This document shows, piece by piece, positions 1 to 64,000 of a DNA stretch of 64,000 bases. A program made the translations under genes and the position numbers. The notes under the pieces are model-generated. The model made no database searches. It was not told the DNA's origin and saw only the letters and a program-made list of their open reading frames with translations. Within the stretch, counting starts at the first letter, position 1. The number at the start of each line of letters is the position of its first letter. Source of the DNA: Phycisphaerae bacterium (GTDB taxonomy: Bacteria; Planctomycetota; Phycisphaerae; Phycisphaerales; SM1A02); contig PAAJ01000016.1 in the NCBI GenBank assembly GCA_002702575.1, forward strand, positions 143,452 to 207,451, read 5' to 3'.

Positions 1-954
1 CAGTCGGAAGAGTGCCCCATGCTGAGTACCCGCGGGGATCTCGATCTCCGTAGTGTCTTCATCCTGATCAAGCACCGGCACATGGATCGTCGCCCCGAGC
101 GCAAGCTGAGAGAATGAGACCGGTACGGCCACGATCAGATCATTGCCATCACGTTCGAACTGTTCATGTGTCTCGATACGACAGACGACATGAAGATCAC
201 CGCGCCCGGCGGCGCCGGATGGATCCGCCTGAACCGGCGGAGGCTCGCCTTCGCCCACAAGTCGAACGGCCTGACCATCATGAATGCCTGCCGGCACGCG
301 TACCGAAAGGCGACGCTCGACGCTGACACGCCCCTGACCCCGGCAATCATCACACCGATCGGTCACGACCGAGCCGCGCCCAGCACATGCAGGACAGTTC
401 GTCACCATCCGGAACATGCCGCCAAGACCAGCTTGCTCCACCTGACCAGCGCCACCGCAGGTCTTGCACGACTCCGGCGTACTGCCGGGCTTCGCGCCAG
501 TCCCTTCGCACGTCTCGCAGACATCGACACGGGAGAAGACGACTTCGGTTTCCGTACCCTCAAGGACTTCCTCAAGAGTCAGTTCGACTTGCGTTTCCAG
601 GTCATAACCGCGGACAGCCTGCCGACCACGGCGACTTCGGCCTCCGCCGCCACCTCCGAAGATGTCATCGAACATCGAGAAGATGTCTTCGACATGCATG
701 GTGCGGAAATCATGACCGGGACGTGACCGAAGTCCGTCTCGACCGAACTGATCGTACGCGCGTCGTCGTTCAGAATCGGACAGAACCTCATAGGCCTCGG
801 CAGCTTCCTTGAATGAAGCCTCGGCCTCGCTGTCACCCGGATTGCGATCCGGGTGATACTTCATCGCAAGCCTGCGATAGGCTCGCTTGACCTCGTCACC
901 GGACGCTGTGCGCTCGATGTTGAGGATCTCGTAATAGCAGCGTGTCGAAGCCAT
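1..954 (-). CDS. dnaJ: Molecular chaperone DnaJ (truncated at window edge)
   Basis: Minus-strand ATG at 954: [45 protein letters not shown] (J domain with HPD), followed by CxxCxGxG zinc-finger repeats; open to position 1. Absent from the ORF track because it has no stop in the window. Confidence 0.93.
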
Positions 955-990
955 TTCAAAGAATCTACGTCGTCACGGACGACCGTCTCA

Positions 991-2604
991 TCAGCAGACG
1001 GCGTCGTTGACCGGATCGGTTTCGTCAGCCAATTCAGTGATCGCCACATCCGAGGTCAACAGAAGGCCCGCAACGGAAGCCGCATTCAGCAATGCAGCAC
1101 GCACGACTTTCGCAGGATCGATGATGCCGGACTTGTAGAGCATTTCATACTCACCTGAACTGGCGTTGTATCCGAAGTCGTTCTTGCCTTCGCGGACTTT
1201 CTCGGCAACGACGTCACCGTCGACTCCACTGTTGGTCGCGATGTGCCAGATGGGAGACGTCAACGCATCGGCAACGATGTCGTATCCGATCTTCTCATCA
1301 CCCTGCCCACGGCTTCGAGCCTTCTGAAGGGCTTCGATGCAACGCAGGTAGGCAACACCACCGCCAGGGACATAGCCCTCGGCGGCAGCCGCACGAGTCG
1401 CGGCCAGTGAATCCTCGACGCGATCCTTCCGCTCTTTCATGTCAGGCTCGGTTGCACCACCGACCGTGATGACGGCCACGCCGCCGGTCAGCTTGGCAAG
1501 ACGCTCCTGAAGCTTCTCGCGGTCGTAGTCGCTCGTCGACTTGTCGATCTGGTTCTTGATCTGGCTTGCACGGCGATCGACCTCGGCCTTCTTGCCACTT
1601 CCCTTGAGCAGAGTCGTGGAGTCCTTGGTGACCGTTGCCCGCTTCGCCTTGCCCAGCTCTCGAAGCTCGATGTCCTCGAGATTGCGGCCGATGTCCTCGG
1701 AAATGAACTCGCCACCGGTCAGCACGGCGATATCGCCGAGCATGGCCTTGCGGCGTTCACCGAACCCGGGAGCCTTGACCGCACAGACCTGGATCACGCC
1801 ACGGAGGCGATTGACAACGAGTGCAGCCAGGGCCTCGTTGTCGACATCCTCGGCAATGATCAGCAGAGGCTGTCCAGCGGTCGCAACCTTGTTCAGAAGC
1901 GGCAGAAGATCGGCCAGGTTTGAAATCTTCTTTTCATGGATGAGGATCAGGCAGTCCTCGAGAACACACTCGGCGGTCTTGGGATCCGTCATGAAGTACG
2001 GGCTGAGGAAACCCTTGTCGAAGGCCATGCCCTCGACATAGTCCAGAGTCGTCTCGCTGGTCTTGCCTTCCTCGATCTCCACGACGCCTTCGGCACCGAC
2101 GGTGTGAATGGCACTGGAGATCAGCTTGGCGATGGACTTGTCGTGGTTGGAGGACACCATGGCGATCTTCTCGAGATCATCCTTGCCCTTGCAGGTCTTG
2201 GCCATGGCTTCGATGGCTTCACCGGCAGCGGTCGCAGCAGCGTTGATACCACGTTGCATCGCCACCGCATTGGCACCGGAAGTCAGATGCTTCAAACCCG
2301 AGCGATAGATGCCTTCTGCCAGAACGGTTGCCGTGGTCGTACCATCACCCGCGAGATCTGCGGTCTTCTTGGCGACCTGGTGAACCATCTGAGCGCCCAT
2401 GTTCTCGAAGGGGGCTGGAAGCTCGACCTCTTTGGAGACCGAAACTCCATCCTTCGAGACGGCTGGGCCGCCAAAGGACTTCTGCATGACGACGTTCCGG
2501 CCACCTGGGCCCATCGTCACGGATACCGCTCGGCTCATCTTCTCAATACCGGCCAGGAACTCCTGACGGGCTTCCGAGTCGAATTTCATCTGCTTGCTGG
2601 ACAT
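991..2604 (-). CDS. groEL2: Chaperonin GroEL paralogue without GGM tail
   Basis: [10 protein letters not shown] and AAAEGYVPGGGVAYL motifs of Hsp60; C-terminus ends ...ELADETDPVNDAVC with no GGM repeat. Confidence 0.95.
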   Translation of the reverse strand: MSSKQMKFDSEARQEFLAGIEKMSRAVSVTMGPGGRNVVMQKSFGGPAVSKDGVSVSKEVELPAPFENMGAQMVHQVAKKTADLAGDGTTTATVLAEGIYRSGLKHLTSGANAVAMQRGINAAATAAGEAIEAMAKTCKGKDDLEKIAMVSSNHDKSIAKLISSAIHTVGAEGVVEIEEGKTSETTLDYVEGMAFDKGFLSPYFMTDPKTAECVLEDCLILIHEKKISNLADLLPLLNKVATAGQPLLIIAEDVDNEALAALVVNRLRGVIQVCAVKAPGFGERRKAMLGDIAVLTGGEFISEDIGRNLEDIELRELGKAKRATVTKDSTTLLKGSGKKAEVDRRASQIKNQIDKSTSDYDREKLQERLAKLTGGVAVITVGGATEPDMKERKDRVEDSLAATRAAAAEGYVPGGGVAYLRCIEALQKARSRGQGDEKIGYDIVADALTSPIWHIATNSGVDGDVVAEKVREGKNDFGYNASSGEYEMLYKSGIIDPAKVVRAALLNAASVAGLLLTSDVAITELADETDPVNDAVC

Positions 2605-2656
2605 GCGCTTTCCTTCCGTATCTCATCGTTGATCGATATGAACTGCCTCAGGCAGA

Positions 2657-2944
2657 TCACTCGATGACGCCGAGCAACTCCGACTCACGAACGATCAGAT
2701 GCGTCTTGTTCTTGATTTCAACCTCGGTTCCGGCGTACTTGCTGTACACCACGGTGTCGCCCTTCTTGACGACCGGCTTGATGCGCTCACCGTTGTCGAG
2801 CATCTTTCCTGGTCCAAGGGCAACAACCTTGCCCTGCATGGGCTTTTCCTTTGCCGACTCGGGAAGATAGATGCCGGATTCGGTACGGGACTCGGCCTCA
2901 ATGGGCTTGACGAGTACTCGATCTTCCAATGGCTTGACTGACAT
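2657..2944 (-). CDS. groES: Co-chaperonin GroES
   Basis: 95 aa: MSVKPLEDRVLVKPIEAESRTESGIYLPESAKEKPMQGKVVALGPGK..., canonical Cpn10. Confidence 0.97.
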   Translation of the reverse strand: MSVKPLEDRVLVKPIEAESRTESGIYLPESAKEKPMQGKVVALGPGKMLDNGERIKPVVKKGDTVVYSKYAGTEVEIKNKTHLIVRESELLGVIE

Positions 2945-3006
2945 GCGTAAATCTCCGTTGTGGTTCTGTTCTTTGCTGTGAATGGGACTCGGGTCTGATC
3001 GACGGA

Positions 3007-4722
<1,716 letters not shown>

Positions 4723-4957
4723 GGGTTGTACTCCTGCTTCTGCCCTCTGTTCCTTGTTTCCGCATCACCCGAACACGAGAGACTCGCTCCGGGAGACGGA
4801 CCTCATATCTTCTCTCAAATCCCGCGCCAGCGGGTGGATGGCCGGGAACCTGGAAACCGGCCTTCGTGACCCACTCAGGCCCTTCATCATCCGGATCCAG
4901 TGTCAGGGACTTGGTCAACGACCGCCTGATCCTGCCAGGTTGGCAGACCGATCGGCC

Positions 4958-5917
4958 TCAGACCGCTTCGCTCAGATACTCACGCAGTCTCCTTGGAGGT
5001 GACTTGAGAGCACGGCGAACCCAGGACATGTTGAAACAGAGATAGACCAGTCCCACCAGCAGCAGGAAACCTGCAACGACCGACATCGCGATTCCCACGA
5101 ATGCCATTCCCGAGATCGCATTGCCGGAAACGGTGAACTTCCCCAATGCAAGCCAACTCACCGACTTGGAAGCCATGACCGAGTCACCGATCCAACCCAT
5201 CACGATCCCCAACGCAACGAACCCGAGACCGATGATGAGATCACGGATCCTCTGCCTGCGAATCTGGTCTGTTCGAAACACGCGACTTCGCAGTCCGACG
5301 ACCACGACGATGGCCCGGAATCCCAGAAGAAACAACGCCCCGCCCAGAATGGCAACCAGATTGATGGGGTCAGGGCCGAAGGGACCATCACCACGAACCA
5401 ACCAGGCCAGGACGCAGCCACCGATCCAGAGCACCAGGCCAAAGCCTCCGATCAAGATCCCACGCCGACCGTCGAATCCCTTCATGCCGGAGGGTGATGG
5501 CCACAGTCTCAGTAACGGCAACCATGCGACCAACCCGCAGATCGCCGCAAGAAGCAGACCGAAACGATCCAGACGACTGGCGAGACCGGGAAGATCTCCA
5601 CTCACCCATGAGAGATGGAACACCATGTGAAGGGTGAATGCGAAGCAGCCCGCAAGACACAGGCCCGACAGCATCATCAGGGCATCGCCCACGGTTGAAG
5701 GAGACAGCAGCGGTGGCAGCTTGTGAGTTGTCGGATCAATGACGGCTTCGAGTGAACGACTGGCTGAAACACCGCATTCGGGACAAGCCGCCAGAGCCGG
5801 GAGCCCCTGCAGGTTGTAACGGCAACGCTTGCACGGGAGCGGCAACTGGATGACGCGACCCTCAAGACGCTCGGGGCCGTCGCTTCCGATCAGGATGTCT
5901 ACCGGCGTCGAGTCCAT
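4958..5917 (-). CDS. Multi-pass membrane protein with N-terminal zinc ribbon (CxxCxYxLxGL...CPECG)
   Basis: LPCKRCRYNLQGLPALAACPECGVSA then several hydrophobic helices. Confidence 0.7.
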   Translation of the reverse strand: MDSTPVDILIGSDGPERLEGRVIQLPLPCKRCRYNLQGLPALAACPECGVSASRSLEAVIDPTTHKLPPLLSPSTVGDALMMLSGLCLAGCFAFTLHMVFHLSWVSGDLPGLASRLDRFGLLLAAICGLVAWLPLLRLWPSPSGMKGFDGRRGILIGGFGLVLWIGGCVLAWLVRGDGPFGPDPINLVAILGGALFLLGFRAIVVVVGLRSRVFRTDQIRRQRIRDLIIGLGFVALGIVMGWIGDSVMASKSVSWLALGKFTVSGNAISGMAFVGIAMSVVAGFLLLVGLVYLCFNMSWVRRALKSPPRRLREYLSEAV

Positions 5918-5998
5918 GGGCCTCCAGTTCCAGTCACGATCGCTTCAACTGCCTTGAGATTCTCAAGCACTCCCACACGGCTATACTCGCATCCTTCC

Positions 5999-6020
5999 AA
6001 GGGACGGCAAGTCCCTTTTT
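5999..6020 (+). terminator. Hairpin plus T-run upstream of moxR (terminator or attenuator-like)
   Basis: AAGGGAC-ggcaa-GTCCCTT followed by TTT. Confidence 0.4.
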
Positions 6021-6066
6021 CAGGTCCCGGGCATCCGGGCAGAACGCTCACCATGGGAGAACGGGC

Positions 6067-6999
6067 ATGGATACGAATGCCCTGAATCAACTTCGTGACA
6101 ATATCACGTCCGTCTATCTGGGCAATACCACTGCCGTAGATCGACTCCTGACGTGCCTCCTGGCCCGTGGTCATGTCCTGATCGAGGATGTTCCAGGGGT
6201 TGGCAAGACGGTTCTGGCAAGTGCGCTCTCCAAGTCGATCAAGGGATCGTTCTCGAGAATTCAGTGCACGCCGGATCTGCTGCCTGCTGATGTCACTGGC
6301 ATCACGGTCTTTGATCGTGACAAGAGCGAGTTCAATTTCAAGGCCGGTCCGATCTTCCACAACATCGTCGTTGCTGATGAAATCAACAGAACGACTCCCC
6401 GTACCCAATCCGCCATGCTGGAAGCGATGAGCGAAAGCGCCGTTTCAATCGACGGCGTGACACGTTCGCTGCCGGAACCCTTCATGGTGGTGGCGACTCA
6501 GAATCCCTACGAGTTCGAAGGCACCTACTTCCTGCCCGAGAATCAGCTCGACCGTTTTCTGATGAGAATCGCACTTGGATATCCTGCGCCACCGGATGAA
6601 AGCAGAGTCCTTCAACAGCAGCCCGCTCGAACGACACTGGATACGCTCGAACCGGTCATCGACATCGAAGACGTCCTCAAGCTGCAGAAAATGACCGACG
6701 AGGTCACTGTCGACACCTCGCTGCTCGATTACATCATCGCGCTCGCGACGGCCACGCGAAATCATGATGACCTGCAGGTCGGTCTCAGTCCCCGTGGTTC
6801 ACTGGCCTTGTGCCAGACCGCCAGAGCGACAGCCGTTCTCGATCAACGTGATTACTGCATTCCGGAAGACATTGTCAGCAATGTGATCCCCGTGTGTTCG
6901 CATCGGATCATCAGCCGGAGCTACATGCACGATGGGGATACCCTCACGACACGCAGGATCATGCAACAGGTGCTTGAAACGGTTGCATCACCAGCCTGA
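6067..6999 (+). CDS. moxR: MoxR-family AAA+ ATPase
   Basis: Walker A 'EDVPGVGKT', 'VVADEINRTTPRTQSAMLEAMSE', 'ATQNPYEFEGTYFLPENQLDRFLMRI'. Confidence 0.93.
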   Translation: MDTNALNQLRDNITSVYLGNTTAVDRLLTCLLARGHVLIEDVPGVGKTVLASALSKSIKGSFSRIQCTPDLLPADVTGITVFDRDKSEFNFKAGPIFHNIVVADEINRTTPRTQSAMLEAMSESAVSIDGVTRSLPEPFMVVATQNPYEFEGTYFLPENQLDRFLMRIALGYPAPPDESRVLQQQPARTTLDTLEPVIDIEDVLKLQKMTDEVTVDTSLLDYIIALATATRNHDDLQVGLSPRGSLALCQTARATAVLDQRDYCIPEDIVSNVIPVCSHRIISRSYMHDGDTLTTRRIMQQVLETVASPA

Positions 7000-7000
7000 A

Positions 7001-7699
7001 TCAGGTTGGTTGAGATCGAGTAGCGCGACTCAACATGGATTGGACCTGTTGTTGAACAGCAGCTGGATCGGACAGCATCCACCAGGCAGTGTCGTACCGG
7101 GCCGTGCCGGCAGTCGCGAAGAGAACGCTGCCTGTACGAGTACACCGCTCCAGAACACCGACATCAATCATGGTCTGCCTGAGATTCACCAGCGAGGTCT
7201 CGTAGATCGTTCGGCGAATGACGCCTGAAGAGGTCAGGAGACGTTTCGTCGTCAGCACGTAGACGCGACACCGTCTGTCGAGGACTGACCAGCCGACGAG
7301 CATCATGGAAACGGCGATCGCGACCAACCACGTCAGTCCAACGGTCCAGTCAGGCAGGACATTCAGTTGCTGCATGGCTGCACAGACCAGAGTGATGAGA
7401 ACGGCGAGAATCACGAGGCCGGCAATCCAGCGAATCGGACTGAGAAGAACGAACCATCGGCTGGGTCGACAGGCCAGGACGACCGTCTCGTCCCCACGGA
7501 TGGTTCCTGCTGGAAGGCCACCGGCGAGCGATTCTGGATGTGCCACCTGTGTCATTGAAACGATCCGGTCGAGTTGCCGACAGTTGACGAGCTCACGAAG
7601 TCGATCGGATTGATGCCCGATCACATCCGGTGGTATCGATCGAAACGCCCTCGTGCCGGTACGAATTTCCACATTCCATCCCTGAGCCCCAGGACGCAC
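7001..7699 (-). CDS. Bacterial PH-domain membrane protein
   Basis: Two TM segments followed by YVLTTKRLLTSSGVIRRTIYETSLVNLRQTMIDVGVLERCTRTGSVLF (bPH2-like). Start may be 7555 (MTQVAHPE...). Confidence 0.65.
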   Translation of the reverse strand: MRPGAQGWNVEIRTGTRAFRSIPPDVIGHQSDRLRELVNCRQLDRIVSMTQVAHPESLAGGLPAGTIRGDETVVLACRPSRWFVLLSPIRWIAGLVILAVLITLVCAAMQQLNVLPDWTVGLTWLVAIAVSMMLVGWSVLDRRCRVYVLTTKRLLTSSGVIRRTIYETSLVNLRQTMIDVGVLERCTRTGSVLFATAGTARYDTAWWMLSDPAAVQQQVQSMLSRATRSQPT

Positions 7700-7710
7700 A
7701 CGCGATTCTG

Positions 7711-8259
7711 TCAGGAGCGGTAGACGTCCGGGCTCAGTACCGCGATATCAGGGAGATTCCGGTAGAGACCGTTGTAGTCGAGCCCGTACCCGACCACGAA
7801 CTCATCCGGGATGTCGAATCCGATGTATTCACATGGCACATCCGGAGCCGTTTCTTTCCGAAGCAGAACACAGACCATGACGGAAGCCGCCCCAGCCTCC
7901 TCGGCCATCTTCCGAAGACATGCAATGGTTCTTCCGGAATCCAGAACATCATCGACAATCAGAACATGACTGCCCTCTATGGATTCGGGATGAAAACCTT
8001 CCACTTCGACAGGTTGTGTCGCGACGGTGGTTTCGCCGACGTAGCTGATGGCTCGTACCGGTTCGATGCGGAACGGAATGGGAAGATGCCGCATCAGATC
8101 GGCCATGAAGACGACGCTTCCGGTCATGATCGGCAGAACGATGAGGTCCTGGTCTTCGACCCGGCTTCGCAGATCTCGTTCCAATGCACCTGCCAGCACC
8201 TCGATTCGCTCGGCAATACTGTCCCGATCGATGAGAATGGTCTCGAGATCATCATGCAT
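7711..8259 (-). CDS. hpt: Hypoxanthine phosphoribosyltransferase
   Basis: PRTase motif HVLIVDDVLDSGRT, LMRHLPIPFRIEPVRAISYVG; start chosen at MHDDLETILIDRDSIAER. Confidence 0.9.
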   Translation of the reverse strand: MHDDLETILIDRDSIAERIEVLAGALERDLRSRVEDQDLIVLPIMTGSVVFMADLMRHLPIPFRIEPVRAISYVGETTVATQPVEVEGFHPESIEGSHVLIVDDVLDSGRTIACLRKMAEEAGAASVMVCVLLRKETAPDVPCEYIGFDIPDEFVVGYGLDYNGLYRNLPDIAVLSPDVYRS

Positions 8260-8442
8260 GGCGTGAAATGGTATCAGGGAGACTCCCAGCCCCACTCGCG
8301 GGGCGGATGTGTGGCCCGATGAGGCCCCGAATAGCAGAATCCCCGGGATGATTCGAGTAAATTCTCGCAAGTCCTTGTGCAACAGTGGCTTACGTCTGTT
8401 TATTTGATCTTGACAGGCGAGTTTGCTACATTGGTTCAGATC

Positions 8443-9903
8443 ATGGCAGAACGCAAAAAGACAACATCAGCCCGGCGGACCAGAGCACCGCGACGGGCGA
8501 GTTCGAAATCCCCTCGTTTCACGCCCCTCAAGGCCAGCAAGATCACGACATTCAACACCGCTGTGAGGTATCTGCTTGAGCAGACGGACCTCGAGCGGGC
8601 ACGTGCCGTGAAGTATGACCAGGACACGTTCAAGCTGGATCGCATGGCCAAGCTCCTCGAGTCGCTGGGCAACCCTGAGCATTCGGTCAGAACGGCCCAT
8701 GTCGCCGGGACCGTCGGCAAGGGATCGACGGTGGCCATGATCTCGTCCATCCTCCAGCATGCTGATTTCACGGTCGGGACCTACACCTCCCCACATCTCA
8801 CCGACATCAGGGAACGAATCGCGATCAACGGTCACATGATCGAGAAGTCAGCCTTCACGGCGACGGCTGCTCAGATCTGCAAGACCGCGGAAAAACAGAC
8901 ACCCGATGCGACCTACTTCGAACTGCTGACGGCCATGGGCCTTCAATACTTCGCAGAACAGGCCGTTGACATCGCAGTCGTTGAAACCGGGTTGGGTGGA
9001 CGCCTGGACGCCACGAACCTGACGCGGCCTGACATCACGCTGCTGACGCTGATCGACTACGACCACATGCATCTGCTCGGCAACGATCTTGAATCGATCG
9101 CGGCTGAAAAGGCCGGCATCATGAAACCCGGTGTCCCGGTCATCTCCGTTCCTCAGGATCCTGCCGTCGAAGCGGTCCTGCGAGCAAAGGCCGAAGAGAT
9201 CGGAACAACCATCCGGTTCATCGGCAAGGAAATCGAGTTCAGCAGTCGATTCTGCGTTTCGGATGATCTTGGTCCGCACACTCGTATCTGTCTGATCACG
9301 GGTCGCAGCCAGTACATGCATCTGCCTGTTCCTCTGCCAGGTGCGCACCAGGCGAACAACTGCGCTTTGGCACTCGCCGCCATCGACGCCATCGCAGGAG
9401 AAACCGAAACGGTCGATGAATCGATCGTCTACCGCGGACTTGCAGATACGACGATTCCTGGTCGTATGGAACGCGTTTGGCAGAAACCCGCCATTCTTGC
9501 GGACGGTGCACACAATCCAGCATCACTGGAATGCCTGATGCGGACCGTGGGTGCTCACATTCCAAATGACTCCATGATCTGCATCTTCGGTTGCTGCCAG
9601 GACAAGGACATCGACGGCCTGCTGGACAAGGTTGCCCTCGGAGGCGACAAGATCATCTTCACCAAGGCGTCCAATCAACCACGGGCGGCTGAACCCGAGG
9701 AGCTGGCCAAGCGGTTTGCCGAGCGACACAATCGTGTCTGCCAGGTCGAGTCTCAACTGTCCGCAGCGTTGGAAACCGCTGCCCAGGCTGCCAGCCGTGA
9801 CGATCTGATCTGCATCACGGGCAGTTTCTATCTTGTCGGCGAAGCCAAGCGGCATCTCGAGCAGCTCGCTGCCCAGCGGGACATGGAAATGGCTTCGGCC
9901 TGA
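8443..9903 (+). CDS. folC: Bifunctional folylpolyglutamate synthase/dihydrofolate synthase
   Basis: HVAGTVGKGSTVAMISSIL, YTSPHLTDIRERI, VVETGLGGRLDATN, DGAHNPASLE; ATG at 8443 (MAERKKTT), longer ORF from 8377. Confidence 0.92.
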   Translation: MAERKKTTSARRTRAPRRASSKSPRFTPLKASKITTFNTAVRYLLEQTDLERARAVKYDQDTFKLDRMAKLLESLGNPEHSVRTAHVAGTVGKGSTVAMISSILQHADFTVGTYTSPHLTDIRERIAINGHMIEKSAFTATAAQICKTAEKQTPDATYFELLTAMGLQYFAEQAVDIAVVETGLGGRLDATNLTRPDITLLTLIDYDHMHLLGNDLESIAAEKAGIMKPGVPVISVPQDPAVEAVLRAKAEEIGTTIRFIGKEIEFSSRFCVSDDLGPHTRICLITGRSQYMHLPVPLPGAHQANNCALALAAIDAIAGETETVDESIVYRGLADTTIPGRMERVWQKPAILADGAHNPASLECLMRTVGAHIPNDSMICIFGCCQDKDIDGLLDKVALGGDKIIFTKASNQPRAAEPEELAKRFAERHNRVCQVESQLSAALETAAQAASRDDLICITGSFYLVGEAKRHLEQLAAQRDMEMASA

Positions 9904-9961
9904 TAAGCGGTACCATGCCGTATTCAATTCAAAGGCAGGGTGATCGGCCGCTGCCCGTGGA

Positions 9962-12760
9962 GTGATCGGCATGTCAGAGTCCGCCACGATTCCGGATTCC
10001 CAGGGAACCACCCCCCCACAGCGTTATACCGCTGCGTTGGCCTGTGAATTCGAACGCCATTGGCGTTCGCAATGGGCCGCCAATGAAACCTATCGCATCG
10101 CCAATCCTGGTGAGCCCGGTTTCGATTCAACACGCCCCAAGTTCTACTGCATGGACATGTTCCCCTACCCCTCCGGGGCGGGCCTGCACGTCGGCCACCC
10201 GGTCGGCTACATCGGCAGTGACATCATCTCCCGATTCAAGCGCATGCGAGGACACAATGTCCTTCATCCAATGGGATGGGATGCCTTTGGACTTCCTGCC
10301 GAGCAATATGCGATCACGACAGGTGTGCATCCGGCAGACACGACCCGCGCCGCCATCGAAACCTACCGGCAGCAGCTGGACGCCATTGGATTCAGCTTCG
10401 ACTGGTCGAGAGAAATCGCAACCATCGATCCTGATTACTACAAGTGGACACAGTGGATCTGGTTGCAGGCGTGGTCCTCATGGTTCGATGATGAACAACA
10501 GGTCGCACGTCCAATCCAGACCTTGATCGATCAGCTCGAGGACGGATCACGCGACGCGAATGGCAGACCCTGGAATGACCTTGATGCGACCGAGCAGGCT
10601 GCTTTCATCGATGATCATCGACTCGCCTATCTCTCCGAACAGGTCGTGAACTGGTGCCCGCGACTGGGCACAGCCCTGGCCAATGAGGAAGTCATCGATG
10701 GACGCAGCGAGCGCGGCGGCCATCCCGTGATTCGAAAACCACTTCGTCAATGGATGTTCCGCATCACGGCATACGCAGACCGGCTGCTCAGAGATCTCGA
10801 CACGGTCGACTGGCCGGAATCGACTCGATCGATGCAGGCCGAGTGGATTGGGCGAAGTGAAGGTGCCGACATCGATTTCAGCTGTGATCTCGCAGATCCA
10901 ATCCGGGTGTTCACGACACGTCCCGACACGCTCTTTGGCGTGACCTTCATGGTTCTGGCTCCCGAACACCCGCAGGTACAGCAGGTGCTCTCGAACCCGC
11001 CAGCCGAACTGGATGTCGAAGCCCTGAAGCAGTACGTGACGGAAGCCGCATCAAGAGCGGACGTGGACCGCATGGCTGACCAGCAGGACAAGACCGGTGT
11101 GCCGCTTGGTATTCATGCCACGAATCCGGCGACAGGCGAATCGATACCGATCTGGGTCGCCGACTATGTTCTCATGGGATACGGGCACGGCGCGATCATG
11201 GCTGTCCCGGGGCACGACGAACGCGATGCGGCCTTTGCTCGACGGTACGGCCTCGCTATCCAGCCCGTTGTCAAAAATCCTGATGGAACCGAATCGGATG
11301 AATGCTTCACCGGTGATGGAACCGTCATCAACTCGAGCAACGATTCTCTTGATCTCAACGGTCTCTCATCATCGGAAGCTCGAGATGCGGCCATCGACTG
11401 GATTGCACAACAGTCACTCGGTGAACGACGGGTCCGCTACCGCCTGAGAGATTGGCTCTTCTCACGTCAACGCTATTGGGGTGAACCCTTCCCGATCGTG
11501 CATGATGCGCAGGGAAGAACCTGGCCGATATCGACCGAACACCTTCCGGTCACCCTGCCACCACTTGAAGATTTCGCTCCGGCGGAGTCGGAGGATCCTC
11601 AGCCGTTGCTGGCGAAGGTCGATGACTGGATTCACACGACCGCTGGAGAGGCGGGTGTCGATCCAGCACTGCTCGATCCGAAGACACCGGTTCAACGTGA
11701 AGCGAACACCATGCCGGGGTGGGCAGGCTCATGCTGGTACTACCTGCGGTATTGCAGCCCGAACTGCACGACTCGATTCGTGGATGAAGATTCGGAACGA
11801 TATTGGTTGCATGATGGCGTGGACCTGTACATCGGCGGTGCCGAGCACGCCGTCCTCCACCTGCTCTATGCCCGTTTCTGGCACAAGATGCTTCATGACC
11901 TGGGTCATGTCTCTGCTCCGGAACCCTTCAAGAAACTCTTCCACCAGGGACTCCTGACGAGCTGGGCATATCAGCGAGACGACGGGTCGCTCGTACCGGT
12001 CGATGAAGTCGAAGAAGCCTCCACGGACAGCTTCATCGAGTCTGCAACCGGCCAGCCGGTCAAACGCATCATCGCGAAGATGAGCAAGTCGCTTCGCAAC
12101 GTGATCAATCCCGACGAGGTCATCGAGACCTGGGGCGCAGACACCCTGCGCCTGTATGAGATGTACATGGGCCCGCTGGAAGCCAGCAAACCATGGAACC
12201 CCCGTGACATCGTGGGTGTCTTCCGTTTCCTGCAGCGACTCTGGCGGCTTGCCGTTGATGAAGAGACCGGCCAGCTGCAACTCGTCGACGACATGGATGA
12301 ATCCATCGAACGTGCATTGCATCGCACCATCCGACGGGTTGAAAACGACATCGAACGTCTTGCCTTCAACACGGCAATCGCCTCCTTGATCGAATTCACC
12401 AATGAAGCCACATCGACGGGTCGTCTGACCTCGAATCAGCTGGATCGGCTGCTCAGAATCGTCGCACCGATGGCGCCCTACATCGCCGAAGAACTGTGGC
12501 ATCGACTGGGCCATGACTCATCGATCGCGCAGGCAGAGTGGCCGACGGTCGATGAAGCCATGCTGATCGATCAGACCATCGAAATGCCTGTTCAGATCAA
12601 GGGCAAGGTGCGATCGAAGATCACGGTTGCTTCGGATGCAGACGAATCCACCATCCAGGAGGCCGCCCTGGCGGATGATCGCATCAAGGAACTCCTGGAG
12701 GGCGCCACCGTTCGCAAGGTGATTGTCGTACCGGGTCGCATCGTGAACATCATCGCCTGA
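9962..12760 (+). CDS. leuS: Leucyl-tRNA synthetase
   Basis: MDMFPYPSGAGLHVGHPVGY (HIGH-class), IIAKMSKSLRNVINPDEVI (KMSKS), editing domain; start may be 9971. Confidence 0.97.
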   Translation: MIGMSESATIPDSQGTTPPQRYTAALACEFERHWRSQWAANETYRIANPGEPGFDSTRPKFYCMDMFPYPSGAGLHVGHPVGYIGSDIISRFKRMRGHNVLHPMGWDAFGLPAEQYAITTGVHPADTTRAAIETYRQQLDAIGFSFDWSREIATIDPDYYKWTQWIWLQAWSSWFDDEQQVARPIQTLIDQLEDGSRDANGRPWNDLDATEQAAFIDDHRLAYLSEQVVNWCPRLGTALANEEVIDGRSERGGHPVIRKPLRQWMFRITAYADRLLRDLDTVDWPESTRSMQAEWIGRSEGADIDFSCDLADPIRVFTTRPDTLFGVTFMVLAPEHPQVQQVLSNPPAELDVEALKQYVTEAASRADVDRMADQQDKTGVPLGIHATNPATGESIPIWVADYVLMGYGHGAIMAVPGHDERDAAFARRYGLAIQPVVKNPDGTESDECFTGDGTVINSSNDSLDLNGLSSSEARDAAIDWIAQQSLGERRVRYRLRDWLFSRQRYWGEPFPIVHDAQGRTWPISTEHLPVTLPPLEDFAPAESEDPQPLLAKVDDWIHTTAGEAGVDPALLDPKTPVQREANTMPGWAGSCWYYLRYCSPNCTTRFVDEDSERYWLHDGVDLYIGGAEHAVLHLLYARFWHKMLHDLGHVSAPEPFKKLFHQGLLTSWAYQRDDGSLVPVDEVEEASTDSFIESATGQPVKRIIAKMSKSLRNVINPDEVIETWGADTLRLYEMYMGPLEASKPWNPRDIVGVFRFLQRLWRLAVDEETGQLQLVDDMDESIERALHRTIRRVENDIERLAFNTAIASLIEFTNEATSTGRLTSNQLDRLLRIVAPMAPYIAEELWHRLGHDSSIAQAEWPTVDEAMLIDQTIEMPVQIKGKVRSKITVASDADESTIQEAALADDRIKELLEGATVRKVIVVPGRIVNIIA

Positions 12761-12765
12761 ATCCC

Positions 12766-13959
12766 ATGGCACTTCTCCCACTGTTCGACATCTCGCACCT
12801 CCCCGATGCCGCGTGGGTCGTCGACCCGCCGGCACCCAGTGGACTGCTCGTCGGCACGACCACACTCGTATCGGCCGAAGACGCCATGCATTCACTGGCC
12901 GACTTCATCGGCGATGCCGTTGAAGTCGGGTATCTCGAGCCGCCGCCTCATCAGGACTGGCTTGCCCAGGTCCTGGTCCCCGGGCTCTCCACGCCGCTGC
13001 TCTTCTTCGCCATCCAAAGGGATCCGGAAGATGGGCTGGGCATTCCTGTTTCGGACTGTGGATTTCTGCTCGGTGTCGAAGGACTGCTGCATCCCAGCGA
13101 TCCGCTGACGGTCTATGTGAATCAGACGCGACTCCTTGCAGCAGCCGCAGGCCAGACCGAATTTGCCTGGGATGTCGTCACCAATCGTGTTCTTGCGGGA
13201 GAAGGACTCACCGAAGCCTTTCTCGGTGAAGGTGTCGAGCCTCCTGACAGAGTGCTCTGGGTCACAGAAGCCCTCGAGACCTCGCCGGACAGCTGGAGAG
13301 TGCAGACTCGAGGCCTTCATCGATGCGGTCGCGCCGAAATCGCCGTTCCGAACGTACCTTCGGCCATGCATCAACAGGCACTCCTTCTGGTCGATGGTGT
13401 CGCGAGCCTGTGCCTGGAGCAACCATTGCCCGCGCCCGGACAGGTCATCCAGATCGGGACCGGACTGGATGTCCAGCTTCGAACTGCAGAGGACATGGAA
13501 CTCTCGGATCATGTTGAAGGACCGGTTGCGTTCCTCGTCGATCGAGACGCTCAAGATGCCGCCAGGACTCTTGAGATCATGTGCAGCTCTGAATTCTCGA
13601 TGTATCGCTCCACTCGTTCGATGTCACGAGAAACCAAACAGGCACGGACGACATGGGATGCATTCGTCGACATCTGCCAACGATGCTGTACATCCGTCGA
13701 TTGCCTCGTTCAGGTTCCATTCATACCACCTGACGGTACCGAGGAAGACACGAATCATCTCTGGATGAAAGTCGTCGAGACCGGTCCTGCGGTCGTGACG
13801 GCCGAACTGCTTCATGCACCGGATGAAGCCGGGTTGACCATTGGAGATCGACACGAGGTGAATGCGGACATGGTCTCCAGCTGGTGCGTGATGATGGAAG
13901 CCGGCCCGATGGGGCCCGACACCATTCAGGAACTGAAGCGTCAACTGGAGTTGACATGA
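12766..13959 (+). CDS. Uncharacterised protein, DUF2314-like C-terminus
   Basis: C-terminal HLWMKVVETGPAVVTAELLHAPDEAGLTIGDRHEVNADMVSSWCVMMEAG resembles DUF2314; N-terminus unassigned. Confidence 0.5.
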   Translation: MALLPLFDISHLPDAAWVVDPPAPSGLLVGTTTLVSAEDAMHSLADFIGDAVEVGYLEPPPHQDWLAQVLVPGLSTPLLFFAIQRDPEDGLGIPVSDCGFLLGVEGLLHPSDPLTVYVNQTRLLAAAAGQTEFAWDVVTNRVLAGEGLTEAFLGEGVEPPDRVLWVTEALETSPDSWRVQTRGLHRCGRAEIAVPNVPSAMHQQALLLVDGVASLCLEQPLPAPGQVIQIGTGLDVQLRTAEDMELSDHVEGPVAFLVDRDAQDAARTLEIMCSSEFSMYRSTRSMSRETKQARTTWDAFVDICQRCCTSVDCLVQVPFIPPDGTEEDTNHLWMKVVETGPAVVTAELLHAPDEAGLTIGDRHEVNADMVSSWCVMMEAGPMGPDTIQELKRQLELT

Positions 13960-14360
13960 CTGTTCCACCGACGACTGAAGACCTTGCCGTCGTCGCATGG
14001 TGCGACTCCGCATTCGAAGCGAATGCCTTGGTTGCCTTGCTTGCGGATTATGACCTTCGGGCGCACGGCCCCGGCGCTGCCATCGAGATCCCCTGGCGAG
14101 GCCTCTCGCATGAAAAGCGAATCCCGGTTCTGGTGCTTGAATCACAGCTTGAACAGGCCAGGCAGATCATTCATGATGCGCGCGAGGACGCCTCCCGGAT
14201 CAACTGGGATCAGGTTGACGTCGGCAACCGAGCCGATCGTCTACCGCTCAAGGCTGGTCACGGCGAGACACCTGTCTGGTTCCAGACGGTCGCGATCGCA
14301 GGTCTGTGCTTGCTGGCGCTCACGATCGTCGGCATGGCCGTCTATGTCGTCTTCGGCTGA
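13956..14360 (+). CDS. DUF2007-like small membrane protein
   Basis: AVVAWCDSAFEANALVALLADYDLRAHG...IPVLVLESQLEQARQII plus one C-terminal TM; ATGA overlap with preceding stop. Confidence 0.55.
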   Translation: MTVPPTTEDLAVVAWCDSAFEANALVALLADYDLRAHGPGAAIEIPWRGLSHEKRIPVLVLESQLEQARQIIHDAREDASRINWDQVDVGNRADRLPLKAGHGETPVWFQTVAIAGLCLLALTIVGMAVYVVFG

Positions 14361-14378
14361 CGCGGACATTCGTCCAGG

Positions 14379-15392
14379 TCAGTCCTCGATATCAACGAGT
14401 TCAAGGATCCGTGCCCGGAGCTGCTCGATGAGCCTGCCACTCTCGGCATCAAGCAGACCGGAGTCGAGCAGATCGGTGAGTGAACCGACATAACTTGCCC
14501 ACTTCGCTTCAAACGCTTCGGGTGTCAGACTTCCTGGCACCTTCTGATCCATCGCAATCCGATCCTCCCGAACCTGCTGAAGAATGAGTTCGGGATCGAT
14601 GCCGATGGGCAGATCTCCGACCTGTTCCTGGCCAGGCAGACTCGATGGTGCCTGCATTCGTCGTGCACCCGGAGCATATCGTTGATACATCGAACGAATA
14701 CGGTTCTCCGCCATCGCACGATCACCTGTCGGTATCGGATTCGTACGCGATCGCGTCGCCAATTGATCCGTTGAACCAAGCTTGATTCTGATCGTGAGGA
14801 TTCGGCTTCGCCGGGGTGTTCCAGCGGCATCCGCAGGTTCGTCGCGAGCCACCTGCAACTCGACTTCGTCTCCGGGCCAGTATTGCTTGATCAGCGAAGA
14901 AACATGGTCCGAATGGTCGAATGCCTGACCTTCGATCGACATCAGCACATCACCGACGCGCAGCTGCTCCTCGGCCGGCATCCCGGGAAGCAGTTCGACG
15001 ATCTCCACGCCGCTGATGTCGTTTCCATCCTTGTCGGTGAATGTCGTGATGCTGCGTTTCATCGAGACGCCGATGGCCCCTCTTGGAAGCAGCAGCAGCC
15101 TGGTTTCAAGCGCCCGAAGAAGCCTCAGTCGCTGCTCCTGACTCAACGTTGTTCCCGAAAGGCTGCGTTCGATGACGTCTTCAGAGATGCGTTGATCTCG
15201 AGCCAGCTGAAAGGTGGTGGACTCCCGCGTTCTCCAATCATCCGAATCGAGCCGCTTGAGATACTGACCCAACTGAGCGACGGGAGGCAGACTGCGATCA
15301 GGCTGGAAGGGCGGCAGTGAATCAGCCCTGGCCTCAAATGCCAGAGCAGCTGCAGCGATCATCGTCAGAACCAGCCAGATGGAGTGCTTCAT
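14379..15392 (-). CDS. Exported PDZ-domain protein
   Basis: Signal peptide MKHSIWLVLTMIAAAALAFEARADS; PDZ-like IVELLPGMPAEEQLRVGDVLMSIEGQAFDHSDHVSSLIKQYWPGDEVELQVARD. Confidence 0.75.
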   Translation of the reverse strand: MKHSIWLVLTMIAAAALAFEARADSLPPFQPDRSLPPVAQLGQYLKRLDSDDWRTRESTTFQLARDQRISEDVIERSLSGTTLSQEQRLRLLRALETRLLLLPRGAIGVSMKRSITTFTDKDGNDISGVEIVELLPGMPAEEQLRVGDVLMSIEGQAFDHSDHVSSLIKQYWPGDEVELQVARDEPADAAGTPRRSRILTIRIKLGSTDQLATRSRTNPIPTGDRAMAENRIRSMYQRYAPGARRMQAPSSLPGQEQVGDLPIGIDPELILQQVREDRIAMDQKVPGSLTPEAFEAKWASYVGSLTDLLDSGLLDAESGRLIEQLRARILELVDIED

Positions 15393-15399
15393 GATCATC

Positions 15400-16482
15400 T
15401 CAACCCACGATAGCTCCAAGCGCCGAGATGAGCCGGCCGGATTCCGAACGAATTCGCTCGATTGATGAAACGACGTGTTCCAGCATCTCGGGTGTATCCA
15501 TGTCTCCGAATCTGCCCTCACGCATGAGGGATGGCATGGTCTCGAGAACCAGAGCCTCGATCACAAGGGACGGGATCGATGCCAGCTCCATCGCGGCAGG
15601 TCGACGTGATGATCTCGACATGTACCCCTTCAACAGAGCCGATGCGGCATGGATATCGATATTGACCGGCCAGGTTCTGCCATCTTCGCAACGAAGCGCC
15701 GAAACATACCGCCCGAAATGGAGGATCGCGGAGGAGAGGTCGCTCATGCGTGTTTCCCACTTCACGGCATCGAAGTCGAGAACCACGACAACCTCTCCCT
15801 CGCTGCCGAACAGAACATTTCCCGGATGCCAGTCACCATGAACGACCGTCTGCGGCCACGACGCCCAGCCCATCTGATCCACCTTTCGAGATGACTGAAC
15901 ATAGGCATCTCGAATGAACAGGCACGCGCGACGATGGCGTGACTTCTGCTTCTCGGCAAATCGCTCCATGTGCACAGGCACATCCGGAACCGAATGGAAC
16001 CCGCGGACATCGGGAGAAGGCTGGTCGAATGTCATCAGATGTTCATGAAACGAGGCGAGTGCCTCACCGCAGGCCACGAGTGAACTGGAATCGCCATCAC
16101 ATCGAGCCGCTTTGACATATCGAAACAGCTCATAGATGCCATCCCGTGACCGGACAACCTTGGATCGGCTTCTTCGCGAATGGATGATCTCGACAACCGG
16201 GTAGCCCTGGCTGCTCAGATGATCATGCACGGCATGTTCGTAGACGATGCGACGTGGATCATCTCTTCCAGGACCTCTCCGCTTGAGAATGTACTTGCCC
16301 GCATCCGACTCGATGAGCGCCTTCGGGGACTTGCTTGATCCGCGGAAGTAGCCTCGAATACTTCGAGGTTCACCGATGTCGTAATGGGAAAGGACACGCA
16401 CAACCTCATCGGTCTCGAGTGTCAAGGCATCATGACTGTCATCCATCATCCCGATCGATCCGTCTGCCAAGAGTTGTTCCAA
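15400..16482 (-). CDS. Aminoglycoside phosphotransferase/CotS-like kinase-fold protein
   Basis: VVHGDWHPGNVLFGSEGEVVVVLDFDAVKWETRMSDLS (APH HGDxxxxN and DFD motifs). Confidence 0.75.
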   Translation of the reverse strand: MEQLLADGSIGMMDDSHDALTLETDEVVRVLSHYDIGEPRSIRGYFRGSSKSPKALIESDAGKYILKRRGPGRDDPRRIVYEHAVHDHLSSQGYPVVEIIHSRRSRSKVVRSRDGIYELFRYVKAARCDGDSSSLVACGEALASFHEHLMTFDQPSPDVRGFHSVPDVPVHMERFAEKQKSRHRRACLFIRDAYVQSSRKVDQMGWASWPQTVVHGDWHPGNVLFGSEGEVVVVLDFDAVKWETRMSDLSSAILHFGRYVSALRCEDGRTWPVNIDIHAASALLKGYMSRSSRRPAAMELASIPSLVIEALVLETMPSLMREGRFGDMDTPEMLEHVVSSIERIRSESGRLISALGAIVG

Positions 16483-16498
16483 TGGCCCGACCCGAAAC

Positions 16499-17380
16499 CT
16501 AGCGGATGTTCTGGACCTGCTCCTTGATCCGATCGATCGCGCCCTTGATCACGACGATTCGACGGCTCACATCGCCGTCAAGGCACTTGCTTCCGATCGT
16601 GTTGGTCTCCCGGAGCATCTCCTGTGCGAGAAAATCCAACGTGCGACCAACAGGCTCTTGGGAACCGGAATCCAGCAGCTCATGAAAATGATCCAGATGG
16701 CCACCCAGCCTCGAGATTTCCTCTGCGATATCCGATCGCTCGGCGAAGACCGCGACTTCTCTGACAAGATCATCCGTTCCCACCGTACTGCCGACGGTAG
16801 AGAGAAGCGTTTCCATCCGTTGTCTGAGACGTGCTTCATAGAGATCCACGACGATCGGAGCACGTTCTCGAATCACTTCGAGATCGGAACGAATCTCATC
16901 AAGGATTCCCTTGAGCTCCTCATGCAAGGCTTCACCTTCACGACGTCGCATTCCATCCAGATCAGCACAGGCGGATTTGACCAGGTTCTGGATGGATGGC
17001 GCAGCCTTGTTCCGTCGAAGCTCCTCATCCTCGGTTGTCACGACCCCCGGGAGGTCCAGGAGATCGGAAAACTGGAGATTCAGCCCCTTGTCCTCAGCAA
17101 GCGGCCTGAGCTGTTCCAGGTAATGCTCCACCGCTTCGGAATTGATGACCGCACTGGGCGCCATCGCCCCGCCGCCGAGCCGCACCGTAATCGTGACCGT
17201 GCCACGATCGAGCAGTCGCGACGCGATCTCCTCCAGACTTGTTTCGATTCCCTGCAGTTCCTCGGGCAGTCGAACATGGCACTTGAGATAGCGGCCATTC
17301 ACAGCACGAATTTCCACGACGTAACGACAACCATCCACCAGTTCCGAGGCGGTACCGAAACCCGTCATTGATCGAATCAC
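16499..17380 (-). CDS. yicC: YicC family endoribonuclease-like protein
   Basis: MIRSMTGFGTASEL...VEIRAVNGRYLKCHVRLPEEL and C-terminal FLAQEMLRETNTIGSKCLDGDVSRRIVVIKGAIDRIKEQVQNIR. Confidence 0.93.
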   Translation of the reverse strand: MIRSMTGFGTASELVDGCRYVVEIRAVNGRYLKCHVRLPEELQGIETSLEEIASRLLDRGTVTITVRLGGGAMAPSAVINSEAVEHYLEQLRPLAEDKGLNLQFSDLLDLPGVVTTEDEELRRNKAAPSIQNLVKSACADLDGMRRREGEALHEELKGILDEIRSDLEVIRERAPIVVDLYEARLRQRMETLLSTVGSTVGTDDLVREVAVFAERSDIAEEISRLGGHLDHFHELLDSGSQEPVGRTLDFLAQEMLRETNTIGSKCLDGDVSRRIVVIKGAIDRIKEQVQNIR

Positions 17381-17383
17381 GGC

Positions 17384-17845
17384 TCAGCTACCCTCGCCGT
17401 CGGATGGAGCGGGCGTCTGGTCGGCAGGTACCAGATCGGGTGCAGGCTCGAAGACGCCGTCATCCGCTGAAGACTCGGATGATGTCGTCCCGGAGTCCGT
17501 TGGAGCCGACATGCCACCATCCGCAGGGATCTCAAATGGATCGGTCTCGGAATAGGGCAAGAGCGTCTCTTCAAGGTTCGGCGCCGGGGCAGGTGCGGTT
17601 GTCCTGCTGTCCATGAGATTCAAGGTGATCGCCAGACCGAGATAGATGCAGAAACCAATGACGGTCATGACCGTCAACGCATCACCGACTCGACCGCCGA
17701 AGACACTCTCGGTACCACCACCACCGGCACCACCAAAGGCGCCGGCCAGACCGCCACCAGCAGGTCGCTGCACGAGGATGATGAGGATCAATGCCACCGA
17801 CACGATGATGAAGATGGCTGTGAGGATGAGGTAAGTCGTTGTCAT
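17384..17845 (-). CDS. secG: Preprotein translocase subunit SecG
   Basis: Two TM segments with ILVQRPAGGGLAGAFGGAGGGGTESVFGGRVGDALTVMTVI; acidic/Pro-rich tail. Confidence 0.88.
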   Translation of the reverse strand: MTTTYLILTAIFIIVSVALILIILVQRPAGGGLAGAFGGAGGGGTESVFGGRVGDALTVMTVIGFCIYLGLAITLNLMDSRTTAPAPAPNLEETLLPYSETDPFEIPADGGMSAPTDSGTTSSESSADDGVFEPAPDLVPADQTPAPSDGEGS

Positions 17846-17886
17846 GAATCGTCGTCGCTCGCAGTTACGCTGGGACCCAGCCCGGC

Positions 17887-18669
17887 TCAGGAAGCCGACA
17901 TGGAAGCAGCCGCCCTGATGATCTCAACAAATCCCTCAGCATCGAGGGAAGCACCACCTATCAGCCCACCGTCAACATCCGGTTGAGCAAAGATCGACTC
18001 CGCATTGGAGGGCTTGACCGACCCCCCGTAGACAATGCGGACGCCTTTGGCGGACCGAGCATCATACTGGTTCTCGAGGTCGGCGCGAATCCTGCAATGC
18101 ATGGCCTGGGCGTCTTCAGCAGCCGCTGTTCGGCCGGTCCCAATGGCCCAGACAGGCTCATAAGCGATGCTGATGCGGTCCAGATCCCCCGCTGGCACCC
18201 CATCAAGCCCTTCCTTGACCTGCATGGCGACCACATCCTCGCTCTGGCCGGATTCCCGCTCGGAAAGCGTCTCGCCAACGCAGTACATGACCTCCAGACC
18301 GGCAGAAATGGCCTGTCTGAGCTTGGCATTGAGAATCGCGTTGGACTCCCCGAGGCCATGACGGCGTTCGGAGTGTCCGACGAGCGTGGTGCTGCACCCT
18401 GCATCGATCAGCATCGCTGCGCTCGTCTGCCCCGTGAAGGCACCCTGAGACTGGTCCGATACATCCTGGCCGCCGATTCCAATCGGTGAGGAACAGGTGG
18501 CCTCGGCCACCGCTGTCAGCCATGGAAATGGAGGGAAGAGCGTCACATCACACGCTTGGAGGATCGATGGCTCCAGCTGGGTGATCACGGCCCCAGCGAG
18601 GTCCTGAGCCTCTGCTCTGCTGGTGTTCATCTTCCAGTTACCCCCGACAAGGGGTCGACGACTGGGCAT
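17887..18669 (-). CDS. tpiA: Triosephosphate isomerase
   Basis: RPLVGGNWKMNTS, GHSERRHGLGE, AYEPVWAIGTGRTA, YGGSVKPSNAESI; start at 18669. Confidence 0.96.
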   Translation of the reverse strand: MPSRRPLVGGNWKMNTSRAEAQDLAGAVITQLEPSILQACDVTLFPPFPWLTAVAEATCSSPIGIGGQDVSDQSQGAFTGQTSAAMLIDAGCSTTLVGHSERRHGLGESNAILNAKLRQAISAGLEVMYCVGETLSERESGQSEDVVAMQVKEGLDGVPAGDLDRISIAYEPVWAIGTGRTAAAEDAQAMHCRIRADLENQYDARSAKGVRIVYGGSVKPSNAESIFAQPDVDGGLIGGASLDAEGFVEIIRAAASMSAS

Positions 18670-18874
18670 GGATCGGTACTCCTCTGGCAGGGATGAGGAT
18701 ACCGGTTCCTGTGGCAGGCCGAGCAGCCACCGATCCTCCAATGGATTCAGAAGCCGTTCACGGGCTCTTCAAGCGATTGAATGCTGAAGCTGATCTACCG
18801 GAACGGGCCCCACCGGTACACTGAGTCGCCCCGGGAAGAACACCGGAATTCCATGAGACCCTGCAGGAATCACG

Positions 18875-21693
<2,819 letters not shown>

Positions 21694-21697
<4 letters not shown>

Positions 21698-22644
21698 ATG
21701 TCTTCCACGTAACAAGACGAACCGCCATTCAGCGAATCACCCAGGTCTCCATCGGAACCATTCTCGCTGGTTGCAGTTCATCGGGCGGCGTTCAATCGGA
21801 GAAGCAAAGCATGAACACTGAAACCTCTTCGTATCCAATCTCGCTGGCGCAATGGTCATTGCACAGGACCATTCGAAGCGGTGATCTTGATCCGCTGGAT
21901 TTCGCCGGGACGACTCGATCGCAATGGGATATCGGCGGCGTCGAATACGTCAATACCTTCTTCAAGGACAAGGTGAGCGATCAGACCTATCTCCTGGAAC
22001 TCAAGAAGCGTGCGGATGACCATGGGGTCAAGAGCCTGCTGATCATGGTCGACAACGAAGGTCACATGGGTGCCGCAGATGAACAGGAACTCAAGTCAAC
22101 CATCGACAATCATCGTCGGTGGATTGACGCCGCCAAGCTCCTTGGATGCCACAGCATCCGGGTCAATGCCCAATCCGAGGGGACAGCGGATCAGCAGAGA
22201 GATCGATGCACCCGAGGTTTCCATGCACTCATGGAACATGCCGATGAAGCCGGCATCAACATCTTGATCGAGAATCACGGCGGTCTTTCCAGCAATGGTG
22301 CCTGGTTGTCATCCCTGATCCGAACGGTGGATCACCCGAGACTTGGAACATTGCCCGACTTCGGCAACTTCATACTCGATTGGAATACCGGCGAATCCTA
22401 CGATCGCTACCTGGGCGTGTCGGAACTCATTCCTCACGCCATGGCCTTGAGTGCGAAAAGCCATGACTTCGATCAAGAGGGCAATGAAACAGGGACCGAC
22501 TACCCTCGCATGCTCGCGATCGCTCGAGAGGCCGGCTACGACGGCTGGGTCGGCATCGAGTACGAAGGTGAGACGCTGTCTGAACAGGAAGGCATCTCAC
22601 GGACACTCGAACTTCTTGTCCGCAACGGTTGTCATACGACATGA
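21694..22644 (+). CDS. Exported sugar phosphate isomerase/epimerase (TIM-barrel)
   Basis: Putative TTG start overlapping alaS TGA: NVFHVTRRTAIQRITQVSIGTILAGCSSSGG (RR signal plus LAGC lipobox); AP-endonuclease-2-like 'GWVGIEYEGE'. Next ATG in frame is about 21811. Confidence 0.7.
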
Positions 22645-22654
22645 AAGATGACAC

Positions 22655-23683
22655 ATGAAAGCCATCAGAATTGAACAACAGGGCCATCCGGTCACACCCA
22701 ATATTCGATTCGTGGACGATCATCCAGATCCGGTCGTCAATCCCGGTGAGCTGCTCGTCAAGACCGAAGCCTCTGCGCTGAATCATCTGGATCTGTGGGT
22801 TGGCAGAGGCCTTCCAGGTGCCGAGTCGTTCCCTCGCATCAGCGGATCCGACGGCTGTGGTCGTGTCGTTGAAGTCGGAGACGGTGTTCCGGAAGACTGG
22901 ATGGGCCGCCGGGTCATGATCAATGCAGCTGTTCCTGCAGATCAGGTCCCCTTCCCGGATCAGGATCCTGCGTTCCCGGTCCTTCACATGATCGGTGAAA
23001 CACTGCCTGGATGTCATGCGGAGTTCTTCAAGGTTCCCGCCACGAATGCGATCTGCATCGGAGACCGAGATCCAATCCAGGCGGCCGCCTACGGACTGAC
23101 TCATTTGACGGCATGGCGAATGCTCATCACACGTTCCGCTCTTCAGAGTGGACAGTGGGTGCTCATTCCAGGCATCGGAGGCGGGTTGGCACTCGCTGCG
23201 CTCAATATCGCCCAGCATCTCGGGTGCCGCACCATCGTGACCTCAAGACACCAGTGGAAACTGGATCGAGCCTGTGAACTCGGCGCGCATCATGCCATCC
23301 TCGACGAAGGCGATGACTGGTCACGACACGTTCGACAGATCACCGGGAAGCGAGGCGTCGACGTCTGTGTCGAATCCGTTGGTCAGGCCATCCATGGTTC
23401 CGTCCTTCAGTCCCTTTGCCGAGGCGGCATCATGGTTACCTGCGGAACCACCACCGGCCCGACGGCGTCGACCGATCTGATGAGAATCTTCTGGAATCAG
23501 CTCGCCATCATTGGTTCGACGATGGGCGACATGGATGAATTCCGACAGTCCACCGCGCTGTTCAAATCAGGAGCACTGGTCCCGGTGATCGACCGCGTCA
23601 TCGATGCCCCAGAAGGGGCTGCAGCCTGGGAACGACTGGAATGCGGAGATCAGTTTGGAAAGATCGTCCTGAACTGGGCCTGA
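22655..23683 (+). CDS. Zinc-binding/quinone-oxidoreductase-type alcohol dehydrogenase
   Basis: ALNHLDLWVGRGLPG...ISGSDGCGRVVEVGDGV; WVLIPGIGGGLALAALNIAQHLGCRTIVTSR. Confidence 0.85.
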   Translation: MKAIRIEQQGHPVTPNIRFVDDHPDPVVNPGELLVKTEASALNHLDLWVGRGLPGAESFPRISGSDGCGRVVEVGDGVPEDWMGRRVMINAAVPADQVPFPDQDPAFPVLHMIGETLPGCHAEFFKVPATNAICIGDRDPIQAAAYGLTHLTAWRMLITRSALQSGQWVLIPGIGGGLALAALNIAQHLGCRTIVTSRHQWKLDRACELGAHHAILDEGDDWSRHVRQITGKRGVDVCVESVGQAIHGSVLQSLCRGGIMVTCGTTTGPTASTDLMRIFWNQLAIIGSTMGDMDEFRQSTALFKSGALVPVIDRVIDAPEGAAAWERLECGDQFGKIVLNWA

Positions 23684-23705
23684 ATTCGGATTACCCTGTA
23701 ACTGG

Positions 23706-24959
23706 TTGCAGTTCATCATGTCCACACCAGACCGATCATCGGATTCCATCATGCCAGACTTCCTCGAGAAGGTGTCCCGCAAGATCGACGCGGATCTTGC
23801 CGCCTCCCATGAGGAGATGATCGCACTCCGACGCGACCTTCACGCGCACCCTGAACCAGCCGGTGAGGAACATCGAACGACGGCCCGCATCGCCGAGAGA
23901 CTCGAACGATCAGGACTTCAGCTTCGATCGATCCCGGGAACAGGTGTCATTGCCGACCTTCATGTCGGTGCCGATGATGATTCGTGGATGGCGATCCGGG
24001 CAGACATTGACTGCGTATCGGTTCAGGATGAGAAGATGGTTCCCTGGAGATCCACGAATCAGGGGCACTGCCATGCCTGTGGCCATGATGCCCATGCAAC
24101 GATGGCGTTGTTCGCTGCTGAATCCATGGCTGCGCATCGTGCCGAACTGGAATCAGCACATCCGAATGCCAACATCCGTTTCATCTTCCAACCCGCTGAA
24201 GAAACGGCGACAGGTGCAAGAGCCATGATTCAGGCGGGCGCTGTTGAAAGCGTCCGGAGCATGGTCGCACTTCACTGTGAACCCTTTCTTGATGTCGGCC
24301 AGATCGGAGTGAAGACCGGCGCCATCACATCACACATGAGCACCTTCAGAATTGTTCTCAAAGGTGCTGGTGGTCATTCCGCAAGACCCCATGAAGCCGT
24401 GGATCCTGTTCCTGCTGCAGTGAATGCGGTAGCAATGCTCTACCAGCTGGTCCCGCGATCAATGGACAGCAGACATCCGATGTGCCTTTCGATCACCAGC
24501 CTCAACGCCGGAGAAGCCTTCAACGCCATTCCAGACGAGGCCGTGATCTGCGGCACTCTGAGAGTCGGTCATCTTGCAGATGAACAGCGTGCCAGGGATG
24601 CCATCGACCGCTGTCTGCGAGGAAGCTGCGAAGCAACAGGATGCACGTTTACGATCGAGTATCCATACAAGGCGCCTGCTACGAACAACGATGTCGATAC
24701 GACCCGCCTCTTCGAACAGGCTGCACGAAGCGTACTTGGCCATGAAGGCGTCGTTCACCTCGACATGGCAAGTCTCGGCGGTGAGGATTTTGCCTATTTC
24801 CAGGAACAGGTTCCCGCCGCCATGGCACGACTTGGGACCGGGAGCGGACCCGCCAGGCAGCGGCACCCATTGCACTCACCTCGATTCGACATCGATGAAA
24901 GCGCCTTGCCGATCGGGTCACGGCTTCTTGCCAATACCGCCCTGCTCGGCATGGCTTAG
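23706..24959 (+). CDS. M20-family amidohydrolase/peptidase
   Basis: IALRRDLHAHPEPAGEEHRT, CHACGHDAHATMAL, FQPAEETATGARAMI, LGGEDFAYFQ. Confidence 0.9.
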   Translation: MQFIMSTPDRSSDSIMPDFLEKVSRKIDADLAASHEEMIALRRDLHAHPEPAGEEHRTTARIAERLERSGLQLRSIPGTGVIADLHVGADDDSWMAIRADIDCVSVQDEKMVPWRSTNQGHCHACGHDAHATMALFAAESMAAHRAELESAHPNANIRFIFQPAEETATGARAMIQAGAVESVRSMVALHCEPFLDVGQIGVKTGAITSHMSTFRIVLKGAGGHSARPHEAVDPVPAAVNAVAMLYQLVPRSMDSRHPMCLSITSLNAGEAFNAIPDEAVICGTLRVGHLADEQRARDAIDRCLRGSCEATGCTFTIEYPYKAPATNNDVDTTRLFEQAARSVLGHEGVVHLDMASLGGEDFAYFQEQVPAAMARLGTGSGPARQRHPLHSPRFDIDESALPIGSRLLANTALLGMA

Positions 24960-25019
24960 ACTCGTCATCAATCGATCTCTTTCCGACCATACGGCCACAG
25001 AACAACCAGGGGAATTCAC

Positions 25020-26159
25020 ATGGCCCAGCGATTCACACCAAGTGCCCAGCATACGCTCGGCGTCGAAATCGAACTTGGCCTGATCAATCAGGAGACTCTC
25101 GAGCTCTCCATGGATGTTCCTCACATCCTCGAAAAGAGACCGCAGCAGTGGGAAGATTCAATCAAACCCGAATTCATGCGGAGTTATCTCGAGTTCAATA
25201 CCGGGGTCTGCAAGACCGTCGATGACGTTCGACGCGATCTCTCTGAAAAACTTCAATGGGGATATGAAACCGCTGCTGAAATGGGACACACCTTCCTCTG
25301 GAGCGGAACACATCCGACCTCTCACTGGAAAGATCAGAAGCTGACGGATGATGATCGCTATGAATGGCTCATGGAGACCATGCAGTTCGTCTCCAGACGA
25401 CTGGTCGTTTTCGGTCTGCATGTTCATGTCGGCCTGGACTCCGGTGACAAGGCCATCCAGATGTGCGACCGACTTCTGAGACATCTTCCGGTACTGTTGG
25501 CCTTGTCTTCGAACTCACCCCACTGGTGTGCACGAAACACGGGACTCCACTCCTACCGATCCAAGGTCATGGAATCACTGCCGACCGCTGGACTGCCCGA
25601 GACGATGCGAAACTGGTCCGAATACAACTGGCTGACGGATCATCTGATCGCGACCGACTTCATCCATTCACCTCGCGAGATCTGGTGGGATGTACGGCCT
25701 GTCGCCCGATTTGGAACGGTCGAAGTCCGGGTCATGGATACACCCATCAGCATGAAGCATCTGCTTGGACTGGTCGCCATGACCCAGTGCATCGTTGCCG
25801 GACTCTCCGCTGAGATCGATCGTGGCATGTATCTCGTCGACTGTCATCCGATGATCGCCCGACAGAACAAATGGCATGCGTCGAGGTACGGCCTGGACGC
25901 GACACTTGCGGATCCAGACACGATGCTTGCGATCTCAGCACGCCAGCAGGCGAGACTGCTTCTTGATCTCTGCAAGCCCGTCGCAGAACGACTTGGTTGC
26001 TCGGAGGAACTGGGCTACGTCGAAGACATCCTCGAGGAAGGCAGTGGCGCAGCGATCCAGAGACGCGCGGCGGACAAATCCGATGATCTGCATGAGGTTG
26101 TCAGGAAGACCCTTGAGACGACGGGGCAACCCTGGGCTTTTGGGCCCCCGAGTTCCTGA
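25020..26159 (+). CDS. YbdK/GCS2-type carboxylate-amine ligase
   Basis: HTLGVEIELGLINQETLELS, FGLHVHVGLDSGDKAIQM, LSSNSPHWCARNTGLHSYRS. Confidence 0.85.
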   Translation: MAQRFTPSAQHTLGVEIELGLINQETLELSMDVPHILEKRPQQWEDSIKPEFMRSYLEFNTGVCKTVDDVRRDLSEKLQWGYETAAEMGHTFLWSGTHPTSHWKDQKLTDDDRYEWLMETMQFVSRRLVVFGLHVHVGLDSGDKAIQMCDRLLRHLPVLLALSSNSPHWCARNTGLHSYRSKVMESLPTAGLPETMRNWSEYNWLTDHLIATDFIHSPREIWWDVRPVARFGTVEVRVMDTPISMKHLLGLVAMTQCIVAGLSAEIDRGMYLVDCHPMIARQNKWHASRYGLDATLADPDTMLAISARQQARLLLDLCKPVAERLGCSEELGYVEDILEEGSGAAIQRRAADKSDDLHEVVRKTLETTGQPWAFGPPSS

Positions 26160-26808
26160 CAACCCCGGGCGTCTGACCGAGCCGCTCACGAAGAGTGTCG
26201 AGCAACGATTCGAAGACGATGTCCTCCCCCGGACGGGCATCGATGACCACCACACGATCCGGCTCCCGGCGGGCCAGGTCGAGATAGCCTTCACGAACGC
26301 GGGAATGGAAGACTGCACCCTTTCGTTCCATGCGATCGAGCAGTGGATTCAATCGGCGAGCGGCGGTGTCCTGATCGACATCGAAGATGACTGTCAGGTC
26401 CGGCATGAGATCGCCCACGGCGACCTTGCCCACATGATCGATCGCATCCTTCGAAAGGCCGCCACCTGACCCTTGATAGGCGTGTGTACTGCTGATGAAT
26501 CGGTCGGCCAGCACGAGGTCGCCTCGTTCGAGCGCAGGCCGAACGACTTCTTCGACAATCTGTGCCCGGCTGGCCATGTAGAGCAGCATTTCACAGGTGA
26601 TGGTCATCTCCTCATGGGCGACGTCCAGAAGGACTTCTCGGATGCGTTCACCAATGGGCGTTCCCCCCGGCTCCCGCAATTCCGTCACCGACAGATTGCT
26701 GGATTTGAGCCATGAGGAGAATCGACGGAACTGGGTGCTCTTTCCGGAGCCATCGGGACCATCGAACACCACGAACCTACCCTGGAGTCTGGAAATCCAA
26801 CTCGACAT
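26101..26808 (-). CDS. tmk: Thymidylate kinase
   Basis: FVVFDGPDGSGKSTQFRRF, REPGGTPIGERIREVLL, LADRFISSTHAYQGSGGG; start MSSWISRLQ at 26808. Confidence 0.93.
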   Translation of the reverse strand: MSSWISRLQGRFVVFDGPDGSGKSTQFRRFSSWLKSSNLSVTELREPGGTPIGERIREVLLDVAHEEMTITCEMLLYMASRAQIVEEVVRPALERGDLVLADRFISSTHAYQGSGGGLSKDAIDHVGKVAVGDLMPDLTVIFDVDQDTAARRLNPLLDRMERKGAVFHSRVREGYLDLARREPDRVVVIDARPGEDIVFESLLDTLRERLGQTPGVVRNSGAQKPRVAPSSQGSS

Positions 26809-26905
26809 CACTTCACTATACCCCGCATGGACTTCCTGTCCCCTGATGATGGATCTCGCCGCCCTGCTCGTCATGAAAGCGCCGAGATCCGTACCATTTC
26901 CACCC

Positions 26906-27415
26906 ATGCGAGTGGTTGTGCGTCAGTTGGACCGCCGCCGAGTAGGCGAGATCGAAGCCGATGCCGATTCAAGACCGGCACGGGCTTCGACGATCGATAC
27001 CGGTGAGGAAGTCTTCCTCGACTGGGAGCGTGCCTTCGACGATGCCGGGCAACTGCGTCGATGCATCATCTGTGGCAGTGAAGATCTCTACAAGCGGCGA
27101 ACATTCCCACAGATCACCCCCTTCGTGATCGTCCTCGCATTTGCCCTGAGTCTGATTGGCGTTCTTGGATTCGTCACCGACATCGCCATCCTGATCGGAA
27201 TGACCGGAGTGCTTCTGCTTGATGTCGCCATCCTGTTTTTCGCCAGGACACGATTGCAGTGCTATCACTGCCGATCGGATTACCGAAATCTCCAGATCGC
27301 CGATTACCACAGACAATGGGATCGCGCCATTGAGGCGAGAGTCAGAGCAGGTCGGTCTTCGCGCAAGCAGGAACCCGTCAGGCGGATACGCGCTCGTGAC
27401 GATTTCCAATCGTGA
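26906..27415 (+). CDS. Hypothetical two-TM protein with split CxxC pairs
   Basis: LRRCIICGSEDLYKRR - two hydrophobic helices - LQCYHCRSDYRNLQ. Confidence 0.55.
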   Translation: MRVVVRQLDRRRVGEIEADADSRPARASTIDTGEEVFLDWERAFDDAGQLRRCIICGSEDLYKRRTFPQITPFVIVLAFALSLIGVLGFVTDIAILIGMTGVLLLDVAILFFARTRLQCYHCRSDYRNLQIADYHRQWDRAIEARVRAGRSSRKQEPVRRIRARDDFQS

Positions 27416-29113
27416 TCAGTCCTTCTTTCGCAGAAAGTTTTCCAGCAAGACGAAGGCTGCCATCAGGAATGAGAACAGGAATCCGATGAAACCGATCCAG
27501 CCGAGGATCGAGTGACCCTCACTTCGACTGTCTGCCAGCACCAGTACGGATGACGCCAGAATCATCGCTGAGATCAGCAGCGTGTAGGAAATCTGGCGAC
27601 TGGAATGATGGACCGTACGGTTCAGACGCTCAATACCTTCGACATCAAGTGATACACGGATGTCGTTTCTGGAGAAGCGTTCCAGGATGGTCGAGACACG
27701 GCCGGGAAGACTCTCGGCAAGCTTGATGTATCTGGTCGAGGAATTCTTCAGTCTTGCCCAGATGGCTTCGCGGGAATACTGCCTCTTGACCAGTGATTCC
27801 AGATGCGGACGGGCAAACGTCAACAGGTCGAAGTTCGGATCAAGATCCTCTCCGACACCTTCGATCGTCGCCAACGCCTTGATCATCAAAACAATGTCGC
27901 CGGGGCATTGGATCTGGTGTTTCCTGAGACCATCTGAGAAGGCCTGAAGCACTGCGGAAATCTGTATCTTCTCGAATGAGACCCCCGTGAACTGATCCAT
28001 GAAGTCCTGAAGATCACGGCGGACCGCTCGGGGCGAAATCGTTTCTTCACGAACGTTGCCCAATGCGATGAAGGCCTCGTAGACCTTGTCAATGTTGCTG
28101 GACGACACCCCATACAGCAGATTGGCGAGTTCATTGACCGTTTCGCTGTCAACACGACCTGCCATTCCGCAATCGATGAAGCACAATCGCTGGTCTGCGA
28201 GCCAGAACATGTTGCCTGGATGTGGATCGGCATGAAAGAAACCGATATCCAGGACCTGCCTGAGGATGCTGCCGGCTCCGATCTCGACGATCTTGCTGCG
28301 CTCTTCCTCACTGAGGTTCGCATCCTTCCAATGGGAGAGCTGCGTCCCCTTGATTTCCTCGAGACCAAGAACCCGATTCCGTGTAACCGACCAGTGCACC
28401 TCGGGGAAATAGGTGTTTGGATCGTCCTCCAGACGACGTCGGAAGGTTTCGATGTTTCGAGCCTCGTGCATGAGATCCAACTCGTAGCTCATTGCCTGCT
28501 GGAACTCATCAACCACGGAAACAGGGTCGAAAGGAAGATTCGTGTGATGCTTCGCAACCCACTGCGCGACGTCACCAAGAATCTCAAGATCATTCACCAC
28601 GACTCGTGAAATACCTGGACGCAGTACCTTCAGAACAATAGGTCCGCCATCCTTCAGAACAGCGCGGTGAGCCTGCGCCATCGAAGCTGCCGCCATCGGC
28701 TCTTCATCGATGGAGTCGAAAAAGTCATCCAGATCTCCAAGATCCTCGATCAACTGTTGCTTGATATCAGCCCAGTCGACGGCGGGCACATTGTCCTGAA
28801 GATGCTTGAACTCTTCGACGTACTCGGGTGGCAGAATGTCTGGCCTGGTACTGAGCACCTGACCAAGCTTGATGAACGTCGGACCAAGTTCCTCGAGCGC
28901 AAGACGCAACCGCTTGGGACGGCCCATTCTCTGGACTTCTTCGCTCGGACCACGACTGAAGATTCGTCGACTGCGATCAAGCAGAAGATCCAGCTTGGCA
29001 TCCTCAAAGAATTCTCGGAACCCGAACGTAACGAGTACCGACAACATCTCCCGGTATCGTCCGGCATGCCGGACGAATTGAAGCATCGACATGACCAACT
29101 CCTCTGCGGGCAC
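27416..29113 (-). CDS. ABC1/AarF/UbiB-family atypical kinase
   Basis: LGPTFIKLGQVLSTRPDILP, FFHADPHPGNMFWL, FIDCGMAGRVD, two C-terminal TMs. Confidence 0.92.
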   Translation of the reverse strand: MPAEELVMSMLQFVRHAGRYREMLSVLVTFGFREFFEDAKLDLLLDRSRRIFSRGPSEEVQRMGRPKRLRLALEELGPTFIKLGQVLSTRPDILPPEYVEEFKHLQDNVPAVDWADIKQQLIEDLGDLDDFFDSIDEEPMAAASMAQAHRAVLKDGGPIVLKVLRPGISRVVVNDLEILGDVAQWVAKHHTNLPFDPVSVVDEFQQAMSYELDLMHEARNIETFRRRLEDDPNTYFPEVHWSVTRNRVLGLEEIKGTQLSHWKDANLSEEERSKIVEIGAGSILRQVLDIGFFHADPHPGNMFWLADQRLCFIDCGMAGRVDSETVNELANLLYGVSSSNIDKVYEAFIALGNVREETISPRAVRRDLQDFMDQFTGVSFEKIQISAVLQAFSDGLRKHQIQCPGDIVLMIKALATIEGVGEDLDPNFDLLTFARPHLESLVKRQYSREAIWARLKNSSTRYIKLAESLPGRVSTILERFSRNDIRVSLDVEGIERLNRTVHHSSRQISYTLLISAMILASSVLVLADSRSEGHSILGWIGFIGFLFSFLMAAFVLLENFLRKKD

Positions 29114-29316
29114 TCACCCGTGGCGGCACTATAGCGGCTCCAAGGCTCCCGACCGGCACCTCCGGCAGCAACCCATCCACACCACAGAAGTTGATTGCCT
29201 CCCGCCCCCTGCGGAAGTCGGGTGGATACGGTCATGAAGGCGACCTTTTGGCCATTCCGCTACGAGTTGTCAATCTTCCGCTTGATCTCTCGTCATTCCG
29301 GAGAACACTCTTTTTG

Positions 29317-29514
29317 ATGGTCGACCACCACGACCAATTCGAGAATCGGCTTCGCCGAATTCATGGGCGACGGGATGCCAAGATCATGGCAGTCCCGAAA
29401 AACGCCTCGTTCCAGGATCGCGCCAGCGCTATGGTTGTTGGTGTACTCAGAAAGCTTGCCACGACCTGGGACACATGGACTGAGGCCGCCAAGGGGCGAC
29501 ATCGGATTCGCTGA
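29317..29514 (+). CDS. Small basic hypothetical protein (about 65 aa), tentative
   Basis: ATG 29317: MVDHHDQFENRLRRIHGRRDAKIMAVPKNASFQDRASAMVVGVLRKLATTWDTWTEAAKGRHRIR; followed 28 nt later by a 9-bp hairpin. Confidence 0.35.
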   Translation: MVDHHDQFENRLRRIHGRRDAKIMAVPKNASFQDRASAMVVGVLRKLATTWDTWTEAAKGRHRIR

Positions 29515-29542
29515 TCCAGACCGCATACCGGATCAGATCGTC

Positions 29543-29576
29543 CAACGCCCCATCGAATCGGGGCGTTGTCTGTTTA
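29543..29576 (+). terminator. Intrinsic-terminator-like hairpin
   Basis: CAACGCCCC-atcgaatc-GGGGCGTTG followed by TCTGTTT. Confidence 0.7.
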
Positions 29577-29606
29577 CCGGGATGACCGTGTGAGGGAGGA
29601 GACGAG

Positions 29607-30305
29607 ATGGAATATGACGGCCAGATGAACGAAGGGAACCAGAACCCCCTCGATCTCAATTCGAATGCCAGTCGATCTCTGGCCACGCGCTGGGCTCGAC
29701 TGATTCGTTCAAATGAGCTGGATCGACTGGTGATCGATGGCATTCCCGCATGGTCCGCGTTGACTGCGGTCGCCGCTGTCATGGAATCACCTCGAATGGA
29801 AGTGCTGCTCGGACTGGACGCGGGACTTCAGGTCATGAACGGATCGGATGACATCGACCCGGTCAACCTGCCGCTGCGGTATGCCGTCTGTGTCGATGGA
29901 CCGATTGAGCAGGCAGATGCCGATGCCATTGAACGTGCTGTGGTTTCCAGCAGCAGTCTGATGGATGCCGACATCAGAGCCGCCGCATCCGTTCTGAATC
30001 GGAGTGGTCTGGTTGAAGTGCAAGGCCGATCGAATCGGCCATTGCTGGCGGTCATCGCCGAGATGCTGAGGAACTTCCTTGCCGAAGCACTTCAGTGTCC
30101 AGCAGCAGACATTCCACTCCCGGAATCCGACATCATCGACTCGATCATGTCGTGGACCGGTCGACTCGCCATGCGTCCCGTTGAAACGGATATCTATCCG
30201 GATTTCGTTGATCTTGGAATCGTTCTGCCCGAGACCGATGAAATCGGCCCTGCCTCGTCCTCGATCATCTACGACCGGCGGACGCAGACCTGGCATGCCG
30301 ACTGA
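29607..30305 (+). CDS. Hypothetical protein
   Basis: 232-aa ORF, MEYDGQMNEGNQNPLDLNSNASRSLATRWARL...; no family recognised. Confidence 0.55.
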   Translation: MEYDGQMNEGNQNPLDLNSNASRSLATRWARLIRSNELDRLVIDGIPAWSALTAVAAVMESPRMEVLLGLDAGLQVMNGSDDIDPVNLPLRYAVCVDGPIEQADADAIERAVVSSSSLMDADIRAAASVLNRSGLVEVQGRSNRPLLAVIAEMLRNFLAEALQCPAADIPLPESDIIDSIMSWTGRLAMRPVETDIYPDFVDLGIVLPETDEIGPASSSIIYDRRTQTWHAD

Positions 30306-30379
30306 TCGGCCGTGGTTGGCTGAACCCGACTGACAGATCCGAATTCCCGACCTGTGAGCAGTGACGTAGTATCCACGTC

Positions 30380-31777
30380 ATGGTTGCACGACTTGGCCTG
30401 TTTCTGAGCCGGACCATCGGCCGCTTCATGCCCGATCCGCTGATTCTGGCATTGAGCCTCACGATCCTCACAGCGATCCTGGCATTGGTCTTCGGCTACG
30501 CCGATACCGGCCGTCGTGAAGCCGCCACGATTCTGATCGAAGACTGGTGGAACAGCGGCATCTGGGTCTTCCTCAAATTCAGCATGCAGATGGCCTTGAT
30601 CCTGGTCACCGGCTACGCACTCGCCGACAGTCCAATCGTGCGACGAGGGCTGGCCGGCATCGCTCGTGTTCCGAAATCTCCCGGGCAAGCGGCGGCGATC
30701 GTCGGACTCGTGGCCGCCGTCACCGGATTGATCAACTGGGGTCTCGGACTCATCGTCGGTGCACTGCTCGCCAGGGACGTTGGACGTTCCATGGAAGCAC
30801 GTGGGCAATCCAATCACTTTCCGCTGCTGTGCGCTGCTGGCTACATGGGATTGATGGTCTGGCACGGTGGTCTTTCCGGATCCGCCGCGCTGAAGACCAG
30901 TACGGCGAGCGAAGCCAAAGGCATTCTCGGTGAAGACCTCATGGGGGCGCTGGCCACACAGGGCTTTGCGGACGGCATCCCACTGAGCGCCACGACCTTC
31001 TCCAGCATGAATCTCCTGATCAGCGGCGGTCTGATTGTGATCGTCCCGATCATGCTTTGGCTGCTGGCACCACGTCCTGCCGATTGTCGTACGCTCAGTC
31101 AGGTCGATGCCCGTCCGATGAAGGATGTTCCGGCGGAAGCCATCTCGAGAAATGAAAGCTGGGGCGCCTTCGGAACGATCTGCTCGATGGTGATCGCAAT
31201 CGCACTGGTTGCCGGCTTCATCATCTTCCTGTTCGACGATGAACGCGGCATTCTTCGGCTTGGTCCCAATGAATTCAACGCATTGATGCTGGGCATCGGT
31301 CTGATCCTGCACGGCTCACCGATCGCCTATGCCCGATCGATTGAACGGGCTACCAGAGGGTGTGCCGGAATTCTCATCCAGTTCCCTCTGTATGCAGGCA
31401 TTCTGGCGATGCTCAAGGAATCCGGACTCATGGCCGACATCGCTCGATTCGCGGCGGAGGCCTCGAGCGAGACGACACTCCCCTTCTTCACATTCCTCTC
31501 CGCTGGAGTCGTGAATTTCCTTGTCCCATCCGGCGGAGGTCAATGGGGTGTCCAGGGGCCCATTGCGATCCAGAGTGCGATCGACGCCGGAGTCCCGCTG
31601 CCCAAGATGCTCATGTCCGTCAGCTATGGCGATCAACTCACGAACATGTTGCAGCCGTTCTGGGCGCTTCCATTGCTTGCGATTACAGGCGTGCGAGCCA
31701 GGGACATCGTCGGCTATACCGCCATCGTCATGATCGTGGCTGCGATCTGGATTTCTTTCTGGCTTCTCGTCTGGTGA
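30380..31777 (+). CDS. Short-chain fatty acid transporter, AtoE-like
   Basis: About 12 TM; MPDPLILALSLTILTAILALVFG, NWGLGLIVGALLARDVG, FLVPSGGGQWGVQGPIAIQSA. Confidence 0.88.
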   Translation: MVARLGLFLSRTIGRFMPDPLILALSLTILTAILALVFGYADTGRREAATILIEDWWNSGIWVFLKFSMQMALILVTGYALADSPIVRRGLAGIARVPKSPGQAAAIVGLVAAVTGLINWGLGLIVGALLARDVGRSMEARGQSNHFPLLCAAGYMGLMVWHGGLSGSAALKTSTASEAKGILGEDLMGALATQGFADGIPLSATTFSSMNLLISGGLIVIVPIMLWLLAPRPADCRTLSQVDARPMKDVPAEAISRNESWGAFGTICSMVIAIALVAGFIIFLFDDERGILRLGPNEFNALMLGIGLILHGSPIAYARSIERATRGCAGILIQFPLYAGILAMLKESGLMADIARFAAEASSETTLPFFTFLSAGVVNFLVPSGGGQWGVQGPIAIQSAIDAGVPLPKMLMSVSYGDQLTNMLQPFWALPLLAITGVRARDIVGYTAIVMIVAAIWISFWLLVW

Positions 31778-31783
31778 CAACAC

Positions 31784-32536
31784 ATGTCCGATTCCACTGA
31801 AACCGATATCCAACTCGACGTCCATGATTCCATTGCATCCATCTGGATTGATGGACCCGAGCAGCGAAACGCGCTCACCAGATCGAGCATGACGTGCCTT
31901 GCACACCATCTGGAGACGTTGGAAGCATCGCCCTCGATCTCAGTCGTCCTGCTGCGAGGGAGAGGCCCCTGCTTCAGTGCGGGATTCAACCTCACACCTG
32001 TTCAGGAACATCCTGCGGCGCTCGATGAATTCATCGAAGGCCTTGGGGGACTTCTGAAGCGGATCCGCCGCCATCGTGCCACCATCATTGCGGGTGTTCA
32101 TGGAGCCGCCATTGCCGGAGGATGTGCCATCGTGAGTGCCTGCGATCTCGTGGTCGTGACACCCGAATCAAAACTGGGATACCCCGTGCACGCACTCGGT
32201 CTGTCCCCCATCGTGAGTGGAGCAACTCTGACCAGTTCGATCGGAGATGGCCCGGCCCGATCGCTCCTGCTCTCGGGACAGTTGATCGATGGCCGGACAG
32301 CCTACCGGCTCGGTCTGGCAACCCATCTCGATGATGATGCTGTTGAAGCTTCCCAGGCACTCGCAGAAAAGGTGGCCTCGAGCGGTCCGATCGCACTCGC
32401 ACGAACCAAGGCCTGGATCAATGAACTCGACGGCAGTCTCGATGACAGGAGATTCGATGATCCCGTCGAAGCCTCACGTCCACTGTCACGTGATGACGAG
32501 ACCATCGAGCTTCTGCGCACTCGCTGGAAGCGTTGA
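31784..32536 (+). CDS. Enoyl-CoA hydratase/isomerase family protein
   Basis: WIDGPEQRNALTRSSM, VLLRGRGPCFSAGFNL, GVHGAAIAGGCAIVSACDLVVVTPESKLGYP. Confidence 0.88.
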   Translation: MSDSTETDIQLDVHDSIASIWIDGPEQRNALTRSSMTCLAHHLETLEASPSISVVLLRGRGPCFSAGFNLTPVQEHPAALDEFIEGLGGLLKRIRRHRATIIAGVHGAAIAGGCAIVSACDLVVVTPESKLGYPVHALGLSPIVSGATLTSSIGDGPARSLLLSGQLIDGRTAYRLGLATHLDDDAVEASQALAEKVASSGPIALARTKAWINELDGSLDDRRFDDPVEASRPLSRDDETIELLRTRWKR

Positions 32537-32560
32537 TGAAGGCGACTCGCTCGCCTCAGC

Positions 32561-33886
32561 TCACTGACTGCGCTTGAACTCCCTGGTCGCATCCGGATTC
32601 ATGCCCAACTGGACATAATCACGCCGCGAGAAGAAGTTCACGATCCAGTCGAAGAGCACTCTCAGCTTTCGACCGAAACCGGGCATCTTGCTCAGATAGA
32701 CGGCTCGCCACATGGCCCATGCCATGAAACCCTCGATCTTGATGCCCTTGAAGTTCATCACGCCCTTGTGCCTTCCAAGTGGCACCAGAATTCCCAGCAC
32801 ACTGACATCACCATCTGTCAACGGTTCGCCACGATGGGCGGCGGCGATGTTGTTGGCCACCTGCTTGGCTTGTCGGATGGCGATCTGAGCCAGTGGAGGC
32901 ATCGGCTTTCCATCCGGACCGGGTACACCCGCACAGTCACCCAGTGCCCAGATGTTGTCGTGACCCTTGACTCGATAGGTCGGTTCACAATCCACACCTC
33001 CGTGCGTGTTGAGTGGCAGATCCGGGAATTCCTTGAGGATCGGATTGGGCGCGATGCCAGCAGTCCAGATCACGGTGGAACAGGGAACCTTCTCATCGTC
33101 GGAGGTGATGACGTGATCCGCATGGACCTCCTTGACGGACTTGCCCGTCCAGAGGGTGATCCCACGATTGGCCAGCGTCTTCGACGCCCATCGGATCAGA
33201 TTGTCCGGAAGGATCGGCAGAATCTTGGGTGCCAGCTCGATGACCGTGAACTGGCAATCCTCTGAACGGATGTTCGGATACATGCTGGTAGCCGATCGAA
33301 CGAAGACTTCCAGTTCGCCGACCACTTCAATGCCGGTGACATTGCCGCCGACGATGATGAAGTGCAGAAGGCGGCGACGTTCTTCCTCGTCATCGGTCGC
33401 ATTCGCAAGTTCAAGGAGTTCGACTGCCCGATCGCGGATTGCGATGGCATCACTCATGTACTTGACATCGAAGGCATGCTCCGTGACTCCGCTGCAGACG
33501 CTCTCAGGCAGGACCCGCGTCACACTGCCCAGGGCGACAACCAGATGGTCGTATTCGAGTTCCCGGACATGATCATCACCACAAAGCGTCAACGAGATCT
33601 TGTTGGATGCCGAATCAATGCTCTTGACTTCGCCCATGAGGAGATCGCTGTCCTTGGCGAACTCTCGAATCGGAACCGTACAGTGACGAGGCTCCAGGGA
33701 ACCAGTCCCCGCTTCCACCAGAAGGGGATAGAACACGAAATAGTTGTTCCGATCGACGATGATCACCTCTGCATCGAAGTGAATATCCCGATCAAAGAGG
33801 TGCCTGGCGACATAACCGCCGGCAAACCCTCCACCCAGAATGACGATTCTTGGTCTTCTTTTTTCCACGATCGAGCCCTCGTTCAA
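32561..33886 (-). CDS. Type II NADH dehydrogenase
   Basis: RIVILGGGFAGGYVARHL, TVIWTAGIAPNPIL, NIWALGDCAGVPGPDGKPMPPLAQIAIRQAKQVANNI. Confidence 0.9.
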   Translation of the reverse strand: MNEGSIVEKRRPRIVILGGGFAGGYVARHLFDRDIHFDAEVIIVDRNNYFVFYPLLVEAGTGSLEPRHCTVPIREFAKDSDLLMGEVKSIDSASNKISLTLCGDDHVRELEYDHLVVALGSVTRVLPESVCSGVTEHAFDVKYMSDAIAIRDRAVELLELANATDDEEERRRLLHFIIVGGNVTGIEVVGELEVFVRSATSMYPNIRSEDCQFTVIELAPKILPILPDNLIRWASKTLANRGITLWTGKSVKEVHADHVITSDDEKVPCSTVIWTAGIAPNPILKEFPDLPLNTHGGVDCEPTYRVKGHDNIWALGDCAGVPGPDGKPMPPLAQIAIRQAKQVANNIAAAHRGEPLTDGDVSVLGILVPLGRHKGVMNFKGIKIEGFMAWAMWRAVYLSKMPGFGRKLRVLFDWIVNFFSRRDYVQLGMNPDATREFKRSQ

Positions 33887-33944
33887 TCTTGTTCAATGGT
33901 GTCGGCATCATAACCATCGAGAACAAACCGGGGGCTCGGGTCTG

Positions 33945-34379
33945 CTACCTGTCGCCCTGTGAAGAAACAGCATCCTGATGTTCGAAAATCACGTCCAGAT
34001 CACCTGGGTAGGTCGTTTCAGTGCCCGGCTCAAATGTCATGATCAGCTCCAACAGGAGGTAGCTTGACCAGACGACCGGAACCGCTGTGATCAGGCAACC
34101 GGCCAGTGCCAGGCGTCGGGCCGTCTTCCGATTGATCGAGGCCGTGTACTCGCAGATGATGATCACGAATGCAACGATCACGAACTTGAACAGACTCATT
34201 CCGAGCTGGCCGCCCCGTTCGATGATCCATGCGGCAAGCGGATTCAACTCCGTTCCGTTGAAGTAGAGAATCACTCTCGTGAGAACGACGTCCAGAGCTG
34301 ACAGAAAGACGAGCCAGAGATAGAGGTTCGGAAAATAAACCCCCATGACCTTCCCTGATTTCTGTTCTTTACTGGCCAT
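33945..34379 (-). CDS. DUF5658-like membrane protein
   Basis: FLSALDVVLTRVILYFNGTELNPLAAWIIERGGQLGMSLFKFVIV pattern. Confidence 0.6.
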   Translation of the reverse strand: MASKEQKSGKVMGVYFPNLYLWLVFLSALDVVLTRVILYFNGTELNPLAAWIIERGGQLGMSLFKFVIVAFVIIICEYTASINRKTARRLALAGCLITAVPVVWSSYLLLELIMTFEPGTETTYPGDLDVIFEHQDAVSSQGDR

Positions 34380-34387
34380 TCGGATCT

Positions 34388-36289
34388 TCAGATGATCGAA
34401 TCATCCTTGGGAATATTGGTGACTTCCGAGGTATTCAACGAAACAATCTGTTCAACGCCCTTGCTGCGTTGGATATCACGTGCTGTTTCGCTGTCGACAT
34501 GATCACTGTGACAGGATGGCCCCGAGGACTCGCCGGAGGCCGCCTTCTTCGTCTTCGATGCGAGCCGATGAATCTCCTCCGGTTCGAGTACACCACGCTG
34601 CTCCAGAATGGCACGCTGTTCCTCGGAGAGGGCCGCTGTGATCTTGGGCTTGTCCCACTCATACTCGGATTCCTGACCCGATTCGAACTCCTGAATCTCC
34701 TTGCTGATCCGGACACTGCACCAGTCGTGGCCACACATGGCACAGAAATCCGTGTCGACATCAAGATCCTCATCGTGGAGCGCTCGGGCCGTATCCGGAT
34801 CGAAACTCAATTCGAAATGCCGTTCCCAGTTGAGCGCTGCACGCGCCTTGGTGAGCTCATCATCACGATCTCTCGTACCGGGGATACCGAGTGCGATGTC
34901 AGCCGCATGAGCAGCGATCTTGTAGGCAATGCAGCCCTGCTTGACATCGTCACGCTTTGGCAATCCCAGATGCTCCTTGGGCGTGACGTAACAGAGCATG
35001 GATGCACCGTGGTAAGCAGCATTGCAGGCACCGATGCAGGAGGTGATGTGGTCATACCCCGGGAAGATGTCCGTCACCAGAGGTCCAAGAACGTAGAAGG
35101 GTGCACCGTGACAGAGTCGACGCTGAAGCTTCATGTTGAATTCGACCTGATCGAGTGGCACGTGGCCGGGGCCTTCGACCATGACCTGGACGCCATGTCG
35201 CCACGCGCGCTCAGTCAGCTCTCCGATCGTCTGAAGTTCGGAAAGCTGGGCCCGGTCCGTCGCATCGGCAAGGCCGCCGGGACGAAGTCCGTCACCGATC
35301 GAGAAGCTGACATCATGCTGGCGCATGATCTCACAGATGTCGTCCCAGAGTTCGTACATGGGATTCTCTTTCCCATGATGAATCATCCACTTTGCCAGAA
35401 GTGACCCGCCTCGAGAGACCACGCCGATCAGTCGCTTTCGAACAAACTTCAGATGAGCTCGACGGATTCCAGCGTGAATGGTGAAGTAGTCCACCCCCTG
35501 CTTTGCCTGATGCTCGACCATGCTGAGAATCGCCTCGGCGTCCAGATCCTCCAGCTTGCGGCCAATGATCATGGAGTAGATCGGAACCGTGCCGATGGGA
35601 ACACGCGAATGCGTGATGAGCGTCTCTCGACAGGCATCCAGATCACCGCCAGTGGAGAGATCCATGACGGTATCTCCACCCCACTGCTCGGCCCATCGGA
35701 GCTTCTCCAGCTCCTCATCGGTACCTGAGCTCACAGGGGAAGCGCCCATGTTGGCATTGATCTTCGTCAGGGAAGCCCGACCGATGCACATGGGATCGAG
35801 TTCATGCTTGAGATGGTTGACGTTCGCCGGAATGATCATTCGGCCGGCAGCAACCTCGTCACGCACCTGAGCGGGTGTCAGATGTGGCTCTCGTTCCGCG
35901 ACACGTTCCATTTCGGGGGTGATGGATCCGAGTCTGGCATGTTCCAACTGAGTCACCGGCTCGAACCCCTCGACAGGAACGGCGCGGATGGCACCTTCGC
36001 AGCGGTTGTGCCCCAGACAGCCCGCTTCATGGGACTCGATGGTCCAGCCTTCGGGCAGGAAATCCCAGGCAGTCAGACCTGATGGCGACGGCATCCCCGG
36101 GGAATCCGGGCTGCTGAAAGTTAGCGGTCCACCGATGTCCGGCGCATTGGCGAAGCAGCCGGGCGTCGTGCCTGATTGCTCCGTTGAGGGATTCACGGCA
36201 CCCTGCATGGGCAGGGCATTGCGGAACCCATCATCATCAAGCTGTTCGAATGGCTTCATTCTGTCGGGATTGGAACTGGATTGGATCAT
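34388..36289 (-). CDS. thiC: Phosphomethylpyrimidine synthase ThiC
   Basis: [68 protein letters not shown] Fe-S motif; atypical N-terminal region. Confidence 0.95.
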
Positions 36290-36373
36290 CTTCTTTTCTG
36301 TCCTCCGGATCGCGACAGTCTAGCAGGCGGCGGGATGGTCCTCGGGGACCTACAATCCGAGCAGGGACATTCG

Positions 36374-37159
36374 ATGAAGCACTCCAGGCGTCACCGACAA
36401 CCTGCTCTCCTTGCATTCCTCGCGGCATCAGCCTGCCTGCTGTTGGGAGGCTGTGCTCAAACGGTCTTCGGGACGAGGAAGCCACTGGATGTCACGGGGC
36501 CCATTTCCGTCGATGTCGTGACCTTTGCCGGTGAAGTGACCATCCAGGCCACGGGAGACGCCCCCGGGGAACCCTACGTCTACGTCCGCCCGAGAGCGAC
36601 GCACTCGATCCACCGAATGGGAGATGCCCAGGCCTCTCTCGATGACATCGACTGGTCGATCGAGACACTCGAGGAAGGTGGTCGAACGGTCCTGAGGATT
36701 CGAGCAACCACGCTCTACCCGGAGTCCGGCCTGCAGCGACTGCATGTCACCGTATCCGCTCCGCACATTGACGGAGTGAATGTCTCGACGACCCTGGGCG
36801 ACGTCGACCTGAGTGAAGTCGAGGGGCCCATCAGTGTGGAGACGACCCGTGGAGACGTCTCCATCGTGACGGGGCGCCCACTGGCGGAAGCTGTTTCGGT
36901 TACGACCACGGATGGAGACATCACGTTTCGCGCACCCCCCGGTACCAGTGGACGGCTGGACGCCTTCACGGCGGATGGCCGAGTCGTCTGCAGCGTTCGT
37001 GACGAGAAGTTCCGCGTTCACGGCTTCAGCAACGATCAAAGCATGCAAGGGGTGATCAACGATGGTCAATCCCCTCTGGTTTTCCGGACAAACGACGGGA
37101 CCATTCGAATCGTGGTCAAGAAGCATCCCCATCAGCAAGCCTCTTTCCTGTTCGATTGA
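36374..37159 (+). CDS. DUF4097-type putative lipoprotein
   Basis: Lipobox MKHSRRHRQPALLAFLAASACLLLGGCAQ; repetitive VNVSTTLGDVDLSEVEGPISVETTRGDVSI beta-helix pattern. Confidence 0.75.
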   Translation: MKHSRRHRQPALLAFLAASACLLLGGCAQTVFGTRKPLDVTGPISVDVVTFAGEVTIQATGDAPGEPYVYVRPRATHSIHRMGDAQASLDDIDWSIETLEEGGRTVLRIRATTLYPESGLQRLHVTVSAPHIDGVNVSTTLGDVDLSEVEGPISVETTRGDVSIVTGRPLAEAVSVTTTDGDITFRAPPGTSGRLDAFTADGRVVCSVRDEKFRVHGFSNDQSMQGVINDGQSPLVFRTNDGTIRIVVKKHPHQQASFLFD

Positions 37160-37167
37160 CGATCTTC

Positions 37168-37842
37168 ATGCCACGGGAAGTACAGGATCACTGGTTCAAA
37201 GAGGCCAAACGGCAGGGCTATCGCTCGCGTGCCGCCTTCAAACTCACCGAGATCGATGACAAGCGGAAGATCCTCCGCAAAGGTCGCCGGATACTGGATC
37301 TCGGCTGTGCGCCAGGCTCCTGGATGCAGGTGGCTGCTCAACGTGTCGGGCCCGGCGGTCTGGTGGTGGGAATCGATCTGCAGCCTGTCACAGGAAACAT
37401 TCAGGGTTCTGAAGTTCACATTGTCCAGGGAGATGTTGCGAACATGGATGATGCCATGCTGCAGCAGCTGGGTCTCGATCCACAGGTGCCCTTCGATGTG
37501 ATCCTCAGTGACATGGCACCGGCGACGACCGGCAGCAAGGATACGGATCACTATGGATCCATGAATCTGTGCGAGCAGGTACTCGACATGGCGGGATCCC
37601 GGCTGTGTGTTGATGGCGACCTGGTCATCAAGACCTTCGAAGGTCCAGGCTCGAAGGATCTGGTCGATCGAATGAAGGACATGTTCGAGACTGTGCGGCC
37701 GGCCAAGCCCAAGGCATCTCGGTCGGTGTCTCGTGAGATGTTCCTCGTGGGATTGAAGTTGAAGCCCGGCGTCGTCACGGAATCGCGACCCAGTGCACCG
37801 AAGGGCGGACCACCGCCACTGCCCGGAGGCTGGGGACGCTGA
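37168..37842 (+). CDS. rlmE: 23S rRNA 2'-O-methyltransferase RlmE/FtsJ
   Basis: DHWFKEAKRQGYRSRAAFKLTEID, ILDLGCAPGSWMQVAAQRVG, VILSDMAPATTG; an in-frame TTG at 37156 overlaps the preceding stop. Confidence 0.93.
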   Translation: MPREVQDHWFKEAKRQGYRSRAAFKLTEIDDKRKILRKGRRILDLGCAPGSWMQVAAQRVGPGGLVVGIDLQPVTGNIQGSEVHIVQGDVANMDDAMLQQLGLDPQVPFDVILSDMAPATTGSKDTDHYGSMNLCEQVLDMAGSRLCVDGDLVIKTFEGPGSKDLVDRMKDMFETVRPAKPKASRSVSREMFLVGLKLKPGVVTESRPSAPKGGPPPLPGGWGR

Positions 37843-37846
37843 TCGC

Positions 37847-38398
37847 TCAGCCCGAGTAACTGGCCTCGATCAGCTTGGCAACCACAGCACGGATGTTCCG
37901 ATCGAGTGGAAGCGTATCGATGATGTCCTCGAAACCTGGCGGAGGTGAGGATGTGTAACCGCGCGATTGCCATCGCTCAAGCATCCCCTTGGCTGTCCTC
38001 ATCGCCTGATCGACATCATCGGGTTGAAGTCCCTCCAGATCGATCGTGCCACTGGAAGCCGTCCTCGGCAGTTCATCCGAATCGGAGTCGTCTTTCGACT
38101 GAAGTCCCAGGGATTCCATGAGCAGTCCACCAAGAGATGCCAGACCTTCGACGGCTGCTGCAGATGCATCCGCAATGGCGTTGATGACCGGATTGCTGGA
38201 GGACTGCTGCTCCAACAACAGCAGCAGGTCATTGACATCCACGATGCCATCGTCATTCAGATCCGCATGAGGATCCGCTTCACCCCAGTTCCGGATGATG
38301 TCATCAATGGTGACATCCTCGGCGGTCTCATTCGTCGATCGAGGCTCCACAGCTGAAGCTGCGGATGCCACTGGAAGGCTGGTAAGGGAATCGATCAT
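37847..38398 (-). CDS. Hypothetical protein with dockerin-type EF-hand motif
   Basis: IIRNWGEADPHADLNDDGIVDVNDLLLLLEQQ; no clear signal peptide. Confidence 0.65.
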   Translation of the reverse strand: MIDSLTSLPVASAASAVEPRSTNETAEDVTIDDIIRNWGEADPHADLNDDGIVDVNDLLLLLEQQSSSNPVINAIADASAAAVEGLASLGGLLMESLGLQSKDDSDSDELPRTASSGTIDLEGLQPDDVDQAMRTAKGMLERWQSRGYTSSPPPGFEDIIDTLPLDRNIRAVVAKLIEASYSG

Positions 38399-38516
38399 GG
38401 CCTGCTCCTCATCGTGATGGAATCAGGACCCGCAAGCGGCATGCCGCTCGCGTGGAAGGCCTGGGGCCGATCAGGCGCAAGACCTGCCGACATCCCGGGC
38501 GCACGATCGGCCTGCG

Positions 38517-39542
38517 TCAGACGCCAGCCCCGATACCGGCCTCTTCGAGAATACGCTCCGCTGTGCGGACAGCGGCGCTGCCGGCCTCGGCATCGATTTC
38601 CGGCCGACGGCCGGTGCGGACGGCATCCAGGAAATCCTCGGCTTGAAGACGAAGCGGCTCGGAGTCCTCGACCACGAGCTCATCGAAGCTGACCAGATCC
38701 AGATAGTTCACATCCGAAAGATCCTCGCCGTTCCGAAGGCGTGAACGGATGTCCTCCAGCTGGCTTGCATTGGCGGATTGGCGAACGACCGTACCGGTTC
38801 GGGATACGAAGTCCGCCGAGACGTACAGATCCTCGCAGATGATTCTCAGCTTCCGCTCGGTCTTGAGCGCCAGACGGCTGGCCGTCACGTTGGCAACACA
38901 TCGATCACCCTTGGAATCCGGTGAATAGGTCAGTCGTGCGTTGCAGACATCTTCCGCATCTGACAGAACCGCCACGGCACTGGCCTGAATATCTTCGGGT
39001 TCCGCGCCGATCAGCATGGTCAGCAGATCGAGATCATGAATCATCATGTCCAGAACGACACCGACATCGACACTTCGAAATGTCATTGGAGAAATACGAT
39101 GCAGTTCGAGATGCCGGGGGCGAAAATCTCCCAACGCTCGAATGGCCTGCATCACGGGGTCGTACCGAACAACATGACCCACCTGGAGGGGAACATCATG
39201 ACGTGCTGCCGCCTCGGCGATCGCCGTGGCATCGGCAGCGGTTCCGGCAAGTGGCTTCTCGATCAGACAGGCGACACCGGCCTCGATGAGTTCCTCCGCG
39301 GCTGCACGATGATGGATGGTGGGTGTTGCAATGGTGACGGCATCCACCCCAAGATCGATCAGCTGGGCAACGGTCTCCAGCGGCTGACCGCCCCACTCCT
39401 CGGTGATGTCGTTGCGACGCGTTTCATCCGCGTCAACGACACCGACGAGTTCCGTATCCGGCATCTGGGCATAGATGCGGGCATGATGGCGACCCATGCG
39501 ACCAACACCGATCACACCACAACGCATTGGAGAAGTCGACAT
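38517..39542 (-). CDS. Gfo/Idh/MocA-family oxidoreductase
   Basis: MRCGVIGVGRMGRHHARIYAQMPDTELVGVVDAD; CLIEKPLAGTAADA. Confidence 0.92.
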   Translation of the reverse strand: MSTSPMRCGVIGVGRMGRHHARIYAQMPDTELVGVVDADETRRNDITEEWGGQPLETVAQLIDLGVDAVTIATPTIHHRAAAEELIEAGVACLIEKPLAGTAADATAIAEAAARHDVPLQVGHVVRYDPVMQAIRALGDFRPRHLELHRISPMTFRSVDVGVVLDMMIHDLDLLTMLIGAEPEDIQASAVAVLSDAEDVCNARLTYSPDSKGDRCVANVTASRLALKTERKLRIICEDLYVSADFVSRTGTVVRQSANASQLEDIRSRLRNGEDLSDVNYLDLVSFDELVVEDSEPLRLQAEDFLDAVRTGRRPEIDAEAGSAAVRTAERILEEAGIGAGV

Positions 39543-39634
39543 GGATGGTTCCCTCCTGGCTCCGCATCGTAGCAGGTATGGAATGATTCGCTGAACTTCG
39601 GATTGTCTGCATGAGACCGTTTCAACGGGACTCA

Positions 39635-40768
39635 TCAATCCTGTTGACTGTCATCCGAGTCCGACAACGGAATGTCGCCACTCTCATCCCATTGCGGCGT
39701 CTTGTTCGTCTTGGGCTCGACTCTCGGCCCGGCCTTCGATTGCCCGACGGCAGCGCCCATGGCCTCGCGCTTGGCAGCGACCCGTTCCCCTCTCGTATCC
39801 AGATTGTGGCGAATTCGGACGGACCAGTTCGCACGGTTGAGAACTTGGAGAAGTGAAAGCAGGACCATGAACAACATGATCCACCACGGCCCGAAGACAA
39901 GGATGTGAAGGACCACGTGCATTTCGTAACCGGACGATACGAACAGGCCGCCCAGAAACGAGATCGGCAATGGCATCAGCCAGAGAACGAATACATAGAT
40001 TGGAAGGACAACGGCAACAAGCTGCAAGCGTGCCGCACATTGTCGCATGTAGAGATCTCTGGTGGCCATTGACAGAAACAGCAGACTGCCGATGAGACCC
40101 AGTGTTGTGATCGTCTCGATCAACAGAAGACCACTCCACAGCAAGGTGGACAACACGCCATCTGCCAGCCTCTCCAGATACCAGCCTCCGACCAGTACGA
40201 GAGGCCACAACCATTGCGAATGAATACAGGACAATCGCAGCCAGGTCACATGCCTCTGATCACCATCAATCGATGATGGCAGTACGAGACACAGACCGAA
40301 TGCCCAGCTCAAAGATGCCATGGCCATCACGAACGCTCGGGACAGACCCTTGATCTCTCCGGCGAATGAACCGAACTGTGAAAGAAACGTCAACAGCAGG
40401 CCGACGAGCAGCAGTACGAGCCCTGTCCGCCATGAAAAGGACTCGAGGATCTCCTCCGGCAGCAACGGTGATCGATGTCGTCTTCGCTGGCGAGGTCGAT
40501 AAGGCGCCTCGCATTCCGGACAGGTTCCCGCAGGTGGAAGACCCTTGAGACTGTGATCGCATTTTGGACAATTCGACGGAGGCAGTGTCTGAGGCGCCCA
40601 CGGCAGACGTGGGGTCGCAGGTGTTTCGACGAATTCAGCCTGGCCGCATTCCGGACAACGTGATCCGGGTTCCAGTCCTCGCAACGGGTAACCGCAGGAT
40701 TCGCAGCATCGATCATCATCTCTGTGATCGGAACGCGATTCTTGTTTGAAACGGTCCTTGTGCTGCAT
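39635..40768 (-). CDS. Multi-pass membrane protein with tandem N-terminal zinc ribbons
   Basis: CCESCGYPLRGLEPGSRCPECGQAEF and CPKCDHSLKGLPPAGTCPECEAPYRP, then about 6 TMs. Confidence 0.7.
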   Translation of the reverse strand: MQHKDRFKQESRSDHRDDDRCCESCGYPLRGLEPGSRCPECGQAEFVETPATPRLPWAPQTLPPSNCPKCDHSLKGLPPAGTCPECEAPYRPRQRRRHRSPLLPEEILESFSWRTGLVLLLVGLLLTFLSQFGSFAGEIKGLSRAFVMAMASLSWAFGLCLVLPSSIDGDQRHVTWLRLSCIHSQWLWPLVLVGGWYLERLADGVLSTLLWSGLLLIETITTLGLIGSLLFLSMATRDLYMRQCAARLQLVAVVLPIYVFVLWLMPLPISFLGGLFVSSGYEMHVVLHILVFGPWWIMLFMVLLSLLQVLNRANWSVRIRHNLDTRGERVAAKREAMGAAVGQSKAGPRVEPKTNKTPQWDESGDIPLSDSDDSQQD

Positions 40769-40801
40769 GGTGACCGGTTCTCTCGTGCAGAACGTTCAGA
40801 T

Positions 40802-41620
40802 TCACGCCTGCATGGCTGCGGACTTGTGGGAGCGAACCCAGGCAACCGCATTCCGGAACATCGCCAGGCCGGGCGGATCGCCCTCCAGCTGATCAAGACC
40901 GTGCCGAGTCCAGGAAGGATGCTGAGTCCATCGTGTGTATCGCTCGGGATGGGGCATGAGACCCAGGATCAGACCGGATGCGTCACAGATCCCTGCGACA
41001 GCGCCTTCTGATCCGTTCGGATCGTCATCGGCCGCATATCGCACGGCGACTCGACCCGAGTCTTGCAGGGAATCCAGTTGACCGCCTGACATGAAACGAC
41101 CTTCACCATGCGCGATGGGCAGCATGGCGCCTCCCGGTTCTGGTTCGAGTCCACGTGTCCAGATGCAGATGGTGTCGGTTGGATACTCGACTCGAACCCA
41201 CCGGTCGATGAACCGAGCGGATTCATTGTCGACCAGCGCCACGCGGGGGCTGGGCGGCGTGTCGGTCAGGTCGGCATCCGGGTCCGGGCCTGGAAGGAGG
41301 CCGGCCTGGACGGCAATCTGAAAACCATTGCATGGTGCGATCATCGGAACGCCCCGCTCGATCGCGCGGCGCAGGCCGTCCCAGAGATGAGCTCGAATCA
41401 CCTGAGCGGCGATCCGTCCCGCAGCCACGGCATCGCCGTAGGAGAAACCACCAGGCAACCCGATCAGATCCGCCTCATCCAGACGTTCCGGATTCTCAAC
41501 CAGTTGTTTGATGTGCACCCGGATCGGGTTCGCACCTGCAAGCGTGAACGCCTCGCAGAGCTCCTCATCACAATTGATGCCGGGAGCAGTCAGGATGAGG
41601 GCGGTGGGTCGTTCGGTCAT
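40802..41620 (-). CDS. purQ: Phosphoribosylformylglycinamidine synthase subunit PurQ
   Basis: TAPGINCDEELCEAFTLAGAN, GLPGGFSYGDAVAAGRIAA, APCNGFQ, GLMPHPERYT. Confidence 0.93.
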   Translation of the reverse strand: MTERPTALILTAPGINCDEELCEAFTLAGANPIRVHIKQLVENPERLDEADLIGLPGGFSYGDAVAAGRIAAQVIRAHLWDGLRRAIERGVPMIAPCNGFQIAVQAGLLPGPDPDADLTDTPPSPRVALVDNESARFIDRWVRVEYPTDTICIWTRGLEPEPGGAMLPIAHGEGRFMSGGQLDSLQDSGRVAVRYAADDDPNGSEGAVAGICDASGLILGLMPHPERYTRWTQHPSWTRHGLDQLEGDPPGLAMFRNAVAWVRSHKSAAMQA

Positions 41621-41659
41621 GATGGCATTGTAGAGTGAAGAACCGGACATCCGGCCCGA

Positions 41660-44557
41660 CTAGATGACCAGGCCGTTGGTCCAAGCGTCCTGGAGAACGG
41701 ACATGTCGAGACGAAGCTCATCCATGACCAGCGTCGAGTCATCGGTGAATGAGCCGAGAACAGTCATTGGATGCCCCTGAAGCATCGACTCGATCTCCTG
41801 AAGCCTGTCCGACCGGACTTCCAGAAGGTAACGGGATGGTGTTTCAGCGAAGCAACCGGTCAGCAGATCGAGCTCACCGACAACCTTGTCGGATTCCAGG
41901 CTCAGTCCCAGACCACCTGCCATGGCCATCTCGACTGCGGCCAGCAACAGTCCACCCTCGCTGCAGTCATGGGCACTCTCCGCGAGACGGCCCGCAATGA
42001 TGTCTGCCACGAGCCGTGCACGCTCAGGCCCGGCCTGAAGATCGGTCCGTGGAAGTGAACGATCACCTTGCAGATCCGGGCAGATCTTCAAGGCATGAGA
42101 ACCACCCATCGCAGCTGTGGTTTCCCCAATGCAGACCAGAACGTTGCCAGCCTGTTTGGCGTCCATCGTGACACACGACTCGATGTCCTTGACGATGCCC
42201 ATGCCGGAGATCAGCAAGGTCGGCGGAATCCGAATCGTCTCGCCATCTTCCGTCGTGAACTGGTTGTTCAGTGAATCCTTGCCCGAGATGAAGGGTGCCC
42301 GGTAGGCCTTGGCCCCGTCGTAGCAGCCTTCGGCAGCACGAACAAGAAGCCCGAGGGATTCCGGATCATTGCAACCAGGCCAGCAGAAGTTGTCGAGAAT
42401 CGCAATGCGTTCGGGATCGGTACCGACACACACCAGATTCCGAATGCATTCATCGATGGCCGCGAGAACCATCAGGTACGGATCTTCTTCCAGACCGGTC
42501 GCCAGACCGTTTCCGATTCCCAGGCCCTGGTTCGAATCCGCCACCGGCTTGATCACAGCGGCATCACCGGGTCCATTGCCATGTACACCGACCATCGGTC
42601 TGAGAACACTTCGGCCCTGAACCTCGTGGTCATACTGGCGAATGATGCGTTCCTTTGAACAGATGTTGGGATGGGACAACAGCCCGATGAGCAGATCCTC
42701 GACGGACATGGTTTGCGTCCCTGCCGGTTCCTGAACAGGATCCGACCACCGGGCTTCCTTCGTGGACTGGGGAATGCCCTCGTGCAGAAGTTCCATGGAC
42801 AGTCGGCCGACTTCGGTGCCATGGTGGCGCAGAATCAATTCGCGTCTGTCGTTTCCGAAGTGCCCCAGGTCGCACATCTCGACCTCGTTGGCATCACAGA
42901 TGTCCTGCAGCGCACGCACCTTGTCCGCCGGTACGGCAAGCACCATCCGCTCCTGAGCCTCGGAGATCCAGATTTCACTGGCTGTGAGACCGGCGTACTT
43001 GAGAGGTGCCTTTTCGAGATCGACCTCGGCACCAAGCGTTTCCCCCATCTCTCCGACAGCACTGGAGAACCCGCCGGCACCACAATCGGTGATCGCGCTG
43101 TAGAGCGGGCCGCCGTCGTGATCACGTGCCTGAAGGATGGCGTCCAGCATCTTCTTCTCGGTAATGGCGTTTCCAATCTGGACAGCGTGTGAAAACTCGT
43201 CCGCATGGGAATCCGTCAGCTCCGCGGAGGAGAAGGTTGCACCGTGAATGCCATCTCGGCCCGTACGACCTCCCATGGCGATGATGCGATCACCCGGTTG
43301 AGGGTCGCCATGTGTCAAGGTTCTCGGCATCAGTCCGATGCAACCGCAGAACACCAGCGGGTTGCCGACATGACGATCGTCGAACCAGACAGCGCCATTG
43401 AGCGTCGGGATCCCCATTCGGTTTCCATAATCCCGTACACCTCCGACGACCTGCGACAGAATTCTTCTCGGATGGAGACAACCGGCCGGGGGATCGACGG
43501 TATCCAGTGGAGCGACGCAGAAGATGTCCGTTGCCGCAATTGGCTTGGCCGCGAGTCCGGTTCCGATGACATCCCGGATGCAACCACCGATTCCGGTTGC
43601 CGCACCACCGTAAGGCTCGAGTGCCGATGGATGATTGTGAGTCTCCGCCTTGAAGCACACCGCATGCGTTTCATCGAAGGCGATGATGCCGGCGTTGTCC
43701 ACGAAGACCGAAAGACACCAGTCGATTCCGTCGGCCATGAGTTCATGCGTCGCAGCCGCCACCGTGGACTTGAGCAGATTGTCGATTCTGGTTCGACCAC
43801 CCTCGATGGGTACGTGACCGGGACGATCGCCGTGAGGAAGCGGTCCTTCATAGGCGATGGTCGCCTTCAGTGTCTTGTGGACACAGTGTTCCGACCAGGT
43901 CTGTGCAAGCGTCTCCAGTTCGATCTCGCGGGGATCGCGGCCGGCTTCCCGGTAGTAGCTCCTGATCTCCTGCATTTCCTCCAGACTGAGGAACAGATGA
44001 CCTTCACGAGAGAGCTTTTGCAGCCCGTCATCATCAAGATCGCGAAGAGGAATCGTCGGCATCTCGACGATCCGATCCGTTCCCTCCAGGAACGAATCCG
44101 GATGGTATGGACCTTCATGCACGTGATGAATCAGCGTATTGGCCAGGCATCGGCGAGCCAGATCCCTGGCATCTTCCGTATCGATGCCTTCCATGTCGTA
44201 GCGAACACCGGTCCTGATATTGACGGTGCGGCCCAGAAGACTGTGAATCGCCAGTTGTACGGAATCCGCATCCGGGTCCATGACTCCAGGCAGTGGATGC
44301 ACTTCGATCACCGAATGACATCCGCTGTCTCTCGCACCCGTGACGGCATCTTCAGTAACAGGATTGCCAAGGAGGTCGGACTGGACGGCGGCCAGCTCGG
44401 TCGAATCGAGATCACCATCAAGCAGGTAGACGCGAGAACAGCGGATGCGCGAGGGAAGCGGATCCACGCCGGCAGCTGCCGCGGCTGCCAGTGCGGCGCG
44501 GCCTCTGGCATCATCAATGCCATCCCTCGTTCCAACCTCGATCCGGTGAATCACCAT
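41660..44557 (-). CDS. purL: Phosphoribosylformylglycinamidine synthase PurL with N-terminal PurS-like region
   Basis: FKAETHNHPSALEPYGGAATGIGGCIRDV, TDCGAGGFSSAVGEMGE, AHDCSEGGLLLA; N-terminal VIHRIEVGTRDGIDDARGRAALA...VNIRTGVRYDMEG resembles PurS. Confidence 0.93.
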   Translation of the reverse strand: MVIHRIEVGTRDGIDDARGRAALAAAAAAGVDPLPSRIRCSRVYLLDGDLDSTELAAVQSDLLGNPVTEDAVTGARDSGCHSVIEVHPLPGVMDPDADSVQLAIHSLLGRTVNIRTGVRYDMEGIDTEDARDLARRCLANTLIHHVHEGPYHPDSFLEGTDRIVEMPTIPLRDLDDDGLQKLSREGHLFLSLEEMQEIRSYYREAGRDPREIELETLAQTWSEHCVHKTLKATIAYEGPLPHGDRPGHVPIEGGRTRIDNLLKSTVAAATHELMADGIDWCLSVFVDNAGIIAFDETHAVCFKAETHNHPSALEPYGGAATGIGGCIRDVIGTGLAAKPIAATDIFCVAPLDTVDPPAGCLHPRRILSQVVGGVRDYGNRMGIPTLNGAVWFDDRHVGNPLVFCGCIGLMPRTLTHGDPQPGDRIIAMGGRTGRDGIHGATFSSAELTDSHADEFSHAVQIGNAITEKKMLDAILQARDHDGGPLYSAITDCGAGGFSSAVGEMGETLGAEVDLEKAPLKYAGLTASEIWISEAQERMVLAVPADKVRALQDICDANEVEMCDLGHFGNDRRELILRHHGTEVGRLSMELLHEGIPQSTKEARWSDPVQEPAGTQTMSVEDLLIGLLSHPNICSKERIIRQYDHEVQGRSVLRPMVGVHGNGPGDAAVIKPVADSNQGLGIGNGLATGLEEDPYLMVLAAIDECIRNLVCVGTDPERIAILDNFCWPGCNDPESLGLLVRAAEGCYDGAKAYRAPFISGKDSLNNQFTTEDGETIRIPPTLLISGMGIVKDIESCVTMDAKQAGNVLVCIGETTAAMGGSHALKICPDLQGDRSLPRTDLQAGPERARLVADIIAGRLAESAHDCSEGGLLLAAVEMAMAGGLGLSLESDKVVGELDLLTGCFAETPSRYLLEVRSDRLQEIESMLQGHPMTVLGSFTDDSTLVMDELRLDMSVLQDAWTNGLVI

Positions 44558-44600
44558 TGACTGCAAGGTAGCCTCCTGCGAGCACGCTCGCCGTACACCG

Positions 44601-45074
44601 TCATCCCCCACGTGCCGCTTCGTCACGTGCCTGCACCGCCATGCGATCGCAGCGTTCGTTCTCTTCGTGATCATCATGACCACGTACCCAGTGCGTCGAG
44701 ATCCGATGGATCTCCCTGGCGCGATCCAGTTCCTGCCACAGATCCAGATTCAGCACAGGCTGGTTCTTGGGTCGTTTCCAGCCACGACGCTTCCATCCAT
44801 CCATCCACTCAGCCAGTCCCTTCACGACGTACTGACTGTCTGAATAGAGTGCGACCCGGCTGGGAACCTTGAGTCGTCGAAGGCCTTCGATCACGGCCAG
44901 CAGCTCCATGCGGTTGTTCGTGGTGGCTGGATCGCCCCCGTATTCCACCGCCTCCTGGCCACCAGGAAGGCTCCTGAGGATGTAGGCCCAGCCGCCAGGG
45001 CCCGGATTACCGGAACAGGCCCCGTCGGTGAAAAGAGCGACCTCTGGCAGGGATTCGGGATTGGACTCGCTCAT
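44601..45074 (-). CDS. rnhA: Ribonuclease HI
   Basis: ALFTDGACSGNPGPGGWAYIL, TTNNRMELLAVIEGLRRL, ALYSDSQYVVKGLAEWMDGWKRRGW, WVRGHDDHEENERCDRMA. Confidence 0.96.
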   Translation of the reverse strand: MSESNPESLPEVALFTDGACSGNPGPGGWAYILRSLPGGQEAVEYGGDPATTNNRMELLAVIEGLRRLKVPSRVALYSDSQYVVKGLAEWMDGWKRRGWKRPKNQPVLNLDLWQELDRAREIHRISTHWVRGHDDHEENERCDRMAVQARDEAARGG

Positions 45075-45219
45075 GAATGAGGAGAGTATCAGGCTCTGGC
45101 GACTCCAGAGGCCTTCAGGAGCCTTCCGGAGGGACCCCGAAACCGGTTTGGGAAGTCACGGCTTGGCCTGAGGGCCCGCTGCTGATAGACTGCTGGACTT
45201 GATTTTTAGGAGCGATCGC

Positions 45220-45594
45220 GTGCCGACTATTAACCAGCTTGTCCGCAAGCCCCGCAGAACACCCAAGGTGAAGTCCCAGTGCAGGGACCTTGATGCCAGT
45301 CCTCAGCGTCGTGGCGTGTGCCTGCAAGTTCGCACAGTGACCCCGAAGAAGCCGAACTCGGCACTCCGAAAGGTCGCCAGGGTTCGCCTTTCGAACGGCA
45401 AGGAAGTCACTGCCTACATCGGCGGTGAAGGACACAACCTCCAGGAGCACTCCATCGTGCTCGTTCGTGGCGGTCGAGTCCGTGACCTTCCAGGCGTTCG
45501 CTACCACGTCGTCCGAGGTTCACTCGATACCCTCGGCGTCGATGACCGCAAGCAGGGCCGTTCCAAGTACGGCGTCAAGCGCGCGAAGAAATGA
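45220..45594 (+). CDS. rpsL: 30S ribosomal protein S12 (GTG start)
   Basis: (V)[20 protein letters not shown]...[31 protein letters not shown]; start GTG 45220 preceded by TTTAGGAGCG. Confidence 0.97.
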
Positions 45595-45603
45595 TGTTCT
45601 TTT

Positions 45604-45633
45604 CCCGATCATCCGTTGATGGTCGGGATTTTC
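45604..45633 (+). terminator. Terminator/attenuator-like hairpin between rpsL and rpsG
   Basis: CCCGATCATC-cgtt-GATGGTCGGG (one G-U) followed by ATTTTC. Confidence 0.65.
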
Positions 45634-45641
45634 AATTCAAC

Positions 45642-45659
45642 GAGTCACCGAGGTGACTC
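45642..45659 (+). promoter_or_regulatory. Palindromic hairpin in rpsL-rpsG intercistronic region
   Basis: GAGTCACC-ga-GGTGACTC, perfect 8-bp arms. Confidence 0.5.
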
Positions 45660-45751
45660 AAGGCAAGTAATCGCGATCACCCCCTCCCGAATTGCACGAT
45701 CGCGGTGAACACAAGGCCCCGTTTGGGGTGGATGAGCCAAAGGAGGTCGGC

Positions 45752-46246
45752 ATGGCCGGTCGAATCACAAAGTCGGAACAGCAGCTCAAGGGTGATCCTC
45801 GTCATGGCGACAAGGTCCTGAGTCGCTTCATCAATTCAGTCATGGTCGATGGCAAGAAGTCGGTCGCCACTCGCGTGATCTACGACGCACTCGACAAGAT
45901 CCAGGCTCGAATCGACAAGGACAAGCGTGAGAACATGCCGGAGAAGGCCATCGACGCCTTCCATCAGGCCATCGACAACGTCAAGCCCAACGTCGAAGTC
46001 CGATCCAAGCGTGTCGGTGGTGCCAACTACCAGGTACCCATGCCTGTGACACAACGTCGTCGTCAGAGCCTCGCCTTCCGCTGGATCATCACGGCAGCCC
46101 GTGCAGAGAAGGGCAAGCCGATGTGCGAACGACTCGCTCGTGAGCTGTATGACGCAGCGAACGGCGAAGGCAAGGCCGTCAACGTCCGGGAGCAGACCCA
46201 CCGAATGGCAGAAGCCAACAAGGCCTTCTCCCACTTCGCCTGGTGA
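45752..46246 (+). CDS. rpsG: 30S ribosomal protein S7
   Basis: MAGRITKSEQQLKGDPRHGDKVLSRFINSVMVDGKKSVA; strong SD AAAGGAGGT at about 45739-45747. Confidence 0.97.
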   Translation: MAGRITKSEQQLKGDPRHGDKVLSRFINSVMVDGKKSVATRVIYDALDKIQARIDKDKRENMPEKAIDAFHQAIDNVKPNVEVRSKRVGGANYQVPMPVTQRRRQSLAFRWIITAARAEKGKPMCERLARELYDAANGEGKAVNVREQTHRMAEANKAFSHFAW

Positions 46247-46274
46247 TCCGGCCTCCGTTCGGATTCGTGATGTC

Positions 46275-47318
46275 ATGAATGCAAGCCGCTACCAGCGGCA
46301 GGTCATCCTGCCTCAGGTCGGAGAGGACGGGCAGTCCCTGTTGTCCTCTGCCCATGTTCTGGTCGCGGGTTGTGGTGCACTGGGTTGTGCCGTTGCGGAT
46401 CTGCTTGCGAGAGCAGGGGTCGGCTGTCTCAAGTTGGTCGATCGCGATCTCGTCGAACTGTCGAATCTCCAACGTCAGGTTCTCTATCAGGAATCCGATG
46501 TTGGTCTTGCCAAGGCCGAGGCAGCCGCACGACGTCTGCATTCGGTCAACTCTCAGATCGAGATCGATCCACATGTCTCCGACATCAATCCGATGACGGT
46601 AGGCGGCTTGGCGGAAGGATGCGATGTCATCGTGGACGGGCTCGACAACTTCGAGACGCGCTATCTGCTGAATGATGTCTCTGTTTCGATGAGCGTTCCA
46701 TACATCTATGGCGGTGCCGTCGGAACCGAGGGTCTTTCATTCCCGATCCTGCCCGAAAGGCAGTCAGCATGTCTTCGATGCGTCTTTCCCGAACCACCGC
46801 CTGCGGGTGCGACGGCAACCTGTGATACGGCCGGTGTCCTCGGACCGATCATCACGATGGTCGCCGCCCATGAAGCGATGCAGGTCCTCAAACTCCTGCT
46901 CATGAAGGAAGCGGACCTCGACCATGCACTGGTGAGCTTCGATGTGTGGAACAACGAGATCAGGAGACTGTCCGCACCCAAGCGGGACGATGACTGCATC
47001 TGCTGTGGTCGTCGAGAATTCGAATGGCTCGAGGGCGATCGCAGTGGTTCAACAACCACATTGTGTGGCCGTGGTGCCGTGCAGATCCTCCCGGGCAGCC
47101 AGACCCGTGTGGACCTGAAGGATCTTTCCATCCGCCTCGAGGCCCACGGTGAATTCTCTCTGCATGACGGCATCCTCAGAGGCCAGCTGCATGAGGAACG
47201 CAATGGGGACGGTGATCTTGTGGAGTTGACCGTCTTCGAGGATCTCAGGGCCATGGTTGGTCGCGTGGATTCCACCGAACGTGCCAAGGCGATCTACGAT
47301 CGTTACGTGGGATCCTGA
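46275..47318 (+). CDS. ThiF/MoeB/HesA-type adenylyltransferase
   Basis: RYQRQVILPQVGEDGQSLLSSAHVLVAGCGALGCAVADLLARAGVGCLKLVDRDLVELSNLQRQVLY; CLRCVF and CICC pairs. Confidence 0.9.
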   Translation: MNASRYQRQVILPQVGEDGQSLLSSAHVLVAGCGALGCAVADLLARAGVGCLKLVDRDLVELSNLQRQVLYQESDVGLAKAEAAARRLHSVNSQIEIDPHVSDINPMTVGGLAEGCDVIVDGLDNFETRYLLNDVSVSMSVPYIYGGAVGTEGLSFPILPERQSACLRCVFPEPPPAGATATCDTAGVLGPIITMVAAHEAMQVLKLLLMKEADLDHALVSFDVWNNEIRRLSAPKRDDDCICCGRREFEWLEGDRSGSTTTLCGRGAVQILPGSQTRVDLKDLSIRLEAHGEFSLHDGILRGQLHEERNGDGDLVELTVFEDLRAMVGRVDSTERAKAIYDRYVGS

Positions 47319-48802
47319 GAAACACCACGGGCATCACTTCGGTTTCGAAGGACTGGAACAAGAATCGCAAGGATCGCCAGCAGGAGCATGGCTCCCGCAA
47401 TCGGTCGATCAATGAAGACATCCCATCCATCCATCATGAATGCCCTTCGGAGATTGAGTTCCGCAATGCTGCCAAGCACCAAACCGAGGATGACTGGCGC
47501 TGTTGGGTAGTCATGTCGACGAAGCAACCAGCCAAGCAGACCGAAGGCCGCGCAACTGCCTACATCAAAGAGACTGCTTCGCACTGCGAACGAGCCGATG
47601 ATGGCCAGCATCGCAATCATGGGAAACAACAAGGCTCGCGGCACACGCGCTACCTGAACCCAAAGCCGACTGCCAAGCATTCCGACGATCAGTAGAACGA
47701 TGTTGGCTACCAGCAAGCTCGCAAACAATCCATAGACGACATCAGGCTTCTTGGTGAAGAGTGCCGGGCCGGGAACCAATTTGTGGATCATCATGGCTCC
47801 GATCAGCACAGCCGTGGTCGCCGAGCCTGGCAGACCCAGCGTCAGCAGCGGGACAAGCGCACCACCGACTGATCCACTGTTGGCCGACTCGGCGGATGCA
47901 ATGCCTTCCGGAACACCACTTCCGAACTCGCCGGATCGTCCAGACAATCTTCGCGTGATGTCATAGGAAATGAAGCTCGCAATCGTTGCGCCGGCACCTG
48001 GCACAATCCCGATCAGGCACCCGATCAAGCTCGAACGAATCATGCACCATTTCAACCGCCAGTATTCGATGATCCGGGGCCATCGTGTTGAACTCGGCGA
48101 ATGCGAGGCCGGCGTACGAATTTGTCGCTCCAGTTGCAGCAGGATTTCCCCAAGAGCGAACATGCCGATCAGAGCTGGAATCAGACTGACACCATCGGCC
48201 AGATTCGGAATACCGAAGGATAAACGTGTGCTTCCCGAAATCGGATCTCCCCCGACTGTCGCCAACAGAAGTCCAAGAAGAACTGTGATCAATGACTTTC
48301 GCCAATCACGGCCTCCAAGTGAAGCTACTGTTGCCAGGCCGAGAATGGCCAGCGCAACGTACTCGGCAGGATGAAACTTGACCGCAATAGCCGCCAATGG
48401 AACGGAGAAGAGAATCAGGATGATCGAACCGATCAAACCGGCCATGGTGGATGAAACAAGCGAGACTCCAAGCGCTTCACCGGCACGACCCGATTTGAAC
48501 ATCGGATGTCCGTCCATTGCCGTAACGACCGCAGACGGAGTGCCGGGTGTATTGATCGTGATGGCGGTGATCGAACCTCCGTAGCTTGCAGCAACGTAGA
48601 CCGCCACGAGGAACATCAAAGCCGTACCCGGTTCCATTTCCCAAGTGAATGGCACAAGGAGTGCGACCCCCATTGCTGGTGACAGTCCTGGCATCACGCC
48701 AACGGCGATACCGAGCAGCACGCCACCGACAATCGCGAGGATCGGACCTGCTCCGAGCAAGGAAGCAAATCCATTTGTGAGATTCATGCCGAAGTCGTTC
48801 AT
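47303..48802 (-). CDS. tctA: Tripartite tricarboxylate transporter large permease TctA
   Basis: GGVLLGIAVGVMPGLSPAMGVALLVPFTWEMEPGTALMFLVAVYVAASYGGSITAITINTPGTPSAVVTAMDGHPM. Confidence 0.93.
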   Translation of the reverse strand: MNDFGMNLTNGFASLLGAGPILAIVGGVLLGIAVGVMPGLSPAMGVALLVPFTWEMEPGTALMFLVAVYVAASYGGSITAITINTPGTPSAVVTAMDGHPMFKSGRAGEALGVSLVSSTMAGLIGSIILILFSVPLAAIAVKFHPAEYVALAILGLATVASLGGRDWRKSLITVLLGLLLATVGGDPISGSTRLSFGIPNLADGVSLIPALIGMFALGEILLQLERQIRTPASHSPSSTRWPRIIEYWRLKWCMIRSSLIGCLIGIVPGAGATIASFISYDITRRLSGRSGEFGSGVPEGIASAESANSGSVGGALVPLLTLGLPGSATTAVLIGAMMIHKLVPGPALFTKKPDVVYGLFASLLVANIVLLIVGMLGSRLWVQVARVPRALLFPMIAMLAIIGSFAVRSSLFDVGSCAAFGLLGWLLRRHDYPTAPVILGLVLGSIAELNLRRAFMMDGWDVFIDRPIAGAMLLLAILAILVPVLRNRSDARGVSQDPT

Positions 48803-50328
48803 GCCGCATCCCCGCCCATTGACATGAAGAAACCAAGTGGCAGATCCATCTTGAGCAAGTACGCGAACAAAACCCAAGATCCAATACACCAAGATGCGAC
48901 AAGAACACAAATCACCATCAATCGACGTTCGCCCAATGCCCAGCTGGCTGCTGAAAGAAAAATACCAGTGACGATGTAGTAACCGAGCAACGGCATGAGC
49001 AAGACGACACCAGCCATCCCCATGATGAAAGCCAGAGGCCGAAACGGTCTGTAGCCGACATGCCTCGGGGGCTGATCCCCTAATGGGTGTCGCATCTGCT
49101 TTGCAACCTCTGCTGCCGCAAACAGAAACAGCAGAAAAGCCCACAGCCAGGGTGCTGCGGAGGAGCCTAGTTGGTCAACGGCATTGGCCGGTGGTAGTTC
49201 AAAGGCCGCAGCCATGGCAATCAACGCCGTTCCAGCCAGACCCAGTCCGAGTAGAACACTCGCCGTCTGATGTTGACGACCCAACTGGGACAACACGATG
49301 GCAAGAATGATCCCAATCAGGAGAATGAGTCCCACCACCATCCATTGAAGCCATGAGACTTTCCGAGCTTCGTTGAGCAGTTCGAGGCGAGAGAGCGCGT
49401 CATGGAAAAAGATGCGATCTTGCGCCACGATCCCATTGAAGACTTCGGGACCCTCATCCATCACGATGATTCCAGTCTCCTCCCATTCATCTCGCCACTC
49501 AGGATCCAGCGTGACCTGCCTGACAAGATTGCGAAACCAGACCATCGCGTCAGGAGGTGTCCCCTTTCGCAAGGCCAGCCCTCTCCACATCACCTCTCTG
49601 TCGATTCCCTTGATTCCCAGTTCCTTGAATGTCGGAACTTCGGGATACGCCGACAATCGCTCAGGAACGGCGACAGCAGCGATTGTCAGCTTGTCGTTTC
49701 CATGTGCATCACGAGGGTTCCCCATGTAGGCCACCGTATGACCGCCAAGCAGGACCGCCTTGGCCTGGCCGCCACTGCGATAGGGAACCCAGCGCACATC
49801 GATCCCGCTGGCTTGCCACAGTTTCATTGCGACGATGTGATCCAGACCGCCAATCGCAGGCCCGGACCAACTCTGGTTTCCAGGATCGGCAAGGGCATCC
49901 CGCAGGAGTTCATTCATAGTCACCAAGGCACTTTCAGTGCGAGTGATGACACACTCAGGGTCTTCCATCAACAGGGCAGCAAAATCAGTTTCATCAAGCA
50001 GTGACTCACGACCTGCTGCGATCAGACTTGGAATATTGCTTCGTGTGACTGCAAGAATCCATGTGCCATCTGCAGGCTGATCAATCACGCTCTGGAAAGC
50101 CGTTACACCGCCACCGCCCGGCTTGTTGAGCACGATGATCGGAATGTCCGTGTATCTGGAGGCGATGGCCTGGAATCTTCTGGCTGTCGTGTCAATGAGG
50201 CCACCGGGGCCGGTGTAGACGACAATCCTGATTGGACCATCAGGCCGAATCGGATGAACTGGCACCACGGAATCCTGAGTGCACAGAACGGAAGCCAAAA
50301 GTAACAGAATGGAAGCCACGGAAGCCAT
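48799..50328 (-). CDS. TctC-type (Bug) substrate-binding protein fused to TctB-type small membrane subunit
   Basis: Signal MASVASILLLLASVLC; PIRIVVYTGPGGLIDTTARRF...VLNKPGGGGVTAFQSV...YRSGGQAKAVLLGGHT; C-terminal about 5 hydrophobic helices ending SWVLFAYLLKMDLPLGFF. Confidence 0.85.
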   Translation of the reverse strand: MASVASILLLLASVLCTQDSVVPVHPIRPDGPIRIVVYTGPGGLIDTTARRFQAIASRYTDIPIIVLNKPGGGGVTAFQSVIDQPADGTWILAVTRSNIPSLIAAGRESLLDETDFAALLMEDPECVITRTESALVTMNELLRDALADPGNQSWSGPAIGGLDHIVAMKLWQASGIDVRWVPYRSGGQAKAVLLGGHTVAYMGNPRDAHGNDKLTIAAVAVPERLSAYPEVPTFKELGIKGIDREVMWRGLALRKGTPPDAMVWFRNLVRQVTLDPEWRDEWEETGIIVMDEGPEVFNGIVAQDRIFFHDALSRLELLNEARKVSWLQWMVVGLILLIGIILAIVLSQLGRQHQTASVLLGLGLAGTALIAMAAAFELPPANAVDQLGSSAAPWLWAFLLFLFAAAEVAKQMRHPLGDQPPRHVGYRPFRPLAFIMGMAGVVLLMPLLGYYIVTGIFLSAASWALGERRLMVICVLVASWCIGSWVLFAYLLKMDLPLGFFMSMGGDAA

Positions 50329-50470
50329 GACCAGATTCTGATCAAATCTCCAGCGGTTGACCGGTCCGCAATGTCAAGATCGTGTGAAGTTGAGCCTGTA
50401 CATCACAGATCCAGCGTCTGGAATTCCTTGTCGCAGTAGCATGCTTCGCTCTCAGCCAAATAGGAAATGA

Positions 50471-51763
50471 GTGATTCACATGCTGCAGCTTGTATTCGCG
50501 TTGATACTGTTCTTCCCCGGACTTGTCCAAGCCGAAAAAGTGTATTACTCGTTCAAAGGCGATGCGGGAGGCGGTGTTGCTGTCATCGAGGTCGATGCGG
50601 ACACCGGTGTCTTGGGCGAATCGAAGATCCTTTTCAAGGATGAACGATTTCGGGAACCCGGCAAGGTCCGGATCTCTCCGGATCAGCGGTACATCGCCGC
50701 CATCTCCGAGCACGTGAACGCTCCCAATCTGGCGATCATCGACCAGGCATCCGATCCCGCCACGATTCATGCGATCACTCTTGATGAGAAACCGACTGCA
50801 ATCCGGATGCGCAATGATCTGTTGCTCGTACTCTGTGACGACGGGCCCGTCGTATTGGTCGAGCTTTCAACCGGCGAAGTCAAATCCACCTTTGACTCCA
50901 GGAAAGACATCAAGCCGACCGCAAACCAGCCTGAAGAAGGTGTTTTCGCACCAGATGGTGATCATGTCCTCGTGACCTACCAGAAGGATCACAAGAAGGG
51001 CAAGCATCAGGGGTGCCGTGTGATCGTCTTCTCAATTCCCGACTTGGAAGTCAAGCATGATCTGCATCTACCTCGTCAACATCCTGAACTCCACACGGAA
51101 GGTGTGCCAGCAGAACAGGGCCCCAACCCTGAGGAAATCATCCTGCTTCCGGACATCAACAGCGTCATTCTGAGTCTGGATCTGTATGGAGGCGTGGCTG
51201 TATGCGACCTTGATGACATGATGGAAGGCATCTGGGACAACCTGATATACATTCCAACGAGCGAGGATGACGAATTGGGCCATGCGTTCCCCGACCGCAT
51301 GAATGTCATTCAGACAGCGGATGGACCTCGAGTGCTGGTCTGCAATGCGGGCAGCCAGGGAGGCGCCTGCATCATCGATCCCGTCAAGAAGAAGAAAATC
51401 CAGTACTTCAAGACCATTCCTGGCCTTGATACCCCCACGGTGTTCTCATCACATGACCTGATTGTCTGCGGAGCTACTGGGAAGACCAAGAATCGTACAT
51501 CTGATGGTGTTCAGAAAATGTATTCCCCAGGAGATTCGCTTCATGTCTTCTGCTTTCAGCCTCAACTGAAAATGAACACCATTGCACTGGAATCCTCGAA
51601 AGTGGAACGTTGCCATGCCATCGAATCAAAAAACCACCCTCACGTGATTGCGGTGGCACGGGATGGTGATGAATGTTTTCTGAAACTCGTGAATCTGCAC
51701 ACAGGTGATGTGGTCGCTGCAGCAGCCCCGGCAGGAAACGTAGCCCGATTTGGGCTGCATTGA
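50471..51763 (+). CDS. Exported beta-propeller (YVTN/lactonase-like) protein
   Basis: Signal peptide MLQLVFALILFFPGLVQA; repeating VAVIEVDADTGVLG / LAIIDQASD / VVLVELSTGEV blades. Confidence 0.65.
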   Translation: MIHMLQLVFALILFFPGLVQAEKVYYSFKGDAGGGVAVIEVDADTGVLGESKILFKDERFREPGKVRISPDQRYIAAISEHVNAPNLAIIDQASDPATIHAITLDEKPTAIRMRNDLLLVLCDDGPVVLVELSTGEVKSTFDSRKDIKPTANQPEEGVFAPDGDHVLVTYQKDHKKGKHQGCRVIVFSIPDLEVKHDLHLPRQHPELHTEGVPAEQGPNPEEIILLPDINSVILSLDLYGGVAVCDLDDMMEGIWDNLIYIPTSEDDELGHAFPDRMNVIQTADGPRVLVCNAGSQGGACIIDPVKKKKIQYFKTIPGLDTPTVFSSHDLIVCGATGKTKNRTSDGVQKMYSPGDSLHVFCFQPQLKMNTIALESSKVERCHAIESKNHPHVIAVARDGDECFLKLVNLHTGDVVAAAAPAGNVARFGLH

Positions 51764-51911
51764 ATCTGAACAATATGCTTACTCTATCTTGCTGACTTGG
51801 GCACAAGGACACAACTTAAACATGGTTTCATGATTCCGTCAGAAGGGATCAGTCGTGTTGTCTGGTCTCCAATAAAATGGTTGCACATTGAGGAAAGCAA
51901 GAGAGAGAATC

Positions 51912-52514
51912 ATGAAACTTACACTTGTAATGACTGCAGCAGCAACAGCTTTGTTTGCTGCATCTGCCCAAGCAGATTTGGTCATCACCGAAGCCTATGG
52001 TGGCATGTCCGGTGAAGATGGAACTGCAGACTGGATTGAAATCACGAATCTTGGCGATTCCGCAGTCAGTGGCTCTGGCCTCTTCTATGAAGATGAGTCT
52101 GCTGACGAGGATGACCTGACTGCGATCAACGGCCTTGGTAACATCGGGGTTGGTGAATCCGTAGTCGTCATGATCGGTACCGAGTCTGATACCGATGGCT
52201 TCCTTGAATTCTGGGGCATTCTGGGCGTCCAGGTTGGCTGGAGCGATGGTTCTGGTCTCAAAGAGGGTGACACGGCTTGGATCTACTCCACAGCTGATGG
52301 CTTCTTCAACAGCCTCACGGTTTCCGAGCTTGAAGATCCAGCAACCACTCAGTTTGGTGGCGGCCTCTCGACTGCAGCCAATGGTGTGTCTGTTGGCTTG
52401 ACTGAGCAAGGCGTCATGTATGGCGATCCCGGCTCCTTCACAGTCCCTGCACCTGGTGCACTGGCACTTCTCGGCCTGGCTGGCATCTCTGCCCGTCGCC
52501 GCCGTCGAGCCTGA
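51912..52514 (+). CDS. Exported protein with PEP-CTERM-like sorting signal
   Basis: Signal MKLTLVMTAAATALFAASAQA; C-terminus SFTVPAPGALALLGLAGISARRRRRA. Confidence 0.8.
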   Translation: MKLTLVMTAAATALFAASAQADLVITEAYGGMSGEDGTADWIEITNLGDSAVSGSGLFYEDESADEDDLTAINGLGNIGVGESVVVMIGTESDTDGFLEFWGILGVQVGWSDGSGLKEGDTAWIYSTADGFFNSLTVSELEDPATTQFGGGLSTAANGVSVGLTEQGVMYGDPGSFTVPAPGALALLGLAGISARRRRRA

Positions 52515-52545
52515 GTCTCTCCACTCAGGTTGATTTGTATTGATT
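52510..52545 (+). terminator. Terminator-like hairpin overlapping the stop codon
   Basis: CCTGAGT-ctctcc-ACTCAGG followed by TTGATTTGTATTGATTTC. Confidence 0.6.
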
Positions 52546-52552
52546 TCTTCCC

Positions 52553-52576
52553 ATCCCCCCCGGCAACGGGGGGGAT
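52553..52576. terminator. Second GC-rich hairpin
   Basis: ATCCCCCCC-ggcaac-GGGGGGGAT, perfect 9-bp arms. Confidence 0.6.
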
Positions 52577-52885
52577 TCTCATTGAACAGATCTCTGGGCC
52601 AACTCAGGTGCCCCCTGCAAAGGGAAGCCTATGCCAGACATGAACATTTTATGAACCGAGCCGATCTGTTTTCCATTCACACGATCGAAGTGGGTGCGAA
52701 CTGACCCTCTTAGCCAACGCCTACGAAAACATGAGGTGGGTTTCTTTCGTCAGACGCAAGAACGAACGCTCTTAAAGCGTGATTGATTCGAGCGAAGTGC
52801 TAACGCCATCTGAATATGAGCGGCGTATTTTAGGTCATTGATTACTCAGAAAAGTATCTGAAACCAAACTGGAGGAGAGAGCCAG

Positions 52886-54805
52886 ATGTCAAGCAAGATC
52901 ACATTCATCACGGTTGCATCGACGATGATCGCAACGGCAAGTACCTATGGGCTCGCAAGTAATTGCGGCATCGTATTGACCGAGTACAACGCTGTTGGAT
53001 CAGACAAGTGGCTCGCAAATCCCAACGGATCCGCCTACGAAGGGCCCGGTGGAGAAAATGCCGTCGATCCCGTGACCGGCGAAGTCGTTGACAATGCTGA
53101 CACGTATTTCGGTCGAGTGCAGGGCAATGGTGGCGACTGGTTCGAGTTTGTCATCACCGTGGACAATCTGGATGTTCGTGGCTGGCAGATCTACTGGGCC
53201 GAACTTGATGAAACAGATGCCAATGGTGTCGACTACTTCTGGGACGGAATCGGTTCTGGATACGGTGTCGATGCATCAATCCCCCATGGCATCATCACCT
53301 TCTCTGAATCTGCAGCCTGGTCGAATCTGCGAGCTGGAACCGTCCTGACCATCTCCGAAAACCCTCTTGACATTGCTGCAACCGATCTTTCCTTCGATCC
53401 TTGCAATGGAGACTGGTGGATCAATGGCAACACGCTTGACAGTGAGTACTTCACCACGGTGACCAACGTCACAAATGACGGCGAAGGGCCCGGCAATTTC
53501 GACTGTGGTAATGACAGCATGATCATCGCCGTCTTCGATGCTGATGGGAACATGTGCATGAGCTGGACAGGCGAAGGTTCTGATGACTGGGGTGGCGGCG
53601 GAGTCAACAGCCGCGAGATCATGCGACTGGAGCAGGATCCTGATTCGAATACAGCCGCCTTCGACTTCTACGATGACGGCAAGCAGAGCAGCTTCGGCAG
53701 TGCCAATCGCTGGTCCGATGCCTTCACCGACTGCCGGACCTATGGATCGATCGAATCTGTCAGAGCGGATGTCATTGACGAATGTGGCTGCACAGCCATC
53801 ATCCTGAACGAGTACAACGCTGTCGGCAATGAGGATTTTCTCAATGGCGGTGATGGGGTCGCCGATGAAGATGGCGAGTTCGCATCAGACACCTACTTCG
53901 GCCGCCAACTCGCCAACGGTGGCGACTGGTTCGAAATGGTCGTCATCCAGGACGGCCTTGACATGCGCGGCATGATCTTGACATGGGCGGAATCTGGCGA
54001 GTTTTCCAGCACCACCGGCACGATCATTCTTTCTGATGACAGCTCGCTGGCAAACATTCCTGCAGGAACCATTGTCACCGTGATTGAACGTCCAACCGCT
54101 GAGGGTGGGCTGGACAGTGAAACCGATCTCACCGATGGCTGGATCAACATCTGCACCCGTGACACCTCGCTCGTCGCCGAGACGACTTCAAATGATCCTG
54201 ATCATGTGGACTTTGGAGACATCAAGGTCAACGAAGATGACTGGACTCTCGGGATCAGCAACTGGGACGGTACACCGCTCATGAACCCCGCTGGTGAAGG
54301 CTTTGTTGCCTACTGGCGTGGCGGCGTCAGCTCCGAGAACACCTGTCACCTGGAAATGGACATCATGGGCACTCACTACTCACCCAATGATGCCTATGAC
54401 GACAGCGCTCGTGGATCCACCTTCGGATCCGTCAATCGCTGGCGTGCCTGTCCCGAGGATGCTTGGATCGAGCAGACCATCGACATCGATGCGAACTGCC
54501 TCGCGGTCGTTGCTCGCGGCGGCTGCTGCATCGGCAGCAGCTGCAGCCTTGCGATAGAATCGGCTTGTGTCAGCTCTGGCGGAAGCTATCTGGGTGATCA
54601 CACCGGCTGTGAGGATGCTGATTGTGGCCCTGACTGTGAAACTGGCGATGTCGATTGCGATGGTGATGCGGACGTGGACGATCTTCTCCTGCTGCTGGGC
54701 GCATTCGGAGACTGCGACGATTGCAGTGATTGCCCGACAGATTTCGACGGAAACTGCAGCACAAATGTGGACGATCTTCTGCAACTCCTGAGCGTCTACA
54801 AGTGA
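52886..54805 (+). CDS. Secreted protein: two tandem copies of a TEYNAVG...DTYFGR...GGDWFE module, Cys-rich module, dockerin-like EF-hands
   Basis: Internal repeat plus CCIGSSCSLAIESACVSSGGSYLGDHTGCEDADC and GDVDCDGDADVDDLLLLLGAFGD...TDFDGNCSTNVDDLLQLL. Confidence 0.8.
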   Translation: MSSKITFITVASTMIATASTYGLASNCGIVLTEYNAVGSDKWLANPNGSAYEGPGGENAVDPVTGEVVDNADTYFGRVQGNGGDWFEFVITVDNLDVRGWQIYWAELDETDANGVDYFWDGIGSGYGVDASIPHGIITFSESAAWSNLRAGTVLTISENPLDIAATDLSFDPCNGDWWINGNTLDSEYFTTVTNVTNDGEGPGNFDCGNDSMIIAVFDADGNMCMSWTGEGSDDWGGGGVNSREIMRLEQDPDSNTAAFDFYDDGKQSSFGSANRWSDAFTDCRTYGSIESVRADVIDECGCTAIILNEYNAVGNEDFLNGGDGVADEDGEFASDTYFGRQLANGGDWFEMVVIQDGLDMRGMILTWAESGEFSSTTGTIILSDDSSLANIPAGTIVTVIERPTAEGGLDSETDLTDGWINICTRDTSLVAETTSNDPDHVDFGDIKVNEDDWTLGISNWDGTPLMNPAGEGFVAYWRGGVSSENTCHLEMDIMGTHYSPNDAYDDSARGSTFGSVNRWRACPEDAWIEQTIDIDANCLAVVARGGCCIGSSCSLAIESACVSSGGSYLGDHTGCEDADCGPDCETGDVDCDGDADVDDLLLLLGAFGDCDDCSDCPTDFDGNCSTNVDDLLQLLSVYK

Positions 54806-54865
54806 TTCCAGTTTGACATATGGTCTGAGTCATCATCATGGCTTCAACAAGATGAATGGAAAAAA

Positions 54866-55750
54866 ATGACTAGAGAAAATCACACGACATGTGCATACTT
54901 TGAATCATGGGACTTCGCGAGAAATCGTGTTTGCCTGAAAAGGGGGTTTACTCTCATTGAGCTGATGGTTGTCGTGGTGATTCTCGCCCTTCTTCTGGCC
55001 GTACTGATTCCTGGACTGTCCTCTCTCCAGTCAAGTTCGCGTGCAGCCAAGAGCATGTCGAACATGAGACTCTGGGGCCGTGGCATCGTCGCCTATTCGA
55101 CCGAGTACAAGGGGCGGATGCCGTGGGAAGGCATGAAGACCGCCAACCAGATGCCGGTGAATTTCCAGAGACCCGAATGGTGGGCTAATGCCATTCCTCC
55201 ATATGTCGATCAAATCTCATATCGCGATTACGAGCGTGCTCACGGTGGCGAAGTTCCCATGCCACCCGAGAAGAGCATCTTCATTGATCCATCAGCCCAG
55301 GCTCCCAACCAGCCCTACATGGGTGGAGGCAGAAACTTCTTCTTCTGTTACGTGCCCAATGCCCAGTTGGACAACACCTATGAAGAACAAGTGCTGGAAC
55401 GCGATCCCCAGATGCAACAGACTCCCTGGGACATCAGAGTTCCTCTCTCCTTCATATCGAAGCCAAGTCAGTCGATCATGATGCTCGAAATTCGGACCGC
55501 CAAGGACGAACTCCCGAAATCCGATCCCTGGTACAACGAAAACCTGAAGCGACACATGTCCGATTGGCAGCGATTTGCCGCACGTCACAGGCAAGGCGGC
55601 CACATGGTCTTCGCGGATGGACACACCGCCCACAAGCGGAATGATCTGGCTACCACCAATGCCCAAGGGACGCGTGATCCCGATCAACCTGATGGTAATT
55701 GGAACAAGGAAGGATTCATCTGGGATCCCCTGGGTCCGGCCTTGCACTAG
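54866..55750 (+). CDS. Type II secretion-type pseudopilin/prepilin
   Basis: RGFTLIELMVVVVILALLLAVLIPGLSSLQSSSRAAKSMSNMRLWG; H...GGHMVFADGHTAHKR near C-terminus. Confidence 0.85.
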   Translation: MTRENHTTCAYFESWDFARNRVCLKRGFTLIELMVVVVILALLLAVLIPGLSSLQSSSRAAKSMSNMRLWGRGIVAYSTEYKGRMPWEGMKTANQMPVNFQRPEWWANAIPPYVDQISYRDYERAHGGEVPMPPEKSIFIDPSAQAPNQPYMGGGRNFFFCYVPNAQLDNTYEEQVLERDPQMQQTPWDIRVPLSFISKPSQSIMMLEIRTAKDELPKSDPWYNENLKRHMSDWQRFAARHRQGGHMVFADGHTAHKRNDLATTNAQGTRDPDQPDGNWNKEGFIWDPLGPALH

Positions 55751-55780
55751 GCTGTCACGCTGCCTTTGACATACCAGATC

Positions 55781-55812
55781 TTCATGGTGGCGGTAGGATT
55801 CGCCACCATGAA
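55781..55812. promoter_or_regulatory. Perfect 12-bp inverted repeat overlapping nitroreductase start codon
   Basis: TTCATGGTGGCG-gtaggatt-CGCCACCATGAA; ATG at 55808-55810 is inside the 3' arm. Confidence 0.8.
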
Positions 55813-56539
55813 CAACATCATTGATCTCATGATGGGCCACAGGTCCATCCGGAAGTTCAGCGAAGATCCGGTTCTTGACGAGCATGTCGAACAAGCCGTT
55901 GCCGCAGGACAGATGGCTTCTACAAGTGGCGGTATCCAGTCCTATTGTGTGCTTCGTATCCGGAACGAGCAACGACTGGAATCTCTTGTCGAGCTGACGG
56001 GCAACCAGACGAAGGTCGCACGATGCGGCGCGTTCTTCATCATCTGCGGCGATACCCGTCGACATCGAATTCTGGCCAAGCGCGATGGCGTCCCCTATGA
56101 CACGCGATGTGAAGCGTTTCTTCTGGCTGTCGTTGATGCAACGATCTTCGCACAGAGCTTCTGTCTTGCGCTCGAATCGATGGATTACGGCATCTGCTAC
56201 ATCGGCGGCCTTCGCAATGACCTCCCATCAGTCGGCAAACTGCTCGAACTTCCGGAAGGTCTCTACCCCCTCTTCGGCCTCTGCGTTGGACGACCGGCAC
56301 AGGACCCGACCATCCGCCCCAGGCTGCCACAACCAACCGTGCTCTTCGAGGAGCGATACCCGGATGATGCCACCATGCTGGCCGGCATGGATACCTACGA
56401 CCAGACCATGCTCCAGTACTTCCAGGAGAGAGGCGCTGGTGACCGAATCTGGTCCCAGGAGATGTCCGCCAAGTTCAGCGCCCCCCGTCGCGAGTCCTTG
56501 GGGCCTTTTTACAGGGATCAGGGCGCAAACCTGGAATGA
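55808..56539 (+). CDS. NfsA-like nitroreductase family protein
   Basis: MNNIIDLMMGHRSIRKFSEDPVLDEHVEQAVAAGQMASTSGGIQSYCVLRI; YGICYIGGLRND; LFGLCVGRP. Confidence 0.88.
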   Translation: MNNIIDLMMGHRSIRKFSEDPVLDEHVEQAVAAGQMASTSGGIQSYCVLRIRNEQRLESLVELTGNQTKVARCGAFFIICGDTRRHRILAKRDGVPYDTRCEAFLLAVVDATIFAQSFCLALESMDYGICYIGGLRNDLPSVGKLLELPEGLYPLFGLCVGRPAQDPTIRPRLPQPTVLFEERYPDDATMLAGMDTYDQTMLQYFQERGAGDRIWSQEMSAKFSAPRRESLGPFYRDQGANLE

Positions 56540-56607
56540 TCAGGCCGATGGTTGGCGGCTTCGACGGTAGTCTGTGAACGTCCGAACCAACTCGAGGAGA
56601 AGCCCCC

Positions 56608-57897
56608 ATGAGCAAGCCACAGTCCACCCGTCGCCGATTCCTGAAGACAACCGCGGCCACCACTCTGGGGACAAGCCTTCTGCCTGCGGTCTCATGGGGC
56701 AAGGTGCTGGGCGCCAATGATCGGCTCAACATGGCCGTCATCGGAACCGGCGGCATGGGTACCGGACATACGAGAAATCTCATGGGTCGCAAGGATGCCG
56801 AGAACATCGATGTGATTCGTGTCTGCGATGTCTACCGTCGACGACTCAACGAAGCGGAACGCATCATCGGCAAACCCGGTTCGGGCACCATGGAGTATCG
56901 GGAGATCATCGATGACCCCGATGTGGACGCCGTCCTGATCGCAACACCGGATCATTGGCACACCAAGATCGCGATCGAAGCGATGGAGAACGGCAAGGAC
57001 GTCTACTGCGAGAAACCACTCTCACACACGATTCCTCAAGCACTTGCTTGCAGAGATGCCGTCAAGAGAACAGGAAGAACACTTCAGGTCGGTCCACAAG
57101 GCACCAGTCAAGGCAACTTCTGGGCGGCCCGTCAGGCCATCGCGGACGGTCGAATCGGAAAACCAACCTGGAGTCAGGGCGCCTATTGCCGCAATTCCAG
57201 AGGTGGACAGTTCAACTGGCCGATTCATCCCGACGCCGGACCGAACAAGGACGCTGCCTCCGAAGGATATGTCTGGTGGGATCGATGGCTTGGTCATGAA
57301 TACGATCTGTCACCGAAGATCGACTGGAATGCTGATCACTTCTTCCGATTCCGGAAGTACTTCGCATACAACGGTGGTCTGGCGACCGATCTGCTGTATC
57401 ACCGGCTGTCGCCGTTGATCATGGCCATCAGTGGACACTCGGGCGAATACCCGAAGCGGGTCGTCGCCAGCGGTGGCATCTATCTGGAAAAGGATGACCG
57501 GGACATTCCCGATACCTTCTTCATGATGGTCGATTATCCCAGCGAACACACGGTGGTTCTCGCAAGCGTCATGACCAACGACGATACCTGGCCGTATGTG
57601 ATCCGCGGGCAGTATGGCACCATGAATTTCGGTGACGGGCTTGATCTGGCGGAACAGGCCACCTGGTCCGAAGAATTCCAGGAAGCCAACGGTCAGTCAT
57701 CCATCCATCTGGATGCGGTTCCCCGTCGGGATCACATGGGCAACTTCCTCGATGCCGTTCGGAACGGTGATCGTCTTGCCTGTGACGTCGATCTGGGTTG
57801 CAGCGTGATGGTAGCCATCAAGATGGGTGTCGAAGCCTATCGACAGAACAAGGTCCTCCTGTGGGACACGGATGCCGAAGAGGTTGTTGCGACATGA
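56608..57897 (+). CDS. Tat-exported Gfo/Idh/MocA-family oxidoreductase
   Basis: STRRRFLKTTAATTLGTSLLP Tat signal; NMAVIGTGGMGTGHTRNLM; GKDVYCEKPLSHTIPQA. Confidence 0.92.
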   Translation: MSKPQSTRRRFLKTTAATTLGTSLLPAVSWGKVLGANDRLNMAVIGTGGMGTGHTRNLMGRKDAENIDVIRVCDVYRRRLNEAERIIGKPGSGTMEYREIIDDPDVDAVLIATPDHWHTKIAIEAMENGKDVYCEKPLSHTIPQALACRDAVKRTGRTLQVGPQGTSQGNFWAARQAIADGRIGKPTWSQGAYCRNSRGGQFNWPIHPDAGPNKDAASEGYVWWDRWLGHEYDLSPKIDWNADHFFRFRKYFAYNGGLATDLLYHRLSPLIMAISGHSGEYPKRVVASGGIYLEKDDRDIPDTFFMMVDYPSEHTVVLASVMTNDDTWPYVIRGQYGTMNFGDGLDLAEQATWSEEFQEANGQSSIHLDAVPRRDHMGNFLDAVRNGDRLACDVDLGCSVMVAIKMGVEAYRQNKVLLWDTDAEEVVAT

Positions 57898-58460
57898 GCA
57901 GTTCAGACAGTTCCATGTATCACAACGAGACCGTCATCGAAACGGCCACGTTTCAAAAAGATGTCATCGTCCGGTACCAGTTGTGGGCATCGGTGATCCT
58001 CTTCGGATCCACGATCGTTGGCATCCCGTTGCTCCTGATTATCGTGCCCCTGATTCTGTTGATCTGGCCCAGAGTGATCAATACCTGGAAGTGTGTACTC
58101 ACGAACAGAGCGGTTCACGTCGAAAAGGGACTGTTCGTCAAGGTGAAGAAGACGATTCCACTGGAGAAGATCACGGATGTGGGCTCGGTCCAGGGGCCGA
58201 TCATGAGGCACTTCGATCTCCATTCCCTGAGCTTTGAAACAGCTGGGCAATCCGGAGGTGCGGCTGGTGCACTCGTGACCCTGCTGGGAATCGAGAACTC
58301 CGAATCTTTCCGGGAACGGGTTCTCGACACGCGTGATGCATCCAACAAGGGTGCGGCCTCTGCAGAGGTAACGCCGCAGACGGTCCCTGATGATCAGCTT
58401 CTACGGGAGATCCGGGACTCACTGATCCGGATCGAAGAACATCTTGGTCAATCTGGCTGA
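57894..58460 (+). CDS. Bacterial PH-domain membrane protein
   Basis: TM hairpin then CVLTNRAVHVEKGLFVKVKKTIPLEKITDVGSVQGPIMRHFDLHSLSFETAGQ; ATGA overlap with preceding gene. Confidence 0.78.
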   Translation: MSSSDSSMYHNETVIETATFQKDVIVRYQLWASVILFGSTIVGIPLLLIIVPLILLIWPRVINTWKCVLTNRAVHVEKGLFVKVKKTIPLEKITDVGSVQGPIMRHFDLHSLSFETAGQSGGAAGALVTLLGIENSESFRERVLDTRDASNKGAASAEVTPQTVPDDQLLREIRDSLIRIEEHLGQSG

Positions 58461-58488
58461 ACCCGATTGATCTGTGATGCCACCATGA

Positions 58489-58752
58489 TTAAAGCACGAT
58501 CTTGATGTCATCACGTGCCTGCAGGGCACGATAGAGGCCAACTCGTTCACCTTCATCGACCACTTCCAGAGAGACCACCAGGGTGCACCATCGCCCCCCT
58601 TCACTGGTATTGCCGGGCTTGCAGGTGTACGGCTTGTCGGCCATGACCGACTGCACGGCCCGTTCAAGCGTGGGCAGATCGGCCCCGATGACCCGGTATT
58701 CCCAATGACATGGGTATTCCAGATCCAGCTGCTCGCCCTCGAAATCGTTCAT
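58489..58752 (-). CDS. DUF493 (YbeD-like) protein
   Basis: MNDFEGEQLDLEYPCHWEYRVIGADLPTLERAVQSVM...GRWCTLVVSLEVVDEGERVGLYRALQARDDIKIVL. Confidence 0.75.
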   Translation of the reverse strand: MNDFEGEQLDLEYPCHWEYRVIGADLPTLERAVQSVMADKPYTCKPGNTSEGGRWCTLVVSLEVVDEGERVGLYRALQARDDIKIVL

Positions 58753-58897
58753 AGGTCCTCCGTGTGGACTGTGGATGCCCAAGCGATGATGCAAGGTAGC
58801 CCAAGAAATGGCCTGGAACAGCCTTCTTGATCGAATATGGCCGAACTGGCATGAAAGATCGATCTCCCTCGCTGTTCTGCCCATATCAACGATATTC

Positions 58898-59009
58898 AAT
58901 AGGGGAACTCCCATTTTCGGGGCCCTGAACGGGTCCCTCCCAGTACCATTGCCTAACCCTGGCCGCAAGGTCGGGGAACTCCCCTATTCGACAACGAAGG
59001 AGCTTGAAC
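58898..59009 (+). promoter_or_regulatory. Structured 5' leader with repeated GGGGAACTCCC and AATAGGGGA/TCCCCTATT arms
   Basis: GGGGAACTCCC at 58902-58912 and 58973-58983; complementary arms 58898-58906 and 58980-58988; SD GAAGGAG at 58996. Confidence 0.45.
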
Positions 59010-62000
59010 ATGTCGAAGCGTCATTACCTCCTGGCAGCCGGATGTCTGGCCGCGCTGGGTGTGATTGGCACAGAGGCGGCTGCCTTGCAGGAGCCCACCT
59101 CAGCCATGCCGGCGGAGACCGTCATGGCACCCGGATCAGGAAGCAGCAAGTCTGATTTTCCGTCCTTTGACAGTGTCACCAAGGAGTATTCCAAGGTGAC
59201 GCCGACTGCGGATGGCCAAGCAGGCATGTACACCCTTTTCGTCAATGACAAGACCGGAAAGGTCCTGGCAGAACTGCCCAGAAACTTTGAGCGACAGAAG
59301 GTCTTCATCGCCTTCACGATCAAGGGTGGCATCAGCGAAGCCGGTGTCCAGGCAGGCGACATGTACGCCTACTGGAAGCGTTTCGGCAAGCGTCTCGCGT
59401 TGATTCAGCCCAACTATGAAGTCCGCACGACGGGCGACAAGCAGTCCAAGGCTGGCTATCGTCGAGTCCACACGGATCGTGTGATCCTCGATGTCCCGAT
59501 CGTGACCATGGGCTCCAAGGGTGGACCCGTCATCGATCTCACGAACCTGCTCGTCAACCAGTCCACCAAGTTCTTTGGTGGTCGAACAGCAGGCGCCAAC
59601 ACCCGACTTGCGAAGATCGCCAAGGCCAAGGCATTCCCGAAGAATGTCGAACTGGCCTTCGAGATGCCCCTTCGAGGTGGCAAGTTCGGAACGATCTACT
59701 ATTCCTTCGCCGAGATTCCGGAGAACACCGGCTACAAGCCGCGTGAAGCCGATGAACGGCTCGGTTACTTCGTCACGTCCCACCGGGATATTGGCGATGC
59801 CTCGGATGAATCGCCCTGGAAGCGATACATCAACCGCTGGCATCTTGAGAAGGCCGATCCTTCCCTTCAGTTGAGCCCCCCCAAGAAGCCCATCGAGTTC
59901 TACATCGAGCACACCACGCCCGTGCGATACCGTCGCTGGGTACGTGATGGTGTTCTCGAATGGAACAAGGCCTTCGAGAAGGTCGGCATCGATGGTGCCA
60001 TCGTCGTCTATCAGCAGGATGAGGCCACAGGCGCTCACATGGAGAAGGATCCTGAGGACGCCCGCTACAACTTCATCCTCTGGACCAACTCCGACATGGG
60101 ATTTGCCATTGGCCCCAGCCGCGTTCACCCACGAACCGGTCAGATCCTGGACGCCGACATCGTGATGGACGAAGGCTTCATCACGGGTTGGTCCAAGACC
60201 TGGGAAAGCCTCATCCCGCAGATGGCCATGGAAAACTTCGGTCCTGAAACCTACACCTGGCTTGAGAGCCGACCCGGTGCGGATCCACGCGTGACTCTGG
60301 CACCACCCTCTCAGCAGGAAGCTGTTCGCCAGACCCTTGCTCGTGAAGCCGTCATGCGAGCCAACGGTCAGCTCCCCGGTCACCACGAGCGGATGAGCTC
60401 GAGCGATCCGACACTCATGGGTGACGATCTGTATGACGGACTCACAGGACGCATCAGTCAGGTGAATGGCGCTTGTCAGCATGCTTGCTGCAAGGCATTC
60501 GATGTCGCGTTGTTCCGCCTGAACTACGACCTGATCATGAACATGGAGCAGCCGACTTCCATGGATGACGATTCGGATTCCAAGAAGGATCCGATCTCAG
60601 GCAAGTGGAACGGCATGGTCTCCTTCAGCGGACCTGAAGGCATGTCGCAGGAAATGTCCTTCTCGATGGACCTTCAGCTGCAATCCGATGGCTCGGTGAC
60701 CGGTGAGGCCGAAATCGGCCCGATGGGCTCCATGGAGATCTCCGGAACATGGGATTCGAAGACGTCGACGCTGACGGTACAGCCCGTCGATGCCGATGAA
60801 GAACCCATGGTTCTGAAGCTCGAGGATGGTCGCCTGACTGGTGACATGAGCGAAGGTCAGATGTCCCTGACCATCTGGGCGGAACGTGAGAGCTTCGTTG
60901 AAGCCGACTCCTCGGGTTCATCCTCCGATGATGGTGATGAGACCGAGGAAGAAACCGTCGAAGACATGGATGAGGACACCGATGCCGAAGAGGCAACGGA
61001 AGAAGAAGAGGAAACAACCGTCAAGACCGGCAAGGCCAGCCGCAAGGGTGATGTCCAGCTGATCGATGGTGTTCCTGAATCCTTCATTGGTCCTCAGCTG
61101 AAGGATGTGATCATGCACGAGGTCGGACATACGCTCGGCCTGCGTCACAACTTCAAGGGTTCCCGGATCTACGATCTCGATGAGATGAATGCCGAGGAGA
61201 TGAAAGGCAAGGCCATCGGCGGTTCCGTCATGGACTACCTTCCGGTCAACATCAACTATGGTGAAGACGCCAATCAGGGCGACTACACCATGGTCACGAT
61301 CGGGCCCTACGACTACTGGGTCATCGAATACGGCTATGCCAACGACCGAAACTACAAGAAGGTCCTGGAACGAGTCGCGGAACCACAACTGGCATATGCC
61401 ACGGATGAGGACACCTGGGGTCCGGATCCAACCGCACGTCGCTTCGACAATGCCAAGAACCCTCTTGACTATGCCGATTCCCAGATCGCTCTGATCAAGG
61501 ATCTGCGTGTCAAGATCATCGAAGACATGGTTGAAGACGGCGAAAGCTGGTCAGAGGCTCGCAAGGCCTACGAACTGCTCCTCGGTAAACATTCCTCTGC
61601 CGTCGGAATCGCCGCCAACTGGATCGGCGGAAGCTACCTGAACCGACACAAGAAGGGTGATCCGGATGCCGTTCGACCCATCGAGAACATCCCGGCAGAA
61701 CAGCAGCGCAGAGCGTTGGCGTTCGTCCTGGAAAACACGATGAAGGACGAGTGCTACGGGCTCAACTCGGAGCTGCTGCACCGGATGACCGTCGACAAGT
61801 GGTATGACCAGGGTGGCATGCGATTCCTCTATCAGGATGAGACCTATCCGGTCCACAGCCGGATCTCCGGTATCCAGTCCATGGCGTTGACGCAGGTCCT
61901 GAATCCAACGACGCTGCAGCGGATCTATGACAACGAGTTCCGTGCCATGGGTGAGGAAGACGTCCTGACGCTTCCTGAAACCATGGATGAAGTCAAGGTC

Positions 62001-62378
62001 ATCGTCTGGTCCGAACTCGACGAGCAGCCTGATTCGAACGTCAGCAACCAGTCTCCTTACATCTCCAGCCTCCGCCGCAACCTGCAGCGGACCCATATCG
62101 ATCGCCTGATCGACATGAGCATGCCATCCAATGGCATGGGTTCAGCCGCTGCCCCGGTCTCGAACCTGAGCCGAATGCAGCTGCGTGAAATCCTGGATGA
62201 CATCGAGGAAGTCAAGACTCGAAAGATGGATGCGTATTCCAAGGCTCACCTTGCTGAAGCACGCTCCAAGATTGAACGGGCGCTCGATGCCCAGTACCTC
62301 TACAACGTCGATGACATCAGTGGTGGTGGCTTCGACATGGGCTTCATGTTCATGCAGGAACAGAAGACTGACGAGTAG
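59010..62378 (+). CDS. Exported zinc-dependent metalloprotease (DUF5117/DUF5118-type) with inserted beta domain and acidic linker
   Basis: Signal MSKRHYLLAAGCLAALGVIGTEAAA; HEVGHTLGLRHNFKGS; insertion of GKWNGMVSFSGPEG... and DDGDETEEETVEDMDEDTDAEEATEEEEETT. Confidence 0.88.
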   Translation: MSKRHYLLAAGCLAALGVIGTEAAALQEPTSAMPAETVMAPGSGSSKSDFPSFDSVTKEYSKVTPTADGQAGMYTLFVNDKTGKVLAELPRNFERQKVFIAFTIKGGISEAGVQAGDMYAYWKRFGKRLALIQPNYEVRTTGDKQSKAGYRRVHTDRVILDVPIVTMGSKGGPVIDLTNLLVNQSTKFFGGRTAGANTRLAKIAKAKAFPKNVELAFEMPLRGGKFGTIYYSFAEIPENTGYKPREADERLGYFVTSHRDIGDASDESPWKRYINRWHLEKADPSLQLSPPKKPIEFYIEHTTPVRYRRWVRDGVLEWNKAFEKVGIDGAIVVYQQDEATGAHMEKDPEDARYNFILWTNSDMGFAIGPSRVHPRTGQILDADIVMDEGFITGWSKTWESLIPQMAMENFGPETYTWLESRPGADPRVTLAPPSQQEAVRQTLAREAVMRANGQLPGHHERMSSSDPTLMGDDLYDGLTGRISQVNGACQHACCKAFDVALFRLNYDLIMNMEQPTSMDDDSDSKKDPISGKWNGMVSFSGPEGMSQEMSFSMDLQLQSDGSVTGEAEIGPMGSMEISGTWDSKTSTLTVQPVDADEEPMVLKLEDGRLTGDMSEGQMSLTIWAERESFVEADSSGSSSDDGDETEEETVEDMDEDTDAEEATEEEEETTVKTGKASRKGDVQLIDGVPESFIGPQLKDVIMHEVGHTLGLRHNFKGSRIYDLDEMNAEEMKGKAIGGSVMDYLPVNINYGEDANQGDYTMVTIGPYDYWVIEYGYANDRNYKKVLERVAEPQLAYATDEDTWGPDPTARRFDNAKNPLDYADSQIALIKDLRVKIIEDMVEDGESWSEARKAYELLLGKHSSAVGIAANWIGGSYLNRHKKGDPDAVRPIENIPAEQQRRALAFVLENTMKDECYGLNSELLHRMTVDKWYDQGGMRFLYQDETYPVHSRISGIQSMALTQVLNPTTLQRIYDNEFRAMGEEDVLTLPETMDEVKVIVWSELDEQPDSNVSNQSPYISSLRRNLQRTHIDRLIDMSMPSNGMGSAAAPVSNLSRMQLREILDDIEEVKTRKMDAYSKAHLAEARSKIERALDAQYLYNVDDISGGGFDMGFMFMQEQKTDE
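60925..61020 (+). repeat. Acidic low-complexity coding segment
   Basis: Encodes SDDGDETEEETVEDMDEDTDAEEATEEEEETT. Confidence 0.8.
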
Positions 62379-62406
62379 CGGTAACAGACAAGTTCCTTCG
62401 TTGAAT

Positions 62407-62445
62407 GAGAACCGCTCCGGGCTTCCCGGGGCGGTTCTCGCTTTT
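62407..62445 (+). terminator. Rho-independent terminator
   Basis: GAGAACCGC-tCCGGGcttCCCGGg-GCGGTTCTC followed by GCTTTT. Confidence 0.88.
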
Positions 62446-62486
62446 GAAGGCAGGCTGAAACGGCCAGTTCCGTCTACACTTTCAGC

Positions 62487-63641
62487 ATGAGCAAGACAGC
62501 CATCGTCATGGCAGGGATCCCTGCCGTGAACAAGAGCCTGTACCAGGCCATGCAGTTCAATGTCGGTGATCCCGCAGCCCTCATCCGTTTCGTCAGTGAC
62601 GAAACCGAACGGCGTCTGTTGATCATCCGTGACATCGAAATGGTTCGTGCACGCGAACAGGCAGCCGCCGACTCCGTTGCCTGCCCCGCCGACTTCTCAC
62701 CGGAGCAAGGACTGTCCGGTGATCGTGAAACCGCGACAGCCCAGGCAGTCGCCGAGTGCCTGGTTCGAGAGGGCATCGATCAGGTCATTTCGGATCGGAC
62801 ACTGCCATTGAGTTTTCTCGATGAGATTCGATCACGGAACATCGCCATTCAGTACGACCCTGAACTGGGTGTGCTCGACCGAAGGCGAAAAACCGAAGAG
62901 GAGATCGTGCATCTTCGTCAGGCACAACAGGACACGGAATCCGCCATCAGGATGGCCTGCGAGACGATTGCCTCGGCAACAGCGGCCGGGGACGGCACCC
63001 TTGAATTCGATGGCGATGTGCTGACCTCCGAGCGTGTCCGCGAGATGATCGACATGCATCTGCTCAGGCTCGGCTACGAGACCACACCGAGCATCGTTGC
63101 CGGGGGTCGCTGCGGAGGTGACTGCCATGAACGTGGCACCGGTGTGCTTCGAACCGGAGAACCAGTGATCATCGACGTCTTCCCTCGCAACAAGACCACG
63201 CTCTATGTAGGTGACTGCACGCGATGCGTCGTCCATGGCGAGGTCCCGCCGGTCATTGCTTCAATGCATGCTGCGATCATCGATGCCAAGGCGGCAGCGG
63301 CAGCGGCAACCCGAAGCGGTGTCACGGGAGAAGATGTGCATCAAGCAACCCTGGGTCGGATCCATGCCCATGGATTCGCTTCCGGGCTTCCCGGCCCGAA
63401 GGATCCTGAAGATCGAATCGCGATGACGCATGGAACCGGTCATGGTGTCGGTCTCGATGTTCATGAACCACCGCTTCTGGATTTCGGAGGCCCGGTACTT
63501 CTGGAGGGCGATGCGCTCACCATCGAACCCGGTCTCTATGCGCCAGCCATCGGTGGATTGCGTATCGAGGACATGATCATCGTGACGTCAACCGGTTTCG
63601 ACAACCTCAATACGCTGCCCGAGGGATTGACGTGGTCCTGA
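62487..63641 (+). CDS. M24-family Xaa-Pro aminopeptidase-like peptidase
   Basis: VIIDVFPRNKTTLYVGDCTRCVVHG, MTHGTGHGVGLDVHEPP, LLEGDALTIEPGLY, GLRIEDMIIVT. Confidence 0.88.
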   Translation: MSKTAIVMAGIPAVNKSLYQAMQFNVGDPAALIRFVSDETERRLLIIRDIEMVRAREQAAADSVACPADFSPEQGLSGDRETATAQAVAECLVREGIDQVISDRTLPLSFLDEIRSRNIAIQYDPELGVLDRRRKTEEEIVHLRQAQQDTESAIRMACETIASATAAGDGTLEFDGDVLTSERVREMIDMHLLRLGYETTPSIVAGGRCGGDCHERGTGVLRTGEPVIIDVFPRNKTTLYVGDCTRCVVHGEVPPVIASMHAAIIDAKAAAAAATRSGVTGEDVHQATLGRIHAHGFASGLPGPKDPEDRIAMTHGTGHGVGLDVHEPPLLDFGGPVLLEGDALTIEPGLYAPAIGGLRIEDMIIVTSTGFDNLNTLPEGLTWS

Positions 63642-63642
63642 T

Positions 63643-64000
63643 TCAGTCGGAAGGCATGCGAAACGGTGGCATTGGACAGTCGATGGATTCCGCGATGGCG
63701 CGCAGCGTCTCGGCCTCCTCGATCGTAGTCGCACCGTCATGAAGAATCGTCGCTTCACACGCCTGCAGGAACGCGGCACGTTCCGTGAATCGAACACGCC
63801 GAATATCACGCAAGGCACTTCTCAACAGGCTGATCTTGAGCGTCGATGGATCGGGAAACTGAGCATCCCAGCCAAGTGACATCATGCCCTGCTCGAAGGA
63901 CGCGCGTGCTTCGGACTTCTCCTGAGCCCCCATGCAGGCCAGTGTCGCCAGAACACTCTGGACGGATTGCGTGCAGGACTGCAGTCGAGCACGAGCCTTG
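63643..64000 (-). CDS. C-terminal part of a protein truncated by the window end (possibly M48-peptidase-like)
   Basis: Frame is open through 64000; ALRDIRRVRFTERAAFLQACEATILHDGATTIEEAETLRAIAESIDCPMPPF resembles the C-terminus of some M48-associated proteins. Confidence 0.4.
   Translation of the reverse strand, partial: KARARLQSCTQSVQSVLATLACMGAQEKSEARASFEQGMMSLGWDAQFPDPSTLKISLLRSALRDIRRVRFTERAAFLQACEATILHDGATTIEEAETLRAIAESIDCPMPPFRMPSD

Follow-up and report, generated by a model that had tools for sequence, protein, structure and literature searches.

A TctC-TctB fusion with an added membrane helix in a planctomycete, and the probable repeated tethering of binding proteins in tripartite tricarboxylate transporters

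Tripartite tricarboxylate transporters (TTTs) are classically encoded by separate tctC, tctB and tctA genes, in that order. Rare TctA-TctB fusions were noted in a 2018 review (PMC5812351), the accessible part of which mentions no TctC-TctB fusion and states that TRAP and TTT systems share no sequence similarity. Among TRAP transporters, fusions of the P and Q components are known but are rarer still than those of Q and M (PMC8276074), and fusions of TAXI proteins to GltS were described in 2025 (PMC12344293). A published description of TctC-TctB fusions was not found in the open-access literature, a scope that leaves most subscription journals outside. The locus described here is one such fusion. 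On the evidence of its sequence, we consider it highly probable that it encodes a TTT-type importer whose small membrane subunit carries the binding protein as a permanently tethered domain, and that the fusion arose separately.

The window, by which we mean the whole stretch of 64,000 nucleotides that was analysed, belongs to a draft Planctomycetota genome (G000; 3.17 Mb in 32 contigs, with 8.2% contamination). A single open frame on its minus strand (tctCB, 48799..50328) encodes a chain of 509 residues made up of a signal sequence, TctC, an added transmembrane helix (TM0) and TctB. The earlier note that proposed the fusion had given exactly these coordinates, omitting the strand, and the peptides quoted there are all present in this one uninterrupted frame. 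The N-terminal signal sequence (residues 1-22; 50263..50328) contains a hydrophobic segment at residues 4-22 and a predicted helix at 2-18, and does not match the canonical lipobox pattern. The TctC/Bug solute-binding domain (residues 29-317; 49378..50244) is recognized by Pfam (PF03401, residues 50-288, E 4.9e-22), by a sequence match of residues 28-317 to solved TctC proteins (4x9t, E 7.5e-24) and by Foldseek, which matches the fold of the predicted model to TctC/Bug structures. TM0 (residues 329-350; 49279..49344) then leads into a complete TctB, its own first helix (TM1) included (residues 355-497; 48838..49266). The Pfam TctB match (PF07331, residues 362-497, E 5.4e-11) extends over profile positions 8-137 of 137, which answers the reservation that the C-terminal half might not be TctB. 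Both domains lie above the curated Pfam cut-offs and are the only ones to do so, no DctP or DctQ domain being present; an NCBIfam search with the fusion gave no match.

The TGA of tctCB (48801-48799) and the ATG of tctA (48802-48800) overlap in an ATGA (48799..48802, minus strand), just as had been read from the sequence earlier. The tctA permease that follows (47303..48802, minus strand; 499 residues) matches PF01970 over the full profile (E 1.3e-148). These TctC, TctB and TctA matches are the only ones found in the genome and, with one unbroken frame of 509 residues and no other TctC found, the window does not encode a free periplasmic TctC. The core of the earlier proposal, a TctC joined through a transmembrane helix to TctB and adjoining tctA, is therefore upheld by Pfam, alignment, predicted model and fold match alike. 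Judged by these features, the system is a variant of the TTT family and not a classical member with separate subunits.

In the predicted model of the fusion (pLDDT 78.9 overall, about 57-83 at the junction), a helix spanning residues 294-350 runs unbroken into TM0 and is followed by the TctB helices. The tether between the end of TctC (at about residue 317) and TM0 (329) is some 10 residues long and is modelled with low confidence. TM0, which is evident from hydropathy, appears in alignment as an insertion without counterpart in free TctB, and the TM1 of the window fusion aligns with that of free TctB. Net charge is positive in the loops that follow TM0 and TM2 and negative in the one that follows TM1, a pattern consistent with cytoplasmic, periplasmic and cytoplasmic locations for the loops following TM0, TM1 and TM2, respectively. 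The TctB portion may also contain an extra short segment at residues 450-464.

These features suggest how the protein could work. The signal sequence would export the TctC domain, and the tether of about 10 residues would then keep this domain anchored to TM0 on the outer side of the membrane. By returning the chain to the cytoplasmic side, TM0 would precede the insertion of TctB TM1-TM4 in their usual orientation and, as expected from the family, TctB would dock on TctA. The tethered TctC would capture an organic anion and pass it to TctA, which, again by extension from the family, would move it using an ion gradient. TctC would thereby be fixed one-to-one with TctB, neither swapping between partners nor diffusing away. 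The change in transport stoichiometry that the earlier note drew from the tethering is likewise putative. The alternative that survives best is that the fusion is cleaved after export, freeing a soluble TctC that serves a classical TTT. We regard this as unlikely: the sequence contains nothing against processing and the junction (residues 318-328) is modelled with low confidence, but the sequence showed no recognized motif for cleavage, the helix in the model has no break between residues 294 and 350, and fusions are kept across several phyla, something for which releasable domains would have no need.

Comparison with other TctB proteins points to two ways in which the domains have been joined. 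The free-TctB model starts at position 6 in the window fusion and at position 9 in a second fusion, L150, and at 22 or later in every other fusion; among free TctB proteins it starts at positions 1-9 in 30 of 32. A start of at least 22 in a fused TctB falls at or past the end of the first helix, and alignment of the ordinary fusions places the C terminus of TctC directly against the GPxxFP loop and TM2, with TM1 gone. As read from these sequences there are two joining solutions, namely the loss of TM1, in almost all other fusions, and the retention of TM1 with addition of TM0, in the window and L150; the mode of the window is the rarer of the two. Since TctC would lie outside under both, TctB would normally start in the cytoplasm.

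L150, from a genome of the Acidobacteriota phylum (G715), is the only other known member of the window-type architecture, defined by TM0 and a full TctB. Its chain of 496 residues (TctC E 3e-38; TctB E 7e-10) is 29% identical to the window fusion over 480 residues, in an alignment that spans TM0, and the adjoining TctA proteins of the two loci are 50% identical. The L150 fusion (L150:7-1867) is followed, in an apparent operon, by tctA and by genes for a PhoU-like (DUF47) protein and a PHO4-family phosphate transporter; the latter two have no equivalent in the window. Searches of the Planctomycetota (392 genomes), of the Verrucomicrobiota phylum (289 genomes) and of 119 genomes around G715 found no window-type fusion beyond these two.

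The rarity that the earlier note implied for TctC-TctB fusions was overturned by our survey of TTT loci, in which they proved widespread in the Planctomycetota and several other phyla. When GTDB contigs were scanned with only the window fusion as query, no relative was obtained because its patterns were too specific; a profile built from nine fusions located 471 related places, and the 80 best were retained. A TctB search of the 392 Planctomycetota genomes returned many TctB domains within frames of 440-535 residues, and those examined were TctC-TctB fusions adjoining tctA. Fusion-sized frames made up a substantial minority in 297 genomes of the Acidobacteriota phylum, and among the matches listed for 198 genomes of the phylum to which the Desulfarculaceae belong nearly all TctB frames were of free size. 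The 126 loci classified, a count that includes duplicates, comprise 93 that are fused by both domain models, 25 with separate genes, 2 single chains and 6 in which only TctC was recognized; L037-L039, which fall in the last group, are still fused, having long TctB-like tails and, for L037 and L038, a Pfam TctB match. In the set of 110 non-redundant rows used for trees, fused rows come from Planctomycetota, Acidobacteriota (7), Verrucomicrobiota (3), Balneolota (2, from cultured Fodinibius), Bacteroidota (1) and Hydrogenedentota (1), and the tct genes are separate in relatives belonging to Thermodesulfobacteriota, Omnitrophota, Myxococcota and Bipolaricaulota. Finished genomes also contain such fusions, an example being CP050848.1 (L064).

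Some further features of these proteins deserve mention. An N-terminal Cys in a lipobox-like context was present in 61 of 79 fused and 4 of 28 free TctC proteins of the 110-row set, counts that ignore relatedness; many fusions may, on this reading, be doubly anchored. Several long frames were rejected as fusions, among them L004, in which TctC lies in a frame of 484 residues whose extra length is N-terminal to TctC and contains no TctB, and L148, L149, L153, L156 and L160, in which upstream extensions of long TctB frames overlap other genes. At L162 (G333:C203:3080-4516), a single TAG is all that separates a free tctC from a free tctB in the one frame that they share, which illustrates the ease with which such fusions could arise.

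The same domains are also found in other arrangements. In the Planctomycetota genus g109, two loci (L040:3998-6916 and L041:3998-6919) encode single chains of 972-973 residues in which TctA (17-436) is followed by a further hydrophobic segment, then by TctC (585-851) and last by a hydrophobic tail resembling TctB, and other genomes of the genus contain frames of the same size. The tail scored above the TctB cut-off in a six-frame genome search (about 34 bits) and was not listed as TctB in the scan of the whole chain; its putative identity is the weakest of the assignments within the chain. A plasmid of Thalassobaculum sp. OXR-137 (L134:1721-3016) encodes a TctB with a TctC-like domain between TM2 and TM3 (E 2e-16 with our own model), which is predicted to be cytoplasmic and occurs together with a separate tctC; this is the only insertion-type record in the plasmid collection. 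TctA-TctB fusions of 657-678 residues (L151, L152 and L154) form one clade.

Trees of TctA bear on how often tethering has arisen. The window TctA falls among those of systems that encode TctC and TctB separately and is sister to that of L150 (support 100/87). Among the TM1-less fusions, which come from Planctomycetota and other phyla, two types are distinguished, I and II (L047, L017-L039 and L048 onward), L086 of the cultured Fodinibius roseus being of type I. Approximately unbiased (AU) tests rejected a single clade of window and type I (p 1.4e-6), of types I and II (p 1e-55) and of window and type II (p 0.010, or 0.023 with L150 added), the last being a rejection of moderate strength, with a long branch leading to the window TctA. 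A clade uniting the window and L150 with L159, another TM1-less fusion, was likewise rejected (p 0.0012). The rejections imply at least three separate fusion events, and L159 probably represents a fourth origin. The window fusion arose separately from the TM1-less fusions of types I and II, common descent with them being at odds with the AU tests. Taken as a whole, the sequences make it likely that TTTs have been tethered at least three and probably four times, by deletion of TM1 or addition of TM0, and that in one genus the system has collapsed to a single TctA-TctC-TctB chain.

Nearly all of the transporter locus lies within an islet of 8.4 kb (47319..55765) that is absent from five congeners. 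In all five, the homologue of the window gene that starts at 55766 comes immediately after the ThiF-family gene whose window copy ends at 47318, with a gap of 20 bp in G005. Searches of 36 relatives from the genus and the family gave no match to TctCB. The GC content of the islet is 0.542 compared with 0.573-0.591 in the flanks, and GC3 is 0.58 in the tct genes compared with 0.64-0.71 in their neighbours. Horizontal gain is the simplest reading of these observations, and the transporter probably reached G000 in this way. Contamination as the source of the contig was considered and rejected: the assembly is 8.2% contaminated, but on either side of the islet the contig is collinear with the congeners. 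The species-specific islet lies near rpsL-rpsG and also encodes a beta-propeller-like protein (50471-51763), a protein with a weak PEP-CTERM/LTD match (51888-52514), a 639-residue protein (52886-54805) and a pilin-like N_methyl protein (54866-55750). The occurrence of the locus in one of six species of the genus, where close relatives that would show selection are absent, might suggest a decaying, non-functional gene pair; this has little probability, given two intact open reading frames, a preserved ATGA coupling and a TctA match over the full profile.

Slightly less probable again is a membrane-bound sensor, in which TctC would report ligand instead of feeding a transporter. The 2018 review (PMC5812351) describes many homologues of TctC as orphans that lack membrane partners, but here the fusion gene overlaps a tctA that is intact over its full profile, Pfam finds no signalling domain, and no other TctC or TctB was found in the genome to serve tctA. 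An assembly or sequencing error merging separate tctC and tctB genes, which the draft state and contamination of the assembly and the classical gene order could suggest and which the earlier note had itself raised as a frameshift, is very improbable, since L150 encodes the same fusion, TM0 included, in an independent genome, so that a frameshift artefact cannot explain both proteins, a simple joining of frames leaves TM0 unexplained, the flanks are collinear with the congeners, and other TctC-TctB fusions occur in finished genomes such as CP050848.1.

The tethered importer that we favour belongs to a wider pattern of TctC-TctB fusions, apparently undescribed in the open-access literature though perhaps already catalogued in protein databases. 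Fusions that occur in nature would fix stoichiometry and set limits on geometry, and two opposite modes of joining, both of which would leave TctC outside, are an independent indication that the cytoplasm is where TctB starts. Such tethering is in addition a test of the need for a diffusing binding protein in TTT transport. If repeated tethering is correct, these secondary transporters would have the binding protein as a fixed and obligatory component, and the fusions would offer natural one-chain and two-chain structural targets in a family for which a sequence search of a PDB copy found no structure of TctA or TctB.

Relative to the classical TTT (TctCBA; TC 2.A.80), the window system has all three domains, likewise ordered C-B-A, and a TctC fold like that of the solved Bug proteins; the classical TctC is separate and secreted, whereas that of the window shares a chain with TctB and an additional helix. 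Type I and II fusions also carry TctC N-terminal to TctB and adjoin tctA, but they lack both the TM1 of TctB and TM0, mostly have the lipobox-like Cys (61 of 79) and branch apart from the window in the TctA tree. TTT subunits are joined in TctA-TctB fusions too, but there the binding protein stays separate. The likeness to ABC importers with fused binding proteins that was drawn in the earlier note holds for the tethered capture domain (PMC8276074), but those systems are ATP-driven and unrelated, and closer precedents exist. In the TRAP P-Q fusions, as in the window, the binding protein is joined to the small membrane subunit (PMC8276074), and in the TAXI-GltS fusions of Lachnospiraceae a binding protein of another family is covalently tethered to a secondary transporter, in that case through the permease itself (PMC12344293).
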